Assembly (NCBI GenBank): GCA_947176895.1
Contig: CAMWSK010000012.1
Location: 1-64,000 of the forward strand
Direction: 5' to 3'
DNA length: 64,000 nucleotides
DNA from: an uncultured Prevotellaceae bacterium
GTDB taxonomy: Bacteria; Bacteroidota; Bacteroidia; Bacteroidales; Bacteroidaceae
The translations under genes and the position numbers were made by a program. Below the pieces are notes generated by a model. It had not been told where the DNA came from. It ran no database searches and saw only the letters and a program-made list of their open reading frames with translations. Positions 1 through 64,000 of the stretch are shown one piece after another; positions within the stretch are counted from its first letter, which is position 1; every line of letters starts with the position of its first letter.

Positions 1-396
1 ACATCGCAGCCTTCAAACGCATTTTTATCGATCAATTCCTTTTCGCTGTCAAGACATACTTTTAGGCAATTTGTACGCTCATTTGTATGTCGCGAAAAGT
101 TAAAGTTGCTATATTCCCTTGATAATCGGAGGATTATAGCTAACTTTATATTGAGTCACTGTTGTCGGTTTGGCAAATGCGGCTTGTAATAATTTAAGTA
201 GCAGACGGTTAACTACTTACAAACGTAGAAAATGCACGTCACTTGTACGGATTAGATTTACACCTATCTGTATATCAATAATTTAACCGCTTCTGCATCG
301 GAAAATAGAATTTTTACGTGGATAAAAACTTAATACCGAGAGCTATCGAGATAATAATATAAAAGTATTGGGTATTGATTCCCTTATATAATACAG
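1..396. other. AT-rich non-coding left edge
   Basis: No gene can be supported here. The stretch is much AT-richer than the rest of the window. On the minus strand a reading frame of about 50 codons runs from about 155 to the edge and ends with the residues NAFEGCD, which recall BspA-type leucine-rich repeats, but it has no convincing start. It could be a remnant or the first codons of a gene lying off the window. Confidence 0.4.
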
Positions 397-1383
397 ATGG
401 AAAACAAAAAATATAGTTTAAAAACAATACTTAGGGTGTTATTCAATATTTGCTTGACAATTATAATAGTGGGCAGTATCACAAACATTCTTGCACATTA
501 CGGAATAATCTTATCAAGGTATTGCTTTGGCGGCCTATTTGCTATGGTCGTTTCCTCCTATGTCGTTATCTATTTCATATTTAAGATGCTAACGCAAGAA
601 AAGATTAGTAAGTGTTCGGAAACGGAAAAAGTTTATCATTTACATTCTTTCCTGAATATAACTTCATTGGGAACGGTCATTATTGCTATACTTGCTTGCA
701 TCACAGCTGTTTTGATTATTCCATATAAAGCGGAAGGAACGGCAGATGTGCAAACTATTACCAATTTTTATACTGCGTTTATCGCACTCTGTACCACTTT
801 CGTCGTAGGCTTCCAAATTTACAATTCAATTGATTTGAATAAAAGAATAAACAGAGTTGAAGACGAGAGGATGGTTTTAGAAAAGCGTATTGAAGAACTG
901 AAGAAAACCACTCTCAAAAGCAACTACTTTAATGCTTACACAATTGGAACGATCAGATACAATGAAACGCAGCTAAACAAAAAAGACGAGAAAACACAAA
1001 AACGCTATTGCTGGAACGCAATAAGGGCATATTTTAATGCACTTAAATATGCTGCACGGGGAGGACATGATTTTGGTGATGCAATGCTCTCTTTCGGTTA
1101 TAAAATTGAAAACTGTATATCTGAACTTAACTCCATTCATGAGGAAAATAATAAAGAGCACATTGAACCTGAAAGAGATGATAAAGAGTCCATAATGCCA
1201 AGTATTTCCAATCGATATAATTATATATATGAAACATGCGGATACATCACGGCAACACGAAAAATCATAGAATCGGTTGACACTATTGATTTCGGGTATT
1301 GTGGTGAATATATGAGAATCGTTAATCTGTGGATGACTTTTATTGAAAGGTATTATCCGTATTGTTTACATCGTTCTACATAA
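397..1383 (+). CDS. Unknown membrane protein, four predicted spans plus cytoplasmic helical domain
   Basis: I do not recognise a family. The 328-residue product has hydrophobic stretches at about residues 10-32, 42-64, 86-108 and 120-142. A charged, probably coiled-coil stretch follows (about 145-172, rich in R, E, K and D), then a soluble C-terminal half with no Cys-rich or nucleotide-binding motif. The gene stands alone, with about 400 bp of AT-rich DNA upstream and about 110 bp downstream. Its base composition is clearly AT-richer than the genes that follow, which suggests recent acquisition or an island edge. No canonical TAnnTTTG motif is evident close to its start. An accessory or defence role is possible but unsupported. 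Confidence 0.7.
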   Translation: MENKKYSLKTILRVLFNICLTIIIVGSITNILAHYGIILSRYCFGGLFAMVVSSYVVIYFIFKMLTQEKISKCSETEKVYHLHSFLNITSLGTVIIAILACITAVLIIPYKAEGTADVQTITNFYTAFIALCTTFVVGFQIYNSIDLNKRINRVEDERMVLEKRIEELKKTTLKSNYFNAYTIGTIRYNETQLNKKDEKTQKRYCWNAIRAYFNALKYAARGGHDFGDAMLSFGYKIENCISELNSIHEENNKEHIEPERDDKESIMPSISNRYNYIYETCGYITATRKIIESVDTIDFGYCGEYMRIVNLWMTFIERYYPYCLHRST

Positions 1384-1461
1384 AGCGGGATAATCTCTTG
1401 TGGTTGGGAATTTATTGCTCACAAAATCATAACGGCATGTTGCTCTCATGATTATTTTCCG

Positions 1462-1469
1462 TATATTTG
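1462..1469 (+). promoter_or_regulatory. -7 element TATATTTG for the alpha/beta hydrolase gene
   Basis: It matches the Bacteroidota -7 consensus TAnnTTTG and lies 22 nt before the ATG at 1492. Confidence 0.5.
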
Positions 1470-1491
1470 TCAATCATAAATATTATATGGT

Positions 1492-2841
1492 ATGAAAGCA
1501 TTTTACGGGTTATTGTTCGTGTTCTTCCTGACAATTGGCGTTACGCCCAGCTGCATGGCTCTTACCGGAAGGTGGCGCGGGGACTTGAATATGGGTGCCG
1601 CAAAACTTTCTCTTGTATTCAATTTCAATGAGAACGCCGATGGTACGACGGTTGCCACCATGGATTGCCCACAGCAAAATGCCAAAGGTATTCCGTTTGA
1701 TGTGCTTGTCTGTACTGCTGACAGTGTCGCCGTGGAATGTAAAATACTTGGTGCATCCTACACCGCAAGGATAGAGCAGGATAAAATCGTGGGAACGTTC
1801 TCCCAAAGCGGTTTCAGGCTGCCGTTGACTCTTGAACCGGAGTCGGATTTGCGGTTACGACGTCCACAGACACCTGTTCCGCCCTTTCCGTACGAAGAGA
1901 AGGATACCGTGTTTTATTCTGCTGACGGTACGGAACTTGCCGGAACGCTGACAATCCCTGATGCGACCGAAGGAGGTAAGATACCGGTCGTGGTGATGGT
2001 CACCGGCAGCGGACCGCAAAACCGTGACGAAGAGGTGTTTGAACACCGTCCGTTTGCCGTGATTGCCGACTATCTTGCCAGGAACGGAGTTGCATCGTTC
2101 AGGTACGATGACCGCGGAGTCTCGTCATCGAAGGGGAGTTATCCGGCAGCCACAATAGATACGTTCGAGACCGATGCCAAGAGCGCCTTGCGGTTTGTAA
2201 GGACGCTTCCGGGATTTGACCGGCATGGAGTCCTTGGACATTCCGAAGGCGGAACGTTGGCCATATTATTGGCACCCGAAGAGAAGCCTGATTTTATTAT
2301 CAGTCTGGCAGGTGTTTCCGTGCCGGTAAGAAATATGCTTCTTGCCCAAAACGCCCACGCTCTTGACCTGTTCGGCGTGAAGGGGGAGCAGAAAGACGCT
2401 TCCATCAGATTTATAGAACTTACTTTCGATGCCATCCGAGAGCAATATCCGGCAGGTGAATCGAAGCCCTTGGATATTGATGCGATATGCAAGGAGAATG
2501 CTCTTGATGTGCCGACGGTGGTGCTCGAATCCGTAAAGCAGAATATGAAGACCCGCAACGGATATTTCGACAGTCTCGTCAGCCTCGACCCTACCGAGAG
2601 CCTGGGAATGGTTACATGCCCTGTCCTTGCCATCAACGGCACGAAGGACACGCAGGTGGATGCGGAGGTCAATCTTGCGGCATTCAGCAAGCATGTCAGG
2701 AATGTAGATGTCAGAAGGATGGAAGGGCTCAACCATCTGATGCAGCATGCCCAAACGGGTGAGATGACGGAATATGGCGATATTAAGGAGACCGTCTCGC
2801 CCGAAGTGCTGGAAATCATTGTGGATTTCATCAAGCAATAG
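1492..2841 (+). CDS. Secreted alpha/beta hydrolase (serine esterase-like)
   Basis: The 449-residue protein starts with a signal peptide (about residues 1-24, ending SCMA). An N-terminal beta-rich domain (about 25-125) precedes a C-terminal alpha/beta hydrolase fold. The nucleophile elbow GHSEGG lies near residue 252, the oxyanion motif GSGPQNRDE near 172, a candidate acid in GTKDTQVD near 387 and the catalytic His in GLNHLMQ near 420. This arrangement is typical of exported Bacteroidota hydrolases that act on acyl or ester substrates; the substrate is unknown. The gene is followed after 20 bp by a GNAT acetyltransferase and is probably cotranscribed with it. Fold and triad are confident, physiology is not. 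Confidence 0.85.
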   Translation: MKAFYGLLFVFFLTIGVTPSCMALTGRWRGDLNMGAAKLSLVFNFNENADGTTVATMDCPQQNAKGIPFDVLVCTADSVAVECKILGASYTARIEQDKIVGTFSQSGFRLPLTLEPESDLRLRRPQTPVPPFPYEEKDTVFYSADGTELAGTLTIPDATEGGKIPVVVMVTGSGPQNRDEEVFEHRPFAVIADYLARNGVASFRYDDRGVSSSKGSYPAATIDTFETDAKSALRFVRTLPGFDRHGVLGHSEGGTLAILLAPEEKPDFIISLAGVSVPVRNMLLAQNAHALDLFGVKGEQKDASIRFIELTFDAIREQYPAGESKPLDIDAICKENALDVPTVVLESVKQNMKTRNGYFDSLVSLDPTESLGMVTCPVLAINGTKDTQVDAEVNLAAFSKHVRNVDVRRMEGLNHLMQHAQTGEMTEYGDIKETVSPEVLEIIVDFIKQ

Positions 2842-2861
2842 TAAATACGCTTTTGATAGTT

Positions 2862-3290
2862 ATGTGGCAGATTGTAAGGTGCAATGAGGATGATTATGAG
2901 TCGCTTGTCGGGATATGGGAACGCTCGGTGAGGGCTACGCATGATTTCCTGACCGAAGCTGCCTTCAACGAGATAAGAGCCGCATTGGTTCCTTGTTATT
3001 TCCCCGGGGTTGATTTGTATGCTATTGCCGACAAGGGCTCTTTCGTCGGATTTATCGGGTTAAGTGCGGACACAATAGAAATGCTTTTCATTGATGCCGG
3101 TTGTCGCAATCATGGTTACGGGTCTGCTCTCATCGATTTTGCGAAACGGAAAGGGGCGGTGAAGGTCAATGTGAACGAGCAGAATCCCTCGGCCTTGAAG
3201 TTCTATGAAGCGAAGGGATTCCGCGTTATTGCCCGGGATGAAACGGATGGCGACGGACGGCCCTATCCGATACTGCATCTGTCTCTGTAA
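2862..3290 (+). CDS. GNAT-family N-acetyltransferase (YjaB-like)
   Basis: This 142-residue single-domain protein has the acetyl-CoA binding motif A (RNHGYGSALIDFA, about residues 84-96) and motif B (NPSALKFYEAKGF), as in E. coli YjaB-type acetyltransferases. An upstream in-frame TTG at 2853 is possible, but the ATG at 2862 gives the usual family N-terminus (WQIVRCNEDDYESL). It lies 20 bp after the hydrolase in the same direction. The acceptor substrate cannot be told from sequence. Confidence 0.85.
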   Translation: MWQIVRCNEDDYESLVGIWERSVRATHDFLTEAAFNEIRAALVPCYFPGVDLYAIADKGSFVGFIGLSADTIEMLFIDAGCRNHGYGSALIDFAKRKGAVKVNVNEQNPSALKFYEAKGFRVIARDETDGDGRPYPILHLSL

Positions 3291-3314
3291 AAGTACACCG
3301 GGTTGTGCTAAAAA

Positions 3315-3395
3315 AACGCCGCGATGTTTTTCAAAAACGCTGCGGTGAATGACATGAAACGCCGCGGCGAATGGAATCGTTCACTGCGGCGTTTT
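3315..3395. repeat. GC-rich palindromic repeat cluster, probably also a bidirectional terminator
   Basis: Units AACGCCGCG, AACGCTGCG and AACGCCGCG begin at 3315, 3336 and 3358 (steps of 21 and 22 bp), and an inverted copy (ACTGCGGCGTTT) starts at 3383. The last two pair as a hairpin, left arm 3357-3371 and right arm 3380-3395, with a T-run on the rightward side. The hairpin lies between the convergent GNAT and Lrp genes and overlaps the lrp stop codon. The core CGCCGCGGCG is itself a perfect palindrome and recurs at the right end of the window (63965-64000). Confidence 0.7.
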
Positions 3396-3857
3396 CATTG
3401 GGAAAAGTCCGGGTTGCTTGTCCACCATCATGCGGAGGGACACGATGACTTTGGTTTGCGTCAATCCCAGGGGCCGGAGCTTGGCGTGGATAAGCTCAAA
3501 CAGATGGCTGTTGTCGTGGGCATAAAGCTTCACTAACAGGTCGTATTCTTCGCCGGTGCAGTGAACTTCCGCCACCTCGGGTACATCCCTGAGAGTTTCC
3601 ACTATTTTTCTGAGGTCGGCGTTTTCGTTTATTCTCAGTCCCACAAAGGCACATGTGTCATAGCCTATGCGGGCGGGGTCTATCTTGTATTCTGTTCCTT
3701 GTATGATGCCCAGGGACGTGAGCCGCTGCACCCGTTGGTGTATGGCGGTTCCGGACACACCACAAGCACGGGCAATCTCCAGAAAAGGGGTTCGTGCGTT
3801 GCGTATCAGCATGCTGAGGATCTGCTCATCCATACTGTCGAGTTGGTGGTTCTCCAT
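3381..3857 (-). CDS. Lrp/AsnC-family transcriptional regulator
   Basis: The 158-residue protein has an N-terminal winged-helix HTH (about residues 8-60; LDSMDEQIL ... GTAIHQRVQRL) and a C-terminal RAM effector domain (about 70-150). An upstream GTG in the same frame would overlap dapL; I chose the ATG at 3857 because it gives the usual family start and lies 22 nt after a good -7 element. It is the last gene of the leftward dapL2-glnN-asnB-dapF-dapL series. A role in sensing an amino acid and controlling this nitrogen/lysine block is a reasonable inference. Family confident, targets inferred. Confidence 0.9.
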   Translation of the reverse strand: MENHQLDSMDEQILSMLIRNARTPFLEIARACGVSGTAIHQRVQRLTSLGIIQGTEYKIDPARIGYDTCAFVGLRINENADLRKIVETLRDVPEVAEVHCTGEEYDLLVKLYAHDNSHLFELIHAKLRPLGLTQTKVIVSLRMMVDKQPGLFPMKTPQ

Positions 3858-3879
3858 GCGCTTTTTTATTAAATCTGTG

Positions 3880-3887
3880 CAAAGATA
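3880..3887 (-). promoter_or_regulatory. -7 element TATCTTTG for the Lrp-type regulator
   Basis: TATCTTTG on the minus strand, 22 nt before the chosen ATG at 3857. It implies the regulator can be transcribed separately from dapL. Confidence 0.5.
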
Positions 3888-3931
3888 GAAAAAAATATTC
3901 ACATGGAGAGTCCGGCCCGTGTGGACACCTG

Positions 3932-5158
3932 TCAGCCGACAGAGCACATCCGCTCCATCGCTTCACGGCAATCTTCTTTCCTGCCAAAGGCCGTGAGGCG
4001 CACGTAGCCTTCGCCGCTCGGGCCAAAACCCACTCCGGGGGTGGTGACGATGTTGGCGGTGGTGAGCAGTTTGTCGAAGAACTGCCAGGAACTGAGCCCT
4101 TGGGGAGTCTTGAGCCAGATGTAAGGGGCGTTCTCGCCTCCGTGTGCCTCGATGCCAAGTTTGGCAAAGCCCTCTCGCATGAGGCGTGCGTTGTCCATGT
4201 AATAGCTGATGGTCTGTTTCACCTGTGCCTTGCCTTCGGGGGTGTAGATGGCTTCGGCACCGCGCTGGGTGATGTAGCTTGTGCCATTGAATTTGGTGCA
4301 CTGGCGGCGGTTCCAAAGCCGGTTGAGGGATATGCGTTCGCCGCTCTTCGTGGCCGCTGTCAGTTCCTCCGGCACGATGGTATATCCGCATCTTACTCCG
4401 GTGAAGCCGGCCGTTTTGGAGAAGCTGCGGAACTCTATGGCACATTTCTTGGCTCCGGGAATCTCGTAGATGGAATGCGGGATGGCGGGGTCTTGGATAT
4501 AGGCTTCGTATGCGGCGTCGAAGAGGATGATGGAGTCGTTGGCCAAGGCATAGTCCACCCATTGCTTCAGTTCCTCTTTGCTGAGCACCACTCCCATGGG
4601 GTTGTTGGGATAGCAGAGGTACAGGAGGTCGATGTGGCGGTTGGGAATCTGCGGTTTGAAAGCGTTCTCGGCGGTGCACGGCATGTAGATGACATTGCTC
4701 CATCCGTCTGCGGTGGGCGTTCCGGCACGTCCGCACATGACGTTGCTGTCGATGTAAACGGGATATACGGGGTCTGTGACGCCGATGCTGTTCTCCGTGC
4801 TCAGGATGTCACCGATGTTGCCGCAGTCGCTCTTGGCACCGTCGCTGACGAACACCTCTGCGGGGGAAAGCTTTACGCCCCGGGGAAGATAATCGTTGCG
4901 TATGACGGCCTCGATGAGGAAGTCGTAGCCGTGCTCGGGGCCATAGCCCCGGAAGGTGCGGGTGTCGGCCATCTCGCGGACGGCCCGGGTCATGGCCTCG
5001 ATGGAGGCTTCCGGCAAGGGCCGGGTGACATCCCCGATGCCCAGGCTGATGACTTTCCGGTGCGGATTGTCGGCCTTGAAGGCGTTCACCCTCTTGGCAA
5101 TTTCAGAGAAGAGATAGTTGTTGGAGAGTAACAGGAAATGTTCGTTGATGAGAGACAT
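3932..5158 (-). CDS. dapL: LL-diaminopimelate aminotransferase
   Basis: The 408-residue fold-type I PLP enzyme converts tetrahydrodipicolinate and glutamate to LL-diaminopimelate, bypassing DapC/D/E in lysine and peptidoglycan synthesis. Visible hallmarks are the substrate loop [10 protein letters not shown] (40-49), SDGAKS (105-110), PNNP (184-187), the pyridine-binding D214 with Y217, and the Schiff-base lysine K248 in SFSKTAGF. It follows dapF by 34 bp in a leftward unit with asnB. A paralogue without the lysine lies at 10226-11455. This copy looks fully functional. Confidence 0.95.
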
Positions 5159-5192
5159 GTGGAAAAGCGTGTTGTTTTTGTTGGTGATACGA

Positions 5193-6035
5193 TTACAATG
5201 TTATGGTGCCCTCGAAGACGCAGGTGGCCGTGCCGGTCATGTAGACATGGGAATCGGCCTCGTTCCAAAGCACGTCAAGGTCGCCGCCGTCCATGCGTAT
5301 GGTGAGGAGACGTCCGGTGTGGCGTGTGGCGATGGCGGCCACGGCTGTGGCGCAGGCTCCGGTTCCGCAGGCGCGGGTGATGCCCGAGCCCCGTTCCCAG
5401 ACCCTCATGCGCACGGAGCCGTCGGGCAGGAAGGAGGCGAACTCCACATTCGTGCGCCGGGGGAAGAAGGGGTGGTGCTCCAATTGGGAACCCACCCGGT
5501 CGACGGGTACCTGTTCGGCATCGGGGGTGAAGATGACCAAGTGCGGGTTGCCCATGCAGACGTAAGTGCCCGGGAACTTGTGTCCGTCAACGGTAAACTC
5601 GTGTTCCGTCAGGGTGTTGCCCGGGGCAAGCACCTGTTCGGCGTTGCGGAACGAGGGGACACCCATGTCCACGGTGACGGTGTTCACCTTGCCGTCCGTC
5701 ACCTCGAGGGAGAGGCGCTTGATGCCGGAGAGGGTCTCCAGCGAGAGGTCGGTTTTGCTTGTGAGCCCTTTTTCATAGACATACTTGCCGATACACCGGC
5801 TGGCATTGCCGCACATCATGGCTTCCGACCCGTCGGCATTGAAGATGCGCATGGAGAAGTCCGCCACGCTGCTGCCGCCAATGAGCACCAGGCCGTCGCC
5901 GCCTATGCCGGTGTGCCTGTCGCTCCACCGGATGGAGGTTTCGGAGGGATGGGGTATGGGGTGGAGCATGGTGTTGACATAGATATAGTCGTTGCCCAGC
6001 CCGTGCATCTTTGTGAAAGGAATGGTATGTGACAT
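5193..6035 (-). CDS. dapF: Diaminopimelate epimerase
   Basis: This 280-residue enzyme (typical length) interconverts LL- and meso-diaminopimelate, the step after DapL. Both catalytic cysteines are visible: one in [10 protein letters not shown] (about residue 83) and one in ACGTGACA (about residue 222). The N-terminal [11 protein letters not shown] motif is standard. It lies 26 bp after asnB and 34 bp before dapL, so the three are very probably one operon. Confidence 0.95.
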
Positions 6036-6061
6036 GGATAGAGGATGTGTTATGGGGTTGG

Positions 6062-7726
6062 TTATAAAGCGTCGTTGTGAACATCACGGACGGCACGTCC
6101 GCTGGGTTCGTTCTGTCCCTTCCAGGCCTTGTCCCATTCCAGGGCAATGGCTGTGGAACAGGCCACGCTGGCCTCGTGGGGCACGCTGAGGGCTGCGCTT
6201 CGGCTCGGGAAGTGCTCTTCGAAGATGGTGCGGTAGTAGTATTCCTCTTTGTTGAGCGGGGTGTTGACGGGGAAGCGTTCTGCCGCGTGAGCCATCTGCT
6301 CGTCAGTCACGGCCTGCTCCGTCACGGCCTTGAGGGTGTCTATCCAGCTATATCCCACGCCATCGCTGAACTGCTCTTTCTGACGCCAGGCCACACTCTC
6401 GGGCAGCATGTCGGCAAAGGCTTCGCGAAGGATTCTCTTCTCCATGACGCTTCCCGGACACATCTTTGCCTGCGGGTTCAGGCGCATGGCCACGTCCAGA
6501 AATTCTTTGTCAAGGAAAGGCACACGCCCCTCCACGCCCCATGCCGAAAGCGACTTGTTGGCCCGCAGGCAGTCGTAGAGGTACAGCTTGCCCAGCTTCC
6601 TCACCGTCTCGTCGTGGAAGGCCTTGCTGTCCGGGGCCTTGTGGAAATAGAGGTAGCCGCCGAAGATTTCGTCGGCCCCCTCGCCGCTCAGCACCATCTT
6701 TATGCCCATGGACTTGATGACACGGGCCAGGAGGTACATGGGCGTGGAGGCGCGGACGGTGGTGACGTCGTAGGTCTCGATATAATAGATTACATCCCTT
6801 ACGGCATCCAGTCCCTCCCGGATGGTGTAGTTGATCTCGTGGTGCACGGTGCCGATGTGTTCGGCCACTTCGCGTGCCTTGGCCAGGTCGGGAGCCCCCT
6901 TCAATCCTATGGCAAAGCTGTGCAACCGGGGCCACCAGGCCGCAGACTTGCTGTCCGTTTCCACGCGCATGGCGGCATATTTGCTGGCGATGGCCGAAAC
7001 GATGGAGGAGTCCAAGCCCCCTGACAGAAGCACGCCATAGGGCACGTCGCTCATGAGCTGCCTTTTTACGGCGGTCTCCAGGGCCTCTCTCAACTCCGAG
7101 GCCGAAGCCGCATTGTCCTTGACATGGTCATAGCCGGTCCATTCACGATGGTACCATCGCTTCATCTCGCCCGTCCGGCTCAGGTAGCAGTGCCCCGGCG
7201 GAAAGGGTTCGTAGGAGTCGCAGACCCCTTCCAGGGCTTTCAGCTCGCTTGCCACATAGATGAGGCCGTCCTTGTCTGTGCCCATATAGAGGGGGATGAT
7301 GCCGATGTGGTCGCGTGCGATGAGAAATTCGTCCCGCTCCTCGTCGTAGAGGGCAAAGGCGAAGATTCCGTTCAGGTCCTCCAGAAAGTCCGCCCCTTTC
7401 TCGTGATAGAGGGCCAGAATCACCTCGCAGTCGCTGCCGGTGCGGAAGGCGTACCGGTCCTTGTAGCGGGCACGTAGCTCCTGGTGGTTATAGATTTCTC
7501 CGTTAACGGCAAGAACCTGCTTCCCGCTTGGCGAGTACAGGGGCTGGCCTCCGCTCTGGGGGTCTACTATCGACAGGCGCTCATGGGCAAGGATGGCAGA
7601 GCCGCCCACATAGATGCCGCTCCAGTCCGGTCCGCGGTGGCGCAGGGTGTGGGACATCCGCAACGCTTTTTGCCTTAACGCCTCGCTTTGTCGCTTGATA
7701 TGAAATAATCCGACTATTCCGCACAT
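6062..7726 (-). CDS. asnB: Asparagine synthetase B, glutamine-hydrolysing
   Basis: At 554 residues it equals the length of E. coli AsnB. It makes asparagine from aspartate, ATP and the glutamine amide. The N-terminal class II glutaminase domain starts with the nucleophile Cys2 (MCGIVGLF) and contains RHRGPD and NGEIYNH. The synthetase domain carries the ATP PP-loop LLSGGLDSS (about residues 233-241). It is the first gene of asnB-dapF-dapL; a palindromic repeat array lies 85 bp upstream between it and glnN. No clear TAnnTTTG motif is visible in its leader. Confidence 0.95.
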
Positions 7727-7810
7727 AATGTATTATTTTTTTTTAGTTTAACGTGAGTCCGATGAATTTTGTCCGTCAGTAAAATCCCCGTCCCCCCAAG
7801 CCCTCGAAAA

Positions 7811-7890
7811 AAACATCTTGATGTTTTTTAAAAACATGAACATGTTTCTGAAAAAGATGAACATGTTTTTCCCGAAACATGCACATGTTT
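7811..7890. repeat. Phased palindrome array A (four AAACATG-type units)
   Basis: Four 16-bp inverted repeats start at 7811 (AAACATCTTGATGTTT), 7832 (AAACATGAACATGTTT), 7853 (AAAGATGAACATGTTT) and 7875 (AAACATGCACATGTTT), with steps of 21, 21 and 22 bp. The array begins 17 bp after the glnN stop and ends 85 bp before asnB, both leftward genes. Sister arrays lie after gltB and after pnp. The function is unknown; a phased protein-binding array or a 3'-end element is possible. Confidence 0.85.
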
Positions 7891-7906
7891 TGAAGGCTTT
7901 GCAAAC

Positions 7907-10096
7907 TTATCTGACGAACAGCAGCTCGCGGTATTTGGGCAGGGGCCACATGCGGTTGTCCACAATCAGTTCCAGCTTGTCGATGTGATACCTGATTTGT
8001 TCCAGCATGGGGGCGATGGTGTCGTGATAGGCCACGGCCTTTTCCCGTTCGTCGGCGATGCGGTTGGCCACCTTGCGTGCCTCCACCATGGCCTCGACGT
8101 GTTCGGTGATGTAGAGCGTGTGCTCGGCAATCTCCTCGATGAGCCTCTTGTTCTCGGCAGAGAGCTTGTCGGCCTTCTCCAGGGTGTAGATGTCCATCAT
8201 CTTGTGCACGTTGTCGATCAGCCTGCTCTGGTATTCGGTGGCCACGGGGATGATGTGGTTCATGGCCAGGTCGCCCAGCACGCGTGCCTCGATCTGTATC
8301 TTCTTGGTGTACATTTCCCACTTCACCTCGTTACGCGCCTTGAGTTCTTTTTCCGTCATGACACCGGTGGCCTCGAACATGGCCACGCTTTCGGGGCGCA
8401 GGTAGCTGTCGAAGATGACGGGGCAGCTTGTCTCGCAATCCAGTCCGCGGCGGGCGGCCTCCTGCTTCCACTCTTCGGAATAGCCGTTGCCGTCGAAGCA
8501 GACGGGGGCACATTCCTTGATGTAGCCGCGGATGACTTTCAATATGGCCTGCATCTCGGATTCGCCGGTGGCAATGAGCGCGTCGACTTCACTCTTGAAC
8601 TTGTTCAGCTGGTCGGCCACGGCCGTGTTCAGCGCAATCATGGCGCTGGCGCAGTTGGCTGCCGAACCCACGGCACGGAACTCGAAGCGGTTGCCCGTGA
8701 AGGCGAAGGGCGAGGTGCGGTTGCGGTCGGTGTTGTCGATCATCAGTTCGGGAATCTGCGGGATGTCCAGTTTCATGCCCTGCTTGCCGGAGAGGGAGAT
8801 GTCTTCCGTGGACTCGCACTCGGCTATCTGGGCCAAAACTTGGGACAGCTGTGAGCCAAGGAAAGAGGAGATGATGGCGGGAGGAGCCTCGTTGGCGCCA
8901 AGGCGATGGGCATTGTCGGCACTCATGATAGAGGCCTTGATGAGCCCGTTGTGGTGATAGACGGCCATGAGGGTGTTGACCACGAAGGTGATGAAGCGCA
9001 GGTTCTCTGCAGTGGTCTTCCCGGGAGACATCAGCAATACGCCGGTGTCGGTGCCGAGCGACCAGTTGTTGTGCTTGCCCGAACCGTTCACCCCCTTGAA
9101 AGGCTTTTCGTGGAGCAGGACCCTGAACCCGTGGTTGCGGGCCACGTTGCGCATGAGAGACATGATGAGCATGTTGTGGTCCACGGCCAGGTTGCATTCC
9201 TCGAACACCGGAGCCAGCTCGAACTGGTTGGGTGCGACCTCGTTGTGACGGGTTTTCACGGGGATGCCAAGTTGCAAAGCCTGTATCTCCAGGTCCTTCA
9301 TGAAGGCAACCACGCGCTGGGGAATGGCACCGAAGTAGTGGTCGTCAAGTTGCTGGTTTTTGGAAGCCTCGTGCCCCATCAGGGTACGCCCCGTCATCAG
9401 CAGGTCGGGGCGTGCGCCGTATAGCTCCTCGTCCACAAGGAAATACTCCTGTTCCCATCCCAGATAGGCCGCCACCTTCTTCACTTCGGGGTCGAAATAA
9501 TGGCAGACCTTTGTGGCGGCCTTGTTCACGGCGCTGAGGGCACGCAACAGGGGAGCCTTGTAGTCCAGGGCCTCGCCGGTGTAGGCGATGAAGATGGTGG
9601 GAATGCAAAGGGTGTCGTCTACCACAAAGACCGGAGACGAGGGGTCCCATGCCGAATAGCCTCGTGCCTCGAACGTGTTGCGGATGCCTCCGTTGGGGAA
9701 GGACGAGGCGTCGGGTTCCTGCTGCACCAGCAGCTTGCCCGAGAACTCCTCGATCATGCCCCCCTTGCCGTTGGGCTCCATGAAGGAGTCGTGCTTTTCG
9801 GCCGTTCCCTCGGTGAGGGGCTGGAACCAGTGGGTGTAGTGTGTCACTCCCAGTTCCGTTGCCCATTGGCGCATGCCTTCTGCCACCTTGTCTGCCACCT
9901 TGCGGTCGAGCGGAGCACCGTTGTCTATGGCATTGACGAGGGACTTGTAGGTTGCGATGTCCAGGTAATGGAACATCTTCTCGCGACCGAAGACGTACTT
10001 GCCGAAGTATTCCTCCGGACGACACTTGGGAATCTCCACTGTGGCGGCCTTCTTCCTAAAGGCATTCTCTACCACGTTAAATCGTAGTTCTGGCAT
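7907..10096 (-). CDS. glnN: Type III glutamine synthetase (GSIII)
   Basis: The 729-residue ATP-dependent ligase makes glutamine from glutamate and ammonia. Its length is that of Bacteroides-type GSIII, not GSI or GSII. The family-specific N-terminal domain (VFGREKMFHYL ... HYTHWFQPLTEG) precedes the catalytic domain with GSGKHNNWS, NEAPPAIISSFLG and NRTSPFAFTGNRFEFRA. The long C-terminal helical region is also typical. It lies 129 bp after the degenerate dapL paralogue. No TAnnTTTG motif is visible in that gap, so readthrough from the paralogue's promoter is likely. Confidence 0.95.
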   Translation of the reverse strand: MPELRFNVVENAFRKKAATVEIPKCRPEEYFGKYVFGREKMFHYLDIATYKSLVNAIDNGAPLDRKVADKVAEGMRQWATELGVTHYTHWFQPLTEGTAEKHDSFMEPNGKGGMIEEFSGKLLVQQEPDASSFPNGGIRNTFEARGYSAWDPSSPVFVVDDTLCIPTIFIAYTGEALDYKAPLLRALSAVNKAATKVCHYFDPEVKKVAAYLGWEQEYFLVDEELYGARPDLLMTGRTLMGHEASKNQQLDDHYFGAIPQRVVAFMKDLEIQALQLGIPVKTRHNEVAPNQFELAPVFEECNLAVDHNMLIMSLMRNVARNHGFRVLLHEKPFKGVNGSGKHNNWSLGTDTGVLLMSPGKTTAENLRFITFVVNTLMAVYHHNGLIKASIMSADNAHRLGANEAPPAIISSFLGSQLSQVLAQIAECESTEDISLSGKQGMKLDIPQIPELMIDNTDRNRTSPFAFTGNRFEFRAVGSAANCASAMIALNTAVADQLNKFKSEVDALIATGESEMQAILKVIRGYIKECAPVCFDGNGYSEEWKQEAARRGLDCETSCPVIFDSYLRPESVAMFEATGVMTEKELKARNEVKWEMYTKKIQIEARVLGDLAMNHIIPVATEYQSRLIDNVHKMMDIYTLEKADKLSAENKRLIEEIAEHTLYITEHVEAMVEARKVANRIADEREKAVAYHDTIAPMLEQIRYHIDKLELIVDNRMWPLPKYRELLFVR

Positions 10097-10142
10097 ACGT
10101 TTTTTTATATTGAAGAGTTTAAATTGATAATACTATCCCTAA

Positions 10143-10166
10143 GCCCTGTCTTGTGAAGAATAGGGC
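10143..10166. terminator. Small hairpin between the dapL paralogue and glnN
   Basis: GCCCT (10143-10147) pairs with AGGGC (10162-10166), and an inner TCTT pairs with AAGA. It is a short stem in the glnN leader without a strong T-run, so it may be an attenuator or processing site, or nothing. Confidence 0.25.
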
Positions 10167-10225
10167 CGTTCCGTTTTATACCGTTAAGTTTTAATATGTT
10201 GTGCTGTTCTAAACCTTCTCTGTCG

Positions 10226-11455
10226 TTATTTGAGGCAATCTTTTAATCGTGTGATGGCGTTTTCGCAATTTTCCCGGTTGGCGAGGGCTTTCAGCCTGAC
10301 AAATCCTTCGCCTCCCGGCCCAAAGACGGAACCCGGCGTACAGATGACGTTGGCGCAGTAAAGAAGCATCTCGAAGAACTCCCATGAGGATGTGTTTGGG
10401 GGAATTTTCATCCAAAGGTAGGGAACGTGTTCTCCACCATAGACCTTCACGCCCAGGTTGGCCAGGTCCCGGCGCATCAGCCTTGCGTTCTCCATATGGT
10501 ATTCGCGTGCCTGCCTAAGCTGTTCCTTTCCCGCTTCCGAATATGTGGCTGCCGCCGCACACTGGGTGACGTAGGAAACACCCCCGAACCGGATGTTCTG
10601 CCTGCGGCTCCAAAGGGCATTCATCTGCACTCTTCTTCCGTCAAGCGTTTGTATTGTAAGTTCCTTGGGGATGACGGTGTAGCCGCATCTCAAGTCCGAG
10701 AACCCTGCCGTACGTGAGAAGCAGCGCAACTCAATGGCCACCTTTTTCGCTCCTCTGATTTCGTAGATGGAATGCGGAATGTCGGGTGACTGGATGTATG
10801 CCTCGTAGGATGCGTCAAAAAGAATGAGCGTGTTGTTCTTCAGCGCGTAGTCCACCCACTTTTTCAACTGCCCCTTGCTGTATGCGGCACCGCAAGGATT
10901 GTTGGGCGAGCACAGGTACACAATATCTATAGGATATTCCGGAGGCATGGGCGTGAAACCGTTGGCCTCGTTGCAGCTCATGTAGCAGACATTGCTCCAT
11001 CTACCCCCCTCGAAGATGCCTGCCCTGCCGGAGATGACGTTGTTCTCGATGTAAATGGGATAAATAGGGTCCATCACCCCGATGGTATTGTCGCCCCGGA
11101 GCACATCACCGATGTTTCCTATTTCACTCTTTACGCCATTACTTATGAAGATTTCGTTTGGAATGAGGTGGATGCCGCGTGGATTGAAGTCGTTTTTGAT
11201 GATGACATCCCGTAGAAATTCGTATCCTTGTTCAGATTCGTTCCTGCTGAAAGTGGAATGATTGGACATGTCGGCTACGGCCCTATGCATCGCTTCCACA
11301 ACAGACGGAGGAAGGGATGTGTCCGTATCATGGATACCCATGTCGGTGAGTCTGATGTTTGGGCGCATAATCTTGAATGCGTTAATCTTCTTTACCACGT
11401 CTGAGAACAGGTTCTCTGTGGGCAAATCCAGAAAATACTCATTCAACAGTGCCAT
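10226..11455 (-). CDS. DapL paralogue lacking the PLP lysine (probable pseudoenzyme)
   Basis: The 409-residue protein aligns without gaps to the canonical DapL at 3932-5158 over at least the first 260 residues. It keeps PNNP (184-187), D214 and Y217, but the Schiff-base lysine is replaced by arginine (R248, codon CGT at 10712-10714; CFSRTAGF against SFSKTAGF). The substrate loop also changed (IHDTDTSLP against IGDVTRPLP) and D106 became Asn. The frame is intact and the rest well kept, so it is not a decaying gene. It heads the leftward unit before glnN. It is unlikely to transaminate; a binding, regulatory or partner-subunit role is inference. Confidence 0.85.
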   Translation of the reverse strand: MALLNEYFLDLPTENLFSDVVKKINAFKIMRPNIRLTDMGIHDTDTSLPPSVVEAMHRAVADMSNHSTFSRNESEQGYEFLRDVIIKNDFNPRGIHLIPNEIFISNGVKSEIGNIGDVLRGDNTIGVMDPIYPIYIENNVISGRAGIFEGGRWSNVCYMSCNEANGFTPMPPEYPIDIVYLCSPNNPCGAAYSKGQLKKWVDYALKNNTLILFDASYEAYIQSPDIPHSIYEIRGAKKVAIELRCFSRTAGFSDLRCGYTVIPKELTIQTLDGRRVQMNALWSRRQNIRFGGVSYVTQCAAAATYSEAGKEQLRQAREYHMENARLMRRDLANLGVKVYGGEHVPYLWMKIPPNTSSWEFFEMLLYCANVICTPGSVFGPGGEGFVRLKALANRENCENAITRLKDCLK

Positions 11456-11790
11456 ACATGATACGTATTTTAATCATTTTGTGTTGCAAAGGTAAGGAAA
11501 ATATTAAGATTCTTTTGAAAGTAAAAAGAGCGAAACGCAAGAAAAAAGAAAGTGCATTTTTAAATACGCAAACAAAACGCTATTTTTTATTCAGATTGAA
11601 ACCTAATAACGCCCAAATACTTTCAAATTAAAAGTGTCATGAATTTGCTTTGTTCAAATTGCGTTATCAGAAGAAACGGAATAGCATTTAAGATGTACCT
11701 TTGTTGCGTGCTTACTGACAATGCTGTTGGTGCGCACATTATAATATTATAGGTTAAACATAGAACAAAATACGCATAAGGAGACAAGCC
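11456..11790. promoter_or_regulatory. Divergent control region between the dapL paralogue and purF-like
   Basis: This 335-bp AT-rich gap carries CAAAGGTA at 11487-11494 (minus-strand -7, TACCTTTG, about 32 nt before the dapL paralogue) and TACCTTTG at 11696-11703 (plus strand, 87 nt before purF). The purF start has an AAGGAG Shine-Dalgarno-like site, unusual for this phylum. As the only divergent point of the nitrogen block, it is a natural place for a shared regulator. No gene is visible inside. Confidence 0.6.
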
Positions 11791-13665
11791 ATGGAGCAAC
11801 TGAAGCACGAATGTGGTGTGACGATAGTCAGATTGTTGAAACCGCTGGAGCACTACCGACAAAAGTATGGTACGTGGATGTGGGGACTCAACAAGCTTTA
11901 TCTCCTCATGGAGAAGCAACACAATCGGGGGCAGGAGGGAGCCGGACTTGCTTGTGTGAAGCTGAACGCCATGGTCGGCGAGGAATATATGTTTCGCGAA
12001 AGGGCTGTGGGAACGGGAGCCATCTCGGAAATTTTTGAATCGGTACACAAGCACTACGCCGGATTGACACCGGAGCAGCTTGGTGATGCGCGGCTGGCCG
12101 AACGGGAACTCCCTTTTGCTGGCGAGCTTTACATGGGGCACCTGCGGTATTCCACCACCGGCCGCAAGGGCTTGGACTATGTGCATCCTTTCCTGCGCCG
12201 CAACAATTACCGGGCCAAGAACCTGGCTTTGTGCGGAAACTTCAACCTGACCAATGTGGACGAAGTCTTTTCCAACATCACGGCCGCGGGTCAGCATCCC
12301 CGTAAGTATGCCGACACCTATATTATGTTGGAGCAAGTGGGCCACCGTTTGGATCGCGAGGTGGAACGTCTGTATGAAATCTGTAAAGGGGAAGGCCTGC
12401 AGGGTGTGGACCTCACACTTGCCATCGAACAGCGCTTGGATCTGCAGAACGTGCTGCGTACGTCGTCTCCCGAGTGGGAAGGAGGCTATGTCATCTGCGG
12501 TATTACAGGAAGCGGAGACTCCTTTGCCGTGCGCGACCCATGGGGTATCCGCACGGCATTTTGGTATATGGACGACGAAGTTATGGTGCTTGCGTCGGAG
12601 CGTCCCGTGATACAGACGGCATTGAACGTCCCCGCCGAGGAGATACACGAATTGCAGCCCGGGCAGGCCCTCATTCAAAACCGGGCCGGAGACATGCGGC
12701 TGGTGCAAATCAACGCTACGCAAAGGGTGAGTCCCTGCTCCTTTGAACGGATTTATTTCTCGCGAGGGAGTGACATGGACATCTATCGTGAGCGCAAAGC
12801 CTTGGGACGCAATCTTATCCCTTCTATCCTCCGGGCTGTGGACCATGATATAGAGAACACGGTCTTTTCGTTTATTCCCAACACGGCCGAGGTTGCTTTC
12901 TTCGGTATGCTGGAGGGTCTGGACAAACATCTCAACCAATTGAAGGTGCAAGAGATTGAAGCCCTTGGCCACACCCTCGACAGGCAGCGGCTTGAGCGCA
13001 TCCTGTCCATGCGCATCCGCAGCGAGAAGGTTGCCGTCAAGGATATTAAGTTGCGCACGTTCATTGCCGAGGGCAATAGCCGCAACGACCTTGCGGCCCA
13101 TGTCTACGACATCACCTATGGCAGTCTTCGCCCCTACGCCGACAACCTTGTCATCATAGACGACAGCATCGTTCGGGGCACCACGCTGCACCAGAGCATC
13201 ATCGGCATACTCGACCGTCTTCATCCCAAGAAGATAGTCATCGTATCCTCTTCTCCCCAGGTGCGCTATCCCGATTATTACGGTATTGACATGGCCAGCA
13301 TGCAACAACTCGTCGCTTTCCGGGCGGCCATAGCCCTGCTCAGGGAGCGTGGTATGGAAAGCGTTATTGATGCCACATACGACAAGTGCGTGGCACAGGA
13401 ACACCTGCCCAAAGAGCAGATGCGGAACTATGTGAAGGACATTTACAGCCCGTTTTCTGATGAGGAGATCTCCGCCAAGATTGTGGAGCTGCTCACCCCC
13501 GCCGGCATCCGTGCCAAGGTGGAGCTGGTCTATCAGACCCTCGACGGGCTTCATCAGGCTTGTCCCCGCCATACCGGCGACTGGTACTTCAGCGGCGACT
13601 ATCCCAATGCGGGCGGATTGAAACTATTGAACAAAGCATTTATCGATTATATAAAAAATGAATAA
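11791..13665 (+). CDS. purF: Amidophosphoribosyltransferase-like protein (long Bacteroidota type)
   Basis: At 624 residues it is longer than classical PurF (about 470-505). The N-terminal class II glutaminase domain has its probable nucleophile at Cys8 (MEQLKHECGV), so a seven-residue propeptide would have to be removed; NRGQEGAG and YSTTGRKG follow. The C-terminal phosphoribosyltransferase domain has the PRPP loop VIIDDSIVRGTT at about residue 453. The expected reaction is PRPP plus glutamine to phosphoribosylamine, the first purine step. It overlaps carA by 8 bp and heads purF-carA-pyrG-gltB. Many relatives of this long type coexist with a shorter PurF, so its exact role is less sure than the family. 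Confidence 0.85.
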   Translation: MEQLKHECGVTIVRLLKPLEHYRQKYGTWMWGLNKLYLLMEKQHNRGQEGAGLACVKLNAMVGEEYMFRERAVGTGAISEIFESVHKHYAGLTPEQLGDARLAERELPFAGELYMGHLRYSTTGRKGLDYVHPFLRRNNYRAKNLALCGNFNLTNVDEVFSNITAAGQHPRKYADTYIMLEQVGHRLDREVERLYEICKGEGLQGVDLTLAIEQRLDLQNVLRTSSPEWEGGYVICGITGSGDSFAVRDPWGIRTAFWYMDDEVMVLASERPVIQTALNVPAEEIHELQPGQALIQNRAGDMRLVQINATQRVSPCSFERIYFSRGSDMDIYRERKALGRNLIPSILRAVDHDIENTVFSFIPNTAEVAFFGMLEGLDKHLNQLKVQEIEALGHTLDRQRLERILSMRIRSEKVAVKDIKLRTFIAEGNSRNDLAAHVYDITYGSLRPYADNLVIIDDSIVRGTTLHQSIIGILDRLHPKKIVIVSSSPQVRYPDYYGIDMASMQQLVAFRAAIALLRERGMESVIDATYDKCVAQEHLPKEQMRNYVKDIYSPFSDEEISAKIVELLTPAGIRAKVELVYQTLDGLHQACPRHTGDWYFSGDYPNAGGLKLLNKAFIDYIKNE

Positions 13666-14707
13666 GGCAACATTGATTCTTGATGACGGTACACGTTTCC
13701 AAGGTTATTCTTTCGGGGCATCCCGGGGCACGGTCGGAGAGGTCGTGTTCAACACGGCCATGTCAGGCTATCCCGAAAGTCTTACCGATCCCTCGTATGC
13801 AGGCCAGCTGCTGGCGCTCACCTTTCCGCTTATAGGCAATTATGGCGTTCCCGCTCCCGAGTTCTGGGAAAGCGAACGCATACATGTCAAGGCACTCATC
13901 GTAAGCGATTACAGCCAGGCCTACAGCCATTGGAATGCCAAGGAGAGCCTGGCCCAATGGCTTCAGCGCGAACAGGTGCCGGCCATCACAGGCATAGACA
14001 CGCGGGCCCTCACCCGCTTGCTTCGCGAACACGGTGTGATGATGGGGCGCATAGAGATAGAAGGCGACACGACCCGGCCCGAACCTTTCCCCGACTATGG
14101 CGGCGAGAACTATGTGGCCAAGGTGAGTTGCACCGAACCTATCCGCTACAATGAGGGAGCGCCCAAGCGTGTCGTGTTGGTGGATTGCGGCGTGAAGGCC
14201 AATATCATCCGCTGCCTGCAGGCGCGTGGCGTGGAGGTCGTGCGTGTGCCTTGGGACTACGACTTCAACACGTTGGATTATGACGGCCTTTTCCTGTCCA
14301 ACGGACCCGGCAATCCCGACAATTGTCCCCGGACCGTGGATAACATCCGTAAGGCCATGCAGGCCGACAAACCCATCTTCGGCATCTGTATGGGCAACCA
14401 ACTTTTGGCCAAAGCCGGGGGAGCGAAGGTGTATAAACTCAAATATGGTCACCGCGGCCACAACCAGCCGGTGAGAATGGTGGGAACCAACCGCTGTTTC
14501 ATCACCAGTCAGAATCACGGTTATGCCGTGGACAGCACCACTTTATCCAAAGACTGGTTGCCATTTTTCGAGAACATGAACGACGGCTCCAACGAAGGCA
14601 TCCGCCACAACAGCAAGCCTTGGTTCTCTGTGCAGTTCCATCCCGAGGCTGCAGCCGGTCCTACCGATACGCAGTTCCTCTTTGATGATTTCATCCGTAT
14701 GTTATAA
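13658..14707 (+). CDS. carA: Carbamoyl-phosphate synthase small (glutaminase) subunit
   Basis: The 349-residue protein has the CarA N-terminal domain (DDGTRFQGYSFG) and a C-terminal class I glutaminase domain with the nucleophile in GICMGNQLL (about residue 244) and His/Glu in VQFHPEA (about 325-331). It delivers ammonia from glutamine to CarB for pyrimidine and arginine synthesis. CarA normally works with CarB, but carB is not next door or anywhere in this window; pyrG follows after 21 bp. Confidence 0.93.
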   Translation: MNKATLILDDGTRFQGYSFGASRGTVGEVVFNTAMSGYPESLTDPSYAGQLLALTFPLIGNYGVPAPEFWESERIHVKALIVSDYSQAYSHWNAKESLAQWLQREQVPAITGIDTRALTRLLREHGVMMGRIEIEGDTTRPEPFPDYGGENYVAKVSCTEPIRYNEGAPKRVVLVDCGVKANIIRCLQARGVEVVRVPWDYDFNTLDYDGLFLSNGPGNPDNCPRTVDNIRKAMQADKPIFGICMGNQLLAKAGGAKVYKLKYGHRGHNQPVRMVGTNRCFITSQNHGYAVDSTTLSKDWLPFFENMNDGSNEGIRHNSKPWFSVQFHPEAAAGPTDTQFLFDDFIRML

Positions 14708-14728
14708 AATAAAGATACACCACAAAAA

Positions 14729-16321
14729 ATGTCTCAACCGAAATATATCTTCGTTACCGGTGGCGTGGCCAGTTCCTTAGGCAAGGGCGTCATTGCTGCC
14801 TCCCTGGGCAGGTTGCTCCAGGCCCGTGGTTACAAAATCACCATACAGAAGTTCGACCCCTATGTCAATGTCGACCCCGGTACGCTTAATCCTTATGAGC
14901 ACGGCGAGTGCTACGTCACCGTCGATGGACGGGAAACCGACCTCGACCTCGGGCATTATGAACGTTTCACGGACATCCGTACCACGGGTGCCAGCAACGT
15001 CACCACGGGCCGCATATATCAGACGGTCATCGAAAAGGAACGTCGTGGCGACTATCTGGGACATACCGTGCAGGTGGTTCCCCATATCACCGATGAGATC
15101 AAACACCGCATGTTGCGGTTGGACGACACCTCGGAATATGATTTTGTGATAACGGAAATCGGTGGCACGGTGGGCGACATCGAGGGTTTGCCCTTCCTGG
15201 AGGCTGTGCGCCAGCTCAAGTGGGAGCTTAAGCAGGATGCCCTGCTTGTTCATCTTACTTTCGTGCCCTATATAGCCGCTGCCGGGGAGCTTAAGACCAA
15301 ACCTACACAGCATTCCGTGAAGGAACTGCAGGGGCTGGGACTGCAGCCCGATGTTCTTGTTCTGCGAGCCGACAGGGCTTTGGGACGTGGCCTTATGGAC
15401 AAGGTGGCCAGTTTCTGCAACGTGGAGAAAGAGTGCGTGGTGCAGAGTATCGACCTGCCCACCATATACGAGGTGCCCGTCAAGATGGCCGAGCAGAACC
15501 TTGATACCGTGATACTGGGCAAGTTCGGCATGAGTCCGCGCGGAACCGCCGACCTCGGGGCGTGGCAGAACTTCCTCGACCGCCGTCATCGTGCCACCGA
15601 GGAGGTGCACATAGCATTGGTGGGAAAGTACGATTTGCAGGATGCCTACAAGTCCATACTGGAATGCCTTTCCCAGGCCGCGACCTACAACGACCGCAAG
15701 GTTAGAACCACGTTTGTCCAAAGCGAGAACATTACACCCGAGAATGTAGACACGCTTCTCTCTGCGATGGACGGCGTGATTATCTGTCCCGGCTTTGGCG
15801 ACCGGGGCATCGAGGGTAAGATAACGGCAGCCCACTATTGCCGTACCCATGATGTGCCCACCTTGGGTATCTGCCTCGGTATGCAGATGATGGTGGTGGA
15901 GTTCGCACGCGATGTCCTGGGCTGGACCGATGCCCATTCGCGTGAGATGGCACCGGACACGGCACACGCCGTCATCGACCTGATGGAGGATCAGGTGGGC
16001 GTTGAATGCAAGGGCGGCACGATGCGTCTTGGCGCCTATCCCTGCACGCTTGCCCAAGGTTCGCGTGCCGAGGCCGCCTATGGCCGGACCTTGGTGGAGG
16101 AGCGTCACAGACACCGATATGAGTTTGCCGAAGCCTATCGCAGCCAATTTGAACAGGCCGGCATGTCCTGTACGGGCATCAATCCCGACAGCGGCTTGGT
16201 GGAGATTGTGGAGGTGCCCTCGTGCCGTTGGTATGTGGGTGTGCAGTTCCATCCCGAATATTCCGGCACCGTCCTTCACCCCAGCCCGCTCTTCGTGGCC
16301 TTTATCCGCAGTACCCTGTAA
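14729..16321 (+). CDS. pyrG: CTP synthase
   Basis: The 530-residue enzyme aminates UTP to CTP using glutamine and ATP. The N-terminal synthetase domain shows TGGVASSLGKG (about residues 10-20) and the metal/UTP-binding DPYVNVDPGTLNP. The C-terminal class I glutaminase domain has its Cys in GICLGMQMM (about residue 380) and the His/Glu pair in VQFHPEY. It is preceded by carA (21 bp) and followed by gltB (23 bp), all one direction, so cotranscription is very likely. Confidence 0.96.
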   Translation: MSQPKYIFVTGGVASSLGKGVIAASLGRLLQARGYKITIQKFDPYVNVDPGTLNPYEHGECYVTVDGRETDLDLGHYERFTDIRTTGASNVTTGRIYQTVIEKERRGDYLGHTVQVVPHITDEIKHRMLRLDDTSEYDFVITEIGGTVGDIEGLPFLEAVRQLKWELKQDALLVHLTFVPYIAAAGELKTKPTQHSVKELQGLGLQPDVLVLRADRALGRGLMDKVASFCNVEKECVVQSIDLPTIYEVPVKMAEQNLDTVILGKFGMSPRGTADLGAWQNFLDRRHRATEEVHIALVGKYDLQDAYKSILECLSQAATYNDRKVRTTFVQSENITPENVDTLLSAMDGVIICPGFGDRGIEGKITAAHYCRTHDVPTLGICLGMQMMVVEFARDVLGWTDAHSREMAPDTAHAVIDLMEDQVGVECKGGTMRLGAYPCTLAQGSRAEAAYGRTLVEERHRHRYEFAEAYRSQFEQAGMSCTGINPDSGLVEIVEVPSCRWYVGVQFHPEYSGTVLHPSPLFVAFIRSTL

Positions 16322-16344
16322 GTTTTTTCGAGAGGAACACAGAT

Positions 16345-19300
16345 ATGAACATCAAAGACTCTTTGTACGATTCCGCCTACGAGCACGACTCCTGTGGCGT
16401 GGGGCTCATAGTAAATATCAAGGGAGCGAAGTACCACGATGTGGTGGAGAACGCCCTGCAAGTCCTTGAACACATGGCGCACCGCGGAGCCGAGGGTGCC
16501 GACAACAAGACCGGCGACGGCGCGGGCATCATGGTGCAGATTCCCCATGAGTTCATCTTGCTCAACGGCATTCCCGTGCCCGAGCGTGGCCGGTATGGTG
16601 TGGGCATGTTGTTCATGCCCAAGGAGACGGCCGACTACGAGGCCTTCCTCAGCATCATACGCCGGACGGTTTCCGAAGAGGGTCTTACCCTGATGTTCCA
16701 GCGCGATGTGCCGGTCAATTCCAGCGTTCTGGGCCATGATGCCGCCATGAGCGAACCGCTCATCAAGCAGATTTTCATCTGTGGCAAGGAAGAGATAGGT
16801 GTGGACGTGAAGGATTATGAGGAGCGTCTTCAAAGCCTGCTCTATGTCGTGGGCAAGAAAATAGAGCGCCGTGTGGCCGAATCCACCATCGGCAACAAGG
16901 ACAACTGCTATATCGTGAGCCTCTCCACGCGCACGCTTATATATAAAGGTATGCTCACCTCACGCCAGTTGCGCTATTACTATCCCGACCTGATGAATCC
17001 GTATTTCACCAGTGCCCTGGCTCTCGTCCATTCGCGTTTCTCTACCAACACCTTCCCCATGTGGCGTCTGGCCCAGCCGTTCCGCTTCATCGCGCACAAT
17101 GGCGAGATCAACACCATCAAGGGCAATCGGATGTGGATGCAGACGCGCGAGTCCGTTTTGCGTCCCCATCACTTAGGTCCCGTGGAAGACATCTCGCCCA
17201 TCATACAGGAGGGCATGAGCGACAGCGCCTCGCTGGACAATACGGTGGAGTTCTTTGTGAAGGGAGGCATGTCCCTGCCACATGCCTTGGCCATGCTCAT
17301 CCCCGAAAGCTATGGCAGCAAGGACCCCATCTCCAACCGCATAAAGAGTTTCTACGAGTACCATAGCATCTTCATGGAGCCGTGGGACGGACCTGCGGCC
17401 GTGATGTTCTCCGACGGGCATTATGCCGGCGGCCTGCTCGACCGCAACGGCCTGCGCCCCGCCCGTTATGCCATCACGCGCAACGGGTTGCTGGTGATGG
17501 CCTCGGAGACAGGCGTGCTCGACATCGACCCCACCACCATCATTGAAAAAGGACGCCTGCAACCGGGCAAGATGTTTATGGTGGACCTGGACGGCGGACG
17601 CGTCATTGCCAACGACGAGATAAAAACCTCTTTGGCCGAGGAACACCCGTACAGCGACTGGCTGCACAGTAATCTGGTGGTGCTTAGCGATATTCACAGC
17701 GGACGCAAGGTGCGTCACGATGTGGACGACTTCCAACAACGCCTGCACACCTTCGGCTTCAACCGCGAGGATATCGACTTCATCCTCAAGCCCATGGTCA
17801 ACAACCATCAGGAGCCGATCATGTCCATGGGAGCGGATATTCCCATCCCCGTGCTCAGCGAAAGGCCGCAGCGCTTCTTCGATTACTTCCGCCAGATGTT
17901 TGCCCAGGTGACCAATCCCGCCATCGACCCGCTGAGGGAATACACCGTGATGTCTCTCACCGACTATATCGGCGGTGTGTCGGGCAACATCCTGGAGGCC
18001 ACGCCGGAGATGTGCAAGGTGGTGGAGCTGCCCAGCCCCATCATTTCCAACATCGACCTCGACAACCTGAAGAACCTTGCCTACAAGGGCTTCCGCACCA
18101 TCACGCTGGATATGGTGTTCCCGGCCTCGGAGGGTGCGCCGGGTATGCAGCGGGCCATCCGCGAGCTGTGTGCCGAGGTGGAACATACCGTGGACAAGGG
18201 TTACAACTACATCATCCTCAGCGACAAGGCGGTTGACGCACAGCATGCTCCCATTCCGTCGCTCATCGTGATGTCGGCCGTGCATCACCATCTGATCAAG
18301 TGCAGGAAACGTTCGCAAACGGCGCTCATCGTGGAGACGGGCGAGGTGATGCAGGTCATGGACGTGGCCCTGCTTACCGGTTTCGGCGCCAGTGCCGTGA
18401 ATCCCTACATGGCCTTTGCCATGCTCAATGACCTGGTGGAGCGCAAGGAACTGCAGTTGGACTATCCCACGGCCAAGCGCTACTATATCCGGGCCATAGA
18501 CAAGGGTCTGATGAAAATCATATCCAAGATGGGCATTTCCACCATACGCAGCTATCGCGGCGCCATGTTGTTCGAGAGTCTGGGCATCTCCTCGTCCCTG
18601 CTTGATGAGTATTTCGGCGGGGGCATCTCCAAGATTGAGGGCGTCACGCTGGAGGATGTGGCCCACGACACGCTGCTGCGCCACGCCAAGGGCTATGCCG
18701 CCCCGGCGGAGAGCGGGGAAGTGCCCGCCATGGAGGATTTCGGCATCTATCGTTACCGCAAGGACGGCGAGCGTCATGCCTGGTACCCCAAGACGGTTCA
18801 GGCTCTGCAGAAGGCCGTCAGGGAGGATGATTACGAACAGTTTTGCGAGTTCTCGCGCCTGGTGGACAACGAGGAGCACCCCATGTTCATCCGCAATCTG
18901 ATGGAGGTGCATTCCGACCGTCAGCCTGTGCCCCTGGACGAGGTGGAGCCGGAGGAGGAAATCGTGCACCGGTTTGTGGGAGGGGCCATTTCCTTCGGAG
19001 CCATCAGCAGCAGGGCGCACGAGGATATTGCCCTGGCGATGAACAGCCTGGGCTGCCGGAGCAATACGGGCGAGGGAGGCGAGGACCCCGAACGTTTCAC
19101 CCATACGCGCGACGGCATCTCGCTGCGCAGTGCCACCAAGCAGATTGCATCGGGGCGTTTCGGCGTCACCACGGAATATCTGGTGGATGCCGACGAGATA
19201 CAGATTAAAATAGCGCAAGGCGCCAAACCGGGCGAGGGAGGCCAGCTTCCCGGATATAAGGTGGATGCCATGATAGCCCGCACGCGCCATTCCATCCCCG

Positions 19301-20823
19301 GCATCACGCTCATCTCTCCGCCCCCTCACCACGACATCTACTCCATCGAGGACCTTTCACAGCTCATCTTCGACCTGAAGAACGTGAATCCCTGCGCCAC
19401 CATCAACGTGAAACTGGTGGCGGAAAGCGGCGTGGGCACCATTGCCGCCGGTGTGGCCAAGGCCAAGGCCGACTCCATCCTCATCAGCGGTGCCGACGGC
19501 GGCACGGGTGCCTCGCCCGCCAGCTCGGTGCATTATGCCGGCCTGCCCATGGAGCTGGGCTTGGCCGAGATACAACAGACGCTCATCTTCAACAACCTGC
19601 GTGGTAAGGTACGCGTCCAGTGCGACGGCGGCCTGAAGAACGGGCGCGACGTGGTGGTGAGCGCCTTGCTCGGAGCCGAGGAATACGGCTTCTCCACGGC
19701 CTTGATGGTGGCTTTGGGCTGCATCATGGACCGCAAGTGCCACACGAACACCTGTCCCGTGGGCATCGCCACCCAGTGTGAGGAGTTGTGCCGCAAGTAT
19801 AAGGGTTCTTACCACTATGTGGTGCGCTACCTGCTGTTCGTGGCCCGGGAGGTGCGCCGGATTCTGGCACAGATGGGCTACCGTTCGCTGGGCGAGATTG
19901 TGGGCAGGAGCGACCTGCTCCGGCAGAAGCATTACGAAGGCAGGCTTGCCCGCGTGGACTTGGGCCGGCTGCTGCACCATGCCCACGAAGAGGGTTACCC
20001 CGAGATGTGGCAGGGAGAACAACAGGCCCTGCCGCAGGGGCTGAAGGACGAATCCCTCATTGCCGCCTCGGAACATGCCATTAAAAGCGGGTTGCCCATC
20101 CAGTTTATCTCTGCCATCTCCAACACGGACCGCAGTGTGGGCACCATGCTCAGCGGCCACATCACGCGTCTGTGCGGTGGCAAGGGACTGCCTTCCGACA
20201 CCATCACCATACGCTTCCGCGGATCTGCCGGACAGAGTTTCGGTGCCTTCCTCTGCCCCGGTGTCACCTTCAAGCTGGAGGGCGATGCCAACGACTATCT
20301 GGGCAAGGGACTTTCCGGCGGGCGCATCGTGCTGACTCCCCCCTCCGAGGTGGCTTTCCGCCCCGAGGACAACATCATCGCCGGCAACACCCTGCTCTAT
20401 GGAGCCACTTCGGGCGAAGTGTTCATCCGCGGCCGTGTGGGCGAGCGTTTCTGTGTGCGCAACAGCGGTGCCGTGGCCGTGGTGGAGGGCGTGGGCGACC
20501 ATTGCTGCGAGTATATGACGGGCGGGCGCACCGTGGTTCTGGGACCGGCGGGGCGCAACTTTGCCGCAGGCATGAGCGGCGGTGTGGCTTATGTGTGGGA
20601 TCCCACCCGCACCTTCGACCAAGGCTGTAACATGGATTCCGTGGAGCTTACCCTTGTGGAGACTCTTTCCGACAGCTCGGAACTGCACCGCCTTATCGAG
20701 GCGCACTACGAGCACACCGGCAGCTGGCTGGCCTCGTCCATGCTTCGTGACTGGACCAAATACTGTGCCGAGTTTATCAAGGTTATGCCCATAGAATACA
20801 AGAAGATACTGGAGGCGGAATAA
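16345..20823 (+). CDS. gltB: Glutamate synthase large subunit
   Basis: The 1492-residue protein turns 2-oxoglutarate plus glutamine into two glutamates. The frame is open further upstream inside pyrG, but the ATG at 16345 gives the expected start, with the glutaminase nucleophile Cys17 after a 16-residue propeptide (HDSCGVGL). The central and FMN domains follow, with GDGGTGASPAS-like residues. The 3Fe-4S motif C-x5-C-x4-C (CIMDRKCHTNTC) lies at about residues 1126-1137, and the C-terminal Gly-rich beta-helix is complete. No gltD is adjacent, so the electron-donating small subunit must be elsewhere or replaced. Confidence 0.95.
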   Translation: MNIKDSLYDSAYEHDSCGVGLIVNIKGAKYHDVVENALQVLEHMAHRGAEGADNKTGDGAGIMVQIPHEFILLNGIPVPERGRYGVGMLFMPKETADYEAFLSIIRRTVSEEGLTLMFQRDVPVNSSVLGHDAAMSEPLIKQIFICGKEEIGVDVKDYEERLQSLLYVVGKKIERRVAESTIGNKDNCYIVSLSTRTLIYKGMLTSRQLRYYYPDLMNPYFTSALALVHSRFSTNTFPMWRLAQPFRFIAHNGEINTIKGNRMWMQTRESVLRPHHLGPVEDISPIIQEGMSDSASLDNTVEFFVKGGMSLPHALAMLIPESYGSKDPISNRIKSFYEYHSIFMEPWDGPAAVMFSDGHYAGGLLDRNGLRPARYAITRNGLLVMASETGVLDIDPTTIIEKGRLQPGKMFMVDLDGGRVIANDEIKTSLAEEHPYSDWLHSNLVVLSDIHSGRKVRHDVDDFQQRLHTFGFNREDIDFILKPMVNNHQEPIMSMGADIPIPVLSERPQRFFDYFRQMFAQVTNPAIDPLREYTVMSLTDYIGGVSGNILEATPEMCKVVELPSPIISNIDLDNLKNLAYKGFRTITLDMVFPASEGAPGMQRAIRELCAEVEHTVDKGYNYIILSDKAVDAQHAPIPSLIVMSAVHHHLIKCRKRSQTALIVETGEVMQVMDVALLTGFGASAVNPYMAFAMLNDLVERKELQLDYPTAKRYYIRAIDKGLMKIISKMGISTIRSYRGAMLFESLGISSSLLDEYFGGGISKIEGVTLEDVAHDTLLRHAKGYAAPAESGEVPAMEDFGIYRYRKDGERHAWYPKTVQALQKAVREDDYEQFCEFSRLVDNEEHPMFIRNLMEVHSDRQPVPLDEVEPEEEIVHRFVGGAISFGAISSRAHEDIALAMNSLGCRSNTGEGGEDPERFTHTRDGISLRSATKQIASGRFGVTTEYLVDADEIQIKIAQGAKPGEGGQLPGYKVDAMIARTRHSIPGITLISPPPHHDIYSIEDLSQLIFDLKNVNPCATINVKLVAESGVGTIAAGVAKAKADSILISGADGGTGASPASSVHYAGLPMELGLAEIQQTLIFNNLRGKVRVQCDGGLKNGRDVVVSALLGAEEYGFSTALMVALGCIMDRKCHTNTCPVGIATQCEELCRKYKGSYHYVVRYLLFVAREVRRILAQMGYRSLGEIVGRSDLLRQKHYEGRLARVDLGRLLHHAHEEGYPEMWQGEQQALPQGLKDESLIAASEHAIKSGLPIQFISAISNTDRSVGTMLSGHITRLCGGKGLPSDTITIRFRGSAGQSFGAFLCPGVTFKLEGDANDYLGKGLSGGRIVLTPPSEVAFRPEDNIIAGNTLLYGATSGEVFIRGRVGERFCVRNSGAVAVVEGVGDHCCEYMTGGRTVVLGPAGRNFAAGMSGGVAYVWDPTRTFDQGCNMDSVELTLVETLSDSSELHRLIEAHYEHTGSWLASSMLRDWTKYCAEFIKVMPIEYKKILEAE

Positions 20824-20867
20824 GGTTCTCCATATCCTCCTTTTCCCAACTATCTGATTTTTCAAGA

Positions 20868-20948
20868 AAACATGAACACGTTTTTCAAAAACATGAACAT
20901 GTTTTGACCAAAAGATGAACATGTTTTTTTGCGGACATGCACAAGAGA
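20868..20948. repeat. Phased palindrome array B (three good units plus one decayed)
   Basis: Units start at 20868 (AAACATGAACACGTTT), 20889 (AAACATGAACATGTTT) and 20911 (AAAGATGAACATGTTT), with a decayed fourth at 20933 (GGACATGCACAAGAG). Unit order matches array A: the third unit has AAAGATG and the fourth has a CA centre. The array lies 45 bp after the gltB stop and merges into the terminator hairpin. It sits between two gene ends, so it cannot be a simple promoter operator here. Confidence 0.8.
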
Positions 20949-20993
20949 GGAAGCGGCAGATTGCATAAGGCAATCTGCCGCTTCCTCTCTTGT
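20941..20993. terminator. Perfect 24-bp inverted repeat, bidirectional terminator for gltB and the OMP gene
   Basis: Arms 20941-20964 and 20970-20993 are perfectly complementary around a 5-nt loop (ATAAG). It lies 117 bp after gltB and 43 bp after the end of the leftward outer-membrane protein gene, the usual place for a shared intrinsic terminator. Confidence 0.75.
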
Positions 20994-21036
20994 CGGGTAC
21001 AACACTCTGATGTGGACCCTTGTGGTGCGGAGCCGG

Positions 21037-21912
21037 CTAAAGCAGGATGCCGAAACTGAGGCTTTGGAAGTTCGGTCCTTTGTCTGTGCGCAGCACGTCC
21101 ATGGGACTGTACTTCGCATAAATTTCCAGGATGCCACCAATGCGCACGGTGGCCATCAGGTCTACGGTCACGGGTGTCACGTAAGCACTGGTATTGTCTT
21201 TCTCGATGTGTTTCTTTCCGTCCAGCTTATACTTGGTGCGGAGGCTGCTGTACAAATTGAAGTTGATGACGGGACCCACGGAAAAACCGGCTTTGCGGGC
21301 GCGGAACTGGTAACGGATGGGTACGTTGAGGCTGAACACCTTGATGCGCGAGTAGCTTGGGATGGCCCCGTCGGGGTAGCCGACAAGTTGGATTTGCCCG
21401 TCCTGCTTGGTGAAGCGCATGTCTTCCTTCATGCGATAGTTGCGCCAGTCCAGTCCGATGCCCACGGAGAACATGTTCTTGTTGGCCCGGGGGCGGATGC
21501 GTTGTTCATAAACAATCCACCAAAGCTCCCAGCTTTTGAAGGGGGTCACGTCCATTTGTGCGGGGGCACCGGGGGCTTCGTTCCATCCGAAAGCGAATTT
21601 CGTGGCGGACGAGTACTTGGCAAGCCGGTTTCGCTTGACATTCTTCTGCATGCTGAAAGGGCCGACATCGAATTGCCATGAGTCGGGATTGATGCCCGAG
21701 TGGAAAATGTAGTTGTCGGTGGGGGTGGTCAGGGAATGGGAGTATTGATAGGCCGGTTCGCCTTTCCTGCCTTGGATGTTCACGGTTGTTCCGTTTTCGG
21801 TGCTGATGATTTCTACGCTCCGGGGCTGTTCCACCGTCACCGTGTCGTTCGCGTTCTCGGCCATTGCCGTGTTGCAGATGCTCAGGGCGGCCAGGATAAA
21901 TAGTTTTTTCAT
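21037..21912 (-). CDS. Exported outer-membrane beta-barrel-like protein
   Basis: The 291-residue protein has a signal peptide (about 1-18, ending TAMA). The rest alternates short hydrophobic and aromatic beta strands (for example FAFGWNEAP, FSVGIGLDWRNY and IRYQFRARKAGFSVGPV) and ends in a hydrophobic strand (SFGILL), as expected of a small outer-membrane barrel. It is the last of four genes in the ECF sigma operon, 14 bp after the preceding gene. Specific function unknown. Confidence 0.75.
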   Translation of the reverse strand: MKKLFILAALSICNTAMAENANDTVTVEQPRSVEIISTENGTTVNIQGRKGEPAYQYSHSLTTPTDNYIFHSGINPDSWQFDVGPFSMQKNVKRNRLAKYSSATKFAFGWNEAPGAPAQMDVTPFKSWELWWIVYEQRIRPRANKNMFSVGIGLDWRNYRMKEDMRFTKQDGQIQLVGYPDGAIPSYSRIKVFSLNVPIRYQFRARKAGFSVGPVINFNLYSSLRTKYKLDGKKHIEKDNTSAYVTPVTVDLMATVRIGGILEIYAKYSPMDVLRTDKGPNFQSLSFGILL

Positions 21913-21926
21913 AAGGATGAGTTTGT

Positions 21927-22361
21927 TTAATGGTTGTCGTTGATGGCTTTCTTCAGTTGCTTGATGTTCTTCACATGACCCTCCATATAGACGAGGGTCA
22001 CCTTGTCCGGTTCGCAGATATAGCAGAGAAAGCGGTTAATGTTTGCCCGGGCGGGCAGTTGCAGGATTGTGGTTTTGCGCGTGTTCCTGAAGGTGACTTC
22101 GCTGCCGATGGCGGTCTTTTGGTCGGTTTCCACCAGGGCTTCCACTTTTTTCTGTTGAACCCCGTCGGCTTGGAATTGGATGCTGTGGTACAAGGTGAGG
22201 TCGTATTTGCGGATGGGCTGTCCCTTCACCTTTACTTCCACCAGTTCTTCCCGTGGCACGATGCCGCCTTGAAAGGCTTGGTTCGTGGCCAGTCCGTCTT
22301 GCGCCCGCAGAGGGGAGACGGTTGCGAGGAGGGTGATGATGAACAATAGTATTTGTTTCAT
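21927..22361 (-). CDS. Small exported protein, DUF6108-like
   Basis: The 144-residue protein has a signal peptide (about 1-20, ending PLRAQ). The mature part contains VPREELVEVKVKGQPIRKYDLTLY and resembles the Bacteroidota family I remember as DUF6108; this assignment is tentative. It probably acts in the periplasm or at the envelope. It sits between the one-span anti-sigma-like gene (12 bp) and the barrel gene (14 bp), so it belongs to the sigma operon. Confidence 0.65.
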   Translation of the reverse strand: MKQILLFIITLLATVSPLRAQDGLATNQAFQGGIVPREELVEVKVKGQPIRKYDLTLYHSIQFQADGVQQKKVEALVETDQKTAIGSEVTFRNTRKTTILQLPARANINRFLCYICEPDKVTLVYMEGHVKNIKQLKKAINDNH

Positions 22362-22373
22362 GGCTTGTGTGTT

Positions 22374-22826
22374 TTATTCTGTAAAGATGGTTTTCAACTG
22401 GTTGTCAACATCTGTTATACCGGGGTCGGGCGTCAGTGCTTGCAGGGTGACGGCCACTTGGTTCATTACTTCAGTGGAATCGGTGATGTGTTGACCGTAG
22501 ACGAAAGCCTCGCATAGCGTAGGGTGGGGGAAGTGGCGGATGGACATTTGTCTTGCCTCTTTGAGCCAAATGCCTGTGCCCAGGGCTACTGCCACGACGG
22601 CGGCTACTGCCGCCCACGTCTTGCGCCGGGTGAATGACACGCTCTTGGGACGCTCCTCCTGCTTCTGTCCCAGGTGGGCGAAGCCTTGAAACACGGGGCG
22701 CAGTTCCTCTAAATCGGCGGGCACGGGGCCTTGGAAGAACTCGTAGAGCCGTTGTTCCTCCTTCAGGGTGGTGTCGCCGTCGAAGAAGCGGTCGATAAGG
22801 ATGCGGATGTCTTCGGTTGTGTTCAT
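22374..22826 (-). CDS. One-span membrane protein, candidate anti-sigma factor
   Basis: The 150-residue protein has a short cytoplasmic N-terminal helical part (MNTTEDIRILIDRFFDGDTT), one transmembrane segment at about residues 68-87 (AAVAAVVAVALGTGIW) and an outer C-terminal domain. Its ATG overlaps the sigma-factor stop by 4 bp (ATGA), a sign of translational coupling. Position and topology suggest an anti-sigma factor for the ECF sigma encoded just upstream, although no zinc-binding motif is visible. Confidence 0.7.
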   Translation of the reverse strand: MNTTEDIRILIDRFFDGDTTLKEEQRLYEFFQGPVPADLEELRPVFQGFAHLGQKQEERPKSVSFTRRKTWAAVAAVVAVALGTGIWLKEARQMSIRHFPHPTLCEAFVYGQHITDSTEVMNQVAVTLQALTPDPGITDVDNQLKTIFTE

Positions 22827-23290
22827 CTTCTGTTGATAACTTTTTGTTTTACGCTCAGGCGGGCCCGGCTCAGTGCCTTGCGCACGGCGGCCTCGTTCAT
22901 GCCCATGATTTCGGCTATCCGGCTCATCTCCAATCCCTCGACGTGGCGCAGGCGAAGGATGGTTTTCTGCACCTCGGGCAGTTCTTCTATGGCTGCGGAC
23001 ATAGGTTCGATGCGTTTGTCCGGTTCCGGAGAGTCCTCGTCGGTGAGTGTGTCGCTGAGCGGCAGGCGGATTGTGTGGTTCCGCAGAACCGATATGCAAT
23101 GGTTGTGCATGGCGGTGCGTGCCAGACCGTCCAGGGGGATGCGCAGGTCGTTCACCCGCTGCCACAGCTTCAGCAACACTTCCTGTGCGGCGTCTTCCGC
23201 GGCTTCGGAGTCGCCCAGCAGTTGTTTTCCCATGTTCACGAGCATGGGGCGCAGCCTTTGGGCTTCCCGTTGGTATTCGCTTTCTGTCAT
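22823..23290 (-). CDS. ECF-type RNA polymerase sigma factor
   Basis: The 155-residue protein has sigma-70 region 2 (about residues 15-70; EDAAQEVLLKLWQRV) and region 4 (about 100-150; LPEVQKTILRLRHVEGLEMSRIAEIMG), with a short linker and no region 1 or 3. It is the first gene of a four-gene leftward operon with a one-span protein and two exported proteins. No SusC/SusD pair is nearby, which sets it apart from the usual polysaccharide-linked ECF systems. The signal is probably envelope state (inference). Confidence 0.9.
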   Translation of the reverse strand: MTESEYQREAQRLRPMLVNMGKQLLGDSEAAEDAAQEVLLKLWQRVNDLRIPLDGLARTAMHNHCISVLRNHTIRLPLSDTLTDEDSPEPDKRIEPMSAAIEELPEVQKTILRLRHVEGLEMSRIAEIMGMNEAAVRKALSRARLSVKQKVINRR

Positions 23291-23518
23291 CCTCTTGGAC
23301 TCTTGTCTGCTCTATATACGCGTCGGTTGGCGTTTTGTGACACCTTTTGCCGGAAAAATTTCATGTCGGGGGGATTTTTATTGAAATTGCAGGGTTCGAC
23401 GCGCATAGGTTCTTCGGCGAAGATAGTTAAAAAACCACAGGGGCAGGAGCCTGAAATGCAATTTTTGTTTTCTTTTTCGCGGGAAAGGCGTAAATATCGT
23501 GAAAAAGCCGTGACGGGG

Positions 23519-23549
23519 TTTGGCAATGACAGAAAGAAAGCGTACTTTA
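23519..23549 (+). promoter_or_regulatory. Candidate manC promoter
   Basis: TTTGGC at 23519 (-33-like) and TACTTTAG at 23542-23549 (one change from TAnnTTTG), with an 18-19 bp gap. It lies inside the upstream extension of the manC frame, which supports starting manC at 23586. Confidence 0.35.
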
Positions 23550-23585
23550 GTGTTTGAGAAACCGAACATTAATATTGTTGAATCG

Positions 23586-24650
23586 ATGCATAGACACGAT
23601 TATTGCCTGATTTTAGCAGGTGGCGTGGGCAGCCGCCTGTGGCCCGTGAGCCGGGCAGAGAAGCCCAAGCAGTTTCTCGACCTTTTCGGTACCGGACGCA
23701 CCTTGTTGCAGCAGACGTTCGACCGTTTCGCCCGATTCATGCCCGCCGACCATATTTTCGTGAGTACCCATGTGGACTATCTCCCCCTGGTGTATGAGCA
23801 GTTGCCCGAGGTGGATGATCTTCATATTCTGGAGGAACCGCTACGGCGTGGCACACTGGCCGCCGTGGCTTGGGGAACCGTCTTCATCATGCACCAGGAT
23901 AAAGACGCCACCATCGTGGTCAGTCCTGCCGATCAGATTATCATGGACGAAGAGGCTTTCCGGGATGATACGCTTCACTCGCTGTGCTTCGCACGCGAAC
24001 AGCAGAGCATCTGCGTGATGGGCATCCAGGCCACACGTGCCGAGACCCAATATGGTTATATACAAAAGGGAAAGCAGACAAGCGACAGCGACATCTGGCG
24101 CGTGAAAAGTTTTATCGAAAAGCCTACGATGGATTTTGCCCGTCTGTTTGTGAAGGATGGCGGATGGTTGTGGAATACCGGCCTTTTTGCCTTTGATTCC
24201 TGCGAGATGCTGCGAAATATCTATAGCTTGGTTCCCGACTATCAGCAGACCATACCGCAGATGCTGATGGATGCCGACACGACGGACGACAAGTTCCTTC
24301 CCGAGTTTTTCAGTATATTGCCCAATCGCAGTGTGGATCTGAGTGTGTTGGAACGTAGCGAGAATGTGTACGTCCATCATTGTTCTTTCGGTTGGGCCGA
24401 CATGGGAGCCTGGGAAACCGTGGGCTTGCAGGCGGATGCTTGCGGCAATGTGTTGATGGGCACCGACGCTCTGATGCACAACAGCAGAAACAACATAGTC
24501 CGCCTGCCCCGGGGCCGCAAGGCGGTGATAGAGGGGCTGACGGACTATGTGGTGGCAGAGGAAGGCGATGTGCTGCTCATCTGCCCCAAGAACAGACAGG
24601 CGGTGCGCCGCAATCAGACGGACGCACAGATGGAATTAGGCGTGGAATGA
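23586..24650 (+). CDS. manC: Mannose-1-phosphate guanylyltransferase
   Basis: From the ATG at 23586 the product has 354 residues and starts MHRHDYCLILAGG, as usual in the phylum; the frame stays open upstream to 23520. The nucleotidyltransferase signature GGVGSRLWPVSR (about 12-23) and the KPKQFL segment bind GTP and mannose-1-phosphate to make GDP-mannose for glycans or GDP-fucose. The C-terminal isomerase domain of bifunctional enzymes is absent. It overlaps the convergent HIT gene by 15 bp. Confidence 0.88.
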   Translation: MHRHDYCLILAGGVGSRLWPVSRAEKPKQFLDLFGTGRTLLQQTFDRFARFMPADHIFVSTHVDYLPLVYEQLPEVDDLHILEEPLRRGTLAAVAWGTVFIMHQDKDATIVVSPADQIIMDEEAFRDDTLHSLCFAREQQSICVMGIQATRAETQYGYIQKGKQTSDSDIWRVKSFIEKPTMDFARLFVKDGGWLWNTGLFAFDSCEMLRNIYSLVPDYQQTIPQMLMDADTTDDKFLPEFFSILPNRSVDLSVLERSENVYVHHCSFGWADMGAWETVGLQADACGNVLMGTDALMHNSRNNIVRLPRGRKAVIEGLTDYVVAEEGDVLLICPKNRQAVRRNQTDAQMELGVE

Positions 24651-25031
24651 TGCCGATATCTTGTTGGCGATTTCCTGCATCTCTTCGGGGGCGAGCTGCA
24701 ACTTGGCGTTGGCGAAGTTCAGGTCGCCCTCGCTTTGCATGGGCACCAAGTGGATGTGGGCATGGGGCACTTCCAGTCCCAGCACGGCTTGTCCCACCTT
24801 GATGCAGGGACAAACCTGTTTGATGGCTTGGGCCACATGCTTGGCAAACACCTGCATCTCGGCAATCTCCCGGTCGGTGAGGTCGAAGAAATAATCCACC
24901 TCGCGCTTGGGAATCACCAGCGTGTGGCCTTTTGCCAGGGGATTGATGTCGAGAAAAGCGTAGAAGTTGTCGCTCTCGGCACATTTGTAGCTGGGTATCT
25001 CGCCCGCTACGATTTTACTGAAGATGGTCAT
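24636..25031 (-). CDS. HIT-family nucleotide hydrolase
   Basis: The 131-residue histidine-triad protein has the motif HAHIHLVP (about residues 92-99) and the N-terminal FSKIVAGEIPSYK typical of Hint-like purine phosphoramidases. It probably hydrolyses adenosine or guanosine phosphoramidates in the cytoplasm. It lies 13 bp after greA and is likely cotranscribed. Confidence 0.92.
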   Translation of the reverse strand: MTIFSKIVAGEIPSYKCAESDNFYAFLDINPLAKGHTLVIPKREVDYFFDLTDREIAEMQVFAKHVAQAIKQVCPCIKVGQAVLGLEVPHAHIHLVPMQSEGDLNFANAKLQLAPEEMQEIANKISASFHA

Positions 25032-25044
25032 TACCGGATGTTTT

Positions 25045-25515
25045 TTAGTCTTCGTAGCTGATGCTTGTCACCTCCAGTTCAATCATGCCCTGGGGCACTT
25101 TGATGGAAGCCACATCGCCCACTTTCTTGCCCAACAGACCTTGTGCGATGGGTGTGGCCACGCTGATCTTGCCTTCGCGCAGGTTGGCCTCGGTCTCGCT
25201 GACGATGGTGTATTTCATCTGCATGTTGTTCTTCACGTTCTTCAGGCCGACGGTTGCCAGAATCTGAACCACGCTGCTGTCCACGGTGCGGGGGTCGATG
25301 ATTTTGGCTTCGAAGATGGTGTGTTTGAGCTGGGCAATCTTTCCTTCAAGTTTGGCCTGATGCTCTTTGGCGGCGTCATACTCTGCGTTCTCGCTCAGGT
25401 CGCCCTTGTCGCGGGCCTCGGCGATGGCAGCGCTGGCGGCAGCGCGTTCCACGCTTTCCAGGTGTTGAAGTTCGGCCACGAGCTTGTCGTAGCCCTTTTG
25501 TGTCATGTAAGCCAT
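25045..25515 (-). CDS. greA: Transcription elongation factor GreA
   Basis: The 156-residue factor rescues backtracked RNA polymerase. The N-terminal coiled coil (about residues 1-75, with DKGDLSENAEYDAAKE carrying the acidic tip) and the C-terminal FKBP-like domain (SVATPIAQGLLGKKVGD) are complete. A -7 element about 119 nt upstream leaves a leader of roughly 110 nt. Confidence 0.95.
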   Translation of the reverse strand: MAYMTQKGYDKLVAELQHLESVERAAASAAIAEARDKGDLSENAEYDAAKEHQAKLEGKIAQLKHTIFEAKIIDPRTVDSSVVQILATVGLKNVKNNMQMKYTIVSETEANLREGKISVATPIAQGLLGKKVGDVASIKVPQGMIELEVTSISYED

Positions 25516-25629
25516 ATCGGTTGTCTTTTTTAGTTATTTATTCGGGTAATAAAAAATAGAATCCCAACAAGCTGTGCTTGCCAGAACCCTGTTCTCGGTC
25601 ACTTTTTCTTCCCTTGTTCGGGAGGTTCG

Positions 25630-25664
25630 TTGGCAAAGATAGATAAACTTTCCATCTTTGCCAA
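25630..25664. promoter_or_regulatory. greA promoter inside an 11-bp inverted repeat
   Basis: TTGGCAAAGAT (25630-25640) and ATCTTTGCCAA (25654-25664) are perfect inverted copies with a 13-bp centre. The left copy contains the minus-strand -7 element TATCTTTG (25634-25641) for greA; the right copy resembles the same motif on the other strand. It may be a regulator site over the promoter, or a terminator for the upstream leftward gene. Confidence 0.5.
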
Positions 25665-25707
25665 ATTTTTTTTGTTTATTTCACTTGTCGAGGGTTGAAG
25701 AACTCTG

Positions 25708-26859
25708 TTACAGCAATTTCAGAATTTCCGTCTCGATGTCTCCAAGCAGTTCCTGTCTGCCTACCAGGTTGTTGTCGCGGTCCACCAGCATCCACGTCGG
25801 CACCTGCTGCACGTTGTATATGGCCATGATGTCGTTCAGCTGTCCGTTGGGATTCCACACGCAGACCCAAGGCAATTGGCGGCAAGCCGTCTTCCAATAG
25901 TGCTCGTTGGGGTCGATGGCCACCTGATAGATTTCCAATCCCTGTTCGTGATACTTGTTGTACAAGGAGCGCAACTCCAGGTTGCGCTGTGCGCTTCCCT
26001 CTATGCCGTATGCGGTGAAGTCGAGTATCACCACCTGGCCTTTGAGGCTGCTGATGCGTCGCTCTTGGCCGTTGATGTCGGGGAATCCCATGTCGATGAT
26101 GCCCGTCTGTTTGATTTTGTCATCATCGATGTCCAGCTTCAGCACGGGCCGATGGGTTTTGGCCCGTCCCTTCTGTGCCGTTTCTATCAGTGCCTGCGTG
26201 CGTGCGGCCTGTGGCCATGCGGCTTCCCAGGCGTTGGCTACGGCCAAAGTCCATGTCACGTCCGAGCGGTCGTTCTCCATGTCAAACACACGTGCGCCGT
26301 TGATGGTCTGGAACAGGGCGAAATAGCTGCTTGGCGAGCCGTAATGCTGATTGATGAATTTGCGTTTCACCTCGTCTTTGTAGCGCAGGATTTCGGCATG
26401 GATGCTGTCGTCTCTTTGCCGAAGGGTGAGGCTGCGGTCCAGGGCAATGGAGTCTGTCTTGCTGTCCAACTGCCACAGCTTCAGGCTGAGGATGCGTATG
26501 GTGTCGCAGGGGCCGCAGCCTTTCACGGTGTAGTCCGTGCCGAGGGTCTTGTATGAAGCCTCCACCTCGATGGTTTCCGTGCTGTCGATGCAGAGGTTGA
26601 TGAAGCGGTCGGCGATACGCAGACGGTAGAACTCGGGATTGGAAGGACGCAGACCTTTCAGTTCGAAGGTGCCCCTCTCATCCAACTTGGCCGTTTGGAT
26701 TTTTTCGACGGAGCCGTCGATATTCAGGTGTTCCAACACCAGCGTGCTGTCCTTGGCCTCGGTTATGCAGCCCCGGACGGTGAACTTGTTGCCGCTGTCC
26801 CGGCAGGCGGAGAGCAATGCCGACAGCAGAAGACAGAATAGAAAGGTCTTTTTCTTCAT
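25708..26859 (-). CDS. DUF4369/thioredoxin-fold lipoprotein without the CxxC motif
   Basis: The 383-residue product starts at the ATG at 26859, giving a lipoprotein signal (LLLSALLSACRDSG, lipid Cys at about residue 19). An N-terminal beta domain of the DUF4369 type (about 22-125) leads to a C-terminal thioredoxin fold. At the usual active site the sequence reads LDFTAYGIEGSAQ, so both redox cysteines are missing; LPWVCVWN and the cis-Pro segment VQQVPTW remain. It is probably a periplasm-facing, non-redox member of the TlpA-like group. Confidence 0.85.
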   Translation of the reverse strand: MKKKTFLFCLLLSALLSACRDSGNKFTVRGCITEAKDSTLVLEHLNIDGSVEKIQTAKLDERGTFELKGLRPSNPEFYRLRIADRFINLCIDSTETIEVEASYKTLGTDYTVKGCGPCDTIRILSLKLWQLDSKTDSIALDRSLTLRQRDDSIHAEILRYKDEVKRKFINQHYGSPSSYFALFQTINGARVFDMENDRSDVTWTLAVANAWEAAWPQAARTQALIETAQKGRAKTHRPVLKLDIDDDKIKQTGIIDMGFPDINGQERRISSLKGQVVILDFTAYGIEGSAQRNLELRSLYNKYHEQGLEIYQVAIDPNEHYWKTACRQLPWVCVWNPNGQLNDIMAIYNVQQVPTWMLVDRDNNLVGRQELLGDIETEILKLL

Positions 26860-26866
26860 ACGGGTA

Positions 26867-26874
26867 CAAAGGTA
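26867..26874 (-). promoter_or_regulatory. -7 element TACCTTTG, only 7 nt before the lipoprotein ATG
   Basis: TACCTTTG on the minus strand leaves about 7 nt before the ATG at 26859, so the transcript may be leaderless or nearly so. Confidence 0.5.
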
Positions 26875-26971
26875 CATTAAAAAAGGCAAAGGAGGGCAAG
26901 GATGCGTAGAAATAGGTGGTCCGGAAGCGATAATTTCCTGCATTTGTGTGCGTTTTCTCCCCGAAAATGTC

Positions 26972-26979
26972 TAACTTTG
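26972..26979 (+). promoter_or_regulatory. -7 element TAACTTTG for pnp
   Basis: It matches TAnnTTTG and lies 41 nt before the pnp ATG, in the divergent gap with the thioredoxin-like gene. Confidence 0.6.
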
Positions 26980-27020
26980 TGCGGTTTTTAGGTTGAAAAC
27001 ACTTTTTTATTACATATAAG

Positions 27021-29234
27021 ATGAACGTTATTACAAAGACAGTATCGTTGCCTGACGGAAGAACCATCAGCATCGAGACCGGGAAATTGGCCAAACAAGC
27101 CGATGGAAGCGTTATGTTGCGCATGAACAACACCATGCTCCTGGCCACCGTTTGTGCCGCAAAAGACGCCGTTCCCGGCACAGATTTCATGCCCTTACAG
27201 GTAGAGTACAGAGAGAAGTACAGCGCAGCCGGCCGTTTTCCCGGCGGTTTCACCAAGCGCGAAGGCCGTGCCAACGACGATGAGATTCTCACCTGCCGTC
27301 TGGTGGACCGCGCCTTGCGTCCTCTCTTTCCTGCCGATTACCACGCCGAGGTGTATGTGAACGTTATCCTGTTCTCCGCCGATGGTGTGGATATGCCCGA
27401 TGCCTTGGCCGGTTTCGCCGCCAGCGCCGCTTTGGCCTGCAGCGATATCCCCTTCGATGGTCCCATCAGCGAGGTGCGCGTGGCACGTATCGACGGCCGG
27501 TATGTCATCAACCCCACCTTCGAGCAGCTGAAGCAGGCCGACATGGATCTGATGGTAGGTGCCACCGAGGAGAACATCATGATGGTGGAAGGTGAGATGA
27601 AGGAAGTGAGCGAACAGGATCTGCTGGGTGCCCTGAAGGCTGCCCACGAGGCCATCAAACCCATGTGTCAGTTGCAGAAAGAACTGATGAAGGAACTGGG
27701 CACCGATGTGAAGCGCGAGTACTGTCACGAGGTGAACGACGCCGACCTGCAGGAGCAGGTGAAGGCCGAGTGCTATCAGCCCGCCTATGACGTGACCAAG
27801 CAGGGACTGGAGAAGCATCAGCGCAGCGATGCCTTCCTGGCTATCCGCGAGGATTTCAAGGTGCGCTATGCCGAGGCTCACACCGAGCTTACCGCCGACG
27901 AGCTTGCCGAGAAGAACGCCTTGATAGATAAATATTATCACGATGTGGAGAAGGACGCCATGCGCCGCTGCATTCTGGACGAGGGCATTCGCCTTGATGG
28001 CCGCAAGACCACCGACATCCGTCCCATCTGGTGCGAGGTGAGCCCCCTGCCCATGCCTCACGGCTCGGCTATCTTCACGCGTGGCGAGACACAGAGCCTG
28101 AGCACCACCACCCTGGGCACCAAGCTGGACGAGAAGATGGTGGACGATGTGCTGGACAAGAGCTACCAGCGTTTCCTCCTCCACTACAACTTCCCTCCCT
28201 TCTCTACGGGTGAGGCCAAGGCACAGCGTGGTGTGGGTCGTCGCGAGATTGGCCACGGCCATCTGGCATGGCGCGGTCTGAAGGGCCAGCTCCCCGAGGA
28301 CTACCCCTACACCGTGCGTGTGGTGAGCGACATTCTTGAGAGCAACGGCTCCAGCTCCATGGCCACTGTGTGCGCCGGCTGTCTGAGCCTGATGGACGCA
28401 GGTGTGCCCTTGAAGAACCCCGTGAGCGGTATTGCCATGGGTCTGATCAAGAATCCCGGCGAGGACAAATACGCCGTGCTGAGCGACATCCTGGGCGATG
28501 AGGACCACTTGGGCGACATGGACTTCAAGACCACCGGTACACCCAACGGACTGACCGCAACCCAGATGGACATCAAGTGCGACGGTCTGAGCTACGAGAT
28601 TCTGGAGAAGGCTCTGATGCAGGCAAAGGCCGGTCGCGAGCATATCCTGGCCGAGATGTTGAAGACCTTGGATGCTCCCCGTCCCGAGCTGAAGCCCCAT
28701 GTTCCCCGTATCGAGCAGATGATTATTCCCAAGGAGTTCATCGGTGCCGTGATTGGCCCCGGCGGCAAGATCATCCAGGGCATGCAGGAGGATACCGGCG
28801 CCACCATCACCATTGACGAGGAAGATGGCGTGGGTAAGATTCAGGTGAGCGGCCCCAACAAAGAGGCCATCGATGCTGCTATCTCCAAGATCAAGGCTAT
28901 CGTGGCCGTGCCCGAGGTGGGTGAAGTGTACGACGGTGTGGTGCGTAGCGTGATGCCCTATGGCTGCTTCGTTGAGTTCATGCCCGGCAAGGACGGCCTG
29001 CTTCACATCAGCGAGATTGACTGGAAGCGTCTGGAGACCGTGGAGGAAGCCGGCATCAACGAGGGTGACAAGATAAAGGTGAAGCTGTTGGACATCGATC
29101 CCAAGACCGGTAAGTTCAAACTCAGCCGCCGCGTGTTGCTCGAGAAGCCCGAGGGTTATGTGGAGCGCGAGCGTCGTCCCCGCCCCGAGCGTGGTGAGCG
29201 TCGTCAGCAAAGAACCGAGCAGAAAGCTGAATAA
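27021..29234 (+). CDS. pnp: Polyribonucleotide nucleotidyltransferase (PNPase)
   Basis: The 737-residue 3'-5' exoribonuclease uses phosphate to degrade RNA. Two RNase PH domains are present (first with [18 protein letters not shown], second with [23 protein letters not shown]), then a KH domain (about residues 575-635, [11 protein letters not shown]) and an S1 domain (about 640-710). It ends in a basic Arg-rich tail. It stands as a single-gene unit with two hairpins and repeat array C downstream. Confidence 0.97.
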
Positions 29235-29244
29235 GATAGTATAA

Positions 29245-29322
29245 TAGAGGTACGCGCGTATGCGCGTACCTCTATGGATATAGGAGCAAACGGCCCTTTC
29301 ATCGTATTGATGGGGCCGTTTT
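29245..29322 (+). terminator. Two tandem hairpins after pnp
   Basis: The first hairpin has arms 29245-29257 and 29262-29274 (13 bp, perfect). The second has arms AAACGGCCC (29288-29296) and GGGCCGTTT (29313-29321) with an inner CATC/GATG pair, followed by a short T-run. They are a likely double terminator for pnp. Confidence 0.7.
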
Positions 29323-29357
29323 CGTATGTGTGTATCCCCTCCCTCGTCTTCCGGCCA

Positions 29358-29415
29358 AAACATCAAGATGTTTTTTAAAAACATGAACACGTTTTTTGAA
29401 AACATGAACATGTTT
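29358..29415. repeat. Phased palindrome array C (three units)
   Basis: Units start at 29358 (AAACATCAAGATGTTT), 29379 (AAACATGAACACGTTT) and 29400 (AAACATGAACATGTTT), exactly 21 bp apart. It lies 124 bp after pnp and about 95 bp before the promoter of the ABC importer operon. It is the same family as arrays A and B; the first unit is the CATC/GATG type, as in array A. Confidence 0.85.
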
Positions 29416-29510
29416 CTTTCCGTTCGTTGTGGTGTTTGCGGAAAAGGCACGGATGGCATCAAAAAACTTACCGAAACCATCAGCCATAGAAAATAATTCT
29501 GTAACTTTGC

Positions 29511-29518
29511 TTTCGTTG
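29511..29518 (+). promoter_or_regulatory. -7 element TAACTTTG for the ABC importer operon
   Basis: It matches TAnnTTTG. The leader to the ATG at 29607 is about 85 nt, and no recognisable cobalamin or other riboswitch core was seen in it. Confidence 0.55.
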
Positions 29519-29606
29519 GCCATAGCGGTTTTGCCGGCCACCAGAATCATCGGTATTTATCATTTGCCGAGTTCACGTTGGATGATTAATGATGACATAT
29601 TGTATA

Positions 29607-30749
29607 ATGAAAACGTATCGTTCTTTCCTCTGTCTGATATTGTCGGCCGTGCTTATGGTTTCATGTGGCGGCAACAAGAGTGCTAAAATTGAGGATTTTA
29701 GCCAATCGCTCTACGTTCCGGAATATGCTTCGGGATTTGACATCAAAGGTGCCGGCGGTCGTAAAAGTACATTGATAAGCGTTTCCAATCCCTGGCAGGG
29801 TGCCGACGGAGTCACCACACAGCTGTTCATTGCCCGTGACGGGGAAGCCGCCCCCGAAGGGTTTACGGGGCAGGTGCTTCAGGGCGATGCCGGCCGTGTT
29901 ATCACCATGTCGTCCACCCATATCGCCATGCTTGATGCCGTTGGTGCCGTCGGCCGTGTGGTGGGCGTCTCGGGTATCGACTACATTTCCAATCCCGATA
30001 TTCAGGCTCGCCGTGGCCGTGTGGGGGATGTCGGCTATGAGGGCAACATCAATTATGAACTGCTGCTTTCCCTTGACCCCGATCTTGTGCTGCTTTACGG
30101 CGTGAACGGTGCAAGCTTGATGGAAGGCAAACTTATCGAACTGGGCATACCTTATATGTATGTGGGCGACTATCTTGAGGAATCACCGCTTGGAAAAGCT
30201 GAGTGGATGGTGGTTCTTTCCGAGATTATTGGCAAACGCGAGACCGGGGAAAAGGTCTTTGCGGATATTCCCGTGAGATACAATGCGCTCAGGCAGAAGG
30301 TGGCAGATACTGTCCTTGACGCTCCTTCGGTCATGTTTAACACTCCCTACGGCGATTCATGGTTCATGCCCTCTGCCGAGAGTTATGTCGCCCGTCTTGT
30401 GGCAGACGCAGGCGGCAGTTATATCTATCAGAAGAACACGGGCAACGCATCCATGCCTGTTGACCTTGAGGAAGCGTATTTGTTGGTTTCCCAAGCCGAT
30501 ATGTGGCTGAATGTCGGCATGGCGAACTCGCTGGACGACCTCAAGGCTTCATGTCCTAAATTCACCGATACACGCTGCTTCCGTAACGGTGACGTTTATA
30601 ACAACAATCTCCGCACCAATACATCCGGCGGCAACGACTATTACGAATCGGCGATTGTCAATCCCGATATCCTTTTGCGTGACCTCGTAAAGATATTTCA
30701 TCCCGAACTGGTGGCAGAGGATTTTGTGTATTACAAGCAACTGAAATAA
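29607..30749 (+). CDS. Substrate-binding lipoprotein of a FecB/BtuF-type ABC importer
   Basis: The ATG at 29607 gives a 380-residue lipoprotein (LILSAVLMVSCGGN, lipid Cys near residue 20). The periplasmic-binding fold of the iron-siderophore/haem/cobalamin type is visible (VITMSSTHIAMLDAVGAVGRVVGVSG ... LLLSLDPDLVLLYG). The ligand cannot be fixed from sequence. The next gene starts at the base after its stop codon, and the three genes form a complete importer. Confidence 0.88.
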   Translation: MKTYRSFLCLILSAVLMVSCGGNKSAKIEDFSQSLYVPEYASGFDIKGAGGRKSTLISVSNPWQGADGVTTQLFIARDGEAAPEGFTGQVLQGDAGRVITMSSTHIAMLDAVGAVGRVVGVSGIDYISNPDIQARRGRVGDVGYEGNINYELLLSLDPDLVLLYGVNGASLMEGKLIELGIPYMYVGDYLEESPLGKAEWMVVLSEIIGKRETGEKVFADIPVRYNALRQKVADTVLDAPSVMFNTPYGDSWFMPSAESYVARLVADAGGSYIYQKNTGNASMPVDLEEAYLLVSQADMWLNVGMANSLDDLKASCPKFTDTRCFRNGDVYNNNLRTNTSGGNDYYESAIVNPDILLRDLVKIFHPELVAEDFVYYKQLK

Positions 30750-31751
30750 ATGCGCTCCCGTACATCTGTATTGTTTGTCATATTGATCGTACTCACGGTT
30801 TTCCTGTTTGTGTCGGATCTGGCTGTGGGGGCGGTCTCTGTGCCGTTGCGTGATGTGTGGAACGCTCTGACGGGCGGCGATTGCCCCCGCGGCACGGCTA
30901 AAATCATCCTGAACATACGGCTTGTCAAGGCGGTTGTGGCGGTGTTGGCCGGTGCGGCTCTTTCGGTGAGCGGACTGCAGATGCAGACACTCTTCCGCAA
31001 TCCGCTTGCCGGACCGTATGTTCTCGGCATCAGTTCCGGGGCAAGCCTCGGTGTGGCTCTCTTTATCCTCGGCGCACCGCTGTTCGGCCTGTCGGCCACA
31101 TTCGCATCGCTGGGCATTGCCGGGGCTGCATGGACCGGTGCGGCGGTTGTTCTGGTGATTATCGCTGCCGTGGGGCGTCGCATCAAGGACATCATGGTAA
31201 TCCTTATCCTTGGCATGATGTTCTCGTCGGGAGTCGGAGCCATCGTCCAGATTCTGCAATATCTCAGTAACGAGGAATCGCTCAAGGCTTTCGTGATATG
31301 GACTATGGGGTCTCTCGGCGATGTGACACTCTCCCAACTTTATGTTCTTGTCCCGGCCGTCGTTGCCGGTCTGCTTCTTGCCATCGTCACCATCAAACCC
31401 CTTAATCTGTTGCTCTTCGGCGAGGAGTATGCCGTGACGATGGGGCTGAATATCAGCCGTTCACGTGGCCTGCTGTTCTTTTCCACCACATTGCTTGCCG
31501 GAACGGTCACGGCGTTCTGTGGCCCGATAGGGTTCATCGGGCTTGCCATGCCGCATGTTGCCCGTATGCTGTTCGACAACAGCGACCACCGTGTGTTGCT
31601 TCCCGGAACGATACTGACAGGTGCTTCCGTTCTGCTGCTGTGCGACCTTGTCTCCAAACTGTTCACACTGCCTGTAAATGCCATCACCGCGCTTCTCGGT
31701 ATTCCTGTGGTGGTGTGGGTGGTGCTCCGTAATAAATCCGTCACGTCATGA
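30750..31751 (+). CDS. FecCD-type ABC importer permease
   Basis: The 333-residue inner-membrane permease has about nine or ten hydrophobic segments and the FecCD signatures GLQMQTLFRNPLAGPYVLG (about residues 73-91) and GPIGFIGLAMPHVAR (about 256-270). It moves the ligand delivered by the lipoprotein encoded just upstream. Its last 4 bp overlap the ATPase start. Confidence 0.93.
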   Translation: MRSRTSVLFVILIVLTVFLFVSDLAVGAVSVPLRDVWNALTGGDCPRGTAKIILNIRLVKAVVAVLAGAALSVSGLQMQTLFRNPLAGPYVLGISSGASLGVALFILGAPLFGLSATFASLGIAGAAWTGAAVVLVIIAAVGRRIKDIMVILILGMMFSSGVGAIVQILQYLSNEESLKAFVIWTMGSLGDVTLSQLYVLVPAVVAGLLLAIVTIKPLNLLLFGEEYAVTMGLNISRSRGLLFFSTTLLAGTVTAFCGPIGFIGLAMPHVARMLFDNSDHRVLLPGTILTGASVLLLCDLVSKLFTLPVNAITALLGIPVVVWVVLRNKSVTS

Positions 31752-32533
31752 TTCAGCTCCGGGATTTCTCCATAGGCTACGGTTCACGTATGCTGCTCGA
31801 TAGGGTGAACACCTCCTTCGGCAAAGGGCGGCTTACCGCACTTATCGGGCGGAACGGTACGGGTAAATCCACGCTTCTGCGTGCCATCGCCGGACTGAAC
31901 CGCCGGTATTCGGGCGAGGTCTTGCTGAATGGTCGGTCGATTTCCGGGATGCTGCCTCAGGCACTGGCTAAGACGCTTGCTTTTGTCACTACCGAACGCG
32001 CACGGATTCCCAATCTCCGTTGCGAGGATGTGGTGGCGATAGGCCGCGCTCCTTACACCAATTGGATAGGACGGATGCAGGCCGTTGACCGTGAGATTGT
32101 GACGGAGGCCATCCGTTCCGTGGGCATGGAGGGCTATGCCCTTAGAACGATGGACACCATGAGCGACGGCGAGTGCCAGCGTATTATGATTGCCCGTGCA
32201 TTGGCTCAGGACACTCCGGTTATTCTGCTCGATGAGCCGACCTCGTTCCTTGATATGCCTAACCGTTACGATCTGGTGTCTCTTCTTCAGACTCTCGCCC
32301 ATACACAGGGGAGATGTGTCCTCTTTTCAACCCATGAACTTGATGTGGCCCTTCAGATGTGCGATTCTATTGCTCTTGTGGATGATGGAGCGTTATACCA
32401 CCTTTCTGTTCCCGAAATGGTGGCGGGCGGTCATATTCAACGCTTGTTCCGTGCCCCGAATCTTTCCGTTGACAGGCTTTGTGCCCCGTTTTCCATAACA
32501 GCGAAAAACGTTGATTCAAAAGAGGGGTTATAA
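31748..32533 (+). CDS. FecE/BtuD-type ABC importer ATPase
   Basis: The 261-residue ATPase has Walker A (GRNGTGKST, about residues 35-43), a signature motif that reads MSDGECQR instead of LSGGE/Q (about 137-144) and Walker B (VILLDEPTSFLD, about 157-168). The H-loop His is in STHELD. It overlaps the permease gene by 4 bp, so translation is probably coupled. Confidence 0.92.
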   Translation: MIQLRDFSIGYGSRMLLDRVNTSFGKGRLTALIGRNGTGKSTLLRAIAGLNRRYSGEVLLNGRSISGMLPQALAKTLAFVTTERARIPNLRCEDVVAIGRAPYTNWIGRMQAVDREIVTEAIRSVGMEGYALRTMDTMSDGECQRIMIARALAQDTPVILLDEPTSFLDMPNRYDLVSLLQTLAHTQGRCVLFSTHELDVALQMCDSIALVDDGALYHLSVPEMVAGGHIQRLFRAPNLSVDRLCAPFSITAKNVDSKEGL

Positions 32534-32552
32534 AAGTTGAACATTTGGAAGA

Positions 32553-32590
32553 TATAAACAAAAAGAGAACCGATATCACATCGATTCTCT
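32553..32590 (-). terminator. Intrinsic terminator of tRNA-Asn
   Basis: Arms 32564-32574 and 32580-32590 (11 bp, one mismatch, 5-nt loop) are followed leftward by TTTTTGTTT. It lies just after the tRNA 3' end and could also stop rightward transcripts from the ABC operon. Confidence 0.7.
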
Positions 32591-32595
32591 CCTTG

Positions 32596-32669
32596 CGCTT
32601 CAGGATGGGCTTGAACCAACGACCCCATGATTAACAGTCATGTGCTCTAACCAACTGAGCTACTGAAGC
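32596..32669 (-). tRNA. tRNA-Asn (anticodon GTT)
   Basis: Read on the minus strand, the acceptor stem GCTTCAG/CTGAAGC pairs over 7 bp, the D-arm GCTC/GAGC is present, the anticodon stem CATGA/TCATG encloses the loop CTGTTAA (GTT) and the T-loop TTCAAGC is present. The T-stem has one U-U mismatch (GTTGG against CCATC). The discriminator is G and CCA is not encoded. A -7 element lies 46 nt upstream and a T-run hairpin downstream. Confidence 0.92.
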
Positions 32670-32714
32670 AGTGTTTTTGCAACTTTTCAGGGGCGCTCCC
32701 CTTCATTTGCGATG

Positions 32715-32722
32715 CAAAGGTA
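32715..32722 (-). promoter_or_regulatory. -7 element TACCTTTG for tRNA-Asn
   Basis: CAAAGGTA on the plus strand, 46 nt upstream of the mature tRNA 5' end. Confidence 0.6.
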
Positions 32723-32745
32723 TAGGAAAAATCAGAAACTTGCAA

Positions 32746-32753
32746 TATCTTTG
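32746..32753 (+). promoter_or_regulatory. -7 element TATCTTTG for the PfkB kinase gene
   Basis: It matches TAnnTTTG, 20 nt before the ATG at 32774. Confidence 0.6.
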
Positions 32754-32773
32754 CAAGAAAATTACGAAAAAAG

Positions 32774-33757
32774 ATGAAAATTGTTGGAGTCGGAAATGTC
32801 CTGGTAGACGAGCTGATGCGGATACCTTCGGCTAACCTGTTGAAAGAATTAGGTTTGCCTGTTGGCGGCATGACATTGATAGACGAGCAAACCTACGGGT
32901 CTCTATCTTGCATCAGAGAACACTTCATGCCTGAAATGGCCACGGGTGGTTCGGCAGGTAACACAATCAAGGCCTTGGCGGGCTGTGGCGCAGATACGGC
33001 TTTTGTGGGTTGCGTGGCGCAGGATGTGGCAGGAAAGGTGTATGCCGACCATATGCGTCAGATGGGCATTGAAGGTCGCTTGGTGGAAGCCGCCGAGGGG
33101 CATACGGGCATTTGTTCCAGTCTGATTCTTCCCGATGGCGAACGCACGTTTGCCACCTATCTGGGTGTGGCTGCGGATTTGTCGGCCGGGGACATCCGAC
33201 CGGAGTGCTTTGAGGGGTGCCGGATGGCCCACGTTGAGGGTTATCTGGTACAGGACCATGCGCTGATAGAGCGGGTGGTGGATGTTGCGCGTGAGTGTGG
33301 CGTGAGTCTGTCAATGGATATGGCTAGCTATAATATTGTGGAGGAAAACCGCACGTTCCTGACTCGGCTGCTGGAACGTGGCGTGGATATCGTGTTCGCC
33401 AACGAGCAGGAAAGTCTTGCCCTTACGGACGACAAGGATTTGGAATTGTCGCTTCGCCACCTTGCCGGCATGGCGCCTACGGTGGTTCAGAAGCGTGGCA
33501 GTGCGGGCAGCGTGGCGGTGCGAGACGGCGAGCGGGTGGAGATGCCGGCAGAACGCGTGATTGTGGTGGACACCACGGGTGCGGGCGATTTCTATGCCGG
33601 TGGTTTCCTTTATGGCGTGTCACGGGGGGCTTCTCTTTGGCAGTGTGCCAGGGCTGGTGCATTGCTCGGCAGTTATGTCATCCAACATGTGGGTTGTGTG
33701 TTGACGGGGGCGCAGTGGAATGAAATTAGGTTAAAACTTGCCGGCATTATGTGCTAA
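32774..33757 (+). CDS. PfkB-family sugar/nucleoside kinase
   Basis: The 327-residue kinase has PfkB signature 1 (ATGGSAGNTIKALAG, about residues 56-70) and signature 2 with the catalytic Asp in DTTGAGDFYAGGF (about 265-277). Overall it looks like the adenosine-kinase-like PfkB group common in Bacteroidota, but the substrate cannot be fixed. The CtpA-type protease gene follows after 29 bp, possibly from its own promoter. Confidence 0.88.
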   Translation: MKIVGVGNVLVDELMRIPSANLLKELGLPVGGMTLIDEQTYGSLSCIREHFMPEMATGGSAGNTIKALAGCGADTAFVGCVAQDVAGKVYADHMRQMGIEGRLVEAAEGHTGICSSLILPDGERTFATYLGVAADLSAGDIRPECFEGCRMAHVEGYLVQDHALIERVVDVARECGVSLSMDMASYNIVEENRTFLTRLLERGVDIVFANEQESLALTDDKDLELSLRHLAGMAPTVVQKRGSAGSVAVRDGERVEMPAERVIVVDTTGAGDFYAGGFLYGVSRGASLWQCARAGALLGSYVIQHVGCVLTGAQWNEIRLKLAGIMC

Positions 33758-33773
33758 AGTCACTTTCTTTTCT

Positions 33774-33781
33774 TATCTTCG
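33774..33781 (+). promoter_or_regulatory. -7-like element TATCTTCG close to the ctpA ATG
   Basis: One change from TAnnTTTG and only 5 nt before the ATG at 33787, so any transcript from it would be leaderless or nearly so. Confidence 0.35.
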
Positions 33782-33786
33782 TGGTC

Positions 33787-35442
33787 ATGAAACGTTTATT
33801 GTCTTTTTCCTTGGCGGCATTGGTGACTTTGACGGTCATGGCTCAGCGTCAAGGCACGCGTCAAGCGGAACTGGCGCGTAATCTGCAGGTGTTTAGCGAT
33901 ATTTATCGCTTGCTGGATATATATTATGTGGATACGCTGAGTGCTGATACCACCATGGAATGGGCCATTCAGGGTATGTTGCAGCGCGTGGATCCTTTCA
34001 CCTCTTATTATAGGGAAGATGATGAGGAGCTTCGCCAGATGTCTACAGGTCAGTATGCGGGTATCGGCAGCGCCATCCGTTATAACCGGAAGTTGAAGCG
34101 TGTGGTGATAACACAGCCTTTTACCGGTATGCCCAGTTATGAGGCAGGGCTGAAGGCTGGTGATGTGTTGCAAAGTGTGGACGGACAGGACGTGGAGGGC
34201 AAGAATGCCACGGAGGTGACCAAGATGCTGCGTGGCGATGCGGGTACCACGGTGAAACTGGTGGTGACGCGTCCCGGACAGGACGAGAAGCCCCTGACTT
34301 TTGTTCTCACGCGCCGCAATATCCAGTTGCCCCTGGTGCCTTATTATGGCATGAGAAACGACAGCGTAGGTTATCTGCTGCTCACGGGCTTTACTCGGGG
34401 CACATCGCTGGAGGTTCGCCACGCCGTGAACGAACTGAAGAAGAAGGGCGTGAAGGCAATGGTGCTGGATTTGAGAGACAATCCGGGTGGAGTGGTTGAA
34501 GAGGCCGTGGACATTGTGAACCTTTTTGTTCCTAAAGGAAGGAAAGTGGTATACACCAAGGGTAAGATGCCCTCGACGAATATGGAGTACTATACCACCG
34601 GCGAGCCGCTGGATACGGTGATGCCTTTGGTGGTATTGGTGAACGGAGGCAGTGCCTCCTCGGCGGAAATCCTTAGCGGAAGCCTGCAGGATATGGACCG
34701 TGCCGTAGTGATGGGCGAGCGGACCTATGGTAAAGGTTTGGTGCAGAGTGTGCGTGAGTTGCCTTTTAACCGTAATTTGAAACTGACCATTTGCCGTTAC
34801 TATATTCCCAGCGGACGTTGCATACAGGCCTATGACTATCGTCATCTGAACCCTGACGGGTCGGTGGGCGTAGTGCCCGACAGCCTGACCCATGTGTTCT
34901 ACACCCGTGGCGGTCGTGCGGTGCGTGATGGTGGGGGTATCAAGCCTGATGTGGTGGTTGAGCCCGATTCCATGCCATCGTTTGTGTTTGACGTGGTGGC
35001 CGGCGATGAAATGTTCGATTGGGTGACCGGTTATATGAATCGACATCCGAAGGTGGCTCCGGCCGGTGAGTTTCATCTGAGTGATGCCGACTATGAGGAT
35101 TTTGCCGATTATATTCAGGAAAGCGGTTTCACGGCGAATCGCCGCACCCATGAGGTGCTCGGCGTGCTGAAGTCTGCCGCCCGTCTGGAGGGCTACTACG
35201 AGGATTCGAGGGCGGAATTCGATGCCTTGGAGACGAAACTTAAGAGTGATATGCGCACGGGTGTGATGAAGATGAAAGACAAGATTGTTCCCTTCCTGGA
35301 GACGGAAATCGTGAGCCGCGCTCATGGCGAGGGCGGTGCGGTGCGCCAGCAATTGGGCACGGATGCCGTCTGCCGGAGGGCCGTGCAGTTGCTTGCCAAT
35401 CCGGTCAAGATGCAGGAGATACTACATCCAAAAACAAATTAA
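33787..35442 (+). CDS. C-terminal processing peptidase (S41A, CtpA/Prc-like)
   Basis: From the ATG at 33787 the 551-residue protein has a signal peptide (ending TVMAQ), a PDZ domain (about residues 95-175) and the S41 serine peptidase domain. The catalytic Ser lies in GGSASSAEIL (about residue 296) and the Lys in TYGKGLVQ (about 321). A C-terminal helical region follows. It probably cleaves envelope or periplasmic proteins from their C-termini. An upstream in-frame ATG at 33751 lies inside the pfkB end and gives a worse signal peptide. Confidence 0.92.
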   Translation: MKRLLSFSLAALVTLTVMAQRQGTRQAELARNLQVFSDIYRLLDIYYVDTLSADTTMEWAIQGMLQRVDPFTSYYREDDEELRQMSTGQYAGIGSAIRYNRKLKRVVITQPFTGMPSYEAGLKAGDVLQSVDGQDVEGKNATEVTKMLRGDAGTTVKLVVTRPGQDEKPLTFVLTRRNIQLPLVPYYGMRNDSVGYLLLTGFTRGTSLEVRHAVNELKKKGVKAMVLDLRDNPGGVVEEAVDIVNLFVPKGRKVVYTKGKMPSTNMEYYTTGEPLDTVMPLVVLVNGGSASSAEILSGSLQDMDRAVVMGERTYGKGLVQSVRELPFNRNLKLTICRYYIPSGRCIQAYDYRHLNPDGSVGVVPDSLTHVFYTRGGRAVRDGGGIKPDVVVEPDSMPSFVFDVVAGDEMFDWVTGYMNRHPKVAPAGEFHLSDADYEDFADYIQESGFTANRRTHEVLGVLKSAARLEGYYEDSRAEFDALETKLKSDMRTGVMKMKDKIVPFLETEIVSRAHGEGGAVRQQLGTDAVCRRAVQLLANPVKMQEILHPKTN

Positions 35443-35457
35443 ATCTTTCACGGAATT

Positions 35458-35667
35458 ATGAAATATCGGCAAAAAGCATGTCGCACGAACCAACGGTTTA
35501 TGGCTGTGAGTATAATAATGGGATTGCTTCTGATAGCGGTTGTCTATGGCTTTTTGTGGTGGGCATCGGGTCGGAAGAGTTCCGTGGAGGAGGAAAATGT
35601 TGAAAAAGCAGGTGCGGAAACATGTTTTTTCGTGAAAAGTGCTTGCAATGAGGCAAAAAATACTTAA
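35458..35667 (+). CDS. Small one-span membrane protein
   Basis: The 69-residue protein starts 15 bp after ctpA. It has a basic N-terminus, one hydrophobic segment at about residues 16-36 (AVSIIMGLLLIAVVYGFLWW) and an acidic tail. Family not recognised. Its stop codon TAA forms the first bases of the -7 element for rimP. It may be a small partner of the protease (inference). Confidence 0.55.
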   Translation: MKYRQKACRTNQRFMAVSIIMGLLLIAVVYGFLWWASGRKSSVEEENVEKAGAETCFFVKSACNEAKNT

Positions 35668-35672
35668 CTTTG
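35665..35672 (+). promoter_or_regulatory. -7 element TAACTTTG for rimP-nusA-infB
   Basis: It matches TAnnTTTG; a TTGC at about 35644 is at the right distance for -33. It overlaps the stop codon of the small membrane protein. Confidence 0.6.
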
Positions 35673-35683
35673 CAACGTTGAAT

Positions 35684-35718
35684 AGTGAGGAGCCCGCAAG
35701 AGTTCCTCACTTCTTTTT
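35684..35718 (+). promoter_or_regulatory. Leader hairpin with T-run before rimP (possible attenuator)
   Basis: AGTGAGGA (35684-35691) pairs perfectly with TCCTCACT (35704-35711) around a 12-nt loop and is followed by TCTTTTT. It lies between the promoter and the rimP ATG at 35742, so it has the form of a premature terminator controlling the rimP-nusA-infB operon. Confidence 0.55.
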
Positions 35719-35741
35719 AAAAACAATCGGAATCAAAGAGA

Positions 35742-36209
35742 ATGATTGACAAAAAAGCCTTAGAGAGTGTTGTGAACGAATGGTTGGAAAAGACCGACTA
35801 TTTCCTGGTAGATCTGATTGTGTCGCCCGATGATAGCATCCAAGTGGTGATTGACCATGCCGAGGGAGTGTGGATTGACGACTGCGTGGAATTGAGCCGT
35901 TTCATCGAGAGCCGTTTCGACCGTGAACAGGAGGACTATGAACTGGAGGTGGGCAGTGCCGGACTGGGCCAGCCTTTCCGGGTCTATCGCCAGTGGGAGA
36001 TTCATGTTGGCAACCCCGTGGAGACGCAGATGAAAGACGGACACAAGTATCAGGGCACGCTGACAAAAGTGGACCCCGAGGGCTTTAATATGGAGGTGGA
36101 AATGAAGGTGAAGACCGAAGAAATGAAACGCCCCAAAAAACAAATGGTTGATGTGCGTTGTCCTTTTGCCGAGGTGGCAACCACCAGATATCTGATAAAA
36201 GTGAAATAA
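35742..36209 (+). CDS. rimP: Ribosome maturation factor RimP
   Basis: The 155-residue protein is needed for 30S subunit maturation. It shows the N-terminal domain (FLVDLIVSPDDSIQVVIDHAEG, with VELSRFIESRFD) and the EVGSAGLGQPFRVYRQW segment that corresponds to the family motif VSSPGLxRPL. The neighbours nusA (19 bp later) and infB are its classic partners. Confidence 0.92.
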   Translation: MIDKKALESVVNEWLEKTDYFLVDLIVSPDDSIQVVIDHAEGVWIDDCVELSRFIESRFDREQEDYELEVGSAGLGQPFRVYRQWEIHVGNPVETQMKDGHKYQGTLTKVDPEGFNMEVEMKVKTEEMKRPKKQMVDVRCPFAEVATTRYLIKVK

Positions 36210-36228
36210 ACAAAAACGAAATATAGAA

Positions 36229-37500
36229 ATGGCAACAAAAGCAAACACAGACAAGGTGAACCTGTTTGACTCGTTTACCGAATTCAACACCGAGAAAAGT
36301 ATAGACAAAACCACCCTGGTGAGCGTGCTGGAAGAGTGCTTCCGCAGCATGTTGGCCAAGACTTACGGTACAGATGAGAACTATGACATCATCGTAAATC
36401 CGGACAAGGGTGACTTTGAAATCTATAGAAACCGTATCGTGGTGCCTGACGGTCAGGTGACCGACGAAAACCAGCAAATCTCGTTGAAAGAGGCTCGTGC
36501 CATCGATGAGGATTATGAGGTGGACGAAGAGGTGAGCGAGCGTGTGCCGTTCTCCAGCTTCGGTCGACGCGCCATCCTCACGTTGCGTCAAACCTTGGCC
36601 GGACGTATTATGGAATTGGAGCACGACGCCCTTTATAACCAATACAAGGATCGTGTGGGCGAGGTGATTGGTGCTGAAGTGTATCAGGCCTGGAAACGTG
36701 AAACTCTGTTGCTGGACGATGACGGCAACGAACTGTTGCTGCCCCGCACCGAGCAGATTCCCGGAGACTTCTATCGCAAGGGTGAGACCGCTCGTGCCGT
36801 CATTGACCGTGTGGACAACACCAACGGCAAACCAAAGATTATCCTTTCGCGCACCAGTCCCATGTTCCTGCAGCGACTGATGGAAACCGAGGTGCCCGAG
36901 ATCAGCGACGGACTGATTACCATCCAGCGGGTGGCCCGCATCCCCGGTGAGCGTGCCAAGGTTGCCGTGGAAAGCTATGATGAGCGTATTGACGCCGTAG
37001 GTGCCTGCGTAGGTGTGCGTGGCAGTCGTGTGCATGGCATCGTTCGCGAGTTGCATGGCGAGAACATCGATGTGATTAACTATACCCAGAACCCCCAGTT
37101 GTTGGTGGCACGCGCCTTGGGTCCTGCTCAGGTAAACAAGGTGGTGTTGGACGAGGAGGAACACCGTGCCGAGGTGTATATGAACACCGATCAGGTGAGT
37201 TTGGCCATCGGTAAGGGTGGTTCGAATATCAAGTTGGCCAGTATGCTCACGGGTTATACTATCGATGTGTTCCGCGAATTGGATGAGAATGAGCAAGGCG
37301 ATGTGGATCTGGATGCCTATAGCGATGTGATAGAGCCTTGGATTATCGATGAATTGAAGAAAATCGGACTGAACACGGCCAACCAAGTGCTGGAGGCACC
37401 CCGTGAGGTGATTGTGAAGAATGCTGACCTGGAAGAGGAGACCGTGGATGACATCCTTCGCATTCTGAGAGAGGATGCCGAAGCGGCTGAAAAGGAGTGA
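36229..37500 (+). CDS. nusA: Transcription termination/antitermination factor NusA
   Basis: The 423-residue protein has the NusA N-terminal domain (about 1-130), an S1 domain (about 135-205) and two KH domains (about 210-350; GACVGVRGSRVHGIVREL and SLAIGKGGSNIKLAS). It ends in a short acidic region without the long E. coli-type acidic repeats. It binds RNA polymerase and nascent RNA. It lies in rimP-nusA-infB, so it may act on the hairpin in its own operon leader. Confidence 0.96.
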   Translation: MATKANTDKVNLFDSFTEFNTEKSIDKTTLVSVLEECFRSMLAKTYGTDENYDIIVNPDKGDFEIYRNRIVVPDGQVTDENQQISLKEARAIDEDYEVDEEVSERVPFSSFGRRAILTLRQTLAGRIMELEHDALYNQYKDRVGEVIGAEVYQAWKRETLLLDDDGNELLLPRTEQIPGDFYRKGETARAVIDRVDNTNGKPKIILSRTSPMFLQRLMETEVPEISDGLITIQRVARIPGERAKVAVESYDERIDAVGACVGVRGSRVHGIVRELHGENIDVINYTQNPQLLVARALGPAQVNKVVLDEEEHRAEVYMNTDQVSLAIGKGGSNIKLASMLTGYTIDVFRELDENEQGDVDLDAYSDVIEPWIIDELKKIGLNTANQVLEAPREVIVKNADLEEETVDDILRILREDAEAAEKE

Positions 37501-37542
37501 GCTTGGCTCCGCGACAATAACATTATTCGTTAGAGAAAGAAT

Positions 37543-40290
37543 ATGAGTATAAGATTAAGTAAAGTAACAAAAGAATGCAACGTGGGCTTGCAGACAGCGG
37601 TGGACTTTCTTCAGAAGAAAGGTTTCACTGATGTGGAGAGCAATCCCAATGCCAAAATAAGCGACGAGCAGTATGAAATGCTGCTTAACGAATTCTCTGC
37701 CTATAAGGGTTTGCGTAACGAAGCCACTCAGATGCAAAAACAGCGTCAGGAGGAGAAAGTGAGGGAGAAAGAGGCTCAGCGCACCAAACGTCAGCAGCAA
37801 CAGCAACAGGAGGTAGTGAGACCTGCCGTGGAAAAACTGAAGGGTCCTAAGGTGTTGGGTTCTATTGACCTGAATGCTCCCCGAAAGAAGGCGGAAGCTC
37901 CCAAACAGGAGGCGAAAGTTGAAAAGCCCGCCCCGAAGGTTGAGGAGAAGAAACCTGTGGAAAAGGCGGCTGTGGGAGTGGAACTTCCCAAGGAAGAGCC
38001 TCATAGCATCAGTGCGGAAAAGGGTACGACTCACGACTTGGGTAGTGATGGCGTGTTCCGTCCCACCGTGACTCCTACAGGAAATGGTCCCAAAGTGTTG
38101 GGCACTATCGACTTGAGTACGCTGAACCAGAGTACACGTCCAAAGAAAAAGAGTAAGGACGAAAAGCGCAAGGAACGTGAGAGCCGAGGCCGTGGAGGCT
38201 CGCAGAAAGTAGATGTCAATGCTTTCGTGCATCAAGGTGGCGGGCAGAACCGCCCCAAGAATCAGCAGGGAGGCAACGCACAGCGTGGCCAGCAGCAGGG
38301 GCAGCAAGGCCAGCAGCAGGGTAAGCGCACCAGGAATAAGCAGAAGAACCAGCCCAAGCAGCAGGTAGCCGCTCCTCAGGAAGTGAGCGAAGAGGATGTT
38401 GCCAAGCAGGTTCGCGAGACTTTGGCACGCCTTACCAGCAAAGGTTCGAAACTGGGTAAGGGCGCCAAGTATCGCCGCGATAAGCGCGAGGCTATTCGCG
38501 AATCCATGGAAGAGGAGATGAACGCTCAGGCAGCCGAGAACAAGATTCTGAAACTTACCGAGTTTGTTACTGCCAATGAACTTGCCACTATGATGGATGT
38601 GCCCGTGACAAAGATTATCGGCACCTGTATGAGTGTGGGTATTATGGTAAGTATCAATCAGCGATTGGATGCCGAGACCATCAATCTGGTGGCAGAGGAA
38701 TATGGCTTCAAGACCGAGTATGTGAGTGCGGAGGTGAGCGAGGCTGTAGTGGAGGCAGAGGATGATGAGGCTGATTTGCGGCCTCGTGCTCCCATCGTGA
38801 CCGTGATGGGTCATGTGGACCATGGTAAGACTTCGTTGCTCGACTATATTCGTCAGACCAATGTGATTGCCGGTGAGGCCGGAGGTATCACCCAGCATAT
38901 CGGTGCTTACAACGTGACTTTGGCCGACGGTCGTCATGTGACGTTCCTGGATACTCCCGGTCATGAGGCCTTTACCGCCATGCGTGCCCGTGGCGCCCAG
39001 GTGACCGACGTGGCCATCATCATCATTGCGGCCGATGACGATATCATGCCCCAGACCAAGGAGGCCATCAACCATGCCATGGCTGCCAACGTGCCTATTG
39101 TGTTTGCTATCAACAAGGTGGACAAGCCTGCTGCCAACCCGGAAAAGATTAAGGAGGGGCTGGCGCAGATGAATTTCTTGGTTGAGGACTGGGGCGGTAA
39201 GTATCAGAGCCAGGATATCAGTGCCAAAAAGGGTGTTGGTGTGCAGGAACTGCTGGATAAGGTGTTGCTGGAGGCTGAGATGCTCGATTTGAAGGCCAAT
39301 CCCAACCGGAAGGGTACGGGCACCGTCATCGAGAGTTCGCTGGATAAAGGCCGTGGATATGTGGCAACGGTGCTTTGCAGCAACGGAACCCTGCACGTGG
39401 GCGACATTGTGATTGCCGGTACCAACTACGGACGTGTGAAGGCCATGTTCAACGAGCGTGGACAGCGCGTCAAGGAGATCGGCCCCAGTCAGGCTGCCAC
39501 CATCTTGGGATTGAATGGTGCTCCCACTGCCGGAGACACGTTCCATGTGATGGATACGGACCAGGAAGCACGTGAGATTGCCACTAAGCGTGAGCAGTTG
39601 GCCCGTGAACAGGGTCTGCGTACGATGAAGCGTGTGGACCTGAACGAGATTGGCCGCCGCATTGCCTTGGGCGACTTTAAGGAATTGAACATCATCGTGA
39701 AGGGTGATGTGGACGGTTCTATCGAGGCGTTGAGCGATTCTTTGCTGAAGCTTTCCACCGAGAAGATACAGGTGAATGTGATTCAGAAGGCTGTGGGACA
39801 AATCAGCGAGAGCGATGTGAACCTGGCCGCCGCATCGGATGCCATCATCGTGGCCTTCCAGGTACGTCCTTCGGCTGCAGCCCGCAAGTTGGCAGAACAG
39901 GAGGGTGTAGATATCCGCACCTATAGTGTCATCTATGATGCCATCGAGGAAATTACCGATGCCATGGAGGGTATGCTCTCTCCCGAAATCAAGGAGGAGG
40001 TTACAGCCCAGGTGGAGGTTCGCCAGGTTTACCACATCAGCAAGGTGGGCACCGTGGCCGGAGCCTATGTGCTTGATGGTAAGGTAAGCCGCTCGAACAA
40101 AGTGCGTGTGGTGCGCGACGGTATTGTGGTGGCCACCGATGGGATTAACGCATTGAAGCGTTTCAAGGACGACGTGAAGGAGGTGACCACCAACTTCGAG
40201 TGCGGTATCTCGCTGGTTAAGTTCCAAGATCTGAAGGAGGGTGATATCCTTGAAACCTTCCAGGAGATTGAGGTGAAGGCCAAGCTTTAA
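37543..40290 (+). CDS. infB: Translation initiation factor IF-2
   Basis: The 915-residue GTPase places initiator tRNA on the ribosome. The N-terminal third is low-complexity and charged (runs of Q, K and E), typical of Bacteroidota IF-2. The G domain starts near residue 416 with GHVDHGKTS, then DTPGHEAF and NKVDKP. The two beta-barrel domains and the C-terminal domain are complete. It follows nusA by 42 bp. Confidence 0.97.
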
Positions 40291-40307
40291 GTGTGAGATA
40301 AGAGGAT

Positions 40308-40709
40308 ATGTCGCAATTAATTGGCTACAACGTTCTGACCACTATTGCATTTGTCGCCGTGGTGGGCTACGGAGTGATAACGGGATGGTCTCGAGGGCTG
40401 GTTAAAGAGGTTTGCTCCACCGGGGGCGTTTTTGTGGGCATCTTGCTCGCATGGTATTGTTACAACCACTTTGATCTGCCTTTGGGCGCTACCCTGTTGA
40501 TCTGCCTGCTCTTTCCTATCGTCTTCGGTATGTTGGCAACGGTGTTGTCCAAAATTCTGAACCAAATCATTATCATAGGATTCTTTCATCGATTGGGAGG
40601 AGCCCTGTTGGGCGGCTTGAAGTATGTCGTGTTGTTGTGGCTTATTGCAAAAGTGATACAAAGTAACGATGCATGGGCGAATCTATTGTTAGAGACAACG
40701 AATATGTAA
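40308..40709 (+). CDS. CvpA-family membrane protein
   Basis: The 133-residue protein has four hydrophobic segments (about residues 8-25, 32-50, 58-80 and 95-118), with the family pattern [14 protein letters not shown] near the start. CvpA proteins are inner-membrane proteins linked to colicin V production and envelope stress in E. coli. It follows infB by 17 bp and overlaps sufB by 37 bp. Confidence 0.85.
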
Positions 40710-42130
40710 GAGAGGTTGCCCAGAAGCAGTATGCCTATGGGTTTACCACGGAGGTGGAGACGGACATCATCGACAAAGGTTTGAACGAGGATGTTGTTCG
40801 TCTCATCTCGCAAAAGAAGGGTGAGCCGGAATGGTTGCTGGAGTTCCGCTTGAAGGCTTATCGCCATTGGCTTACGATGACAGAGCCTGCGTGGGCGCAC
40901 CTTCGGATGCCCAAGATAGACTATCAGTCCATTTCCTATTATGCCGATCCCACGGCCAGAAAGAAAGGGGACGAGAAGAAAGAGATAGACCCCGAACTGA
41001 TGAAAACGTTCGACAAGTTGGGAATCCCTCTGGAAGAGCGTTTGGCCTTGAGCGGAATGGCTGTGGATGCCGTGATGGACTCTGTGAGCGTGAAGACCAC
41101 CTTCCGAGAGAAACTGAGTGAAAAGGGCATCATCTTCTGCTCTATCAGCGAGGCCGTGAGGGAATATCCCGACCTGGTACGTCGGTATTTAGGTTCGGTG
41201 GTAAACTATCGTGACAATTATTTTGCCGCACTCAACAGTGCCGTGTTCTCAGACGGCAGCTTCGTTTATATACCCAAGGGTGTGCGTTGTCCTATGGAAT
41301 TGAGCACCTATTTCCGCATCAATGCCCGTGAGACGGGGCAATTTGAACGGACGCTTATCGTGGCCGATGATGATGCCTATGTCAGTTATCTGGAAGGGTG
41401 CACGGCACCTATGCGTGACGAGAACCAACTGCATGCCGCCATCGTGGAGATTGTGGTGATGGATCGTGCCGAGGTGAAGTACAGCACGGTGCAGAACTGG
41501 TACCCCGGTGACAGCGAAGGAAAGGGAGGCGTACTTAATTTGGTGACCAAGCGTGGACTTCTCAAGGGCGAAAACAGCCGGTTGAGTTGGACGCAAGTGG
41601 AGACGGGAAGTGCCATCACCTGGAAGTATCCCAGTTGTGTGCTGATGGGCGACGGCTCGCAGGCCGAGTTCTATAGTGTGGCGGTGACCAACAACTTCCA
41701 ACAGGCCGACACGGGTACCAAGATGATTCATCTGGGTAAGAACACGAAGAGTACCATTATAAGTAAAGGTATCAGTGCCGGCAGGAGCGAGAACTCGTAC
41801 CGCGGACTGGTGAAGGTGGGTAAGCAGGCCGACAATGCACGCAATTATACCTCATGTGACAGTTTGCTGCTGGGAAGTACTTGCGGTGCCCACACATTCC
41901 CTTATATGGATGTGCAGAATCCCACAGCTGTGGTGGAGCATGAGGCTACCACCAGTAAAATCAGTGAAGACCAATTGTTTTATTGCCGCCAGCGCGGCAT
42001 TCCCACGGAGGATGCCGTCGGCTTGATTGTCAACGGCTATGCCAAGGATGTCATCAACAAACTGCCCATGGAGTTTGCCGTGGAGGCACAGAAACTGTTG
42101 GGCGTGTCGCTGGAGGGCACCGTGGGCTGA
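40673..42130 (+). CDS. sufB: Fe-S cluster assembly scaffold SufB
   Basis: The 485-residue protein is the SufBC2D scaffold subunit that builds Fe-S clusters. The start [20 protein letters not shown] fits known Bacteroidota SufB N-termini even though it overlaps cvpA by 37 bp. The beta-helix core and C-terminal Cys-containing part ([15 protein letters not shown]) are complete. The order sufB-sufC-sufD-sufS follows with short gaps or overlaps, one operon. Confidence 0.95.
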
Positions 42131-42155
42131 CGAAAAGAAGTGTAAAGAACAGATT

Positions 42156-42908
42156 ATGCTTGAGATAAGAAATTTACATGCCTCTATAAATGGCAAAGAG
42201 ATATTGAAGGGCATCAACCTCACGGTCAACGACGGCGAGGTGCATGCTTTGATGGGACAAAACGGAGCCGGCAAGAGTACGCTGAGCAACATCATTGTGG
42301 GGCACCCTGCTTATGAGGTGACCACGGGTGAAATCCTTTTTAATGGTAAGGATGTCTTGGCCATGTCTCCCGAAGAACGTGCCCATGAGGGTATCTTTCT
42401 GTCCTTCCAGCAGCCGGTAGAGATTCCCGGTGTGTCTATGGTCAACTTCATGCGTGCTGCCGTGAATGCCAAGCGCAAATATCAGGGGCAGGAACCCATG
42501 ACGGCAGGTGATTTCCTGAAGTTGATGCGCGAGAAACGCAAGTTGGTGGAACTGGACAGTAAACTGGCCAACCGTGGAGTGAACGAAGGTTTCTCCGGTG
42601 GCGAGAAGAAGCGCAATGAGATTTTCCAGATGGCCATGCTCGAACCTACGTTCAGCATTCTGGACGAGACGGACAGCGGTCTTGATGTGGATGCCCTGCG
42701 CATTGTGGCCGAGGGCTTCAATCTGCTCAGGACCGAGAAGACAAGTGCTTTGGTCATCACTCATTACCAGCGTCTGTTGGATTATCTGAAGCCCGACATC
42801 GTGCATGTGCTCATTGACGGGCGTATTGTGAAGACGGGTACGCCCGAATTGGCCTTGGAGATTGAGAACAGAGGTTTCGACTGGATACGAGAGGAGGCAG
42901 GATTGTGA
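42156..42908 (+). CDS. sufC: Fe-S assembly ATPase SufC
   Basis: The ATG at 42156 gives 250 residues; the open frame upstream lies inside sufB. Walker A GQNGAGKST (about residues 33-41), the signature FSGGEKKRNE (about 147-156) and Walker B SILDETDSGLD (about 167-177) are all standard for SufC. It powers the SufBCD complex. The sufD start overlaps its stop (GTGA). Confidence 0.96.
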   Translation: MLEIRNLHASINGKEILKGINLTVNDGEVHALMGQNGAGKSTLSNIIVGHPAYEVTTGEILFNGKDVLAMSPEERAHEGIFLSFQQPVEIPGVSMVNFMRAAVNAKRKYQGQEPMTAGDFLKLMREKRKLVELDSKLANRGVNEGFSGGEKKRNEIFQMAMLEPTFSILDETDSGLDVDALRIVAEGFNLLRTEKTSALVITHYQRLLDYLKPDIVHVLIDGRIVKTGTPELALEIENRGFDWIREEAGL

Positions 42909-44248
42909 GTGCCCGGCAGCAATATATCGACCTTTTTCTACAGGAGCGACAACTTATCGACCGGCATTCCGCTCCGTTGATGAACGCTCTGCGTGAGAAA
43001 GCTTATGTTGATTTCCAACGTCAGGGATTTCCTACGCGCAAGGTGGAGGAGTATCGCTACACCGATATGGAGGAGGTTTTTGCTCCTGATTACGGAGTCA
43101 ACCTGCAACGTGTGCAGTTCCCCGTGAACCCGCATGACATCTTTAAGTGCAGTGTTCCCAACCTCAGCACATCGCTTTATTTCATGGTCAACGACTTGTT
43201 CCATAACAGTGTGATGCCCAAGACCCAGTTGCCTGAGGGAGTTGTGGTGGGCAGTCTCTGTCAACAAGCCCTGGAACATCCCGAGTTGTTGCAACCTTAT
43301 TACGGTCGCTTGGCAAAGACTGAAGCCGATTCTGTGACGGCTCTTAACACCATGTTGGCTCAGGACGGTCTGTTTATCTATATTCCCAAGAACGTGGTGG
43401 TGGACAAAACCATTCAGGTGGTTAATATTCTGCGTAGCGATGTTGATTTGATGGCCAATCGCCGGGTGCTCATTGTTCTTGAACAGGGTGCGCAGGCCAA
43501 GGTGCTCTTCTGTGATCATGCCATGGACGAGCGTTCGTTCCTGGCCACACAGGTGTGTGAGGTGTTCGTGGGCGAGAATGCCCATTTGGAACTTTACGAC
43601 CTTGAGGCTACGCATTTGCAGAGCCGCCGTGTGACTAACACGTATGTCCGCCAACAGAGCTACAGCACGTTGAACATGTGTACCATCACCATGCACAACG
43701 GTCTTACCCGCAACACGCTCGAAGTGGACCTGGCCGGTCAGTATGCCGAGACCCATGTCAACGGATGTGTGGTGGCGGACAAGCAACAGCATGTCGACAA
43801 CAATACGCTCATCCGCCACTCTGTGCCCAACTGCCAAAGCAACGAACTTTACAAGTATGTGCTTGATGACAGTTCTGTCGGGGCTTTTGCCGGTAAGGTG
43901 CTGGTGGTGGCCGATGCCCAGAAGACGGTTTCCAACGAGGTGAATGCCAACCTCTGCGCTTCACCCGATGCCCGTATGTATACCCAGCCCATGCTTGAGA
44001 TCTATGCTGATGACGTGAAGTGCTCACACGGAAGCACTGTGGGTCAGCTCAACGAACAGGCCCTCTTCTATATGCGTCAGCGTGGTATCAGCGAGGCCGA
44101 GGCCCGTCTTCTTTTGAAGTTTGCCTTTGTGGGCGAGGTGATAGACAGCATCAAACTCGAAACCCTTCGTGACCGTCTTCATTATTTGATGGAGAAGCGT
44201 TTTCGTGGCGAGCTTAGCCATTGTGAGGGATGTAAGGTGCATAATTAA
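42905..44248 (+). CDS. sufD: Fe-S assembly protein SufD
   Basis: The 447-residue paralogue of SufB forms the third part of SufBC2D. Its GTG start overlaps the sufC stop by 4 bp. The C-terminal beta-helix region (ELYKYVLDDSSVGAFAGKV and QALFYMRQRGISEAEAR) is characteristic. It is followed by sufS. Confidence 0.94.
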   Translation: MSARQQYIDLFLQERQLIDRHSAPLMNALREKAYVDFQRQGFPTRKVEEYRYTDMEEVFAPDYGVNLQRVQFPVNPHDIFKCSVPNLSTSLYFMVNDLFHNSVMPKTQLPEGVVVGSLCQQALEHPELLQPYYGRLAKTEADSVTALNTMLAQDGLFIYIPKNVVVDKTIQVVNILRSDVDLMANRRVLIVLEQGAQAKVLFCDHAMDERSFLATQVCEVFVGENAHLELYDLEATHLQSRRVTNTYVRQQSYSTLNMCTITMHNGLTRNTLEVDLAGQYAETHVNGCVVADKQQHVDNNTLIRHSVPNCQSNELYKYVLDDSSVGAFAGKVLVVADAQKTVSNEVNANLCASPDARMYTQPMLEIYADDVKCSHGSTVGQLNEQALFYMRQRGISEAEARLLLKFAFVGEVIDSIKLETLRDRLHYLMEKRFRGELSHCEGCKVHN

Positions 44249-44256
44249 GTTTGCCT

Positions 44257-45480
44257 ATGTATGATTTAGAAGCGGTACGCGCCCAATTCCCGATTCTCGC
44301 ACGTACCATATACAATAAGTATCCGCTGGTGTATCTGGATAATGGAGCCACCACACAGAAACCGCGTCAGGTGGTGGAGGCCATGACCGAGGAGTATTAT
44401 AACGTCAATGCCAATGTGCATCGTGGCGTTCATTTCCTTTCGCAGCAGGCTACCGAGCTGCACGAACGGAGTCGCGAAGTGGTGCGGCGTTTCCTTAACG
44501 CTTCCTCTGCCAACGAGATTCTTTTCACCCGCGGAACCACAGAGAGCATCAACCTGGTGGCCGCTTGTTTCGGACAGGCCTTTATGAAGGAAGGCGATGA
44601 GGTGATTGTGTCCGAGATGGAACACCACAGCAACATCGTCTCGTGGCAATTGCTCCAACAGCGCATCGGCATTCGGCTGCGTGTGGTTCCCGTCACCGAG
44701 GAGGGCCGTTTGGATATGGAGGCCTATGAAAGGCTCTTCACTCCCCGCACACGTATTGTGAGCATCACCCATGTGAGCAATGTGTTGGGAACCGTCAATC
44801 CTATTAAGGAAGTTATACGCATCGCGCATGCCCACGATGTACCTGTGTTGGTGGACGCCGCCCAAAGTGTGCCCCACATGTCGGTGGATGTGCAGGCTTT
44901 GGACTGCGATTTCCTGGCATTCAGTGGCCATAAGATTTATGGTCCCACGGGCATAGGTGTCCTTTATGGTAAGGAGACGTGGCTGGACCGTATGCCTCCT
45001 TATATGGGTGGCGGTGAGATGATAGAGCATGTGAGCTTTGAAAAGACAACATTCAACGCCCTTCCCTATAAGTTCGAGGCCGGCACACCGGATTATGTGG
45101 CCTCCACGGGTTTGGCCCAGGCCATTCATTTTGTCAACGAATTGGGTATGGACAATATACAGGCCCACGAATCGGAATTGACACGCTATGCCATGGAACA
45201 GTTGGGCAACCTTCCTGCTGTGCATGTCTTCGGACCCAAGGGCGACGACCATGATGCCGTGGTCAGTTTTCAAGTGGGTCATATCCACCATCTGGATATG
45301 GGCACTTTGCTCGACCGTCTGGGTATTGCCGTGCGCACGGGTCACCATTGTGCCGAACCTCTCATGCATCGCTTGGGAGTCGAGGGAACATGTCGGGCCA
45401 GCTTCGCCCTCTACAACACCAAGGCCGAGGTGGACGCGCTGGTGCAGGGCATCCGGCGTGTGCGTGTCATGCTTGAATAA
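44257..45480 (+). CDS. sufS: Cysteine desulfurase SufS
   Basis: The 407-residue PLP enzyme takes sulfur from cysteine for cluster assembly. The PLP lysine is in [11 protein letters not shown] (about residue 227) and the persulfide Cys in [10 protein letters not shown] (about residue 373). The ATG at 44257 is chosen over a TTG two codons earlier. A sufE or sufU partner is not in this window. Confidence 0.95.
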
Positions 45481-45487
45481 AGTCCCG

Positions 45488-46093
45488 ATGCTGAAGTCCT
45501 GTTACCTTTCCGGCATACCGGAAGCCGGCCTGGATGAGGCCGGACGTGGTTGCCTGGCCGGCCCCGTCTATGCGGCGGCCGTCATCCTGCCGCCTGATTT
45601 CCACGACGAACTTTTGAACGACAGCAAGCAGTTGAGCGAGAAGAAGCGTTACCGCCTGCGTGAACTTGTTGAGCGGGAGGCGCTTGCCTGGGCCGTCGGG
45701 GTGGTGGACAACCAGGAGATAGACCGGATAAACATTCTGCGTGCCAGCATCCTGGCCATGCACCGTGCTGTGGACAAATTGTCCATACGTCCCGAGCATC
45801 TGATTGTCGATGGCAATCGTTTTTATGCCTACAAGGATATTCCCCACACCACGGTGGTCAAGGGCGATGCTACGTATATGAGTATTGCTGCGGCCAGTAT
45901 TTTGGCAAAGACGTATCGCGATGATTTTATGCTTGAAGCGCATCAACAATATCCGCAATATCATTGGGACAAGAATAAGGGATATCCTGCGAAAGTCCAT
46001 CGCGAGGCCATTGCACAATATGGCCCCACACCGCTACATCGCATGAGTTTCAACCTTCTTGGTAACAAACAAATGGAGCTGCAATTCGATTAA
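45488..46093 (+). CDS. rnhB: Ribonuclease HII
   Basis: The 201-residue enzyme removes ribonucleotides from RNA/DNA hybrids. The acidic active site is visible in GLDEAGRG (about residues 14-21), IVDGNRF and [17 protein letters not shown]. The ATG at 45488 lies 7 bp after sufS; the frame is open further upstream inside sufS. Its last codons also form the left arm of a bidirectional terminator. Confidence 0.94.
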
Positions 46094-46115
46094 ACTGCAG
46101 CTCCATTTGTTTGTT
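46064..46115. terminator. Bidirectional terminator between rnhB and asd
   Basis: A perfect 20-bp inverted repeat (arms 46064-46083 and 46096-46115, 12-nt loop) is flanked by A- and T-rich sides. The left arm lies inside the last codons of rnhB; asd ends 14 bp to the right. Confidence 0.85.
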
Positions 46116-46128
46116 GCTTTATTGGCGG

Positions 46129-47139
46129 TCACTTCACATCGCCTACCTTTATCAGATACTCGGCAATCTGCACGGCATTCAGCGCCGCACCTTTCTTGAT
46201 TTGGTCGCCCACGAGCCAAAAGGTCAGTCCGTTCTCGTTGGCCAGGTCCTTGCGGATACGTCCCACGTAAATATCATCCTTTCCGGCCAGGAACAGGGGC
46301 ATGGGATATTCCTGTTTGGCGGGATTGTCCATCAGTTGCACACCCTCGCCGTTCCTGATGGCCTCGGCAAACTGCTCGGGGCTGACGGGCTCTTCAGTCT
46401 CCACCCACACCGCCTCACTGTGGCTGCGGAGGGAAGGCACACGCACACACATGGCCGAGCATTGGGCGTCGGTGTGCATAATCTTCTTCGTCTCGTTGAA
46501 CATCTTCATCTCCTCCTTGGTGTACCCGTTGTCAACAAACGAATCAATCTGGGGGATGACGTTATAGGCCAGCTGATAGGCGAATTTGCTCACGGTGGCG
46601 GGCTTGCCGTCCAGCACCTCACGGTATTGTTGTTCCAATTCGGCCATGGCGGCTGCACCGGCACCGCTGGCGGCCTGATAGCTGGCCACGTGGATGCGAC
46701 GGATGTGGCTCAGGTTCTCCAGGCACTGCAAGGCCACCACCATCATGATTGTGGTGCAGTTGGGGTTGGCAATGATGTTTCGGGGGCGGTTCAGCGCATC
46801 TTCGGCGTTGCACTCGGGCACCACCAGGGGCACGTCAGCGTCCATGCGGAAGGCCGAACTGTTGTCAATCATCACGGTGCCATGCTTGGTGATGGTGTCG
46901 GCAAATTCCTTGGAAGTGCCGCCGCCGGCACTTACAAAGGCGATGTCCACTCCCTTGAAGTCATCGTTGTGCTGCAATTCTTTCACGGTTATCTCTTTAC
47001 CCCGGAAAGTGTATTTGGAACCGGCGCTGCGTTTGCTTCCAAACAAAAGCAAGTCGTCTATGGGGAACTCTCTTTCGCTCAGCACGCGCAAGAACTCTTG
47101 GCCTACAGCGCCACTGGCGCCAACGATAGCTATTCTCAT
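46129..47139 (-). CDS. asd: Aspartate-semialdehyde dehydrogenase
   Basis: The 336-residue NADPH-dependent enzyme makes aspartate semialdehyde, the entry to lysine/DAP, threonine and methionine. The nucleotide-binding [11 protein letters not shown] lies at about residues 7-17 and the catalytic Cys in NPNCTTIMM near residue 130. It feeds the same pathway as dapL and dapF at 4-6 kb but is in a separate unit. Confidence 0.95.
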
Positions 47140-47175
47140 GATGGATTGTCAAGTTATTTGGTTGTTTTTGTGGTG

Positions 47176-47183
47176 CAAAAGTA
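47176..47183 (-). promoter_or_regulatory. -7 element TACTTTTG for asd
   Basis: CAAAAGTA on the plus strand, 36 nt before the asd ATG. Confidence 0.55.
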
Positions 47184-47257
47184 GCGTTTTTTGGCGGATG
47201 TAGCAAGTGTTGTTATCGAAAATGCGTATTTTGTGTGTATTTGTCAGCAAAAACACG

Positions 47258-47265
47258 TAACTTTG
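47258..47265 (+). promoter_or_regulatory. -7 element TAACTTTG for the antiporter gene
   Basis: It matches TAnnTTTG, 41 nt before the ATG at 47307. Confidence 0.55.
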
Positions 47266-47306
47266 CATTCACATTAATCAAATAACCCGGTATTCTTTCG
47301 CCGCGA

Positions 47307-49424
47307 ATGTTTAGTGCATTTACTTCGCTTTTCAACCAGCCCACAGCTCTTGTCACGGATGCCACGTGGACTTTTTTTGTGGTGTTGGCTATCATTCTGT
47401 TGGCCCCCGCACTTCGTCGTATCCGTGTGCCCCACATCGTGGCTCTGATTCTTGCGGGTGTGTTGGTGGGTCCTCATGGCATTCATCTGATAGAGCGGGA
47501 CCGTAGCTTCGAGATTTTCGGTCAGGTGGGTGTCTACTATATCATGTTTATGGCAGCCCTCGAATTGGACATAGGCTCCGTGAAGCGCTTCGGGCGCAGG
47601 GGCTTCTGGTTCGGTCTGCTCACGTTTCTGATTCCTTTTGTTGTCGGCTACGTCACCAGCCGCACGTTGCTGGGCATGAGTGTGCTCACCGCTGTGCTCA
47701 TGGGGTGTATCTATGGCAGCCACACGCTGGTCAGCTATCCCATCGTGGGGCATTATGGCCTGCAGCGCCATCGCACGGTGGTGGTGGCTGTGGTGAGCAC
47801 GGCTTTGGCCACCTTTGCTGCTTTGATGACGTTGGCCGTGTCGCTGGAGATGCGTGGCTCGCAGGCCGGCTTGGGCTTCCTGATGTGGTTCTTCGTGCGC
47901 AGCGTCTTGTTCTTCCTGTTCATGGGCATGGTTCTTCCCCGTGTGGCACGATTCGTTATTCGTAAATACAACGATCCGGTGATTCAGTTCATCTTTGTGC
48001 TCAGCGTGATGTTCCTCTCTGCCGGTCTTGCCGATTTGGCAGGATTGGAGGGTCTGTTGGGAGCTTTCCTTGCCGGTCTGGTGATGGGGCGTTTCATCCC
48101 CCGTACTTCGCCGCTGATGAACCGTATCGAGTTTGTGGGCAACGCCCTCTTTATTCCCTATTTTTTGATAGGCGTGGGCATGATTGTCAACCTGCGTGTG
48201 GTGTTTCAGGATGCCGGTGCGATGTGGATGATGTCGCTGGTGGTTGTGGTGGCCACGCTCACCAAGTTGTTGCCGGCCGTGCTTTATAAATATATATGGA
48301 AAGAGCCGTGGTGCAGTGCCCGCCTGATGTTCGGTCTGACAAATGCCCATTCGGCCGGAGCCTTGGCCATCGTGCTCATCGCGACCGACCCCCGGGTGGG
48401 GTTGATGGATGTGTCTATGGTCAATGCCACGGTGTTGCTTATCCTGTGCTCGTGCATCATCAGCAGTCTGGCCACCAACAGTGGGGCACGCGAACTGGCG
48501 CTGAAGGAAACCGAGATGGAGGATAACCAGGGCAGTTATCACGGCAAGTGCCTCGTGACGTATAGTCAGATGGAGAACGTGGACACGCTGACCCAGCTGG
48601 GCATACTCATCCGCAACCCCTTCATCCCCGACAGCCTCATGGGCCTGAACGTGGCATTCACCGAGGCTCCTATGGAGGACGGCAGTGTGGGCGGTGAGGG
48701 TCGGAAGTTGCTGGAGCAGGCCGAGAAGACCGCAGCCGCAGCCGATGTGCACATGGCCACACTCAGCCGCATGTCCACCAACGTGGCATCAGGTATTCTC
48801 TACACCATGCGTGAGTATGATTGTGGCGAGGTGGTCATGTGTCTGGCCGACCGCACCACCCAGATGCCCCGCTCGTCGCTGGGCACGATTATCGACAATG
48901 TGGTGGCGGGTTCTCACCGCCAGATTATGGCTTTGCGCAGCCAAGTGCCCTTGGGCACCCTGCGCAGCATCGTGGTGGCTGTGCCCAAGAAGGCCGAGTA
49001 CGAGGTGGGCTTCTACAAGTGGTTGGAGCATATCTGCCGTATGGGTGAGCAACTGGACTGCCGCATCTCTTTCCACGCCCATCAGCAGACCTTACCCTAT
49101 ATCAGTGCCTATATGCACCAGTTGCACAGCCGTCTGAGAGTGGATTATGTGGAGATGGAGCTTTGGGGCCGGTTGCTCAGTCTGGCCCGGCGGGTAGGGG
49201 AGTACGACCTGTTGATTGTGGTCACCTCTCGCCCCGGTTTCATCAGCTATCGTTCGGCGTTTGAGGGCCTGCCCATACAGCTCCACCGTTATTTCAGCCA
49301 CACCAATGTGCTTCTGCTCTATCCTGACCAGTTGGGCGATCCCGGAGATGCCGTCAGCATCTTCGCCCCCAACGGACAGGCCGTGACGAAGAGCGCCGGT
49401 TGGTGGGGCAAACTGACGCGATAA
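47307..49424 (+). CDS. CPA2-type cation/proton antiporter with C-terminal Usp-like domain
   Basis: The 705-residue protein has about 12 hydrophobic segments in the first ~395 residues (Na+/H+ exchanger fold; LEGLLGAFLAGLVMGRFIP is typical of KefB/CPA2 members). A soluble C-terminal region of about 300 residues resembles a tandem universal-stress-like domain rather than the TrkA-N domain of KefB. It probably moves Na+ or K+ against H+ at the inner membrane. The next gene converges, with 2 bp between the stops. Confidence 0.88.
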   Translation: MFSAFTSLFNQPTALVTDATWTFFVVLAIILLAPALRRIRVPHIVALILAGVLVGPHGIHLIERDRSFEIFGQVGVYYIMFMAALELDIGSVKRFGRRGFWFGLLTFLIPFVVGYVTSRTLLGMSVLTAVLMGCIYGSHTLVSYPIVGHYGLQRHRTVVVAVVSTALATFAALMTLAVSLEMRGSQAGLGFLMWFFVRSVLFFLFMGMVLPRVARFVIRKYNDPVIQFIFVLSVMFLSAGLADLAGLEGLLGAFLAGLVMGRFIPRTSPLMNRIEFVGNALFIPYFLIGVGMIVNLRVVFQDAGAMWMMSLVVVVATLTKLLPAVLYKYIWKEPWCSARLMFGLTNAHSAGALAIVLIATDPRVGLMDVSMVNATVLLILCSCIISSLATNSGARELALKETEMEDNQGSYHGKCLVTYSQMENVDTLTQLGILIRNPFIPDSLMGLNVAFTEAPMEDGSVGGEGRKLLEQAEKTAAAADVHMATLSRMSTNVASGILYTMREYDCGEVVMCLADRTTQMPRSSLGTIIDNVVAGSHRQIMALRSQVPLGTLRSIVVAVPKKAEYEVGFYKWLEHICRMGEQLDCRISFHAHQQTLPYISAYMHQLHSRLRVDYVEMELWGRLLSLARRVGEYDLLIVVTSRPGFISYRSAFEGLPIQLHRYFSHTNVLLLYPDQLGDPGDAVSIFAPNGQAVTKSAGWWGKLTR

Positions 49425-49426
49425 AC

Positions 49427-49762
49427 TTATATCTGATTGATGAAGTTGTGAATCCAGATAGCGGCTTCGCAAAGCAAAAAGACTCCCAATCCCCATTTCT
49501 TTTTCAGCATGCCCAGACCCCACTCCCATGTGTCGGCTATGTAGGAATGGCGGGTTAGGAGGCTGTAGAATGCAATGACGGGATAGGCAAATAGAAAAAA
49601 GATGGCCGCCAGACAATTGGGATTCAGCCGAACGGCATTCAGGAATTGTCCCTTGAGAAAAAGAAGGGAGGCACGCGTGACACCACATCCTGGACATGGG
49701 ATGTGGTAAACCAGTTTTGAGGGACAAACGGTGATAGCTGTTTGTCCCTCAGATGCAGACAT
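49427..49762 (-). CDS. DUF2752 membrane protein
   Basis: The 111-residue protein has the family hallmark PCPGCGVTRA (about residues 22-31) near the N-terminus and two or three hydrophobic segments. DUF2752 has no established function. It lies 52 bp after the TM2 gene on the same strand; the two are probably cotranscribed. Confidence 0.85.
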   Translation of the reverse strand: MSASEGQTAITVCPSKLVYHIPCPGCGVTRASLLFLKGQFLNAVRLNPNCLAAIFFLFAYPVIAFYSLLTRHSYIADTWEWGLGMLKKKWGLGVFLLCEAAIWIHNFINQI

Positions 49763-49814
49763 CAGCCACAGACAAGTGAGTATATAGGCTGTGGCCGATA
49801 GTGCGTGCAGCGTT

Positions 49815-50156
49815 TTAGTAGAGCAGATAGTTGGTCAGTTTAGCAAAGTTATACTCTTTGGTAGCATCGCTAATCAGGAACCAGTCCACGATAGTCCAAA
49901 TACCCAGTCCGCCGCAGGTGAGCAGTTTGCTGGCGCCCTTGCTTGTTTCTTCCAGGTAGAATCGGTCTGCGCCATAGCAGCCCAGAAAGATGGAGAGCAT
50001 CAGAGCCACGAAGGGGTTCTTGAACTTAACGGTGGAAAGGGCGAGCCATTTGGAATCATCCATGGCGAGTAGTTTTTCCCGAATGAAGGGAATCTGCTGG
50101 GTGGGGAGAGAAGAACTGTTTGTCATGATGAACATGTCAACTTTTTGCTGTTCCAT
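49815..50156 (-). CDS. TM2-domain membrane protein
   Basis: The 113-residue protein (ATG at 50156) carries a TM2 domain in its C-terminal half: two hydrophobic helices joined by the polar turn (LSIFLGCYGADRFYLEET ... GLGIWTIVDWFLI). Function is unknown in bacteria. The nearest convincing -7 element lies about 410 bp upstream, so the mRNA would have a very long leader. Confidence 0.87.
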   Translation of the reverse strand: MEQQKVDMFIMTNSSSLPTQQIPFIREKLLAMDDSKWLALSTVKFKNPFVALMLSIFLGCYGADRFYLEETSKGASKLLTCGGLGIWTIVDWFLISDATKEYNFAKLTNYLLY

Positions 50157-50565
50157 AACGAGTTGAGTTTTGTGTTTATGGGTGTCCGACAAGCCCCCGT
50201 CTGGACGAAATCTTTTTTTGTAGGTACAGACACAACAAAAAATGTGGGCTTGCACTGCTGCCTGTTCGTCGTTTGAGGCCCTCGGAGACCTGTGAAGGTG
50301 AACACGCAGAGTGTATGCCCACATCGATATCTATACGTATCCGAAAAGTGTGCGTGAGGGCGTGAAGCCCTCGCGGCACACTCCGGGATATGAATATGAC
50401 ATACCCATGAAGCATTCACTTCCGACCTTGTTCATGACCTTCGTTTTTGAAATTTCCGAGGTTTCAAACGACCATAGAACAAAGCATCAATGACGCTTTT
50501 CCATTATGCTGTGTTCCGTGCTCTCCGTATCCGGCCAAGGTACGAATAAGCGAACGGGAACAGGA

Positions 50566-50573
50566 CAAAGGTA
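50566..50573 (-). promoter_or_regulatory. -7 element TACCTTTG, probable TM2-gene promoter
   Basis: A consensus match on the minus strand. Transcription from here would give a leader of about 400 nt containing the hairpin at 50348-50381. Confidence 0.45.
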
Positions 50574-50816
50574 AATGATTTTTGCCACAAATACGAAAAA
50601 CGGGATGGAAATGTGGGGGAAAAAGCATATGGTCTTTAATACCCGTGATAATCTATACCTTTGTTATGTAATTTCAATGCAGCTAACCCTCTTTTGAGAA
50701 AAATTATTCCGACCCCGCGTAGATAACGATTGGTGAAAGCCGATGCCGGTGTAATAAATACCTTTTTATCTATCAACATATTCTTGATTTTTTTTGTTTT
50801 TCTTTCACCTTTTCTT

Positions 50817-50847
50817 TTTGCATTGTCCTCGCCTGCCATTATCTTTG
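50817..50847 (+). promoter_or_regulatory. Promoter of the glutaredoxin-like gene
   Basis: TTTG at 50817-50820 and TATCTTTG at 50840-50847, 19 bp apart, match both Bacteroidota promoter elements. The leader to the ATG at 50918 is about 65 nt. Confidence 0.6.
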
Positions 50848-50917
50848 CAAATGGGAGATGCCTTTCTTCTCCTTTTAAAGTTTTCAAAGTGGTTTTATAT
50901 CTTTATCCTTAACGACT

Positions 50918-51253
50918 ATGATAAAAGTTTTTGTGATGAGCACCTGTCCCGACTGCTTTAACGTGAAGGCTATGCTCAAGGAGCATCCCGGGTTTACGCT
51001 TGTTGATATCGGTGAGCATGTGAGAAACCTTAAGGCTTTCCTCTACCTGCGTGACAGTCATCCCGCTTTCGAACCCGTCAAAGCCAGGGGTGCGATAGGC
51101 ATCCCCTGTTATGTGACAGAAGACGGAGACGTTAGTTTCTCTATGCCCGACCTCGCTGTCACTACTCCTGCAGAGGAGCGGAACAGCCCCCAATCCCCCT
51201 CTGAAGAACAAGACGAGGGGATGGCCTGCAGTTTGGACGGAAAGGGGTGTTGA
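50918..51253 (+). CDS. Glutaredoxin-like protein
   Basis: The 111-residue protein has a thioredoxin-fold start with the redox motif CPDC (residues 10-13) and GIGIPCY-like residues at the cis-Pro position (GAIGIPCYV). The C-terminal 30 residues are Ser/Glu-rich and end in Cys. It resembles the small glutaredoxin-related proteins of Bacteroidota. It is monocistronic, followed by a terminator. Confidence 0.85.
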   Translation: MIKVFVMSTCPDCFNVKAMLKEHPGFTLVDIGEHVRNLKAFLYLRDSHPAFEPVKARGAIGIPCYVTEDGDVSFSMPDLAVTTPAEERNSPQSPSEEQDEGMACSLDGKGC

Positions 51254-51278
51254 ATGGTAGAAATTCCCATAAAGAAAA

Positions 51279-51319
51279 ATCCTTCCGGATGCACTCTTTT
51301 ACAGGGCTTCCGGAAGGAT
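51279..51319. terminator. Bidirectional terminator between the glutaredoxin-like and SLC13 genes
   Basis: ATCCTTCCGGA (51279-51289) and TCCGGAAGGAT (51309-51319) are perfect inverted arms with a 19-nt loop, and A-rich DNA lies on the left. It is placed between two convergent gene ends. Confidence 0.75.
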
Positions 51320-51348
51320 GTGGATTGTTTTAAACATGATAAACGGGT

Positions 51349-53211
51349 TTAGAAAGGAAACAGCAGAGGAAGTGCCAGCACCATCACAATACCCATGATA
51401 ATCTGCAACGGCAGACCTACCTTTACATAATCCATAAAGGTATATTGGCCGGCAGGCATCACCAGCGCATTGGGCGGAGTGGAGAAGGGTGAAGCGAAAC
51501 ACATGCTCGCTCCCACTGTCACGGCAAAAAGAAAAGGTACGGGACTTACCCCTATCTGTGTCGCACTTTGGATCGCGATGGGAGCCAGAAGCACTGCGGT
51601 GGCCGTATTGCTGATAAACATCGTCATCAGGGAGGTGGTGAAATAAATGCCCGCCATCAACGCCAACGGCCCGTATGCCCCCAGTCCGCTGACCAGGCTG
51701 TTTGAGATGTATTCGGACGCTCCGGTCTTTTCCAAGGCCAGCGACATGGGCAACATGGCCGCAATGAGCACGATGCTCTCCCAGTTGATGGTCTTGTAGG
51801 CCGCCTCCACATTGCGGAAACATCCCGTCAGTACCATCAGGATACCCGCAATCATCACCGCCGTCACCGGAGCTACCGGAATGAAGTCGAACACCATCAT
51901 TGCCACCATCAACACCATGATAACCGCAGCTACCGGCGCCTTGTAGTCCAACGTGACCTTCGCTGCCTCGGCCAACGGTTGCCCCAGCACCACCCAGTCG
52001 GCATCCTCCCTGCCCAGCCGGGCGATATTGTTCCATGTGCCCTGCACCAGCAACACATCCCCGCTATGAATCCGTTCGTCGCCCAAATCCTGCAACAGAT
52101 ATTCCTTCTTCCGGCGGATACCCAATACGTTCACATTAAACTTGTCACGGAAGCCTGCCCCCTTTATCGTCTGGTTTATCAGATTGGAGGAAGGCATCAA
52201 AACGATTTCTGCAATGCCGATATCGTAGAAATCCAATGAATTGGCAGAGTTTCTCGCTTCTTCGGTAGTCCGCTTGTCCAGCATCTCCAGCAGATACTCC
52301 TCGGCAAACAGCTTTATTTTCTCAAAATCCCCCGTCACATACAGGATGTCCTCTTTCTGAAGGATGGTGCCGGGGTCGGCCAGCTTCTGGGTAATGGTTT
52401 TCAGGAAGCGGTGTTGTGACACGTCCCCACGCCGCACTTCCATGATATTCAATCCATACTTCCGGCGGATATCCAACTCTGTGATTGTCTTTCCATGCAG
52501 ACGGGAGTCACCGACCACCCTCAGCCGGAACAGATTGCTGGACAGGCCGTATTCCTTCACCAACTGCTTCAGGGATTTGCCCGAATGAACATCGTCTTCC
52601 CCGTTTCTTCCCCGTTTTGAGAGAAACCATTTGCTGAGCGGAAGCAACACCAAAGTGCCCACTGCCACACAGATGATTCCTACCGGAAAGAACGAGAAGA
52701 ACGACAGCGGAGGGAAGCCGGCCGAGGTCAACGCGTTTTGGATGACAAGGTTGGGCGGCGTACCAATCAGTGTCATCATACCTCCCATGCTGCTGGCAAA
52801 CGCCAACGGCATAAGCAGACGGCCGGGATTCATGTTGGCGCTGACGGCCAGGCTGACCACAATAGGCAACATCAGGGCCACCGTGCCCGTGTTGCTCACA
52901 AAAGCCCCGATGGCCGAGGTCACCAGCATGACCAGCAAGAAGAGTCTCAATTCGCTTTTGCCGGCCAGTTTCAGTATGTGCGAACTGATCATTTTGGCGA
53001 GTCCGGTCTGGAAAATCGCTCCACCGACCACAAACAAGCCCACCATCATGATGACGACCGAATTGGAGAAGCCGGACAAGGCCTCTTCGGGAGTCAATAT
53101 CTGAAAAACCAACAATGCCACCAAGGCACAAAGAGCCACAAGATCCGACCGTATCTTGCCATTTACAAAAAACACTGCGGAGAGCACAAGGATGGTAATC
53201 GTGATGAGCAT
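51349..53211 (-). CDS. SLC13-family anion permease with TrkA-C domains
   Basis: The 620-residue inner-membrane protein has about 11 hydrophobic segments split by two cytoplasmic TrkA-C (RCK_C) domains at about residues 210-300 and 305-390. The transport signature NTGTVALMLP and the C-terminal FISNTATAVLLAPIAI are characteristic of the DASS/SLC13 fold. It probably carries sulfate, phosphate or dicarboxylates. It follows porT by 25 bp on the same strand. Confidence 0.92.
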   Translation of the reverse strand: MLITITILVLSAVFFVNGKIRSDLVALCALVALLVFQILTPEEALSGFSNSVVIMMVGLFVVGGAIFQTGLAKMISSHILKLAGKSELRLFLLVMLVTSAIGAFVSNTGTVALMLPIVVSLAVSANMNPGRLLMPLAFASSMGGMMTLIGTPPNLVIQNALTSAGFPPLSFFSFFPVGIICVAVGTLVLLPLSKWFLSKRGRNGEDDVHSGKSLKQLVKEYGLSSNLFRLRVVGDSRLHGKTITELDIRRKYGLNIMEVRRGDVSQHRFLKTITQKLADPGTILQKEDILYVTGDFEKIKLFAEEYLLEMLDKRTTEEARNSANSLDFYDIGIAEIVLMPSSNLINQTIKGAGFRDKFNVNVLGIRRKKEYLLQDLGDERIHSGDVLLVQGTWNNIARLGREDADWVVLGQPLAEAAKVTLDYKAPVAAVIMVLMVAMMVFDFIPVAPVTAVMIAGILMVLTGCFRNVEAAYKTINWESIVLIAAMLPMSLALEKTGASEYISNSLVSGLGAYGPLALMAGIYFTTSLMTMFISNTATAVLLAPIAIQSATQIGVSPVPFLFAVTVGASMCFASPFSTPPNALVMPAGQYTFMDYVKVGLPLQIIMGIVMVLALPLLFPF

Positions 53212-53236
53212 AGGCGTTAAAATGGTTGTTTCGTTG

Positions 53237-53956
53237 TTATTCGAAGTTCAGCGTCAGCGTGATCATTTTGCTGCGGCTCTTGTCCAGCGCATCGGTGTAT
53301 TTGATGAGCGAGTTGTCGATCAGGTCCTTGCGGTTCTTTTGCAGGATGTCGAGCAAACCGAACGAGAATTTCAGTTCGGGGATGAGTTTGAAGAAACCCA
53401 AGTAGATGTCGCAACCGGCACCGATCTCAAAGAAACAATCGAAGGGTTTGGTGCGTATGGCGTGGTGCTTGTGGCCGGTGAAGTCTATGGTGGGGGCAAA
53501 ACCGGTGATGAGGTAGGGGCGGAAGTTGTTGTAGCGTGGTGCGGCCACCTTCAGCTCCAGGGGGATGCTGAGCAGCGTGTTCTTGAGGTTCTGTGTGGTG
53601 TCGCGGCCGGAGACCTGCTCGTGGAAGGAGATGTGGCGCTGGCCGAAGTGCATGGTGGGCACAAGGCGCAGGGCCAGCGTATTGTTCAGCCGCACCTCGC
53701 CCAATACCCCCACCGAGAAGCCGGGGCTGTAGGTGTCTACGTCGGCATACCATTGTTCGCCCGTTTCGGGATTGATGTGGCCGTTGTTGCGTAACTCCAT
53801 GTCCATGGTCTGCACTCCGAAGAGAAAGCCCCAATGCAGCCGGCGCTGGTCGATGTAGGGCCGGCGCATGACTTTCCGCTCCTGGGCCGAGGCCGGGGAG
53901 AGGCTGCCCACGGAGAGCAGGCAGAGCAGCATGAGTGCGAGATATCGTGTGCGCAT
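53237..53956 (-). CDS. porT: PorT-like outer-membrane protein (type IX secretion)
   Basis: The 239-residue protein has a signal peptide (about 1-24, ending ASA) and beta-strand pattern throughout. Its start after cleavage (LHWGFLFGVQTMDMELRNNGH) and its end (KMITLTLNFE) resemble PorT, a barrel needed for type IX secretion. This suggests the organism has that secretion system, though no other component is in this window. Confidence 0.82.
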   Translation of the reverse strand: MRTRYLALMLLCLLSVGSLSPASAQERKVMRRPYIDQRRLHWGFLFGVQTMDMELRNNGHINPETGEQWYADVDTYSPGFSVGVLGEVRLNNTLALRLVPTMHFGQRHISFHEQVSGRDTTQNLKNTLLSIPLELKVAAPRYNNFRPYLITGFAPTIDFTGHKHHAIRTKPFDCFFEIGAGCDIYLGFFKLIPELKFSFGLLDILQKNRKDLIDNSLIKYTDALDKSRSKMITLTLNFE

Positions 53957-54056
53957 AGATTAAGGATATAACGTCCGCGGGGTCGTTTTTATTGCCTGCC
54001 CGCGCGTTTTTGTTCAGAATCAATCGTCAGGCCCTCGGCGAAACGATAAATCGCAA

Positions 54057-54689
54057 TCACCCCAGAATATAGACGCGGTGCGTGGTTCTTCCGATGGCGG
54101 TGATGCCGCTTTCGGGGTCGGCAGCGAAGGTGCGCAGCTCTATGGAGGCGGACGAGCGGGACAGATGCGTCAGTTGGACGTAGTCGGACAGGTTCATGTA
54201 CGGCTTCGCGCCGGTAGATAAAAAGTCCTTCGCCAGTTGCAACCGCTCCGCTTTCGTGTAGGGCGAGCGGTTCACACGTGCCGTGCCGCCACGCTCCAGG
54301 CGGCAGTGGCTGCGGGCACGCTTCACCAGCTTGTTGTCCGCCCGATAGGATACGCCCTTCAATTCCAAGCTTTGCGCGTTGCGTTTCGTCTCGTTGCCGT
54401 CCAGCGTGTCCATCTCCTTTTCGTCTTTCACCCCGATGGTGGCGCGGAAGGTGCCCACGCCGTCCAGCGTCACGCTGTAGCCGTCTGCAATCTTGCGTGC
54501 CATCTCGCGGGAGAGTTCCAGCAGGGCGCTGTGCAGCACGCTCTCGCTCAGCCCAACGCCTCCGTGGTAGCAAATGGTGTGAATCAGCTCGTCGGTGGAT
54601 ACGTTCCCGCTGCTTTGCATGCGGTAATAGCATAGTTTGTTGCCGTCCTTGTTCAGGTCCGGCATCTCTTGCTTGATGTATATTGCCAT
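54057..54689 (-). CDS. HU-like DNA-binding protein with C-terminal extension
   Basis: The 210-residue protein (ATG at 54689) has an HU/IHF-like domain in the first ~125 residues (DELIHTICYHGGVGLSESVL ... DGVGTFRATIG) and an extra C-terminal region of about 80 residues that appears to carry a second DNA- or RNA-contact module (NLSDYVQLTHLSRSSAS). Such long HU-like proteins are frequent in Bacteroidota. A -7 element sits 38 nt upstream and a tandem repeat array just beyond it. Confidence 0.82.
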   Translation of the reverse strand: MAIYIKQEMPDLNKDGNKLCYYRMQSSGNVSTDELIHTICYHGGVGLSESVLHSALLELSREMARKIADGYSVTLDGVGTFRATIGVKDEKEMDTLDGNETKRNAQSLELKGVSYRADNKLVKRARSHCRLERGGTARVNRSPYTKAERLQLAKDFLSTGAKPYMNLSDYVQLTHLSRSSASIELRTFAADPESGITAIGRTTHRVYILG

Positions 54690-54726
54690 GGTGTCTGAAA
54701 TGTTTTTATGGTAATCATGCAGGTTA

Positions 54727-54734
54727 CAAAGGTA
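54727..54734 (-). promoter_or_regulatory. -7 element TACCTTTG for the HU-like gene
   Basis: CAAAGGTA on the plus strand, 37 nt before the ATG at 54689. Confidence 0.6.
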
Positions 54735-54775
54735 CAAGATTGCGATGAAAACAGCAAATCCCCCTCATCAATTCT

Positions 54776-54860
54776 TTATCCATAGTGCTTGCACAATCAT
54801 CTACAGACCTTGGGTAATTGTCTACAGCACCTTGCACAATAATCCACAGCCTTTGGATAA
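54776..54860. repeat. Tandem 21-22 bp repeats with DnaA-box-like cores
   Basis: Cores TTATCCATAG, TCATCTACAG, TTGTCTACAG and TAATCCACAG start at 54776, 54797, 54818 and 54840 (steps of 21, 21 and 22). Each is followed by a spacer with a CTTG/TTTG-nnn-AA pattern; the last spacer ends TTTGGATAA, an inverted TTATCCAAA. Several cores are one or two changes from the DnaA box TTATCCACA. Downstream are AT-rich DNA and palindromes. It may be an iteron-like regulatory or replication site. Confidence 0.7.
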
Positions 54861-55217
54861 AAAAGTTGTCGCTGCGTTTTCTGTTTTATATCCGGTCGTC
54901 CGGAATTTTTCCCGAAAAAGGCTTGTTTTTTATTTCGAAATTCCCTATATCTGTCACGTGACACCCTTATTGCTATACCCGTAAAAGCAGGAATACAGAT
55001 GAAAAACGACTTGTCTTTCAATAGGATAGTGGTTTGCACTCTTGACGAAAATATGGGGGTGATTTCCCGGCTCGCATTTTTCCTCTTTCTTAGTCTTTAC
55101 TTTCATCCCCTTTCGGCAGCACCCATAGACAGTTGCCGCGTCCGTGTCCTTTATAAATACTACACCGCCACGCAGGACCGTAAGCATAAACCCGTAACAG
55201 ATTCCATTGGAACTGGA
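54861..55217. other. Intergenic AT-rich stretch with palindromes
   Basis: No gene is supported. It contains an inverted repeat TTTTTC-CC-GAAAAA (about 54906-54919), ATTTCGAAAT (about 54932-54941) and the perfect 12-bp palindrome TGTCACGTGACA (54952-54963). An open frame runs from 54999 into the LRR gene, but its first 73 codons do not look like a protein start. Confidence 0.5.
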
Positions 55218-55935
55218 ATGAGAAACGATATGCTTCGTTATTGCCTTGCCTTATTCCTGGCTTTGCTTGCCGCTTTGTCCGCTTCCGCCCAGCGCACATT
55301 GAACGGGAAGATGTGGGTGACGCAGAACTGTCCCGAGGAAGGAACCATGACCGTGGAGGATGCCCTGCACCCGGCCGTCTTCGTCTATACGGAGCCTATG
55401 GACTCCATGCGCTGGGACTTGATGCCCGGCGACACCACGATACTGGACTATCCCCGCCAGCGTCACGGCAATGATGAATGCGACTTTCAGTGGCTGCCAC
55501 CGATTGAAGTCCATTCGTGTCGCAAAGGACAACACTGCTTTCTGCTCCGTGCGTGGCATCCTCTACGACAAATCCATGCAGACGCTCTATACTTGTCCCG
55601 GTGCCTATCGCGGATCGGTGGTTGTGCCCGACGGCGTTACGAAGATTCGCTTTGGGGGATTCTTTGATTGCTACGTCGGACTGAAGAGTGTTGACCTGCC
55701 CGCGAGTGTCGGGTCTGTCGGGTCAAGGGCCTTTTGGCACTGCAAGGCTTTGCAGCGTCTGACCTGTCGTGCAACGGTTCCCCCGCGGCTGGAACGGGAA
55801 GCATTTGACGTGATGTTTGAAAAAGATGCCCAGTACCAAGAGCTTCCCGTCTACGTGCCCGCCGCTTCGGTTGATGCCTGTCGCGCGGATAAGGACTGGG
55901 ACAAGTTCGAGAAGATTCTGCCGATAGAGCCGTAA
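55218..55935 (+). pseudogene. BspA-like leucine-rich repeat protein, frameshifted
   Basis: The start MRNDMLRYCLALFLALLAA is a signal peptide (ending SASAQ). The frame continues to about 55450, then the clear LRR_5-type repeats (TIPASVTAMMNATFSGCHRLKSI, here split, then VPDGVTKIRFGGFFD and LPASVGSVGSRAFWHC) are in the +1 frame until 55935. The switch lies between about 55440 and 55452. Either one base was gained in the genome or the assembly has an error. If repaired, it would give an exported LRR protein of about 238 residues, short for this family. Confidence 0.75.
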
Positions 55936-56005
55936 GCGGCTGCGGTTTTTTGTGACAGAGCGGTGAAATTTGGCGTTTTTTACTTGCGGTATACCCAAAA
56001 ATGAT

Positions 56006-56013
56006 TAACTTTG
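56006..56013 (+). promoter_or_regulatory. -7 element TAACTTTG for the ferredoxin gene
   Basis: It matches TAnnTTTG; TTGC at 55984 fits -33. The leader is about 45 nt. Confidence 0.6.
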
Positions 56014-56061
56014 CGGTGAGAATTTTGAACGAATACTATCAACTAATTAAACGATTGAACT

Positions 56062-56229
56062 ATGGCTTACGTAATTGGTCAGGATTGTGTTGCTTGCGGC
56101 ACATGTATCGATGAGTGCCCCGTGGGCGCTATTTCCGAGGGCGATATCTACAAGATTAACCCCGATGAGTGCACCGAGTGCGGCACTTGCGCTGATGTCT
56201 GCCCCAGCGGCGCTATCTCTCTGCCCTAA
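56062..56229 (+). CDS. 2[4Fe-4S] ferredoxin
   Basis: This 55-residue protein has two complete cluster motifs: CVACGTCIDECP (residues 9-20) and CTECGTCADVCP (about 37-48), the classic clostridial-type low-potential ferredoxin. It probably carries electrons for pyruvate or 2-oxoacid oxidoreductases and hydrogenases in an anaerobe. It has its own promoter and terminator. Confidence 0.95.
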   Translation: MAYVIGQDCVACGTCIDECPVGAISEGDIYKINPDECTECGTCADVCPSGAISLP

Positions 56230-56261
56230 CAGGCACGGAAGACACACAGTCTTAGCAAGAA

Positions 56262-56306
56262 ACGAAGAGGCTCCCATCCCGTCAGAACGGGTGGGAGCCT
56301 CTTCGT
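56262..56306. terminator. Bidirectional terminator between ferredoxin and the S41 protease
   Basis: An inverted repeat of about 15 bp plus a 4-bp inner stem with a one-base bulge (left arm from 56262, right arm to 56306; core AGGCTCCCA/TGGGAGCCT). It lies 33 bp after the ferredoxin stop and 15 bp from the end of the leftward protease gene. Confidence 0.8.
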
Positions 56307-56320
56307 TTATCGGACGGGAG

Positions 56321-57319
56321 TTACTGCAAGAGCTTTCGTGCTTCCTCTATCAGGGTGTCGTGACCTTGAAGGGCCTGCAGGCTGTCTAAACTGCAGGGCG
56401 TGTCCGGCTCAATGCCAAATTCGATGTGCTGCATGTTCACGTCCAGGCAGGGTTCGGCACTGTAGCGCACCTGCCAGCCGTTAGGCAACTCGGCGGAGAA
56501 GGGCATTCCGCTGCCTCCGCCCGTCTTGTCGCCCAGGATGGTGACTTTCGGGCAACGCTTCATATCGCGGACGAAGGTGTTGGTGGCGCTGTAGCACTCG
56601 CGGTTGGTGAGCACGACCACGGGTTTTTGCCAGCGGACGCTCTCGGAGGGTGACATGTAGTCGGCCCATGGCTCGGAAAAGTCATTGTGGCCGGGACCTG
56701 TCTTGTGGATGGTGTAGCCCACAAGCAGGCGCTCGTTGGTGAAATGGGAGGCCAGTCGGCGGGCGTTGTCCATCCGTCCTCCGCCGTTGCCGCGCACATC
56801 GATGATGAGCCCGTTGCATGACCGCAGGTTGAAAAGCATTTGCGCGATGTTTCCTTCACCCATGCCGGTGTTGAAACTTTCAACCACGACGTAGCCGATG
56901 TTGTCGTCCAAGATTCTATACTTCAAGCTGGAGGCAAGGCTGTAGTCATGGCCCAGGTAGCTGTCCCGAAGCTCAATGTCCAGATTCTTGTCATAATCTT
57001 CATACCATTTCCAGTAGCGTGCGATGTCGCCTGCGGTGTAGAGGTTGACATGGCCGTCCTTTAGTTCCGAGAGCATGTCGGTCATCACTTCAAACAATTG
57101 GGCATTGGTCATGCCGTCGGCGATGCGTTCGCTGTAGCGTGCCCGCACTTCGTTCCAATCGATGCCTTTATAGTCCAGGAAACAGTACCGGCTGTCGATG
57201 ATTTGCCAGAGTGCTTCGAAGTTGCCGCGCGGCGTGTTGTCCTGTCCCTCCTCGTCCACACAGGATTGCAGGGGGAGGAGTGCGAGGACGAGTCCTATTA
57301 TATAGAGAAGATGCTTCAT
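56321..57319 (-). CDS. S41-family peptidase lipoprotein
   Basis: The 332-residue protein has a lipoprotein signal (LALLPLQSCVDEE, lipid Cys at residue 20). The S41 (tail-specific protease) domain follows, with the catalytic Ser in NRECYSATNTF (about residue 243) and GDKTGGGSG after it. No PDZ domain is visible, as in the short Bacteroidota S41 lipoproteins. Its start overlaps the preceding gene by 4 bp. Confidence 0.88.
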   Translation of the reverse strand: MKHLLYIIGLVLALLPLQSCVDEEGQDNTPRGNFEALWQIIDSRYCFLDYKGIDWNEVRARYSERIADGMTNAQLFEVMTDMLSELKDGHVNLYTAGDIARYWKWYEDYDKNLDIELRDSYLGHDYSLASSLKYRILDDNIGYVVVESFNTGMGEGNIAQMLFNLRSCNGLIIDVRGNGGGRMDNARRLASHFTNERLLVGYTIHKTGPGHNDFSEPWADYMSPSESVRWQKPVVVLTNRECYSATNTFVRDMKRCPKVTILGDKTGGGSGMPFSAELPNGWQVRYSAEPCLDVNMQHIEFGIEPDTPCSLDSLQALQGHDTLIEEARKLLQ

Positions 57320-58113
57320 GGTTTGGCGTGTTTAGGTGTGCGCCCGAGTGTCCATCCGATAACGAAGGAGCGGCTGTAGTGGTGCTGCCTCAGGTTGTTG
57401 GGCTTGGCCTGCTCCAGCAGGCTCTCGTAACCGATGACCCATGTCCTGCGGACGAGAGGCAGTCCGATTGTGAAGCGATGGTGGAACGAAAGGGCGTTGC
57501 CGGGGTGGGTGGCCAGGATGTTTCCGTCCCAGTTTCCCTGCGCAAAGATGTTGTAGTAGCTTTGTCCGTAGCCGGGCGAGAACATGGCTCCGAAGAAGGG
57601 AAGCCTTGCGCGGTAGGTCAGCTCCAGCCGATGCTTCTTGACGGGCAGGACGTAGCGGGCCTGGCCCACGATGCTCATGCGCATGGATGCCCGTCCCTGG
57701 GCGGGGTTGTTGCCGTTCTGGTTGTTGTATGTCCCGCCGATGGCGGCTCCTACGGTCAGTCCGGCATCAAGAGAGAGGCGGGGCAGGGCGTTGTTCCAAC
57801 GGTAGCTGTAGCCGAAATCATGGGACAAACTTCCGTTTGCCTCGTGGGCGATTTTCAGGGGATTGTGCAGCCAGCCGGCGTGTATTTGGCTGTTTGTGTG
57901 GAAAAGAATGTGGGGATTGCGCTTCAGATGGCGTTCGGTGGACACGCTGACGTTCATCTCCGGCCCTGCGTATTCGATGGGGGAGAGGTATGTGTCGTAC
58001 ACGTTTGCCCGTCCGAAGCCGAAAAACACGGTGTTTTGTGCCTGCGCTTCCGCCCGTTCCATGACAGAGAACAGGCAGAAGACCGCAAGAATCAAAGAAA
58101 AGAATCGTGTCAT
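57316..58113 (-). CDS. Exported barrel-like protein, DUF3316-like
   Basis: The 265-residue protein has a signal peptide (about 1-23, ending AEAQ) and the pattern GFGRANVYDTYLSPIEYAGPEMNVSV near its start, which I associate with DUF3316; many beta strands follow. It is probably an outer-membrane protein. It starts 10 bp after parC and overlaps the S41 gene by 4 bp. Confidence 0.72.
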   Translation of the reverse strand: MTRFFSLILAVFCLFSVMERAEAQAQNTVFFGFGRANVYDTYLSPIEYAGPEMNVSVSTERHLKRNPHILFHTNSQIHAGWLHNPLKIAHEANGSLSHDFGYSYRWNNALPRLSLDAGLTVGAAIGGTYNNQNGNNPAQGRASMRMSIVGQARYVLPVKKHRLELTYRARLPFFGAMFSPGYGQSYYNIFAQGNWDGNILATHPGNALSFHHRFTIGLPLVRRTWVIGYESLLEQAKPNNLRQHHYSRSFVIGWTLGRTPKHAKP

Positions 58114-58123
58114 GGGCGGCGGA

Positions 58124-60790
58124 CTATTCGTCGAACAAACGCATCTGGCCGTTCAGTTCATCGGCCACCTGGTCTTGCGTCTTGCCGTCATCGGGATCCG
58201 GCAGCTCGTCTGTCGGTGTGATGGTTTCCTCTTCGGGCGTTTCTTTCTGCTCGGGTTGGCGCAAAGGCTCCAGCTCGACCACCCGGTCGATGGCAAAGGT
58301 GGTGATGCGCTTGCCCTTGGCCTTGAATCCCTTGACGGCAATGAAGCTTTCCGCGTCCACCTGCATCTGCCCCCGGAAGCTGTCGGCTCCGCCGAATGTC
58401 ACCTCCAGGTTGGGGTAGGGCGTGTCGGTGAGCAGCAACAACCGGCTCTTGGGATTCTCGCCCATGAACGATTGTTTGCTTTGTTTGGCGTCCACCATCT
58501 GGAAACGTTTGAGATAGAGATAGTCCTGTTGGTCGGCATCCAGCAGGCAGAGTGTCCAGATCTTGTGGATGTCCAGCTTCTCTATGCGCCGGATGTCCTC
58601 GTCAAAGTGGTTGTTGATGTCGTAGCCGGTGGCGTAAAATTCTCCGCTTTTAAGTATCACCAGCACTTGGTCGCCTACATTGAACTCGCCCAAGTAGCTG
58701 CCCTGTCCGTCGTAGTTCAAGCGTTTCACGTCGTTGTCGAACCATACCTTCAGTCCGCCCAGTGTGCTCACTCCATGGCTCTTCAGGCGCACGTTGGCCA
58801 CGGGCAGTTTGGTCACCAGATTACCCAAAGCCTGACGTGAACGGATGGCTATCTCGGAGAAGTCCTTGTCGAAGAACACCTTTTTCAGTTTGGGGTTGGG
58901 CTTCAGCGTCACTTTCACCACTTCCGCCTCGCCGTTGGTGTTGGCCGTGAAGTGAAGGATTTTGCTTCCCGGCTTGCCTTGGGTGACATCATATTCGCGG
59001 TCGCGCACCACGCTGGTCACGTTGAAACGCTTGATGTAGGTGAAACCTTGCTTGCCATCGGTGTATACCACGTTGTACACCGTGCGCGAATCACTTTTCT
59101 TGAAAAGGGCGATGTGCAACAGCTTGGCTTTCTTCTTCTCGGCCTTCGAACGTTCGGTTTCGCCCACAAACAGCTTGTCGGCCATGCGCACCACCTTGTA
59201 GGTTCCGTCCTCGTAGAAAAGGATGATGTCGTCGATATCCGAACAGTTGCACACGAACTCATCCTTCTTCAAGCCTGTGCCGATGAAGCCTTCCTCGCGG
59301 TTGACATACAGCTTCTGGTTGGCCTCTACCACTGCCGACGCGTTGATGTTGTCGAAGTTTTTGATTTTGGTCAGGCGGGGATGATCCTTGCCATACTTGT
59401 CCTTGAGGAACTGGTACCAGTCGATGGTCACCTGCACCATGTGGGCCAGTTCAAAGTCCAGCTGCTCGATTTCTTCGCGGATGCGGGCCATCTGCTCTTC
59501 GGCCTTGTCCTTGTTGAAGCGCAGGATACGTTGCATCTTTATTTCCAGCAGGCGCAGGATATCGTCTTTCGTCACCTCGCGCACCATCTTGGGATACCAG
59601 GGTGTGAGGCGCTTGTCTATCCATTCGCATGCCTCGTCGTTCGACTTTGCGTTCTCAAACTGCTTGTCCTTGTAGATGCGTTCCTCGATGAAAATCTGTT
59701 CCAGCGTGGCAAAGTGCAGGCTTTCCAGCAGTTCGTTTTTGCGTATCTCACGCTCCTTTTTCAGCAGGTTGAGCGTGGTGTCCACATTGTTGCGCAACAC
59801 ATCGCTGATGGAAAGGAAGCGGGGCTTGCCCTCGTCAATCACACAACAGTTGGGCGAGATGCTCACCTCGCAGTCGGTACATGCGTAGAGGGCGTCGATG
59901 GTCTTGTCGGAACTGGCACCGGGTGTCAGGTGGATTTCAATCTCGGCTTTGGCCGCCGTCTTGTCTTTCACCTCTTTCACCTTGATTTTTCCCTTCTCGG
60001 CCGCCTTCAGGATACTCTCTATCAGGGTGCTTGGCTTCGAGGCCGTGCCCGTGGTGCGCCCGAAAGGCACCTCGGTGATGGCCAGTGTTTTGGTGTCGAT
60101 TTTCTCGATGTTGGCACGCACACGTACCAGTCCTCCGCGCTGCCCATCGTTGTATTTGCTCACATCAATGCTGCCGCCCGTGGGGAAATCCGGATAGAGA
60201 TGAAACTCCTCGCCGCGCAGATAGTGGATGGCGGCCTCGCATATCTCGTTCAGGTTGTGGGGAAGAATCTTGCAGTTCAATCCCACGGCGATGCCCTCGG
60301 CACCCTGTACCAACAGCAGGGGAAATTTGGCGGGCAGGGCGATAGGTTCTTTGTTTCGGCCATCATAGGACAACTTCCATTCGGTGGTCTTGGGGTTGAA
60401 CACCACATCGAGTGCGAACTTGCTCAGACGGGCTTCGATATATCGGCCGGCAGCCGCGTTGTCCCCCGTAATGATATTGCCCCAGTTTCCTTGGCAGTCC
60501 ACCAGCAGGTCTTTCTGTCCCAGCTGCACCAGTGCGTCCTTGATGCTGGCATCTCCGTGGGGATGGAACTGCATGGTGTGGCCTACGATATTGGCCACTT
60601 TGTTGTAGCGGCCATCGTCCATGCGCTTCATCGAGTGCAGGATGCGTCGCTGCACCGGCTTGAGTCCGTCGCCGATGTGCGGCACCGCGCGTTCCAGGAT
60701 TACGTAGGAGGCGTAGTCCAGGAACCAGTTTTGGTACATATCATTCAGGCGGTGTGTGATACCCTCCTGAGGAGCAACATTATCTGTCAT
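58124..60790 (-). CDS. parC: DNA topoisomerase IV subunit A (GyrA/ParC family)
   Basis: The 888-residue protein has the N-terminal breakage-reunion domain, with the catalytic Tyr in AAAGRYIEARLSKFAL (about residue 113), and a C-terminal DNA-wrapping region that lacks a clear GyrA box. It therefore looks like ParC rather than GyrA. It decatenates chromosomes together with ParE, which is not in this window. It lies 30 bp after the SIMPL gene. Confidence 0.9.
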   Translation of the reverse strand: MTDNVAPQEGITHRLNDMYQNWFLDYASYVILERAVPHIGDGLKPVQRRILHSMKRMDDGRYNKVANIVGHTMQFHPHGDASIKDALVQLGQKDLLVDCQGNWGNIITGDNAAAGRYIEARLSKFALDVVFNPKTTEWKLSYDGRNKEPIALPAKFPLLLVQGAEGIAVGLNCKILPHNLNEICEAAIHYLRGEEFHLYPDFPTGGSIDVSKYNDGQRGGLVRVRANIEKIDTKTLAITEVPFGRTTGTASKPSTLIESILKAAEKGKIKVKEVKDKTAAKAEIEIHLTPGASSDKTIDALYACTDCEVSISPNCCVIDEGKPRFLSISDVLRNNVDTTLNLLKKEREIRKNELLESLHFATLEQIFIEERIYKDKQFENAKSNDEACEWIDKRLTPWYPKMVREVTKDDILRLLEIKMQRILRFNKDKAEEQMARIREEIEQLDFELAHMVQVTIDWYQFLKDKYGKDHPRLTKIKNFDNINASAVVEANQKLYVNREEGFIGTGLKKDEFVCNCSDIDDIILFYEDGTYKVVRMADKLFVGETERSKAEKKKAKLLHIALFKKSDSRTVYNVVYTDGKQGFTYIKRFNVTSVVRDREYDVTQGKPGSKILHFTANTNGEAEVVKVTLKPNPKLKKVFFDKDFSEIAIRSRQALGNLVTKLPVANVRLKSHGVSTLGGLKVWFDNDVKRLNYDGQGSYLGEFNVGDQVLVILKSGEFYATGYDINNHFDEDIRRIEKLDIHKIWTLCLLDADQQDYLYLKRFQMVDAKQSKQSFMGENPKSRLLLLTDTPYPNLEVTFGGADSFRGQMQVDAESFIAVKGFKAKGKRITTFAIDRVVELEPLRQPEQKETPEEETITPTDELPDPDDGKTQDQVADELNGQMRLFDE

Positions 60791-60820
60791 TACGGGTTAA
60801 GGGGTGTGTCTGTTTGTTTT

Positions 60821-61540
60821 TCAGTCTTCCAGTGCATAGGTGATGGTGCTCACCAGGCGCACTTTCTTGATGTGTGGGGTCAGCCGGTCCTTGTCGTTGA
60901 TGTTTATCTCGCCTTGGTTGGCCGTGATGATGCGTCCCACCTTGCTTTTGCTGTTCTCGGCAAAGCGCTTGGCGGCGGCTTCGGCGTTGACGATGGCCTC
61001 GTCCATCAGGTCCAGCTTCATGCTTTGGAAGTTCTCTATCTCATAGATTACGTTGTCGTCGGTGCTGTTGCCGTACTGGTTCGAGTTGGCCATCACTCCC
61101 ATGTCTATCAGTTCGTCCTGACGAGCCAACGCTTTGCGCACAACCTCAACGTTCTTCGATGACACATTGACGTTCTTGGTGGCATTGTAGCCCACGATGC
61201 GTGACACACGTGCCTTGTCGTCCCACCACTGCTCGGGGTTGATGCTGGTGGCGCTTTCCGTGATTTCGTTCTCTTGAATGCCGCAGGTCTTCAGGAAGCC
61301 GACCAGCTTCTCTCCCGATACGCCGGCTGCGTCGCTGGCATCCTTGGGTGTGCTTCCCTCGCCCTTTACATAAATCATCCACGTCACTTTGTCAGCTTTC
61401 ACCTCCTTCTCGGCCAGTCCTTTTACGGTCACCATGCGGTTGCGATTGGTGAAATTGTCCATACCTCCCTTGATGGCATAGCCTGCCACGGCCATGCCGA
61501 CAGCCACACAAATGGCAGCATAGATGCGTGATTTTTCCAT
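60821..61540 (-). CDS. SIMPL-domain exported protein
   Basis: The 239-residue protein starts with a membrane anchor or signal (about 6-24, AAICVAVGMAVAGYAIKGG) and has the SIMPL fold seen in E. coli YggE-type proteins (VTVKGLAEKEVKADKVTW near residue 37). It probably resides in the periplasm, and its function is linked to stress. It is the first gene of SIMPL-parC-DUF3316-S41. Confidence 0.88.
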   Translation of the reverse strand: MEKSRIYAAICVAVGMAVAGYAIKGGMDNFTNRNRMVTVKGLAEKEVKADKVTWMIYVKGEGSTPKDASDAAGVSGEKLVGFLKTCGIQENEITESATSINPEQWWDDKARVSRIVGYNATKNVNVSSKNVEVVRKALARQDELIDMGVMANSNQYGNSTDDNVIYEIENFQSMKLDLMDEAIVNAEAAAKRFAENSKSKVGRIITANQGEININDKDRLTPHIKKVRLVSTITYALED

Positions 61541-61564
61541 AATTTAATCGTTTATGATTTTGCG

Positions 61565-61578
61565 GGGAAACGTTTCCC
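61565..61578. promoter_or_regulatory. Perfect palindrome GGGAAACGTTTCCC, candidate operator
   Basis: A 14-bp perfect palindrome with a central CG, like LacI/PurR-type operators. It lies between the SIMPL -7 element and its ATG, so a bound protein would block transcription of the SIMPL-parC unit. Confidence 0.5.
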
Positions 61579-61583
61579 TCTTG

Positions 61584-61591
61584 CAAAAGTA
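61584..61591 (-). promoter_or_regulatory. -7 element TACTTTTG for the SIMPL-parC unit
   Basis: CAAAAGTA on the plus strand, 43 nt before the SIMPL ATG, just upstream of the palindrome. Confidence 0.55.
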
Positions 61592-61636
61592 ATAAAATAA
61601 AGTAAGAGTGGCACACGTTATTCCCACAAATTTACA

Positions 61637-61644
61637 TACCTTTG
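61637..61644 (+). promoter_or_regulatory. -7 element TACCTTTG for glyS
   Basis: It matches TAnnTTTG, 30 nt before the glyS ATG. Confidence 0.6.
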
Positions 61645-61674
61645 CCGTTGCATAAACGACAAAAACGGTTAAAA

Positions 61675-63234
61675 ATGGCACAACAAGAAGACGTTTTCAA
61701 GAAAATTATCGCCCACTGCAAAGAGTATGGTTTCGTGTTCCCCTCCAGCGATATTTATGACGGGCTGGGAGCCGTGTACGACTATGGTCAGAATGGCGTG
61801 GAGCTGAAAAACAATATCAAGCAGTATTGGTGGCAGAGCATGGTGTTGCTGCATGAGAACATCGTGGGCATTGATGCCGCCATCTTCATGCACCCCACCG
61901 TGTGGAAGGCCAGCGGACACGTGGATGCCTTTAACGATCCCCTGATAGACAACAAGGATTCCAAGAAGCGTTATCGTGCCGACGTGCTCATCGAAGACCA
62001 GTTGGCCAAGTACGACGACAAGATTCAAAAGGAAGTGGACAAGGCTGCCAAGCGTTTCGGCGAGGCTTTTGACGAGGCACAGTTCCGTGCCACCAACGCC
62101 CGTGTGCTGGAGCATCAGCAGCAGCGCGACGCCCTGCACGAGCGTTTTGCCAAGGCCATGAACGACAACGACCTGGCCGAGTTGCGCCAGATTATCGTTG
62201 ACGAGGAGATTGCCTGCCCCATCAGCGGCACCCGCAACTGGACCGACGTGCGCCAGTTCAACCTCATGTTCTCCACCGAGATGGGTTCCACTGCCGAGGG
62301 TGCGAGCAAGATTTACCTGCGTCCCGAGACGGCTCAGGGCATATTTGTCAACTACCTCAACGTGCAGAAGACCGGCCGCATGAAGCTTCCCTTCGGTATT
62401 GCCCAGATCGGTAAGGCTTTCCGCAACGAGATTGTCGCCCGTCAGTTCATTTTCCGCATGCGTGAGTTCGAGCAGATGGAGATGCAGTTCTTCGTGAAGC
62501 CCGGCACCGAGCTGGATTGGTTCAACCGCTGGAAGCAGACCCGCATGGCATGGCACCAGGCCTTGGGCTTCGGTGCACAGAACTACCGCTTCCATGACCA
62601 CGACAAGCTGGCCCACTATGCCAACGCCGCCACCGACATCGAATTTCAGATGCCCTTCGGCTTCAAGGAGGTGGAGGGCGTGCACAGCCGTACCAACTTC
62701 GACCTTTCCCAACACGCCAAGTTCAGCGGCAAGAAAATCGAGTACTTCGATCCCGAAACCAACGAGAGCTATACTCCCTATGTCATCGAGACCTCTATCG
62801 GCGTAGACCGCATGTTCCTCTCCATCATGTGCCACAGTTTTGAGGAACAGCAGCTGCCCGACGGCCAGACACGTACCGTGCTTCACCTGCCCGCCGCCCT
62901 GGCCCCCGTGAAACTGGCCGTGTTCCCCCTCACCAAGAAGGACGGCCTGCCCGAGAAGGCTCATGAGATTGCCAACGACCTGCGTTTCCATTTCAATGTG
63001 AAGTACGAGGAGAAGGACCAGATCGGCAAGCGTTATCGCCGCATGGATGCCATCGGTTGCCCCTTCTGCGTCACCGTGGACCAGCAGACCCTGGAGGACA
63101 ATACCGTCACCCTGCGCGACCGCGACACCATGGAACAGCGTCGTGTGGCTATCGCCGACCTGCGCTCCATCATCGAGGATCAGGTGAGCATAACATCCCT
63201 GCTTAAGAAGATTGACAATCATTCCGCCGAATGA
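61675..63234 (+). CDS. glyS: Glycyl-tRNA synthetase, alpha2 type
   Basis: The ATG at 61675 gives 519 residues of the single-chain (alpha2) class II enzyme rather than the alpha/beta two-subunit type. The class II motif 2 region (FRNEIVARQFIFRMREFEQ), the RPETAQGIFVN motif and the C-terminal anticodon-binding domain are complete. It charges tRNA-Gly. Its stop overlaps the start of the FKBP gene by 4 bp. Confidence 0.96.
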   Translation: MAQQEDVFKKIIAHCKEYGFVFPSSDIYDGLGAVYDYGQNGVELKNNIKQYWWQSMVLLHENIVGIDAAIFMHPTVWKASGHVDAFNDPLIDNKDSKKRYRADVLIEDQLAKYDDKIQKEVDKAAKRFGEAFDEAQFRATNARVLEHQQQRDALHERFAKAMNDNDLAELRQIIVDEEIACPISGTRNWTDVRQFNLMFSTEMGSTAEGASKIYLRPETAQGIFVNYLNVQKTGRMKLPFGIAQIGKAFRNEIVARQFIFRMREFEQMEMQFFVKPGTELDWFNRWKQTRMAWHQALGFGAQNYRFHDHDKLAHYANAATDIEFQMPFGFKEVEGVHSRTNFDLSQHAKFSGKKIEYFDPETNESYTPYVIETSIGVDRMFLSIMCHSFEEQQLPDGQTRTVLHLPAALAPVKLAVFPLTKKDGLPEKAHEIANDLRFHFNVKYEEKDQIGKRYRRMDAIGCPFCVTVDQQTLEDNTVTLRDRDTMEQRRVAIADLRSIIEDQVSITSLLKKIDNHSAE

Positions 63235-63923
63235 AAAAGCGTTTATTGCCACTCATCCTCCTGTTGACCCTCGGCTTTGCGGCATGCAGCGAGAATGAGG
63301 ATGAATACGACCCCTATACCAATTGGCCTGCCCGTAACGACCAGTGGTTTGCCACCATCACCGATTCCGCCCGCACGGCCATCGCCGAGGCGAAAGCCCG
63401 GTGGGGCGACCGGTGGGAGGAGCATTGCGAGTGGAGGCAGTACAAAAGTCTGCTCAAGTCGCAAGATTATGATTCGGGCAGATACACCGACAGCATTTGT
63501 GTACACATCCTGCAGCGGGGCGAAGGGACATACAGTCCTACTTTCTCAGACACCGTTCGCCTCAACCTGCGCGGTTGGCTCATGCCTGCCACCTATAAAC
63601 GGTATAATGCCGACAGAGTGGAGGTGGACAGTGTGCTTCAGAAGGTGTTCACCGAGAACTATAGCGGTGCGTATAATCCCGCGACGGCTGCTCCCAGCCT
63701 GATGGCCGTGGGCAGCACCATCGAGGGCTTCTCTACGGCGCTTCAGTATATGGTTGAGGGTGACGACTGGCTGGTTTATATTCCCCAGAATCTGGCTTAT
63801 GGGAGTAGTGCTTCAGCGGCCATTCCCGCCTACAGCACCCTTCAGTTCCGTTTGAGCATGGTGGCTGTATATCCCAGTGGTTCGGGGGTACCTGCATGGA
63901 AGGTCAGACCACGTAATCCATAA
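63231..63923 (+). CDS. FKBP-type peptidyl-prolyl isomerase lipoprotein
   Basis: The 230-residue protein has a lipoprotein signal (LTLGFAACSENE, lipid Cys at residue 19). The C-terminal half carries the FKBP fold (DTVRLNLRGWLM ... LVYIPQNLAYGSSAS ... IPAYSTLQFRLSMV). It probably assists protein folding on the periplasmic side. It is translationally coupled to glyS through an ATGA overlap. Confidence 0.88.
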   Translation: MKKRLLPLILLLTLGFAACSENEDEYDPYTNWPARNDQWFATITDSARTAIAEAKARWGDRWEEHCEWRQYKSLLKSQDYDSGRYTDSICVHILQRGEGTYSPTFSDTVRLNLRGWLMPATYKRYNADRVEVDSVLQKVFTENYSGAYNPATAAPSLMAVGSTIEGFSTALQYMVEGDDWLVYIPQNLAYGSSASAAIPAYSTLQFRLSMVAVYPSGSGVPAWKVRPRNP

Positions 63924-63964
63924 GTATCGAGTAAGGAAATAAAGCATTCGGATGTTTCATAGAG

Positions 63965-64000
63965 AACGCCGCGGCGAACCAATCATTTCGCCGCGGCGTT
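63965..64000. repeat. GC-rich palindrome pair at the right edge
   Basis: AACGCCGCGGCGAA (63965-63978) and its inverted copy TTCGCCGCGGCGTT (63987-64000) start 22 bp apart. Each core is palindromic, and the pair forms a 14-bp hairpin that may end the glyS-FKBP transcript. It is the same unit as at 3358; the cluster may continue beyond the window. Confidence 0.75.

Follow-up and report, generated by a model that had tools for sequence, protein, structure and literature searches.

What does an LL-diaminopimelate aminotransferase (DapL) become once the lysine that forms the Schiff base with PLP has been replaced by arginine, and why would such a protein be kept? The question is raised by a stretch of 64,000 nucleotides, called the window throughout, which carries two DapL-like genes on its minus strand. 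One of them (10226..11455) encodes a protein of 409 amino acids, here R-DapL, that its open reading frame, BLASTP and a profile search identify as a DapL-derived paralogue with Arg248. The other, dapL itself (3932..5158; TIGR03542, 623.7 bits), has Lys248. To our knowledge, class I aminotransferases have few lysine-less paralogues that have been maintained, and among the matches listed in the open literature (titles and abstract openings, a scope outside which most subscription papers lie) there is no description of a lysine-less DapL.

The R-DapL reading frame starts with ATG and has no internal stops. Its Pfam domain is Aminotran_1_2 and its closest solved structure, 6oxm, is a diaminopimelate aminotransferase. 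The protein matches TIGR03542 at full length (profile positions 3-400 of 402) with 485.4 bits, above the curated cut-off of 364.7. BLASTP aligns it with the window's DapL over residues 1-404 with no gaps (213/404 identical, 53% identity); the earlier note had described a gap-free alignment over the first ~260 residues, and the observation stands for a longer stretch than was claimed. At 88% completeness, the source genome (2.42 Mb in 53 contigs) holds just two matches to TIGR03542 at E <= 1e-40, R-DapL and the window's DapL. Residue 248 is the lysine of the SFSKTAGF motif, K in the window's DapL and R in R-DapL, where the codon is CGT (10712..10714, minus strand), as the earlier note had read it. 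The Schiff-base lysine is K251 in VsDapL and K270 in Arabidopsis DapL, according to the available text of PMC7113581 and PMC3102117.

A single clade with a fixed arginine

Genome searches and a collection scan yielded 13 non-redundant full-length orthologues (R-forms), with 63-100% identity to the window protein. Arginine occupies position 248 in all 13, against lysine in 66/66 rows of the Lys group; residue 248 was read in retrieved loci, and matches without a retrieved locus are left out of the 13 and the 66. The search for orthologues with R248 in Bacteroidales, proposed earlier, thus finds them in 13 genomes, so that the change is not confined to one genome, and a sequencing error or one-genome accident is ruled out. 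One partial match, in G854, stops at a contig end, with residue 248 beyond the stretch.

In a tree of 79 rows, from which identical proteins and one distant aminotransferase (L106) had been dropped, the R-forms lie together on one side of a branch with a support of 100/100 even with column 248 removed. Their stem branch is long (0.73 in a quick tree), and the R-form of G268 sits on a long branch of its own. A Lys-type DapL (L127, G263:C26; no glnN in the stretch seen) has a very long branch as well (0.70) and is another fast-evolving DapL copy.

The distribution of the R-form is patchy. It was found in 4/139 genomes of the window's genus, in 3/44 of g20, in 1/15 of g9 and in 3/39 of the genus of G834 (one of these cut short by a contig end). 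Among 301 genomes sampled from the family, five had it at >= 63% identity, G000 included, and an order-wide sample of 393 genomes searched at E <= 1e-170 gave no match except the window's own. The R-form of G832 comes from a contig of 3.4 kb whose bin carries the label Paludibacteraceae, and it may be mis-binned. Plasmid-borne copies were considered and rejected: 279 plasmid records match, but none reaches 60% identity, and the best, at 56.8%, carries a DapL annotation.

The active site

For the active site we used the residues given for VsDapL in the available text of PMC7113581 (I43, G44, Y74, E77, K111, Y134, N189, N294 and R390), mapped through the structure-match alignment. All 13 R-forms keep the counterparts of E77, K111, N189 and R390, 12 keep those of I43 and Y134, ten that of N294 and nine that of Y74, and none keeps those of G44 and K251; the window copy keeps 6/9 of the list. 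In our numbering, E75, K109, N186, D214, Y217, S247, R256 and R387 are kept in 13/13, which for Asp214 and Tyr217 of R-DapL agrees with what was first noticed. We take Asp214, Tyr217, Ser247 and Arg256 to be cofactor residues.

Other positions have changed across the clade. D111E, D137E, K289R, T293V and R299C are replaced in 13/13, and A108V, A216S and G377V in 12/13. Gly42 is lost in every R-form (N in 12, H in the window copy alone), as is Tyr15, which presumably acts across the subunit interface. Several of these replacements put a bigger residue in place of a small one. Y72 is lost in 4/13 and N291 in 3/13; the window copy is without both, and may bind a ligand more weakly. The window copy has diverged further at H42, D45, S47 (also in one other member), R71, E73, S74 and N106. 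The motifs IHDTDTSLP and SNGVKS, singled out in the earlier note, are indeed present, although their wording is partly peculiar to the window copy and overstates the clade-wide change: residue 106, for example, is D in 12 members and N in the window copy alone. By sequence neighbourhood, 9/14 single-residue replacements fall near active-site motifs, against 64/185 (P = 0.018), and 10/20 of a wider replacement set do so (P = 0.10), a weak hint of an enrichment that would be modest and dependent on the set chosen.

Compared with type I DapL (TIGR03542; solved as 6oxm, 3qgu and 2z1z), the R-form therefore shows whole-length, gap-free homology above the cut-off and most of the active-site residues, but differs in the arginine that stands for the PLP lysine, in the loss of Tyr15 and Gly42 and in the further fixed changes. 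Two attempts at a finer view were set aside. A relocated Schiff-base lysine was rejected, the sole lysine gained by most of the clade (K206, 12/13) lying away from the pocket motifs, and an AlphaFold model built from 15 sequences had a mean pLDDT of 62.7, with pocket loops below 50.

From the chemistry of the family, loss of the lysine would mean no internal aldimine and normally no transamination cycle, and the R-form is likely to be non-catalytic. That cofactor and carboxylate residues have been kept makes a ligand-binding role more plausible than that of a pure scaffold. The main rival is an active lysine-free enzyme, in which PMP or PLP would be bound non-covalently, Arg248 or another residue would carry out acid-base catalysis and the substrate would have changed. 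We consider this a serious but rather doubtful alternative. Pocket-motif changes that are fixed, not random, with the cofactor residues kept, fit a re-tooled site. There is also precedent: the sugar 3-dehydratases ColD, E1 and SpnQ share the aminotransferase fold and the replacement of the catalytic lysine, with a histidine in its place acting as both base and acid in the available text of PMC8987622, and a K258R aspartate aminotransferase is said to stabilise a quinonoid intermediate, to judge from a title cited in PMC13397446. In those dehydratases, however, the residue is histidine and the substrate a nucleotide sugar, whereas all 13 R-forms have arginine; none of the genes linked to them was recognised as serving a new substrate, and the losses of Tyr15, Y72 and N291 likewise count against an enzyme. 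Arginine, moreover, is a poor general base.

Gene neighbourhood and promoter elements

On the minus strand of the window the gene order is R-DapL, glnN, asnB, dapF, dapL and lrp. The next gene downstream of R-DapL is glnN, for a type III glutamine synthetase (GSIII; 7907..10096; PF12437, PF18318, PF00120), followed by asparagine synthase B (asnB, 6062..7726; NF006949, 920.8 bits), diaminopimelate epimerase (dapF, 5193..6035; TIGR00652), dapL and an Lrp/AsnC-type regulator (3381..3866; profile matches, with a -7 type element at 3879-3887). On the plus strand the order is purF-like, carA, pyrG and gltB, beginning with the divergent neighbour of R-DapL, a PurF-like class II glutamine amidotransferase (11791..13665) identified by a profile match and by the loci of relatives. 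In the window pyrG follows carA directly (14708-14728). The first 25 kb of the window showed no carB; it is present in the loci of G068, G002, G326, G829, G835, G833, G834, G827 and G274, several of them with guaA, and in the window's genome it may lie elsewhere or have been lost to assembly.

The purF-like gene adjoins the R-form divergently in 12/13 genomes, and in the thirteenth (G268) the R-form lies at a contig end. Directly after the R-form comes glnN in 10/13, with ~14-22 bases between the genes in seven of those ten; its place is taken by lrp in G833, cdd in G834 and gltB in G268. Linkage to glnN is thus dispensable, being absent in 3/13. The Lys-type gene shows a similar arrangement: of 20 loci chosen from the search matches, nine have Lys-type dapL immediately upstream of glnN (within ~130 bases), and another six carry it on the same strand, 0.9-3.1 kb upstream. 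Because Lys-type dapL also occupies this place, the position of the R-form next to glnN is probably inherited. Lys-type second copies form a dapL-glnN pair, with no dapF in the stretch seen, in L119 (G283) and L129 (G382), and both of these genomes also carry a main dapF-dapL cluster.

One rival reading makes the R-form a regulator that acts on GSIII, or on another enzyme of the cluster, through direct contact and with no small ligand involved. The idea draws on the position upstream of glnN in ten genomes, mostly at close spacing, and on the GSIII gene found in all 13, and a subunit that tunes GSIII was among the roles offered in the earlier note. The link is weaker than was supposed there, adjacency being common to Lys-type dapL and lost in G833, G834 and G268, while the presence of GSIII in every genome leaves room for an action in trans. 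A contact regulator would, in addition, have no need to keep the cofactor residues, and we consider it improbable.

Clusters of the same gene kinds as the R-form locus occur in Prevotella ruminicola 23, where the available text of PMC5552732 describes nitrogen clusters with GSIII-2, gltBD, dapF and asnB. The numbered clusters of that paper also include two genes to which it assigns no pathway, PRU_1974 (aminotransferase) and PRU_1973 (glutamine amidotransferase). The related clusters respond to ammonium, in a direction on which the paper's text and figure legend disagree (PMC5552732, available parts).

Upstream of R-DapL, 30 bases from its ATG, lies a putative Bacteroidales-type -7 element, TACCTTTGC (11486..11494, minus strand). 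The consensus TAnnTTTG is, we assume, that of Bacteroidales-type promoters, and TANNTTTGC occurs 19 times in the window against 6.5 expected. Alignment of ten upstream regions shows no variation in the TA, TT, C and A of TAnnTTTGCA, and its remaining T and its G occur in at least 90% of them. A divergent -7 element, TACCTTTG (11696..11703, plus strand), was read from the sequence for the purF-like gene, matching CAAA..TA columns (reverse strand) that are invariant in 10/10 aligned regions. Kept elements of the -7 type thus point both ways between the two genes. Between 9950 and 11900 there are three sigma-70 style promoters against 3.0 in shuffles and one terminator against 1.8, and no riboswitch or known RNA matches positions 1-24000 at the gathering threshold.

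Occurrence with and without DapL

The 15 handles of the family searches correspond to 13 distinct genomes, all of them incomplete assemblies. A Lys-type DapL accompanies the R-form in four (G000, G002, G326 and G829), and a genome profile search of these incomplete assemblies found none in the other nine. In five of the nine, contig ends could hide dapL: the contigs of G274 and G827 end inside dapF, and those of G135, G832 and G835 in or just after glnN. In G068, asnB, dapF and dapL are all absent between glnN and lrp, and the assembly shows neither DapL nor DapF; in G833 and G834 the R-form locus has no dapF-dapL; and in G268 the genome search finds neither protein. The R-form is therefore retained in genomes whose assemblies, incomplete as they are, show no active parent. 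Ddh was found in 10/13 R-form genomes and DapF in 8/13. In the four genomes with a Lys-type DapL, the glutamate-dependent DapL-DapF pair and the ammonium-dependent Ddh co-occur, with dapF-dapL inside the nitrogen cluster, and they may serve as alternative routes, the former when ammonium is low and the latter when it is high.

This distribution bears on a heterodimer of R-form and DapL, in which the R-form would lend residues across the interface or lower DapL activity. DapL is a homodimer whose active sites are shared between subunits (available text of PMC3102117 and PMC7113581), and in serine palmitoyltransferase the SPT1 (LCB1) subunit is a maintained PLP-fold paralogue that has no cofactor lysine and is nevertheless needed, going by the available text of PMC6148460. 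Both forms do occur together in 4/13 genomes, and the R-forms of G326 and G829 keep Y72 and N291. SPT1, however, belongs to a different subfamily and needs the catalytic SPT2, whereas the R-form has no ever-present catalytic partner in these incomplete assemblies: the nine genomes in which no Lys-type DapL was found, the loci of G068, G833 and G834, and G268 with neither DapL nor DapF all tell against such a pairing. Retention of the interface residues Y72 and N291 also tracks lineage and not the presence of DapL. G000 and G002, which have DapL, lack the two residues, as does G068, where none was found; both are kept in G326 and G829 with DapL and in G268, G834 and G835, where none was found. 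A subunit that tunes DapL, one of the roles offered in the earlier note, thus finds no support as a general rule, and we think this pairing very unlikely.

Constraint and the lysine route

Arg248 is encoded by CGT in nine members of the clade, by CGC in three and by CGG in one, and Arg289 by four different codons; this synonymous turnover at both positions indicates that arginine has been kept through silent change. The IQ-TREE codon model puts omega at 0.058 in the 13 R-forms and at 0.072 in five related DapLs. Pairwise NG86 values for the window copy and its two nearest kin (dN/dS of 0.104/1.67 and 0.092/1.50) give 0.061-0.062, although dS exceeds 1 in the four NG86 pairs that returned a value and is saturated in two; the YN00 method of Biopython returned a value for just 1/6 pairs, and NG86 and the codon model were used instead. 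In pairwise comparisons across ten loci, conservation of the R-form equals or exceeds that of purF in 38/45 pairs and that of carA in 33/45. The dN/dS comparison suggested beforehand has thus been made; it shows purifying selection like that on DapL, speaks against relaxed selection and bears out the view that the paralogue is maintained. Clade-wide loss of the catalytic residue, full-length homology and purifying selection occur together here, a combination expected of a pseudoenzyme, whose lack of activity would in this case follow from K248R.

The window copy evolves faster than its relatives. Only 3/9 and 2/9 of its own pairs are at least as conserved as purF and carA, respectively; it is the longest branch of a three-member subclade (0.19 against 0.12 and 0.062); and it has changed 28/136 DapL-invariant sites, against 14-22 in the other R-forms. 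To judge from its substitution pattern, it too is under constraint.

Patchy distribution and the divergence of the window copy would fit a relic, a defunct dapL duplicate that has survived by chance, but with no interrupted copy among the 13, the low omega and the arginine kept through silent codon change we hold this to be highly improbable.

Least credible is an Arg-type aminotransferase that still makes LL-DAP where no other DapL exists: G833 and G834 do hold an R-form and DapF with no match to a Lys-type DapL (E <= 1e-40), Ddh (TIGR01921) or DapD (TIGR00965), but 36/39 genomes of G834's genus have no DapL-like match at E <= 1e-60, which makes another route or a supply of DAP the likelier explanation, and most R-form genomes have Ddh. 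The DapF of these two genomes (G833:C51, L108; G834:C5, L107) is divergent, with 29-31% identity to the window's, and adjoins lpxB.

A candidate ligand-responsive partner or sensor

The reading we prefer, while giving it somewhat less than an even chance, is that the R-form is a neofunctionalised DapL-derived protein that no longer performs normal transamination and serves instead as a ligand-responsive partner or sensor, with PLP, PMP or an amino acid bound non-covalently. A single clade with a long stem, in which pocket changes were fixed and constraint followed, is the pattern of neofunctionalisation. The glutamine and glutamate neighbourhood, together with the ammonium response of related clusters, favours a non-covalent binder or sensor.

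On this neofunctionalisation reading, dapL would have been duplicated once within Bacteroidales, and one copy, probably that upstream of glnN, would have lost its Schiff-base lysine through K248R. The pocket would then have been re-set before the clade spread, by G42N, A108V, D111E, A216S, K289R, T293V and G377V and by the loss of Tyr15, and the protein would since have been held by purifying selection while unable to run the normal PLP transamination cycle. Its fold would still be that of a dimeric aminotransferase, and its pocket, in which Asp214, Tyr217, Asn186, Ser247, Arg256, Lys109 and Arg387 are retained, may hold PLP, PMP, a PLP-amino acid or an amino acid non-covalently. It would then act within the glutamine/glutamate cluster of the purF-like gene, carAB, glnN and gltB, although conservation of a neighbouring gene is no proof that the products interact.

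A bolder and more tentative proposal, possible but in our view distinctly less than probable, is that a one-time K-to-R change made a lysine-free PLP/PMP amino-acid receptor, or a slow single-turnover enzyme, that signals the state of glutamate or nitrogen to the glutamine gene cluster of the Bacteroidales, independently of DapL.

Significance for the Bacteroidales

The finding has a practical side. Since the R-form exceeds the TIGR03542 cut-off, automated annotation would call it DapL, and such mis-annotation could credit genomes like G068 with a lysine route that they seem to lack. Thirteen sequences with a fixed arginine, some from genomes that have the active parent and others from genomes where it was not found, also make a compact natural test. 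The carriers are some gut and rumen Bacteroidales, with arginine in all thirteen genomes examined, and in them the R-form may have a preserved second job, probably in nitrogen metabolism. If the amino-acid sensor proves true, the R-form would be an entry point to nitrogen control in the Bacteroidales.
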